Positions 1 to 19,808 of a stretch of DNA of 19,808 nucleotides are shown here, piece by piece. The stretch is from Lentimicrobium sp. GTDB lineage: Bacteria > Bacteroidota > Bacteroidia > Bacteroidales > Lentimicrobiaceae. The stretch lies in NCBI GenBank assembly GCA_013336205.1, contig JAAXUD010000005.1, positions 1 through 19,808 of the forward strand, written 5' to 3'. Made by a program: the position numbers and the translations under genes. The notes beneath the pieces were generated by a model. That model was not told the DNA's origin and did not search any database. It saw nothing but the letters and a program-made list of their open reading frames with translations. Position 1 is the first letter of the stretch, and each line of letters begins with the position of its first letter.

Positions 1-38
1 GGCAGAATTAAAGTCTGTGAAAAAAAACGGGCTTATAA

Positions 39-70
39 TTTGCGTTTAGAGCTGGTATTTAGTACCTTAG
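39..70 (+). promoter_or_regulatory. Predicted Bacteroidota-type promoter of the first T9SS cargo gene
   Basis: TTTG at 39-42 is followed after 20 bases by TACCTTAG at 63-70. This fits the Bacteroidota pattern TTTG-N19-21-TAnnTTTG with one mismatch in the -7 box. Transcription would begin near 77, leaving a leader of about 35 bases. The leader resembles that of the next paralogue: both contain TAGATTC and an A-rich run just before the ATG. Nothing else can be supported in bases 1-38. Confidence 0.5.
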
Positions 71-112
71 TAGATTCCAAATTCAGTTATAAACCTTAAA
101 AAAATTAAGCCA

Positions 113-2113
113 ATGAAAAAACTTTTACTATTCACTTCTGCTTTGCTGATTAGTGCTGGTTTGTCGGCTCAAAAAAGTCTTGCCAAAGCAAAACATGGAT
201 TTCCTGTTGCTTCGCAAAAACTTTACAGTATTGACGAAGCAAGGCTGGTAAAAACACCTGCTAATGTAGCAGCCCCTTATCGCCCGTATTATAAGGCTAC
301 TGCTGATATTACTGTTGTTAGTATTGGCAATGCAGCCAATGCATATGGCTTATACAATGGCGGTCGTACCGCATTGTGGGCTGACCCCAATCTTAATACT
401 ATTGCATTTTCTCATCGTATGCTGCCTACTCCGGGTTCAGGATATCTGGCTTATGATGTATCCAAAGATGGCGGGAATACCTGGTTAATCAATAACCAGA
501 TTTTTAATCCGACTGCCGGTGGAACTGCCAATGCCCGCTATCCGCAAGGAGTAATATATAATCCAGCAGGTAATACAAATCCTGATGCGGCATATATGTC
601 GGTTTTTGCACCTACCCTTGATGGGAGTAATACTGAACCCGGCAGTTGGGGAGGATATGCCGGCGCTACTGTAAAATTTGACGGAACCGGTGTTTCGCAG
701 ATTGGCTGGCCTTCAGTTCCTCCGATCAGACAAAATGTTCCCGATGGAATGACGCTGAATCCTGTAACCGGTGATGTTTTTGTTATTGACCATTCTATGA
801 TTGGAGGACTTGGTAATCAATACGTTGATACACTGGTTATTACCAGAGGTATCTTTAATAGTGGAACCGGAGCCTACGATTACGAGCAAAGCCTGCTTTA
901 TGCCCCTGTAAACGCTTACGGCACAGCAATTTCCGATAATAAAGTAGCCTTTGCTCCCGATGGAATGACAGGATATATATTAACGCTCAGCGATAACGGA
1001 GAAGATCCCTTTGCCACTGAAAGTGCATTTTATCCAATTTTGTATAAAACTACCGATGGTGGAGTTACCTGGGATGAAGATCCCATCGTAGTACCCCTTG
1101 GTGGATCTGAAGGATTACCGGGTATTATTTATGGTCTGATGGATGATGCCCAGTGGCTTGAATTCTGGGGCGATCCTGTTCCTGAAAGGGAAGAGATTAT
1201 CTTTACCACCGCATTCACCAGCGATTTTGCTGTTGATTTCAATGGTAATCCTGTTATTAATGTTGTTATTGGTGTTTCAGGTATTCATAGCGAAACACCT
1301 CAAGCCTATTCTATACTCTCATCAGGTGGTTTCATTGCTTCGTATAATATCTTCTCACAAGATGGCGGCGAAACTTGGATAGCACAGAAACTAGGCACTA
1401 ATCTTAAGACATTCAGGGGTCATTGGGGCCTTCCTGATCCTGAAGGAATTGATGAAGACAATCGTTCACAGCTCACTTCTACACCTGATGGTACAAAAAT
1501 GTTTTTTTCATGGCTTGATACTGATTTAGGAGGTGTGGAAGATAACGTACAGCCGGATATTTATTGTGTAGGATGGGATGTAGTAAACAATACTTACACA
1601 GATGCAGATGATGCAACAGAAGCAATTGACGCGGTTAATGTTACTTACCTTTCCGATGCCTGGCTTCAGGCATATATGAGCACCGCAGCAAACCAATGCT
1701 TCACTTCCGGTACTGATTATATTATTCCATTTGTTTACCAGGCTTTGGATGAGACCCTCAATCCAGATCTTCCGGTTCAGTACAAGTATATTAAGGATTT
1801 CAAGTTCAATGAAGCTGATTTCATTTATACAGGTATGACAAATCCGCCAACCGGATTAGCCGGAGTTTCTCAAAATTACCCGAATCCATTCAACGGTACG
1901 ACTCAGATTGATGTTAATCTTATAAATCCTTCCTCCATCAGACTGGAAGTTTTTGATCTTGCAGGCCGCCTGGTGTATGAAATTCCTGCTTTTTTTGCCG
2001 GTTCAGGCAGTCATTCTTTGCACCTGGATGCTTCATATTTTAATCCGGGCATTTATATTTATTCTGTAACTACCAATGAACTAATAAGCAGTCGAAAAAT
2101 GATTGTCAGGTAA
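113..2113 (+). CDS. Secreted sialidase-fold (Asp-box) protein with T9SS type A sorting domain, copy A
   Basis: A 666-residue exported protein. Residues 1-20 are a signal peptide (MKK, hydrophobic run, cleavage after SAQ). Three Asp-box motifs (S/T-x-D-x-G-x-T-W), typical of sialidase-like beta-propellers, lie at about 117-124, 313-320 and 415-422. The C-terminal 80 residues form a T9SS type A sorting domain: SQNYPNPF at 586-593, a GIYIYSV strand near 646, and a basic end RKMIVR. By family knowledge it should cross the outer membrane through the PorSS machinery and be anchored or released at the surface. No FRIP motif or sialidase Arg triad is recognisable, so I infer a non-catalytic or unknown role, perhaps adhesion or glycan binding. 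It is about 85-90% identical to the next gene up to the sorting domain. It has its own promoter and terminator. The start is fixed by the signal peptide. Confidence 0.9.
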   Translation: MKKLLLFTSALLISAGLSAQKSLAKAKHGFPVASQKLYSIDEARLVKTPANVAAPYRPYYKATADITVVSIGNAANAYGLYNGGRTALWADPNLNTIAFSHRMLPTPGSGYLAYDVSKDGGNTWLINNQIFNPTAGGTANARYPQGVIYNPAGNTNPDAAYMSVFAPTLDGSNTEPGSWGGYAGATVKFDGTGVSQIGWPSVPPIRQNVPDGMTLNPVTGDVFVIDHSMIGGLGNQYVDTLVITRGIFNSGTGAYDYEQSLLYAPVNAYGTAISDNKVAFAPDGMTGYILTLSDNGEDPFATESAFYPILYKTTDGGVTWDEDPIVVPLGGSEGLPGIIYGLMDDAQWLEFWGDPVPEREEIIFTTAFTSDFAVDFNGNPVINVVIGVSGIHSETPQAYSILSSGGFIASYNIFSQDGGETWIAQKLGTNLKTFRGHWGLPDPEGIDEDNRSQLTSTPDGTKMFFSWLDTDLGGVEDNVQPDIYCVGWDVVNNTYTDADDATEAIDAVNVTYLSDAWLQAYMSTAANQCFTSGTDYIIPFVYQALDETLNPDLPVQYKYIKDFKFNEADFIYTGMTNPPTGLAGVSQNYPNPFNGTTQIDVNLINPSSIRLEVFDLAGRLVYEIPAFFAGSGSHSLHLDASYFNPGIYIYSVTTNELISSRKMIVR

Positions 2114-2134
2114 TGTTCTTATTAGTAATAACTT

Positions 2135-2163
2135 AGCCCATGGATTATTCCATGGGCTTTTTT
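2135..2163 (+). terminator. Rho-independent terminator after copy A
   Basis: A perfect 9-bp stem, AGCCCATGG (2135-2143) with CCATGGGCT (2150-2158), closes a 6-base loop and is followed by a T run to 2163. It lies 21 bases after the stop codon. Confidence 0.85.
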
Positions 2164-2266
2164 GTATTCCATTTTTGGTTCAGTAGTACAGCAGGAATGC
2201 TACTTGCAAAGTGAAATTTTTATAATAATTTCTTTCATAACAATTATTTACAGGTCTAATATTTTC

Positions 2267-2274
2267 TATTTTTG
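2267..2274 (+). promoter_or_regulatory. Bacteroidota -7 box TATTTTTG of copy A'
   Basis: TATTTTTG matches TAnnTTTG exactly, 38 bases before the ATG at 2313. The -33 region is weak (only TTA near 2244-2246). Together with the terminator at 2135-2163, this makes the second paralogue an independent transcription unit. Confidence 0.55.
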
Positions 2275-2312
2275 TTGTGATAGATTCTTTTCTTTAACCC
2301 AAATTTAAACCA

Positions 2313-4304
2313 ATGAAAAAACTCTTACTATTCACATCTGCTTTGCTGATAAGTGCTGGTTTGTCGGCTCAGAAGAGTCCGGCAAAAGCAAAACTTGGAT
2401 TTCCTATTGCCTCGCAAAAATTGTACAGTATTGATGAAGCAAGCCTGGTAAAAACCCCTGCGACTGTAGCAGTCTCTTATCGCCCGGCTTTTAAAGCTAC
2501 AACTGATATTACTGTTGTTGATCTTGGTAATGCTGCCAATGCCTATGGTTTGTACAATGGTGGTCGTACCGTTTTGTGGGCTGACCAAAATCTGAATACT
2601 GTTGCATTTGCGCATCGTATGACTGCTTCCCCAGGCTCGGGTTACCTTGCGTATGATATTTCCAAAGATGGCGGGAATACCTGGTTAAACAACAACCAGA
2701 TTTTTAACCCGACCGCCGGTGGAACTGCTGTTGCCCGTTACCCGCAGGGAGTAATCTATAATCCGGCAGGTAATACAAATCCTGATGCAGCTTATATGTC
2801 GGTTTTTGCACCTACCCTTGATGGTAGTAATACTGAACCTGGTAGCTGGGGCGGATATGCCGGTGCTACTATAAAACTTGACGGAACCGGTGTTTCACAG
2901 ATTGGCTGGCCTTCAGATCCTCCGGTCAGGCAGAATGTTCCGGATGGAATGACCCTCAATCCTGTAACCGGTGATGTTTTTGTTATTGACCATTCAATGA
3001 TTGGAGGACTTGGTAATCAATACGTTGATACCCTGGTTATTACAAGGGGTATCTTTAACAGTGGAACCGGCGCTTACGATTACGAGCAAAGTTTACTTTA
3101 TGCGCCTGTAAACACTTACGGTACTGCAGTCTCTGATAATAAAATAGCCTTCGCTCCCGATGGAATGACGGGGTATATATTAACACTCAGCGATAACGGA
3201 GAAGATCTTTTTGCTACTGAAAGTGCATATTATCCTATTCTATACAAAACTACAGATGGCGGAGTTACCTGGGATGAAGATCCAATCGTAGTTCCCCTTG
3301 GTGGACCTGACGGATTGCCAGGTGTTGTTTATGGTCTGATGGACGATGCCCAGTGGCTTGAATTCTGGGGCGATCCTGTTCCTGCCAGAGATGAGATTGT
3401 CTTTACTACCGCATTTACCAGCGACTTTGCCGTTGATTTCAATGGCAACCCTGTTATTAATGTAGTTATTGGTGTTTCAGGTGTTCATGGCTCAACGCCT
3501 ACTGCATATTCAATTCTCTCCTCAGGCGGTTATATTGGTTCCTACAATATCTTCTCACAAGATGGTGGCGAAACCTGGATTGCACAGAAAATTGGCACCA
3601 ATCTGAAGACTTTCCGTGGCGAATGGGGTGGTACCGAAGGCATTTCGGAAGATAACCGTTCACAGATCACTTCTACACCTGATGGTACAAAAATGTTCTT
3701 CTCATGGATTGATACCGATTTTGAAGGCCAGGAAGATAATCTGCAGCCGGATATTTATTGTGTAGGCTGGGATGTAGTTAACAATACTTACACCGATGCA
3801 GATATTTCTACAGAAGCAATTGATGCGGTTAATGTTACTTTCCTTTCCGACGGATGGCTTCAGGCGTTCATGGGGACTGCCTCTAATTATTGCTTTACTT
3901 CAGGATCTGACTATATTATTCCTTTCGTTTATCAGGCAATGGATCCACTTGATCCGGCTCTTCCTGTTCAGTACAAGTATATCAAGGATTTCAAGTTTAA
4001 CGAAGCTGATTTCATTTTTACAGGCGTTAATAATCCGGCAACTGGCTTAGCCAGCGTTTCCCAGAACTATCCAAACCCGTTCAGCGGAATATCACAGGTT
4101 GATGTTAACCTCACAGCTTCAGCAGTTGTAAGCCTGGAGGTTTATAACCTGGTTGGTCAGAAAGTTTACGAACTGCCTTCACGCAATCTGCCTGCCGGCG
4201 CTCACTCACTTACATTAAATGTTGCAAACCTTAAGGCCGGCATTTATACTTATTCAGTGATTGCCAACGACAATCGCATAACCAGGAAAATGGTTGTCAG
4301 GTAA
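2313..4304 (+). CDS. Secreted sialidase-fold (Asp-box) protein with T9SS type A sorting domain, copy A'
   Basis: A 663-residue tandem paralogue of the preceding gene. The signal peptide (MKKLLLFTSALLISAGLSAQ) is identical. Asp boxes are at about 117, 313 and 415, and the sorting domain begins at SQNYPNPF (583). The central part, about residues 110-400, is nearly the same as copy A at both protein and DNA level. The loop after FRG (residue 435) is two residues shorter, and the segment after FVYQA is one shorter. After about residue 593, identity to copy A drops to roughly 44% by hand count. There the protein is at least as close to the fourth gene of the array (about 50%, with the shared NRITRKM/ERITRKM ending). 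The role is inferred to be surface binding, as for copy A. The two copies may have diverged in specificity or in surface display. Confidence 0.9.
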   Translation: MKKLLLFTSALLISAGLSAQKSPAKAKLGFPIASQKLYSIDEASLVKTPATVAVSYRPAFKATTDITVVDLGNAANAYGLYNGGRTVLWADQNLNTVAFAHRMTASPGSGYLAYDISKDGGNTWLNNNQIFNPTAGGTAVARYPQGVIYNPAGNTNPDAAYMSVFAPTLDGSNTEPGSWGGYAGATIKLDGTGVSQIGWPSDPPVRQNVPDGMTLNPVTGDVFVIDHSMIGGLGNQYVDTLVITRGIFNSGTGAYDYEQSLLYAPVNTYGTAVSDNKIAFAPDGMTGYILTLSDNGEDLFATESAYYPILYKTTDGGVTWDEDPIVVPLGGPDGLPGVVYGLMDDAQWLEFWGDPVPARDEIVFTTAFTSDFAVDFNGNPVINVVIGVSGVHGSTPTAYSILSSGGYIGSYNIFSQDGGETWIAQKIGTNLKTFRGEWGGTEGISEDNRSQITSTPDGTKMFFSWIDTDFEGQEDNLQPDIYCVGWDVVNNTYTDADISTEAIDAVNVTFLSDGWLQAFMGTASNYCFTSGSDYIIPFVYQAMDPLDPALPVQYKYIKDFKFNEADFIFTGVNNPATGLASVSQNYPNPFSGISQVDVNLTASAVVSLEVYNLVGQKVYELPSRNLPAGAHSLTLNVANLKAGIYTYSVIANDNRITRKMVVR

Positions 4305-4344
4305 TTTAACACTTGCCCAAATTTTTCCTAAGTTTATTGAAAGG

Positions 4345-4372
4345 CCTGCAGTTTTTCTGCAGGTTTTTTTTT
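4345..4372 (+). terminator. Rho-independent terminator after copy A'
   Basis: The stem CCTGCAG (4345-4351) with CTGCAGG (4357-4363) closes a TTTTT loop. A nine-T run (4364-4372) follows. Confidence 0.85.
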
Positions 4373-4456
4373 GTTTTTACAAAACACTACATATGACTTA
4401 TTTACAGCCTGCTAAATGGTTAAATTTTGTTAAACATCAGATGTTTTTTTTCAAAA

Positions 4457-4488
4457 TTGTGATTCAATTAATAATTTATTTAGTTTTG
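4457..4488 (+). promoter_or_regulatory. Predicted promoter of copy B
   Basis: TTG at 4457-4459 is followed after 21 bases by TAGTTTTG (4481-4488), an exact match to TAnnTTTG. Transcription is expected to start near 4495. This leaves a leader of about 33 bases before the ATG at 4528, and only about 9 bases before the alternative ATG at 4504. Confidence 0.6.
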
Positions 4489-4527
4489 TGGTGAGAGAAT
4501 CATATGTTTCACCCAAACCCAATACTC

Positions 4528-6402
4528 ATGAAAAAATTAGTACTCTTTACTTTGGCTTTGGCTTTAAGTGCAGGTGTTATGGCACAGCAAGCCCGTATTA
4601 AAACGACTAAATCAATGCAGAATATTGCCATTGAAAAACTCGCTGCTATTGACGAAACCTCTAATCTGCAAACTATAGTAAATCCTTATGTTCATTCAAG
4701 GATTGTACCAACCGAAGCAGAAATCGGAGGAACTGTTTACGATCTTCAGTCCAATGGATCCAGCCCATCAAACCGTATTGAATTATTCAGTGATGGTACC
4801 ATCGGTACTACCTGGACACGCGGAACAGGCCCAACTACTTACGCAGACCGTGGAACCGGTTATAACTATTTCAATGGTGCCGATTGGGGTCCAGCACCTA
4901 CCAACAGGGTAGAGGTTGCCCGTTCAGGTTGGCCTGCCTATACTGCCTGTGGTCCTGAAGGCGAAGCTTTTGTTTCACATATTTCAGGAACTGCTGGTCT
5001 TACTTTTGTAAAAAGAGCTACCAAAGGAACCGGTGCCTGGACTGAAACTGTTATTGCCGCTCCTTCAGGAGCCAGCGGTTTACTTTGGCCACGTATGGTT
5101 GCCAGCGGACCAGATAACAACATCCTTCATGTATTTGCTTTAACAGCCCCTGTTGCAAACGGTGGAACTGTTTATAACGGACAGGATGGTGCTGTTGTTT
5201 ATGCCCGTTCAACTGATGCCGGCGCAACCTGGTCAACTCCTGAAGTACTGGATGGTATGGGTGCTGATTATTACGTTGCTTTTGGTGGTGACAGCTATTC
5301 ACTTAGTGCAAAAGGTGATAATGTAGCTTTCCTGTTAACTGACAACTGGACAGACTTATTTGCCTATAAATCAAATGATAATGGTGAAAACTGGGAAAAA
5401 GTTCTTATTTGGGAACACCCTATTCCAATGTGGAATAACACACCTTCAATTGATACTATTTATTGCCCCGATGGTGCAGGACATGCCACTTTCGATACCG
5501 ACAACAAAATGCATGTGGTGTTTGGTGTAAACAGAGGTTTATTTGAAGATGGTGACACAGCGCCAAGCTGGTTCCCGTTTGTTGACGGTCTTGCCTACTG
5601 GAATGAAAGTATGGATACCTGGACAGGTGGAGATCAGGCCAATGTTTTGAATCCGGATGCTCTTTACGAAGAAGGCGCATTGGTTGGTTATATGATTGAT
5701 ATCAACAACAACGGAAGTCTTGATTGGGTAGGTACAGATATAGCCAATATTGGTCTTTATTATGTTTCACCTTCTAGTCTTGCACAAATTGTAATTGATG
5801 AGCAGAACCAGGTATTTGTTGTGTTTACTTCTATTACTGAAGGTTACGACAACGGTTCACAACAATACAGGCATCTGTGGGTACGTACATCACCTGATGG
5901 CGGAACAACCTGGGGAGATTTTATTCACCTTTCAGAAGATATTATCCATATCCTTGACGAGTGTGTATTCCCATCTGCAGCAACTTTAACAGATGACAAT
6001 ATTCACGTTATTTACCAGGCTGACTCAGAACCAGGACTTGCAGTTCGTGGTGATGAAGATGCTCCGGGTGAGAACATCTATTACTACATGCAAATCTCTA
6101 AAGATGTAGTTATCGGAGTTAATGAGGGTGGTGTAAAAGTTAAGGAAATGGTAGTTTCACAGAACTATCCTAACCCATCCAACGGAGCTACTTCAATTGA
6201 TGTTACCCTCGCTGGTAATTCAAGTGTTAGTGTTGAGGTTTATACCATTACCGGTCAGAAGGTTGCTGATAATTCTTATGGTAACTTTACAGAAGGCACA
6301 CACAGGATTGACCTGAACAGTGCTAATCTGAAATCAGGCATCTATTTCTACACTGTAAAAGCTGGTGAAAAATCAGTTACAGGAAAAATGACAATTCTCT
6401 AG
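4528..6402 (+). CDS. Secreted sialidase-fold (Asp-box) protein with T9SS type A sorting domain, copy B
   Basis: A 624-residue exported protein. The reading frame is open from an ATG at 4504, but the signal peptide MKKLVLFTLALALSAGVMAQ begins at 4528. The earlier ATG sits almost on the predicted transcription start, so 4528 is chosen. Asp boxes: S228-TDAGATW, S282-NDNGENW and S455-PDGGTTW. Residues 391-399 (DINNNGSLD) look like an EF-hand or dockerin-type calcium loop. A T9SS type A sorting domain starts at SQNYPNP (544) and ends GKMTIL. It shares most of its sequence with the next gene, including YADRGTGYNYFNGADWG, FPFVDG.AYWNE and GSQQYRHLW. It is only distantly like the A pair. The enzymatic or binding role is unknown; no sialidase catalytic signature was recognised. 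Confidence 0.9.
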   Translation: MKKLVLFTLALALSAGVMAQQARIKTTKSMQNIAIEKLAAIDETSNLQTIVNPYVHSRIVPTEAEIGGTVYDLQSNGSSPSNRIELFSDGTIGTTWTRGTGPTTYADRGTGYNYFNGADWGPAPTNRVEVARSGWPAYTACGPEGEAFVSHISGTAGLTFVKRATKGTGAWTETVIAAPSGASGLLWPRMVASGPDNNILHVFALTAPVANGGTVYNGQDGAVVYARSTDAGATWSTPEVLDGMGADYYVAFGGDSYSLSAKGDNVAFLLTDNWTDLFAYKSNDNGENWEKVLIWEHPIPMWNNTPSIDTIYCPDGAGHATFDTDNKMHVVFGVNRGLFEDGDTAPSWFPFVDGLAYWNESMDTWTGGDQANVLNPDALYEEGALVGYMIDINNNGSLDWVGTDIANIGLYYVSPSSLAQIVIDEQNQVFVVFTSITEGYDNGSQQYRHLWVRTSPDGGTTWGDFIHLSEDIIHILDECVFPSAATLTDDNIHVIYQADSEPGLAVRGDEDAPGENIYYYMQISKDVVIGVNEGGVKVKEMVVSQNYPNPSNGATSIDVTLAGNSSVSVEVYTITGQKVADNSYGNFTEGTHRIDLNSANLKSGIYFYTVKAGEKSVTGKMTIL

Positions 6403-6424
6403 TCATCATAATTTTTGAGACAGG

Positions 6425-6454
6425 AAAGGCAACCGGATCCGGTTGCCTTTTTTT
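6425..6454 (+). terminator. Rho-independent terminator after copy B
   Basis: A perfect 26-base palindrome (6425-6450) with arms AAAGGCAACCGGA and TCCGGTTGCCTTT runs into further T residues to 6454. Confidence 0.85.
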
Positions 6455-6490
6455 ATTTTTTAATATTCGTGGTTGCAATCAATAGTTTAT

Positions 6491-6498
6491 TAATTTTG
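6491..6498 (+). promoter_or_regulatory. Bacteroidota -7 box TAATTTTG of copy B'
   Basis: TAATTTTG matches TAnnTTTG exactly, 38 bases before the ATG at 6537, the same distance as in copy A'. The -33 element is poor: TTG at 6473-6475 is spaced only 15 bases away. The leader holds a small palindrome, TTTTGTT (6513-6519) with AACAAAA (6521-6527). Its meaning is unknown. Confidence 0.55.
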
Positions 6499-6536
6499 TC
6501 TATTATCAACAATTTTGTTTAACAAAACGCAAAACA

Positions 6537-8387
6537 ATGAAAAGACTTTTACTCTTAACCTGCATTATTTCGCTTGGAATTAGCGTGGTAGCCCAGGATT
6601 ATGTCCGGATGCCTAAACAATTGAAAGACATTGCTGCTCCTGATATGAAATCGGTTCGTGAAGCAGTTAATCCTGTTTCTCAGCCTGCAAATCCTTATGT
6701 AAGGACAGGCCGTGTGATCAATGAAACTGAACTTGGAAGTACTTTCTATGATTTGCAGTCGAATACCTCTGCTCCTGCAAATCGTTTCTATCGTTACGAA
6801 GATGGTACAATGGCAGCCGTATGGACCCGTGGTATGAATACCGCTGGTTATGCTGACAGAGGAACCGGATATAATTATTTTAATGGTGCCGATTGGGGAG
6901 CCGCTCCAACAGCCCGTATCGAAACTCAAAGAACAGGCTGGCCCACCTATGCCCCTCAGGGAACCGGTGAACTTGTTATAGCTCACCACAATACCGCTGG
7001 TTTGGTGGTTAGCCGCCGCGATACCCGTGGAAGTGGTCCATGGACAGAATCAATTCTGGCAGGCCCTGCCGGAGCAGTTGATATTTCATGGCCAAGAATG
7101 GTAAGCAGTGGCGAAGACAACCTGACAATAAACCTTCTTGCCATGACTTACGTGGCTTATCAGGATCAAGACCTGGCTATGCTCTATTACAGATCAACCG
7201 ATGGTGGTGCAACCTGGGATAAACAACATGAAGTTCTACCTGGCATGGGCTCAGATGAATATACCGGTTTCAGCGGTGATACTTATTCATGGGCAGATTC
7301 CAAAGGCGACACCATTGCATTTATTGTATGCGACAACTGGACTGACTTATTTGTTATGAAGTCACCTGACAATGGTGATACCTGGGAAAAAATTATGATC
7401 TGGGAACATCCTTATCCAATGTGGAATGGTACCGAAGCAACGGATACATTTTACTGTCCTGATGGTGCAGCACACCTTGCTTTTGACAAGACCGGTAAAC
7501 TTCATGTAGCTTTTGGTGTAAACAGGGCCATGATGGAAGAAGGTGCAACAGGACCAAGCTGGTTTCCATTTGTTGATGGCGTTGCCTACTGGAATGAAGA
7601 TATGGACCCATGGACCGGTGGTGATGTGAATGCACTGGATCCTGATGTGCTCTTTGAAAACGGCAACCTGATTGGCTGGATGCAGGATGTTAATGAAAAT
7701 GGCGAATTAGACCTTGTTGGTTTTGATGTAAGCAATATTGGGTTATATTACATTAGTCCTTCAAGTATGCCTCAGATCACCGTTGATGATGACAACCAGG
7801 TATTTGTTGTTTATTCAAGTCTTACCGAAGGTTTTGATAACGGAAGTCAGCAATACAGGCACCTGTGGTCAACCACTTCTCCTGATGGCGGAACTACCTG
7901 GGGTGAATTTAATGACCTGACAGGCGATATCCTCCATATTTTGGATGAATGTATATTCCCGACAATCGCCAATCGGACTGACGGTCAGGTTGTCCACCTG
8001 ATCTATCAGGCAGATACTGAGCCAGGACTGGCAATCAGAGGTGATGAAGATGCACCTAGCGAAAATATTTATTACCATTTGTCAGTTGATAAAGGTGATA
8101 TCGTGAAAGCTGGTAGCAAACCGGTGCCTTCATTCGAACTTTCACAGAACTATCCCAATCCGTTTACAGGTGAATCAATGGTTAGCCTGATGCTCAACAA
8201 AACATCTGTTGTAAGCCTGGAAGTCAATGATCTTCTCGGAAGAATGGTTTATCAGCTACCTGCTGCAAAAATGAATTCAGGCGTTAATACGCTGACCATT
8301 TCTGCCGATAACCTGAATCCGGGTGTTTATACCTATTCCGTTATTGTTAACGGCGAACGCATTACCCGTAAAATGATGGTTGAATAA
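6537..8387 (+). CDS. Secreted sialidase-fold (Asp-box) protein with T9SS type A sorting domain, copy B'
   Basis: A 616-residue paralogue of copy B. The signal peptide MKRLLLLTCIISLGISVVAQ covers residues 1-20. Asp boxes: S220-TDGGATW, S276-PDNGDTW and S448-PDGGTTW. A calcium-loop-like DVNENGELD lies at 384-392, at the same place as in copy B. The sorting domain begins at SQNYPNPF (536-543) and ends RITRKMMVE. Its C-terminal domain resembles copy A' (VVSLEV, GVYTYSV, RITRKM) more than it resembles its close body paralogue B (GIYFYTV, GKMTIL). Export through the Sec system and the T9SS follows from family knowledge. The molecular function is not evident from the sequence. Confidence 0.9.
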   Translation: MKRLLLLTCIISLGISVVAQDYVRMPKQLKDIAAPDMKSVREAVNPVSQPANPYVRTGRVINETELGSTFYDLQSNTSAPANRFYRYEDGTMAAVWTRGMNTAGYADRGTGYNYFNGADWGAAPTARIETQRTGWPTYAPQGTGELVIAHHNTAGLVVSRRDTRGSGPWTESILAGPAGAVDISWPRMVSSGEDNLTINLLAMTYVAYQDQDLAMLYYRSTDGGATWDKQHEVLPGMGSDEYTGFSGDTYSWADSKGDTIAFIVCDNWTDLFVMKSPDNGDTWEKIMIWEHPYPMWNGTEATDTFYCPDGAAHLAFDKTGKLHVAFGVNRAMMEEGATGPSWFPFVDGVAYWNEDMDPWTGGDVNALDPDVLFENGNLIGWMQDVNENGELDLVGFDVSNIGLYYISPSSMPQITVDDDNQVFVVYSSLTEGFDNGSQQYRHLWSTTSPDGGTTWGEFNDLTGDILHILDECIFPTIANRTDGQVVHLIYQADTEPGLAIRGDEDAPSENIYYHLSVDKGDIVKAGSKPVPSFELSQNYPNPFTGESMVSLMLNKTSVVSLEVNDLLGRMVYQLPAAKMNSGVNTLTISADNLNPGVYTYSVIVNGERITRKMMVE

Positions 8388-8410
8388 AATCATTGTTTAA
8401 TAATAAAAGA

Positions 8411-8461
8411 GGAGAGACGCGATGACCGTGGAGAGACGCGAGGCATCGCGTCTCTCCTTTT
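8411..8461 (+). repeat. Bistable GGAGAGACGCGATG hairpin, possible terminator of copy B'
   Basis: GGAGAGACGCGATG at 8411-8424 is fully complementary to CATCGCGTCTCTCC at 8444-8457. A second copy, GGAGAGACGCGA at 8430-8441, can instead pair with 8446-8457 around a GGCA loop. TTTT follows at 8458-8461. The position 24 bases past the stop codon, with the short T run, makes this a plausible terminator for copy B'. The repeated unit suggests a REP-like element. Confidence 0.6.
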
Positions 8462-8487
8462 GTATTTATTGATGGTCCGTTGAGACG

Positions 8488-8531
8488 CGATGGGCGTAGA
8501 GACGCGATGCATCGCGTCTCTACGCCCATCG
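8488..8531. repeat. Perfect 44-base palindrome with GAGACGCGATG core
   Basis: The arms 8488-8509 and 8510-8531 are exact reverse complements of 22 bases each, centred on TGCA. The inner part, GTAGAGACGCGATG, is a variant of the unit in the preceding hairpin. A further copy, GAGACGCGATGGG at 8482-8494, overlaps the left arm. Confidence 0.85.
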
Positions 8532-8637
8532 GAAATGGGAAAAAAAATCCGCGTCATTGAAAAAAAATATTATCCCGCCAAAGGAAATGGAAATAAAAAA
8601 TCGCGTCATCGAAAAAAAAATTATTTTCCCGCCAATT
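8531..8637. repeat. Imperfect tandem repeat of 52 and 55 bases
   Basis: Unit 1 (8531-8582) and unit 2 (8583-8637) share the order GGAAATGG, an A-rich run, GCGTCAT, an A-run, then TTAT and CCCGCCAA. A partial third unit (GAAATGACG) begins at 8638. It follows directly on the 44-base palindrome. Confidence 0.7.
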
Positions 8638-8668
8638 GAAATGACGTATTATTCACAATGGTTGCGCC

Positions 8669-8698
8669 GGAAATGGCGCATTTCCACCATCGGAAATG
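8669..8698. repeat. Alternating GGAAATG / CATTTCC inverted repeats
   Basis: GGAAATG (8669-8675), CATTTCC (8679-8685) and GGAAATG (8692-8698) can form two mutually exclusive hairpins. GCGCC (8664-8668) with GGCGC (8675-8679) is a third option. CATCGGAAATG at 8688-8698 also occurs at 8528-8538, linking this block to the palindrome. Confidence 0.5.
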
Positions 8699-8708
8699 CC
8701 GGGACGAA

Positions 8709-9983
8709 TCAGATGGGCCTTATGGTTTGTTTTACCGGCATATTCAATGAATCGAGTTGCCGGCCCCTGACCAGTTTTACCTGGTTGAAACTGTCCATCA
8801 ATTCCTTTTTAACGGGTAGGGCAGGAGGGGATTCAACTTTTAAGGGGTCGATGGGCGTGCCGTTTTTATAAAACCTGAAGTCGAGGTGAGGACCCGTGGA
8901 GAGTCCTGAGCTTCCGACATAGCCGATTATCTGCCCCTGCTGCACTCTTGCACCGGATCTGATGCCTGGTCCATAGCCACTCAGGTGAAGATAGGCAGTT
9001 GAGTAAGTGCTGTTGTGCTTAATTTTAACCATTCTGCCGGCTCCGCCAGCGTACCTGACGTCTGTTACTGTTCCGCTGCCAATGGTATGCACCGGAGTTC
9101 CTTTGGGCGCTGCATAATCAACGCCATGATGTGGCCGGCGGATTCTCAATACAGGGTGTAAACGGCTATTTGAGAAACGGGAACTTATTCTTGAAAATTT
9201 CAACGGAGCCTTCAGGAAGGCACGGCGTAAACTTTGTCCTTTTTCATCGAAATAGTCAGTGTTGTTATCCTGTACAAACCTGAAGGCATAATTGTCCTTT
9301 CCACCCTGATTAAACCTTGCTGAGAGGATATTGCCCAATCCGACAGATTCGCCCTCGACGAACAACTCTTCGTAAATAGCGGTGAAGTTATCTCCTTTCT
9401 GAATGGCATAGAAATCAACGGTCCAGGCATAAATTTCAGAAAGGGCAATGGTGAGATTTGGACTGGCATTGATTTCAGCCATCGCATTCCAGAGAGAGGA
9501 GCTGATGGTGCCTGAGGCAGTTTTAGTCTTTACAATTACTTCTTTCTCCCCCAGGTGAACATGCAGCGAATCGCCTATCTCGAACACAACGTAATCGGTC
9601 GGGCTGCTTTCGTAGATGAAGTATTCTGCCTTTCTGGTATTGTCATTGGAGCAGAGCAAGGTGTATTTATTGCCGGCTCTGATTTTTCTGACATCAAATA
9701 AACCGGCAGCTTTCGTTACCAGTTGTTCAATGGTTCCCATAGGTGTATTGTAGTTCATGAGAATGGAGGATAGGTTCTCATTGGCTTTCACTACATCTTT
9801 AACAACATAGAACGAGTCCACAACAATTCCGTATTCAACCCTCGGTTCAGGCAGGTAAGCATTTTCGTTTACCGGTGCCTTGCGCAGGGCCGACATATAG
9901 TAATCGACAGCAAACAAAAGCAGAATAGCAATTACAATGATACCAGCGGCTTCAATTATTCTTTTACGAGTGAAAATTTTCAT
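8709..9983 (-). CDS. Membrane-anchored M23 (LytM-type) peptidase-family protein
   Basis: A 424-residue protein. An N-terminal membrane segment (about residues 9-29) follows a basic start, so the bulk should lie in the periplasm. Residues about 55-150 resemble the LysM/OapA-like region that often precedes M23 domains. The M23 domain (about 258-382) has H285-x3-D289 (RRPHHGVDY), H333 in YLHL and H366 in GPHLDFR. M23 enzymes cut peptide cross-links or glycyl bonds of peptidoglycan. In LytM-type enzymes the last motif is HxH, and its second His binds zinc; here that position is Asp (D368). The protein may use Asp as ligand, be weakly active, or be a regulatory pseudo-enzyme like some LytM activators. 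It appears to be a single-gene unit, with 558 bases between it and iorB. Confidence 0.88.
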   Translation of the reverse strand: MKIFTRKRIIEAAGIIVIAILLLFAVDYYMSALRKAPVNENAYLPEPRVEYGIVVDSFYVVKDVVKANENLSSILMNYNTPMGTIEQLVTKAAGLFDVRKIRAGNKYTLLCSNDNTRKAEYFIYESSPTDYVVFEIGDSLHVHLGEKEVIVKTKTASGTISSSLWNAMAEINASPNLTIALSEIYAWTVDFYAIQKGDNFTAIYEELFVEGESVGLGNILSARFNQGGKDNYAFRFVQDNNTDYFDEKGQSLRRAFLKAPLKFSRISSRFSNSRLHPVLRIRRPHHGVDYAAPKGTPVHTIGSGTVTDVRYAGGAGRMVKIKHNSTYSTAYLHLSGYGPGIRSGARVQQGQIIGYVGSSGLSTGPHLDFRFYKNGTPIDPLKVESPPALPVKKELMDSFNQVKLVRGRQLDSLNMPVKQTIRPI

Positions 9984-10319
9984 GCACAGATTTATTTACT
10001 TTATTGTACGGGGGAAATTGAAAAAATATTTTGAAACTAAAACACTAAAACACCAAACTGCACTAAATGAAAAAATACCTGGTGATTTCTGGTGTCCCGA
10101 TTGAAATAAGGAACTTGCTTTGGTTTCAACAAATAAAAGTAAGATACTTATTCTCATGAATTGCTATAATGCGCTATTCTCAATCATTTCAATGCATTTA
10201 AATAACTTTTCCCGGATATTGGTGATTTATTAATATCAATACTCCGTTAAAAATTTTTAGATCATTGATTTTTAATGCATTATGTAAATTCATTTTGAGA
10301 TTATAAATCATTCGTAATC

Positions 10320-10339
10320 ATCCCGATAGCTATCGGGAT
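10320..10339. repeat. Perfect 20-base palindrome ATCCCGATAGCTATCGGGAT
   Basis: The sequence equals its own reverse complement over 20 bases. It stands six bases before the next inverted repeat and has no T run, so it is more likely a dispersed repeat or protein-binding site than a terminator. Confidence 0.75.
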
Positions 10340-10345
10340 TGCGTC

Positions 10346-10367
10346 CCTGCCAGCCGGCAGGCTGGTT
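10346..10367. repeat. Dispersed 22-base repeat, first copy
   Basis: CCTGCCAGCCGGCAGGCTGG followed by TT is identical to 19711-19732. It can fold as CCTGCC/GGCAGG or as CCAGCC/GGCTGG, each with a four-base loop. Two exact copies 9.4 kb apart in unrelated intergenic spaces mark it as a REP-like element. Confidence 0.75.
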
Positions 10368-10391
10368 TGCGTCATCGCGTGATTCTTAAAA

Positions 10392-10424
10392 TTACCGGAG
10401 TGTTGTAATTTAGTACTCCGGTAA
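10392..10424. repeat. Inverted repeat TTACCGGAGT / ACTCCGGTAA
   Basis: Ten-base perfect arms (10392-10401 and 10415-10424) flank a 13-base AT-rich loop. On the minus strand the stem is followed by AATTTTAAG, so it could be a weak terminator of iorAB transcription, 118 bases past the iorB stop. Confidence 0.5.
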
Positions 10425-10454
10425 AATTAACGAAGCGGAGTTCCATGTATTGTA

Positions 10455-10481
10455 CAGGGAGCGAATCAAATCCGCTCCCTG
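10455..10481. repeat. Inverted repeat CAGGGAGCG / CGCTCCCTG
   Basis: Nine-base perfect arms (10455-10463 and 10473-10481) flank a nine-base loop, about 60 bases past the iorB stop. No T run follows on either strand, so this is not a classical terminator. It may stabilise the 3' end of the iorAB message. Confidence 0.5.
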
Positions 10482-10541
10482 AAAGGTTTTGCAATATTAT
10501 CAATGATGTTCAGGCTGGTTTTACAGCAAAGAACCGGTGAA

Positions 10542-11126
10542 TCAGTTCATCTGTTTGAGTGCAATCTCGCGGCCAGCCTGCAGTGCGTCCAGGTTTACTT
10601 TAATCACATCCTCTCCTTTTTTACGGAAGATATTGCGAATGGCTTCCTGTAATTGGTCGTAATCAATATCCAGGAAATGAGAAGCCGCCCCCAGGATAAC
10701 CATATTGGCTGATTTGGGCGAACCCAATTCCCTGGCTATTTCATCAGCATCAAGGGCAATATGACGTGGCTGCGATTCAATTTCGGCCAGCAGTTTTGCC
10801 ATTTCAGGATAATTCTTAATATTTATATAGGGCTTGGTATTGGTTACCAGCCAACCTTGTGGCGATAACATCGGCAGATACCTGAGCGACTCCATGGGCT
10901 CGACTGAAATAATCATATCGGCTTTGCCGAAAGGAATAAGATCGGAAGCAATATCGCGGTCAGATATCCTGAGATTCGACTGCACATCGCCACCGCGCTG
11001 GCTCATGCCATGCACTTCGGCCTGTTTTAGGAAAAGACCTGCGTTTAAGGCGGCTGTGCCGATGGTTGCTGCTATCGATAGTATTCCTTGTCCGCCTACA
11101 CCGGCGAGAATTATGTCTTTTTTCAT
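10542..11126 (-). CDS. iorB: Indolepyruvate ferredoxin oxidoreductase, beta subunit
   Basis: A 194-residue protein of the pyruvate/ketoisovalerate oxidoreductase gamma-domain family. The N-terminal IILAGVGGQGIL (residues 5-16) and the following KQAEVHGMSQRGG (34-46) are the family's hallmark motifs. IorB pairs with IorA to convert aryl-pyruvates such as indolepyruvate, formed from aromatic amino acids by transamination, to aryl-acetyl-CoA, CO2 and reduced ferredoxin, in the cytoplasm of anaerobes. The stop codon of iorA ends one base before this ATG (TAA-T-ATG on the minus strand), so translation is probably coupled. Its length is normal for the family. Confidence 0.92.
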   Translation of the reverse strand: MKKDIILAGVGGQGILSIAATIGTAALNAGLFLKQAEVHGMSQRGGDVQSNLRISDRDIASDLIPFGKADMIISVEPMESLRYLPMLSPQGWLVTNTKPYINIKNYPEMAKLLAEIESQPRHIALDADEIARELGSPKSANMVILGAASHFLDIDYDQLQEAIRNIFRKKGEDVIKVNLDALQAGREIALKQMN

Positions 11127-11127
11127 A

Positions 11128-12753
11128 TTATGCCTCTGCTTTTTCGGTTGCCTGTTTTTTCTTTTCTTCCCTCATTCTGCGGGTAAGCGTCTGAATGCAC
11201 TCACGCCTTGGTATAATTACAGATACGCCTTCGTATGCAATCTCTTCTTTCATCACCGCAAGGTTTTCCTCATGATGTTTCTGCAATGGATTTAAAATCC
11301 GGATATGATCTTTATGAACGCCGAGTGCAAGGCAGATATCTTCAATTTTACCGACAGCGGCTGAATCCTGCCCCCCGGTCATACCGGTGGTGCCATTGTC
11401 AAGAATCATCACGGTAATCGATGATTTATTATTGACGGCATCCAACAGGCCGGTCATTCCGGAATGGGTGAAGGTAGAGTCGCCGATTACAGCTACTGAA
11501 GGCAGTAGTCCGGCATCGGCAGCGCCTTTGGCCATGGTTATGGATGCACCCATATCTACACACGAATTGATGGCATCAAACGGCTCAAGCGCTCCGAGTG
11601 TATAACAGCCTATATCAGAAAACACACGTCCTTTGTAGAATTCAGACAAAGCTTCATTCAAAGCATTGTAACTATAGATATGCGGGCAGCCCTTGCAAAG
11701 AGATGGCGGCCGGCTGGTAACCAGTGCAGGGATGTCCCTTCCACGGGTATCGGTAAGCCCCATAGCAACGGCTACAATGTTCGGATTTAATTCTCCGTCG
11801 CGTGGAACTGTACCATCCAGACGGCCTTTGATTAGTTTGCCATTGTTAAGCAGTCCACGGAGCTGTTCTTCAACAACCGGTGCGCCGTCTTCAAGCACCA
11901 GGATACTTTCGCAAGTATCGTAAAGTTGTCTGATCATTGTATCGGGCAGGGGATACTGTCCGATACGAAGCACAGGGTGAGGAATTTTGTGGTCATCATA
12001 ATTTTCCATCAGGTAATTATAAGCAAGGCCACAGGTAATGATTCCCAGTTTTTTATCGGGATGGTCAAGTAATTGGTTAAAAGCGGATGTTTCAGAAGAA
12101 TGAATGAAATTAGCCTGATTAGCAAGTAGTTGCTTGTATTGGCGCCTGGCGTTGGCAGGTAGTAGTATGAACTGTTTGAGGTTTTCGGGTAATTTCAGGT
12201 CATTTTGTTTCCTGATTTCACGCCTGGCAACACCGGCCCTGGAGTGGGCGAGCCGGGTGGTGATGCGCATAAGCACCGGTATGCGGAATTTCTCACTTAA
12301 TTCGAATCCCAGGTGAACCATATCATAGGCTTCCTGCTGATTGCCTGGCTCAAGGATTGGCATCATGGCAAACTTGCCGAAGAAACGTGAATCCTGCTCA
12401 TTCTGAGATGAATGCATAGAGGGGTCGTCGGCCGCAACCACGATAAGACCTCCGTTTGCACCGGTGATGGCGGAATTGACAAATGCATCGGCTGCAACGT
12501 TTAATCCTACATGCTTCATGCAGACCATGGCACGCTTACCGGCATAGGACATGCCCAGTGCGGTTTCCATCGCGGTTTTTTCATTCGCACCCCATGAAGC
12601 TATGATGTTCAGCGACTTCGCCTCTTTTGAATGCATAACATATTCCGTGATCTCGGTTGAGGGTGTGCCAGGATAGGCATAAATTCCTGACATCCCGGCA
12701 TCAATTGCACCCTGGGCTATGGCTTCATCGCCTAACAATAACAGCTTCTGCAT
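11128..12753 (-). CDS. iorA: Indolepyruvate ferredoxin oxidoreductase, alpha subunit, without C-terminal ferredoxin domain
   Basis: A 541-residue thiamine-diphosphate enzyme subunit. The N-terminal pyrimidine-binding half carries GDEAIAQGAIDAG (8-20) and YPGTPSTEI (27-35), with E58 in GANEKTAMETALG as part of the cofactor-proximal segment. The central SLCKGCPH (351-358) is typical of IorA. The TPP-binding stretch is GDSTFTHSG (424-432) followed by ILDN (450-453). The C-terminus ends in a charged tail, and only C519 lies beyond residue 480. The tandem [4Fe-4S] ferredoxin domain that ends archaeal IorA (about 600-650 residues) is therefore absent. Electrons presumably pass to a separate ferredoxin. 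From memory, shorter forms of this kind also occur in other Bacteroidota. It heads an iorAB operon. Confidence 0.92.
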   Translation of the reverse strand: MQKLLLLGDEAIAQGAIDAGMSGIYAYPGTPSTEITEYVMHSKEAKSLNIIASWGANEKTAMETALGMSYAGKRAMVCMKHVGLNVAADAFVNSAITGANGGLIVVAADDPSMHSSQNEQDSRFFGKFAMMPILEPGNQQEAYDMVHLGFELSEKFRIPVLMRITTRLAHSRAGVARREIRKQNDLKLPENLKQFILLPANARRQYKQLLANQANFIHSSETSAFNQLLDHPDKKLGIITCGLAYNYLMENYDDHKIPHPVLRIGQYPLPDTMIRQLYDTCESILVLEDGAPVVEEQLRGLLNNGKLIKGRLDGTVPRDGELNPNIVAVAMGLTDTRGRDIPALVTSRPPSLCKGCPHIYSYNALNEALSEFYKGRVFSDIGCYTLGALEPFDAINSCVDMGASITMAKGAADAGLLPSVAVIGDSTFTHSGMTGLLDAVNNKSSITVMILDNGTTGMTGGQDSAAVGKIEDICLALGVHKDHIRILNPLQKHHEENLAVMKEEIAYEGVSVIIPRRECIQTLTRRMREEKKKQATEKAEA

Positions 12754-12816
12754 GATTTTATTAATGGTTTAATTATGAACAATTTAAAAAGCAAATAGAC
12801 TCAAATCTCTGTCGGA

Positions 12817-12824
12817 CAAAACTA
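12817..12824 (-). promoter_or_regulatory. Predicted -7 box TAGTTTTG of iorAB
   Basis: On the minus strand TAGTTTTG matches TAnnTTTG exactly, 63 bases before the iorA ATG. No convincing -33 element is seen at 19-21 bases spacing, so the call rests on the -7 box. Confidence 0.45.
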
Positions 12825-12930
12825 TAAAAATTTAGTAACATGCCGGGGATGAAAGTAGTCAATAATAATTCTAAATAGCGGGTCATATTTCAGGCAATGA
12901 TTTCAGAATTCCTGAGAAGATAAAAACCAT

Positions 12931-12938
12931 TACTTTTG
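12931..12938 (+). promoter_or_regulatory. Predicted -7 box TACTTTTG of the acpH-like gene
   Basis: TACTTTTG is an exact TAnnTTTG match. The TTG codon at 12936 that would extend the reading frame lies inside it. Transcription from here would start near 12945, giving a leader of only about 12 bases before the ATG at 12957. Confidence 0.45.
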
Positions 12939-12956
12939 GATTTCATTCGTATGCTT

Positions 12957-13556
12957 ATGAATTTTCTGGCGCATTTATATCTTTCAGGCGATAACCGCGA
13001 TATTATTATTGGAAATTTTATTGCCGATCATGTGAAGGGAAATAAGGTGGAGTCATTCTCCCCGGCCATCAGGGCAGGTATTTCGCTTCACAGATCAATT
13101 GATCAGTTTACCGATAATCATCCGGTCGTCAGAGAAGCGGTGGAGAGAATCAGGACTGAATTCAGAAAATATGCCGGGGTAGTGGTTGACATGTATTTCG
13201 ATCATTTTCTTTCTGCCGGCTGGGCTGATTGGTCTGATGAGCCTTTGCAGGATTTTACTGCAAGAATGTACGCAATTATTAACGCATCGGAAGGAATTTT
13301 ACCACCCAGAACAAAACACATGCTACCCTACATGATGAACCACGACTGGCTGGGCAGTTATGGTAATTTTGACGGGCTTAACCGGGCTTTATCAGGAATG
13401 GCAAGGCGCACGCCTTTTCATTCAAACATGGAGACAGCCAGTGAAACGCTCAGAAATGATTATACTTTTTATCAGGATAGCTTCAACGTGTTCTTCCCGG
13501 AATTGATTAGTCATTCAACTAAAGTACGGGATGGGGTGATTGCAGAAATTCATTAA
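12957..13556 (+). CDS. acpH: Acyl-carrier-protein phosphodiesterase family protein (AcpH-like, DUF479)
   Basis: A 199-residue protein beginning MNFLAHLYLSG, the usual N-terminus of the AcpH family. The frame is open from a TTG at 12936, and an ATG also exists at 12951, but both upstream starts lie in or next to the predicted promoter, so 12957 is chosen. Motifs: GNFIADHVKG (19-28), GISLHRSIDQFTD (41-53) and VVDMYFDHFLS (77-87). The conserved His/Asp residues D24, H45, D49, D82 and H83 are probably metal ligands. E. coli AcpH removes 4'-phosphopantetheine from holo-ACP; here the reaction is inferred from family membership alone. It is a single gene, divergent from iorAB and convergent with gdhA. 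Confidence 0.85.
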   Translation: MNFLAHLYLSGDNRDIIIGNFIADHVKGNKVESFSPAIRAGISLHRSIDQFTDNHPVVREAVERIRTEFRKYAGVVVDMYFDHFLSAGWADWSDEPLQDFTARMYAIINASEGILPPRTKHMLPYMMNHDWLGSYGNFDGLNRALSGMARRTPFHSNMETASETLRNDYTFYQDSFNVFFPELISHSTKVRDGVIAEIH

Positions 13557-13660
13557 ACCGGTATTAAAATCCTACACTGAAAGAGCAGGGTAATCATAAA
13601 ATGGGGAAGTTATTTTGATCTTTCATTCAGGGCAAATAATAGCTGATTATTGAAAAATGG

Positions 13661-13696
13661 TAAAATAAAAAAGTCCCGCTCACATCAGCGGGACTT
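13661..13696 (-). terminator. Rho-independent terminator of gdhA
   Basis: Perfect ten-base arms AAGTCCCGCT (13671-13680) and AGCGGGACTT (13687-13696) flank a six-base loop. Read on the minus strand, the stem runs into TTTTTATTTTA, 27 bases after the gdhA stop. The + strand side lacks a T run, so it serves gdhA rather than acpH. Confidence 0.85.
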
Positions 13697-13723
13697 ATCA
13701 CTGTTACAAAAATTGAATCGGGA

Positions 13724-15076
13724 TTAAACGAGGCCCTGTGCAAGCATGGCATCTGCAACTTTAACGAACCCACCAATATTGGCTCCGTTCACGTAGTTGA
13801 TAAATCCGTCAGCATCTTTTCCATATTTTACGCATGTTTCATGAATATCGCGCATGATCTGGTGAAGTTTTGCATCCACTTCTTCGCGGGACCATGAGAG
13901 GCGCATTGAATTTTGTGTCATTTCAAGGCCTGAAACTGCCACACCACCAGCATTTGCTGCTTTACCAGGTCCATAAAGGATTTTGGCTTTCAGATAAACT
14001 TCAACTGCATCCGGAGTCGATGGCATATTGGCGCCTTCTGAAACAACATAACAGCCATTGGCTACCAGGAGTTTGGCGTCGTCTTCATTTACTTCATTCT
14101 GGGTAGCGCATGGGAGAGCAACGTCGCATTTAATGATCCAGGGGCGTTTGCCTTCGTGGAATTCACAGCCGTATTTGTCTGCATATTCTTTAATTCTGCC
14201 ACGTTTTACATTCTTCAGGTTCATCAGGTAAGCCAGTTTTTCAGCATCGATGCCCTTGGGGTCGTGGATGAATCCTGAGGAATCGGATAGGGTTACGACT
14301 TTTCCACCCAATTGAGTAACTTTCTGAACGGCATATTGAGCTACATTCCCAGAGCCGGAAATGGTAACGGTTTTTCCTTTCAGGCTGTCGTTGCGGGTTT
14401 TAAGCATTTCTTCTGCAAAATAGGTACAGCCGTAACCTGTAGCTTCAGGTCTGATAAGACTGCCTCCCCATTCGCGGCCTTTTCCGGTTAAAACGCCGGT
14501 AAACTCATTTCTCAGACGTTTGTATTGTCCGAAAAGGAAGCCGATTTCACGACCACCTACGCCGATATCTCCGGCAGGTACGTCTGTGTCAGGGCCGATA
14601 TGACGGAAAAGTTCCGACATAAAGCTCTGGGTAAATTTCATCACTTCATTGTCTGATTTTCCTTTTGGATCGAAATCGCTTCCACCTTTACCACCACCCA
14701 TAGGCAGGGTAGTAAGGCTGTTTTTAAGCACTTGCTCAAAGGCAAGGAATTTCAGGATTCCAAGGTTTACTGTCGGGTGAAACCGCAATCCGCCTTTATA
14801 TGGTCCAATCGCGCTGTTCATTTCAATGCGGTATCCACGGTTTATCTGAACTTCGCCTTTATCGTCGAGCCAGGGAACACGGAACAGAATAACACGCTCA
14901 GGTTCTGCCATACGCTCAAGGATTTTTGCATCCTTGTATTTGGGGTGCTCTTCAATAAATGGAATCAGGGATTCAACCACCTCGTGAACAGCCTGGTGAA
15001 ATTCAACTTCACTCGGATTCTTGGCAATGATTTTAGCCATAAAATCGTTGAGTTTCTGATCAAATACGTTTGCCAT
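13724..15076 (-). CDS. gdhA: NADP-type glutamate dehydrogenase
   Basis: A 450-residue hexameric-class glutamate dehydrogenase, the usual length for the bacterial NADP(H) form. It interconverts glutamate with 2-oxoglutarate and ammonia and links nitrogen assimilation with carbon metabolism. Substrate and catalytic motifs: GPYKGGLRFHP (91-101, K94), LPMGGGKGGSDFDPKGKS (124-141, catalytic K130) and PAGDIGVGGREIG (167-179, D170). The Rossmann domain carries GSGNVA (241-246), followed by SDSSG (264-268), where Ser residues rather than an acidic residue favour NADP(H). Start MANVFDQKLN at 15076. It has its own terminator and a possible promoter at 15121-15148. No neighbouring gene is cotranscribed. 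Confidence 0.96.
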   Translation of the reverse strand: MANVFDQKLNDFMAKIIAKNPSEVEFHQAVHEVVESLIPFIEEHPKYKDAKILERMAEPERVILFRVPWLDDKGEVQINRGYRIEMNSAIGPYKGGLRFHPTVNLGILKFLAFEQVLKNSLTTLPMGGGKGGSDFDPKGKSDNEVMKFTQSFMSELFRHIGPDTDVPAGDIGVGGREIGFLFGQYKRLRNEFTGVLTGKGREWGGSLIRPEATGYGCTYFAEEMLKTRNDSLKGKTVTISGSGNVAQYAVQKVTQLGGKVVTLSDSSGFIHDPKGIDAEKLAYLMNLKNVKRGRIKEYADKYGCEFHEGKRPWIIKCDVALPCATQNEVNEDDAKLLVANGCYVVSEGANMPSTPDAVEVYLKAKILYGPGKAANAGGVAVSGLEMTQNSMRLSWSREEVDAKLHQIMRDIHETCVKYGKDADGFINYVNGANIGGFVKVADAMLAQGLV

Positions 15077-15120
15077 AAAAATAGAAGTTTAAGAATGAGT
15101 AGATTGGTTTAAATGTGGGT

Positions 15121-15148
15121 CAATATTAGAAAATCTAAACCGATGCAA
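15121..15148 (-). promoter_or_regulatory. Possible promoter of gdhA
   Basis: On the minus strand TTG (15148-15146) is followed after 17 bases by TAATATTG (15128-15121), one mismatch from TAnnTTTG. An imperfect inverted repeat (15103-15113 with 15134-15144, built on GGTTTA/TAAACC) overlaps it and might be an operator. Both readings are tentative. Confidence 0.35.
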
Positions 15149-15309
15149 CGCAAGCTTAGGGCATGTTTTCTTTTGCAGCCTGGCCAAATTCAGTAAATTA
15201 CGCAAGAATCATGAGTAATTTGCTGAAGAAGCTGCGGGATTATGAAGGGGAAATTAGCGGGAAAATTTATGACAGGCAAGCTTTGAAGTATTCTTCTCAA
15301 TCAGACACG

Positions 15310-15969
15310 TTAGACTTCAATCAGGTTGTTGCGGATTGCAAACTTAACCATATCGACCGTTGTTTTCAGGTTTATTTTGCGCATAATATTGTTTTTATGC
15401 GATTCCACTGTCCGTATGCTTACGAATAATTTGTCGGCAATCTCCTGATTGGTATAGCTCTCCGCAAACAACCTCAACACTTCAAGTTCGCGGTCACTCA
15501 GGTTGCCGGTCGGATGATTTCTTACTGCTGTTGTTGCACCAGGCTGGTTGAGGTAACGTTTAAGAATAATGTTGGAAATAGATTTACTATAATAATCATA
15601 ACCATTCCTGATGGTCATAATGGCTTCAATCAGTTCGTTCCGGTCGGCATCTTTACTGAGAAATCCTTTGGCGCCTGCTTTCAATGTGCGTAGAATAAAG
15701 CTTTCCTGCACTGTCATGGCCATAATAAGGATTTTAATCTGAGGATGTTCCCTTTGTATGATACGGATCATGTCAATGTCATGATCGCCGGGTTCATAGG
15801 TGTTCAGCAGGATAACATGAATGGGCAGAATTCTGAGTTTTATCAGTAATTCCGAGAGATTACGAACACACCCCATGACAATAATATTCTGACTGTCAGA
15901 TAGCAAAGCCCTGATGCCTTCACAAACAATGTGATGATCGTCAACCAGAATTACTTCAATTTTACTCAC
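15310..15969 (-). CDS. NarL/LuxR-type response regulator with degenerate receiver domain
   Basis: A 219-residue two-domain regulator. The receiver (about residues 3-120) keeps the acidic pair D10-D11 and K106 in FLSKDA. The phosphoacceptor position, normally Asp in a VxLLDxxxPG context, reads VILLNTYEPG with N56 (codon AAC). The usual Ser/Thr after strand 4 is Ala (A84). Residues about 155-217 form a LuxR-type helix-turn-helix: LSDRELEVLRLFAE, NQEIADKLFVSIRTVESHKNNI. DNA binding should therefore be intact while classical phosphorylation is not possible. No histidine kinase lies in the window. It diverges from the receiver/ATP-grasp fusion gene with 141 bases between the start codons chosen here. 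It could act as a constitutive or ligand-controlled regulator. Confidence 0.92.
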   Translation of the reverse strand: MSKIEVILVDDHHIVCEGIRALLSDSQNIIVMGCVRNLSELLIKLRILPIHVILLNTYEPGDHDIDMIRIIQREHPQIKILIMAMTVQESFILRTLKAGAKGFLSKDADRNELIEAIMTIRNGYDYYSKSISNIILKRYLNQPGATTAVRNHPTGNLSDRELEVLRLFAESYTNQEIADKLFVSIRTVESHKNNIMRKINLKTTVDMVKFAIRNNLIEV

Positions 15970-16040
15970 AGGCTGTGTTTATTTTCAGTTGACGAAATTA
16001 ATCTAATTAGTTAAAATTCGCAAAGTCATTTCATAAACAA

Positions 16041-16048
16041 CAAATTTA
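16041..16048 (-). promoter_or_regulatory. Predicted -7 box TAAATTTG of the degenerate response regulator gene
   Basis: TAAATTTG on the minus strand matches TAnnTTTG, 71 bases before the start codon. It abuts a + strand near-match (TATAGTTTG, 16049-16057), so the two divergent promoters may overlap. An AT-rich imperfect palindrome around CTAATTAG (15998-16014) lies in the leader and could be an operator. Confidence 0.4.
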
Positions 16049-16110
16049 TATAGTTTGCCGGGCTGAAGCCGGACTTTTTATTTAATTTAGTGGCAACGAA
16101 TAAGCCTGTT

Positions 16111-19100
16111 ATGACTGATAATAATGACAAAAATCCGGACATCAGGAAACTGATGCATGAACAGGGTGAACGACTTAAAGAGTTGGCCGCCATCAATCAG
16201 ACCACCCAGATTCTGCGTGAAGGAAAACCAATGGATGAAACACTTCAGCAACTGGCAATGATTTTTCCGGCTGCCTGGCAATATCCTGACTACACCTCTG
16301 CCAGGATTAAATTCGATGGGAAGGAATATAAATCGGCTGGATTTAAAGAAACAAGCTGGCTTCAGCGACAGCATTTCGAAACAATAAACGACAAAAAGGG
16401 CGCAATAGAAATTTACTATGTAAAGGAGTTTGTGACCGCTGACGAAGGACCTTTCCTTGCGGAGGAAAGGCATCTGATCAGTAACCTGGCCAATATGATC
16501 ACCGGCTATCTCAATAGCCAGGAAGCTAAAAATCTGCTTCGCAAAACAAAACCTCAGTGGCCAACCGGGGAGCCAGTTGCAGAGCAGAAGCTGGTGGCTT
16601 CTTCAAGCAGGCAGCTGTTACAAAAATTCCTTAATAAAAACAATTATGACCGCGATGTTTATCACGATCTGATGCCTTTCAAGGTAAAGGAAATTTTACT
16701 GGTTGCCAATCTTTATGATGCCTATAGTATTGAAAAGGAGGGCAGGTTTTCAGAACATGTGCTGGGCGAATATCATCAGCTGAGTCTTACTTCAATGCCA
16801 AGGATAACCGGGGTTTCATCGGAAGAGGAGATTTTTGCCCAGCTTCAGCGCAAGCATTTTGATCTTATTATTTTTATGGTTGGCGTTGAGAAAAATCAGC
16901 CACTTAATCTGAGTGCGAAGATCAAAGCTGAATTCCCTTACATTCCGATTTTTCTATTGTTGAACAACAACAAGGACATTTCCTACTTCAGGGGAAAGCC
17001 TCTGATGCGCAATGTCGATCGTATTTTCGTATGGAATGGTGAATCGAAGGTTTTCTTCGCCATGATTAAACATATTGAAGATAAAATCAATGTTGAAAAC
17101 GATACCAAGGTTGGTCTGGTCAGGGTAATCCTGCTTGTTGAAGATTCGCCCCAGTATTATTCCCGTTACCTGCCGCTACTCTACAGTATTGTGCTGGAGC
17201 AGACCAGGCGCATAATTGAGGATGTCAGTACTGATGAATTGTATAAAGTACTCAGGATGCGTGCCCGGCCAAAAATACTCCTTGCCTCTAATTTTGAAGA
17301 AGCCCGTGAGATATTGAATAAGTTCAGGGATTATATGCTCTGCCTGATTTCTGATGTTGAATTTGAGAAAAATGGGAAAGATTATAACCAGGCTGGTTTT
17401 GAACTGGTAAAGTATGCCCGTGAACTGATTGGAGAAATTCCGACCATCATACAGTCCCACAATCCTGAAAATGCCAGGATGGCTTACCAGTTAAAAACAA
17501 CCTTTATCGATAAAAACTCTGAAACCCTGGTGCAGGATTTTAAGAGTTTTATCACGCATTATCTGGGTTTTGGAAATTTTATTTACCGCGATAACGAAGG
17601 AAGTCAGATAGCTGTGGCCCGCTCTCTCAAAGAATTTGAATCTCTGCTTAAAACCATCCCTGATGAGTCATTGATTTACCATGCGAAAAAGGACCACTTC
17701 TCGTTGTGGCTTATGGCTCGTGGCGAGATACAGGTGGCCAAAATTATAAATCCGGCCAAAGTAACCGATTTTGAAAGCCCCTCAACACTCAGGGCGTACC
17801 TGGTTGACGTTATTCAGCAATTCAGAAACGAACAAAACAAAGGAAAGGTAATTCCATTTGATGAAGCCGCAATACTCGACGAAACCAACGTGGTGAGTCT
17901 GAGTTCCGGTTCACTGGGTGGCAAAGGACGCGGTCTGGCATTTATTAACACCCTGATTTATAATCATGATTTTGAGCAGATTCTGCCAAATATTCACATA
18001 AGAACGCCCAAAACATCTATAATTGGTACCGACGAATTTGAGTATTTTATTGAAAGGAATAAATTGCATGACAAAGTCGTGAACAATCCGGATTATGAAG
18101 AGATAAAAAAGATTTTCATGCATGCATCGCTCACTGAAACCCTCATTAAGCGGCTCAGGATTCTGCTCAAGAATATTTCGAATCCGATTGCGGTCAGGTC
18201 ATCGGGCCTGTTTGAGGATTCATTGATGCAGCCATTTGCCGGAATTTTTGAAACTTACCTATTGCCAAACAATCATCCTGACTTTAATACCAGGCTTCAA
18301 CAGGCGATGGACGCGATAAAACTCGTTTATGCCTCTGTTTATTCGAAGGTGGCCAGGGGGTATATTGAAGCGATCAACTATAAGATTGAAGAGGAGAAGA
18401 TGGCAGTTATCATTCAGGAAGTGGTTGGCAACCGGTTTGAGGATAGTTATTATCCCCACATCAGCGGGGTGGCCCAGTCTTACAACTATTATCCATTTGC
18501 CCACATGAAGCCTGAGGAGGGTTTTGCGGTAGCTGCACTTGGACTGGGAAAACAGGTTGTTGAAGGAGAAAAAGCGTATCGTTTTTCCCCTAAATATCCG
18601 ACAACTGAAATTAACAGCCCACAGGACCAGGTTAAAAATTCACAGGTTGACTTTTTTGCAGTTGACCTTAAAAAAAAGGATATCAACCTGCTTGAAGGCG
18701 AAACAGCCGGTCTTATTAAACTTGAGCTTGACGACGCCGAACGGCATGGCAACCTCAGGCACCTGGCTTCAGTGTATGATTATGAAAATCATCGGATTGT
18801 ACCGGGACTTACACAAGCTGGCCCCAGAATTATTAACTTTTCCAATATATTGAAGTACAATTATATACCACTTGCCCAAACGATAGATCTTGTGCTTGAT
18901 GTGGTGAAAGAAGCCATGGGAGCACCTGTTGAAATTGAATTTGCAGTTGACCTTAACCGTGACGATCAATTAAGGTCCTCCTTTTATCTGCTTCAGATCA
19001 AGCCACTGATCGGTAGTATGCAGGACTATAGCTTTGATGCGGATCAAATTGATCCTGAGCGGATTCTGTTATTGTCGGGGAAGGGTATGGGCAATGGAAT

Positions 19101-19569
19101 AATTGACGACATCACAGATGTAATTTATATTGATATAGCGGCCTTCGACAAAGGGAAAACCAATGAAATGGCCCTGGAAATTGAGTCGTTGAATAAGGAG
19201 ATGATGAAAAACAACCGCAAATACCTGCTGATTGGTCCGGGGCGCTGGGGTACACGTGACCGTTGGATCGGTATTCCGGTAAACTGGCCACAGATTTCTT
19301 CTGCAAGGGTGATTGTTGAAACAAGCCTGGAAGGCTATCCGCTTGACGCATCTTCAGGGTCTCATTTCTTTCATAATGTAACCTCTATGAATGTTGGATA
19401 CTTTTCTGTTCAGCAGGAGCTTTCGGGTTCAATTATTAAATGGGACATTCTTGATAAACAAAAACTGGTTCAGCGGACAAAATTCTTCAGGCATGTGCAG
19501 TTCGAAAAACCGGTTACCATTAAGATGGATGGCAAGAAACGTATAGCTGCCATTACCTGGGAGGTTTAG
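16111..19569 (+). CDS. GAF / receiver / PPDK-type ATP-grasp fusion protein (PEP/pyruvate-binding domain protein)
   Basis: 1152 residues from ATG 16111; the frame is also open from a GTG at 16090 (1159 residues), which overlaps a possible -7 box, so ATG is preferred. Residues here count from the GTG. About 22-148 is GAF-like (FPAAWQYP, ARIKFDG, EGPFLAEE). About 198-330 is receiver-like but lacks the acidic pocket. About 344-490 is a receiver with an insertion: E351-D352, phosphoacceptor-like D422 in LISDVE, S456 and K475. About 605-975 is the ATP-grasp domain of pyruvate phosphate dikinase/PEP synthase: GGKGRGLAFIN (610-620), AVRSSGLFEDS (701-711), IEFAVD (949-954) and LQIKPL (968-973). The C-terminus carries IGPGRWGTRD (1048-1057) and GSHFFHN (1090-1096). 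The TSHAAV-type phosphohistidine and PEP/pyruvate TIM-barrel domains are missing, so it cannot be a complete PPDK or PEP synthase. I infer a signalling phosphotransferase or sensor. Confidence 0.88.
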   Translation: MTDNNDKNPDIRKLMHEQGERLKELAAINQTTQILREGKPMDETLQQLAMIFPAAWQYPDYTSARIKFDGKEYKSAGFKETSWLQRQHFETINDKKGAIEIYYVKEFVTADEGPFLAEERHLISNLANMITGYLNSQEAKNLLRKTKPQWPTGEPVAEQKLVASSSRQLLQKFLNKNNYDRDVYHDLMPFKVKEILLVANLYDAYSIEKEGRFSEHVLGEYHQLSLTSMPRITGVSSEEEIFAQLQRKHFDLIIFMVGVEKNQPLNLSAKIKAEFPYIPIFLLLNNNKDISYFRGKPLMRNVDRIFVWNGESKVFFAMIKHIEDKINVENDTKVGLVRVILLVEDSPQYYSRYLPLLYSIVLEQTRRIIEDVSTDELYKVLRMRARPKILLASNFEEAREILNKFRDYMLCLISDVEFEKNGKDYNQAGFELVKYARELIGEIPTIIQSHNPENARMAYQLKTTFIDKNSETLVQDFKSFITHYLGFGNFIYRDNEGSQIAVARSLKEFESLLKTIPDESLIYHAKKDHFSLWLMARGEIQVAKIINPAKVTDFESPSTLRAYLVDVIQQFRNEQNKGKVIPFDEAAILDETNVVSLSSGSLGGKGRGLAFINTLIYNHDFEQILPNIHIRTPKTSIIGTDEFEYFIERNKLHDKVVNNPDYEEIKKIFMHASLTETLIKRLRILLKNISNPIAVRSSGLFEDSLMQPFAGIFETYLLPNNHPDFNTRLQQAMDAIKLVYASVYSKVARGYIEAINYKIEEEKMAVIIQEVVGNRFEDSYYPHISGVAQSYNYYPFAHMKPEEGFAVAALGLGKQVVEGEKAYRFSPKYPTTEINSPQDQVKNSQVDFFAVDLKKKDINLLEGETAGLIKLELDDAERHGNLRHLASVYDYENHRIVPGLTQAGPRIINFSNILKYNYIPLAQTIDLVLDVVKEAMGAPVEIEFAVDLNRDDQLRSSFYLLQIKPLIGSMQDYSFDADQIDPERILLLSGKGMGNGIIDDITDVIYIDIAAFDKGKTNEMALEIESLNKEMMKNNRKYLLIGPGRWGTRDRWIGIPVNWPQISSARVIVETSLEGYPLDASSGSHFFHNVTSMNVGYFSVQQELSGSIIKWDILDKQKLVQRTKFFRHVQFEKPVTIKMDGKKRIAAITWEV

Positions 19570-19574
19570 GTTAA

Positions 19575-19595
19575 GTAAAAAGTAAAAAGTAAAAA
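19575..19595. repeat. Short tandem repeat (GTAAAAA)x3
   Basis: Three perfect seven-base units start six bases after the stop codon of the fusion gene. The pattern then degenerates into GAAGTAAGAAGTA. Confidence 0.75.
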
Positions 19596-19611
19596 GAAGT
19601 AAGAAGTACAA

Positions 19612-19653
19612 GTCGGAAGTCAGAGGTCGGAAGTCTGAGGTCGGAATTCGGGA
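19612..19653. repeat. Three 14-base tandem units GTCGGAAGTCnGAG
   Basis: Units at 19612-19625, 19626-19639 and 19640-19653. The first two differ at one base; the third keeps GTCGGAA-TC and diverges at its end. This is a minisatellite-like block in a non-coding tail. Confidence 0.75.
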
Positions 19654-19710
19654 ATATGAGTTGAGAAATCAGTGGTAAGGAAAAACAGGTTGGAAATTAG
19701 AAATTATAAA

Positions 19711-19732
19711 CCTGCCAGCCGGCAGGCTGGTT
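19711..19732. repeat. Dispersed 22-base repeat, second copy
   Basis: Identical to 10346-10367. Here it is bracketed by a direct repeat, TTAGAAATT, at 19697-19705 and 19731-19739. The remaining bases to 19808 hold no recognisable gene. Confidence 0.75.
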
Positions 19733-19808
19733 AGAAATTTTCGACCGTCCATCGCCCCATTTTTGCGTCCCCCGTCCCTTTTCGGAAATGAGAAGGAACT
19801 GTGCATAC

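Follow-up and report, generated by a model that had tools for sequence, protein, structure and literature searches.

The locus and its gene

The window, by which we mean the whole stretch of DNA analyzed here, comprises 19,808 nucleotides of contig JAAXUD010000005.1 from a draft genome of Lentimicrobium sp. assembled into 914 contigs. The + strand contains an ORF from 16090 to 19569, with a GTG at 16090 marking the upstream limit of the frame. Since the orthologue frames L007, L009 and L010 open no more than two codons before the equivalent Met, the likely start is the ATG at 16111, giving a gene at 16111..19569 (+); residue numbers throughout refer to this 1159-aa frame. The ORF is genuine and belongs to a conserved family. 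Among the best 80 of at least 537 confirmed loci, the nearest named match was a Lentimicrobium MAG (L025) with 82% identity.

The gene encodes a GAF-like domain, a degenerate receiver, a receiver, an ATP-grasp domain and a C-terminal domain, an arrangement that we refer to as type A. The GAF-like sensor domain (residues 16-152; 16135..16545, +) was placed by the structure model and by a structural match to DosP. The degenerate receiver that follows (residues 198-342; 16681..17115, +) is without the phospho-acceptor Asp and was identified from the structure model, the alignment, comparison with type B relatives and Foldseek matches to the two receivers of PleD. PleD-type proteins have two tandem receivers as the window protein does, while their output is a GGDEF domain and that of the window protein an ATP-grasp core. 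The next receiver (17116..17583, +) has an intact pocket formed by E351, D352, D422 (codon 17353-17355), S456 and K475; the structural match and the alignment indicated that the fold, the acidic pair, the phospho-Asp, the Ser/Thr and the Lys of a receiver are all present. A helical linker (residues 499-585; 17584..17844, +), seen in the structure model and the alignment and carrying the conserved H531, leads to a PPDK/RPH-type ATP-grasp domain (residues 586-975; 17845..19014, +) that was recognized by Pfam, structural match and alignment and includes K612, R703, E948, E950 and Q969. It matched PF01326, the nucleotide domain of PPDK / PEP synthase, with an E-value of 6.6e-41, and its top structural match was rifampin phosphotransferase (RPH). 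We take these ATP-grasp residues to be the ones that are catalytic in PPDK. The C-terminal domain (residues 985-1159; 19042..19566, +) contains H1092 (codon 19363-19365) and has a probable swivelling phosphocarrier fold, for which the evidence is weighed below.

A Pfam scan with E-values up to 1 found no PEP/pyruvate-binding barrel in the window protein, and the model assigned the last part of the chain to the C-terminal domain. The same scan detected neither HisKA nor HATPase_c. A first-pass annotation of this DNA had already described a sensor/receiver protein fused to a conserved PPDK-type ATP-grasp domain, with an apparently intact receiver and no PEP/pyruvate domain, and our results agree with it on each of these points. 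Its suggestion that the protein binds pyruvate found no support, since no barrel domain was detected.

A NarL-type regulator (15310..15969, -), in which Asn replaces the phospho-acceptor Asp, is oriented divergently to the gene. Beyond the regulator lie an NADP-specific glutamate dehydrogenase gene (13724..15076, -; NF006929, E 2.2e-233, over the cut-off) and an indolepyruvate ferredoxin oxidoreductase pair, consisting of an alpha-like gene (11128..12753, -; TIGR03336, E 7.9e-157, below the cut-off) and a beta gene (10542..11126, -; NF005324, over the cut-off). The Asp was missing in 16 of 19 aligned members of the regulator cluster, the window copy included, so the regulator appears to be phosphorylation-independent; the members with the Asp are L026, L031 and L034, the last being a short 156-aa frame. 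Positions 113-8387 of the window encode four similar proteins in tandem, apparently secreted and judged by eye to form two alike pairs, whose C-terminal ends resemble type IX secretion sorting signals.

Forms and distribution of the family

Our genome sampling was confined to the phylum of the window. The family was present in 39 of 41 relative genomes and in 49 of the 296 genomes of an even draw across the phylum, while plasmid searches identified it in 3 of 72,556 records, all from Bacteroidota. A type-A gene with 67% identity was also found in a MAG filed as Alphaproteobacteria (L033), where NuoE-like and NuoF-like genes come after it, just as at some other loci; this MAG may be mislabelled.

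Four forms were distinguished. Type A has the GAF-like domain (in some longer orthologues with additional tandem copies), two receivers and the core, and type B, of about 1000 aa, has two receivers and the core. The short form (584-604 aa) is the core only, that is, the ATP-grasp and C-terminal domains. The 1060-1069 aa form (L165, L166, L167 and L170) contains the core, a C-terminal nucleotidyltransferase domain in both members scanned (L165 and L167) and an N-terminal start that by eye is similar to the GAF-like domain. Because the four forms share only the core, the ATP-grasp/C-terminal pair is the constant part and the receivers an optional input. The short and 1060-aa forms adjoin each other in L165, L166 and L170, and in L167 the 1060-1069 aa relative adjoins a glutamate dehydrogenase-like gene. 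Between the type-A and type-B genes of another genome (L032:8166-9915) we noted two further proteins. One, of 293 aa, has a nucleotidyltransferase domain and is similar in part to the window protein; the other, of 283 aa, resembles a metallophosphoesterase, and its relatives adjoin the family in L166 and L167.

Conserved residues and the C-terminal domain

Conservation was assessed from 205 matches, of which 3 that did not span the profile were removed; the remaining 202 gave 188 distinct members (97 type A, 83 type B, 3 short and 5 of the divergent group T1060, which takes in one 931-aa protein). K612, R703, E709, Q776, E950 and Q969 were invariant in all 188, as were R1052, W1053, D1057, E1077, G1090, H1092 and F1093 in the C-terminal part. 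E769 was altered in one type-B row, and the divergent group has Asp instead of E948. The receiver residues E351, D352, D422, S456 and K475 were each conserved in 97/97 type-A members; in type B, E351 and D422 were found in 83/83, K475 and S456 in 82/83 and D352 in 72/83. The linker residue H531 was present in 97/97 type-A and 82/83 type-B members (179/180 together). The first-pass annotation had proposed the C-terminal His residues as phosphate acceptors. Conservation makes H1092 a likely acceptor. Outside type A, H1095 is conserved only in the three short members, and it is Q in 81 of 83 type-B proteins, which led us to reject it as a general acceptor.

The C-terminal domain is probably a swivelling phosphocarrier fold, as judged from its model, which one structural aligner found to resemble phosphohistidine swivel domains, including that of RPH and HpeHI. 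The earlier statement that a phosphohistidine domain is absent is therefore probably wrong, as the modelled block folds like one. Profile methods did not recognize this relationship. A C-terminal profile gave no significant match to the phosphohistidine domains of the relatives' PPDKs (65 sequences against 29 domains), nor did a repeat with 86 of 104 C-terminal sequences against 25 of 29 PPDK domains, in which the remaining sequences and domains were omitted because the trimming pattern was absent from them. A profile search of solved-structure sequences with this domain reached a best E-value of 0.15, to unrelated proteins; Foldseek returned no significant match for the domain, and PF00391 had no match in the window protein at E-values up to 1. 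The motif T/SxxGGxxxH that typifies swivel domains (PMC12167813) is missing; the sequence leading up to and including H1092 is DASSGSH. Since profiles and Foldseek gave no significant match, the assignment rests on the structural aligner, the domain order and the invariant His. The core may be of the two-domain type without the barrel, as in VadK (see below); its ATP-grasp domain is certain, and the second domain is recognized by fold only. Pyruvate phosphate dikinase and PEP synthase share its ATP-grasp residues and probable carrier-domain fold; in comparison with them, the window protein is without the PEP/pyruvate barrel and the GG...H motif and has gained GAF-like and receiver domains.

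Gene neighbourhood across relatives

The gene context is the strongest new clue to function. In the phylum-wide sample, at least 42 of 49 full-length members had a glutamate dehydrogenase domain match no more than 3.5 kb away. They came from at least 32 of 39 genomes, and the 32 span ten families by our own count; the 49 omit short forms, divergent forms and two rows of the window's own genome. A simple chance model with 2 to 6 copies in 4 Mb expects 0.5 to 1.5% near glutamate dehydrogenase. Near relatives showed this less often, with only 18 of 59 members inside 3.5 kb and four more at 3.6 to 4.9 kb; these 59 rows include some partial ones and omit small fragments and rows with the GAF-like domain only. 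Type B in these relatives is often apart from glutamate dehydrogenase.

We analyzed the neighbours of type A at 81 loci, namely the window and the best 80 of at least 537 confirmed, naming them from one scanned representative per cluster. At the 64 loci with at least 2 kb upstream, the neighbour was a divergent glutamate dehydrogenase in 26. At 16 it was KorB, in the same orientation as the type-A gene and each time with KorA beyond it, and at 10 a NarL regulator (9 divergent and 1 on the same strand); one locus had an NfnB/Fdh-like gene, and the remaining 11 had other genes. Downstream, 58 loci extend for 3.5 kb or more; a second family member came next on the same strand at 30 of them, and NuoE-like followed by NuoF-like genes at 7. 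In Parabacteroides distasonis, a type-B-like gene annotated only as 'PEP/pyruvate-binding domain-containing protein' adjoins gdhA, and another glutamate dehydrogenase is located four genes further on. Because the genes of many relatives adjoin glutamate dehydrogenase, the gene probably helps to control carbon/nitrogen balance in these bacteria. The type-B genes of four genomes of the window's genus (L178, L179, L184 and L186) have neighbours in common that resemble a phosphate ABC transporter.

Proposed function and alternatives

We propose, with about even confidence, that the protein is a regulatory histidine autokinase that derives from PPDK, takes input through its receiver and acts at the glutamate/2-oxoacid node. 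The conserved residues suggest that the ATP-grasp domain would bind ATP, and the fold and invariance of the C-terminal domain that it would phosphorylate H1092 there. The GAF-like domain and the D422 receiver may set the amount of the phospho-form, with D422 receiving its phosphate either from an outside histidine kinase or from H1092. Going by the neighbourhood, the phospho-form would alter how active a neighbouring enzyme is or how it assembles, which would concern foremost glutamate dehydrogenase and, where korAB precedes the gene, 2-oxoacid:ferredoxin oxidoreductase. Synthesis of PEP or pyruvate by the protein would not be expected. If this proposal holds, the family would regulate the glutamate/2-oxoglutarate balance in a major phylum to which gut bacteria belong, and would show how a metabolic dikinase turned into a signalling kinase. 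The interpretation offered by the first-pass annotation, in which ATP use or pyruvate binding is coupled to signalling, is supported in part, and its observations were confirmed in part.

The nearest tested precedent is, by analogy, VadK (Rv1127c), described as a two-domain PPDK-derived histidine autokinase (PMC13400623). Like the window protein it combines a PPDK-type ATP-binding domain with a His-bearing domain, and it is reported to interact with methylcitrate-cycle enzymes without transcriptional regulation of that cycle, and a direct action on enzymes of central metabolism has been proposed for it. It differs in that only two domains are named and the word 'receiver' is absent from the main text of PMC13400623, in that its His domain was superposed on PPDKs of solved structure whereas that of the window protein was recognized by one structural aligner only, and in its methylcitrate-cycle partners, as against the glutamate/2-oxoacid node proposed here. 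REC-PPDK response regulators were already named as a 'Bacteroides-like combination' (PMC5847659); they share the receiver and the PPDK domain, and the account of them in PMC5847659 gives no function, C-terminal domain or neighbourhood. PPDK effector domains have also been recorded with Asp-less receivers (PMC4395418). Word searches of one open-licence library found no characterized function for this domain order and no study of the family's function, its C-terminal domain or a link to glutamate dehydrogenase.

As an alternative to the proposed autokinase, the protein could possibly be a response regulator with a kinase output, in which a separate histidine kinase phosphorylates D422 and so switches the ATP-grasp/H1092 module, the receiver never being phosphorylated from H1092. 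The pocket does resemble an ordinary receiver. In L168, two type-B copies enclose an Asp-bearing NarL regulator and a sensor histidine kinase, whose best NCBIfam models, MctS and UhpB, matched below the cut-offs; in L169 the corresponding positions are taken by a 485-aa frame and another NarL regulator that has the Asp. That no histidine kinase was found among the four window neighbours scanned argues weakly against this reading. In type A the receiver pocket is invariant, as is the His, and a second family member follows the type-A gene at 30 of 58 loci, which would also fit a one-protein phosphorelay in which the ATP-grasp/swivel pair replaces a classical histidine kinase and H1092 passes its phosphate to D422 of the same chain, to a type-B partner or to another receiver. 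We consider this unlikely, as the 584-604 aa form keeps the ATP site and H1092 without any receiver and the adjoining NarL regulator, so often Asp-less, is disfavoured as the usual acceptor. A broader idea is speculative, namely that a PPDK-derived ATP-grasp/swivel pair serves receivers as a histidine kinase of an independent kind, passing phosphate from ATP to H1092 and on to D422 in cis or trans, and that in Bacteroidota this relay governs both glutamate dehydrogenase and 2-oxoacid:ferredoxin oxidoreductase.

Two further readings do without a protein phosphorelay. The ATP-grasp domain might bind ATP or AMP and change a protein contact with no phosphate transfer, acting as a non-catalytic energy sensor; the missing swivel motif and the failure of sequence profiles to recognize the C-terminal domain would fit, but K612, R703, E950, Q969 and H1092 are kept in 188/188 members, which is unusual for a dead enzyme and makes this doubtful. 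It is very unlikely that the protein is a metabolic dikinase for a small-molecule substrate, with the sensory domains as regulators only, since no acceptor-binding domain was seen and the short form consists of the ATP-grasp and C-terminal domains only. The RPH and HpeHI cores do serve small-molecule substrates (PMC12167813). These proteins share the ATP-grasp fold with the window protein but, unlike it, possess the T/SxxGGxxxH motif and a domain that binds the substrate.
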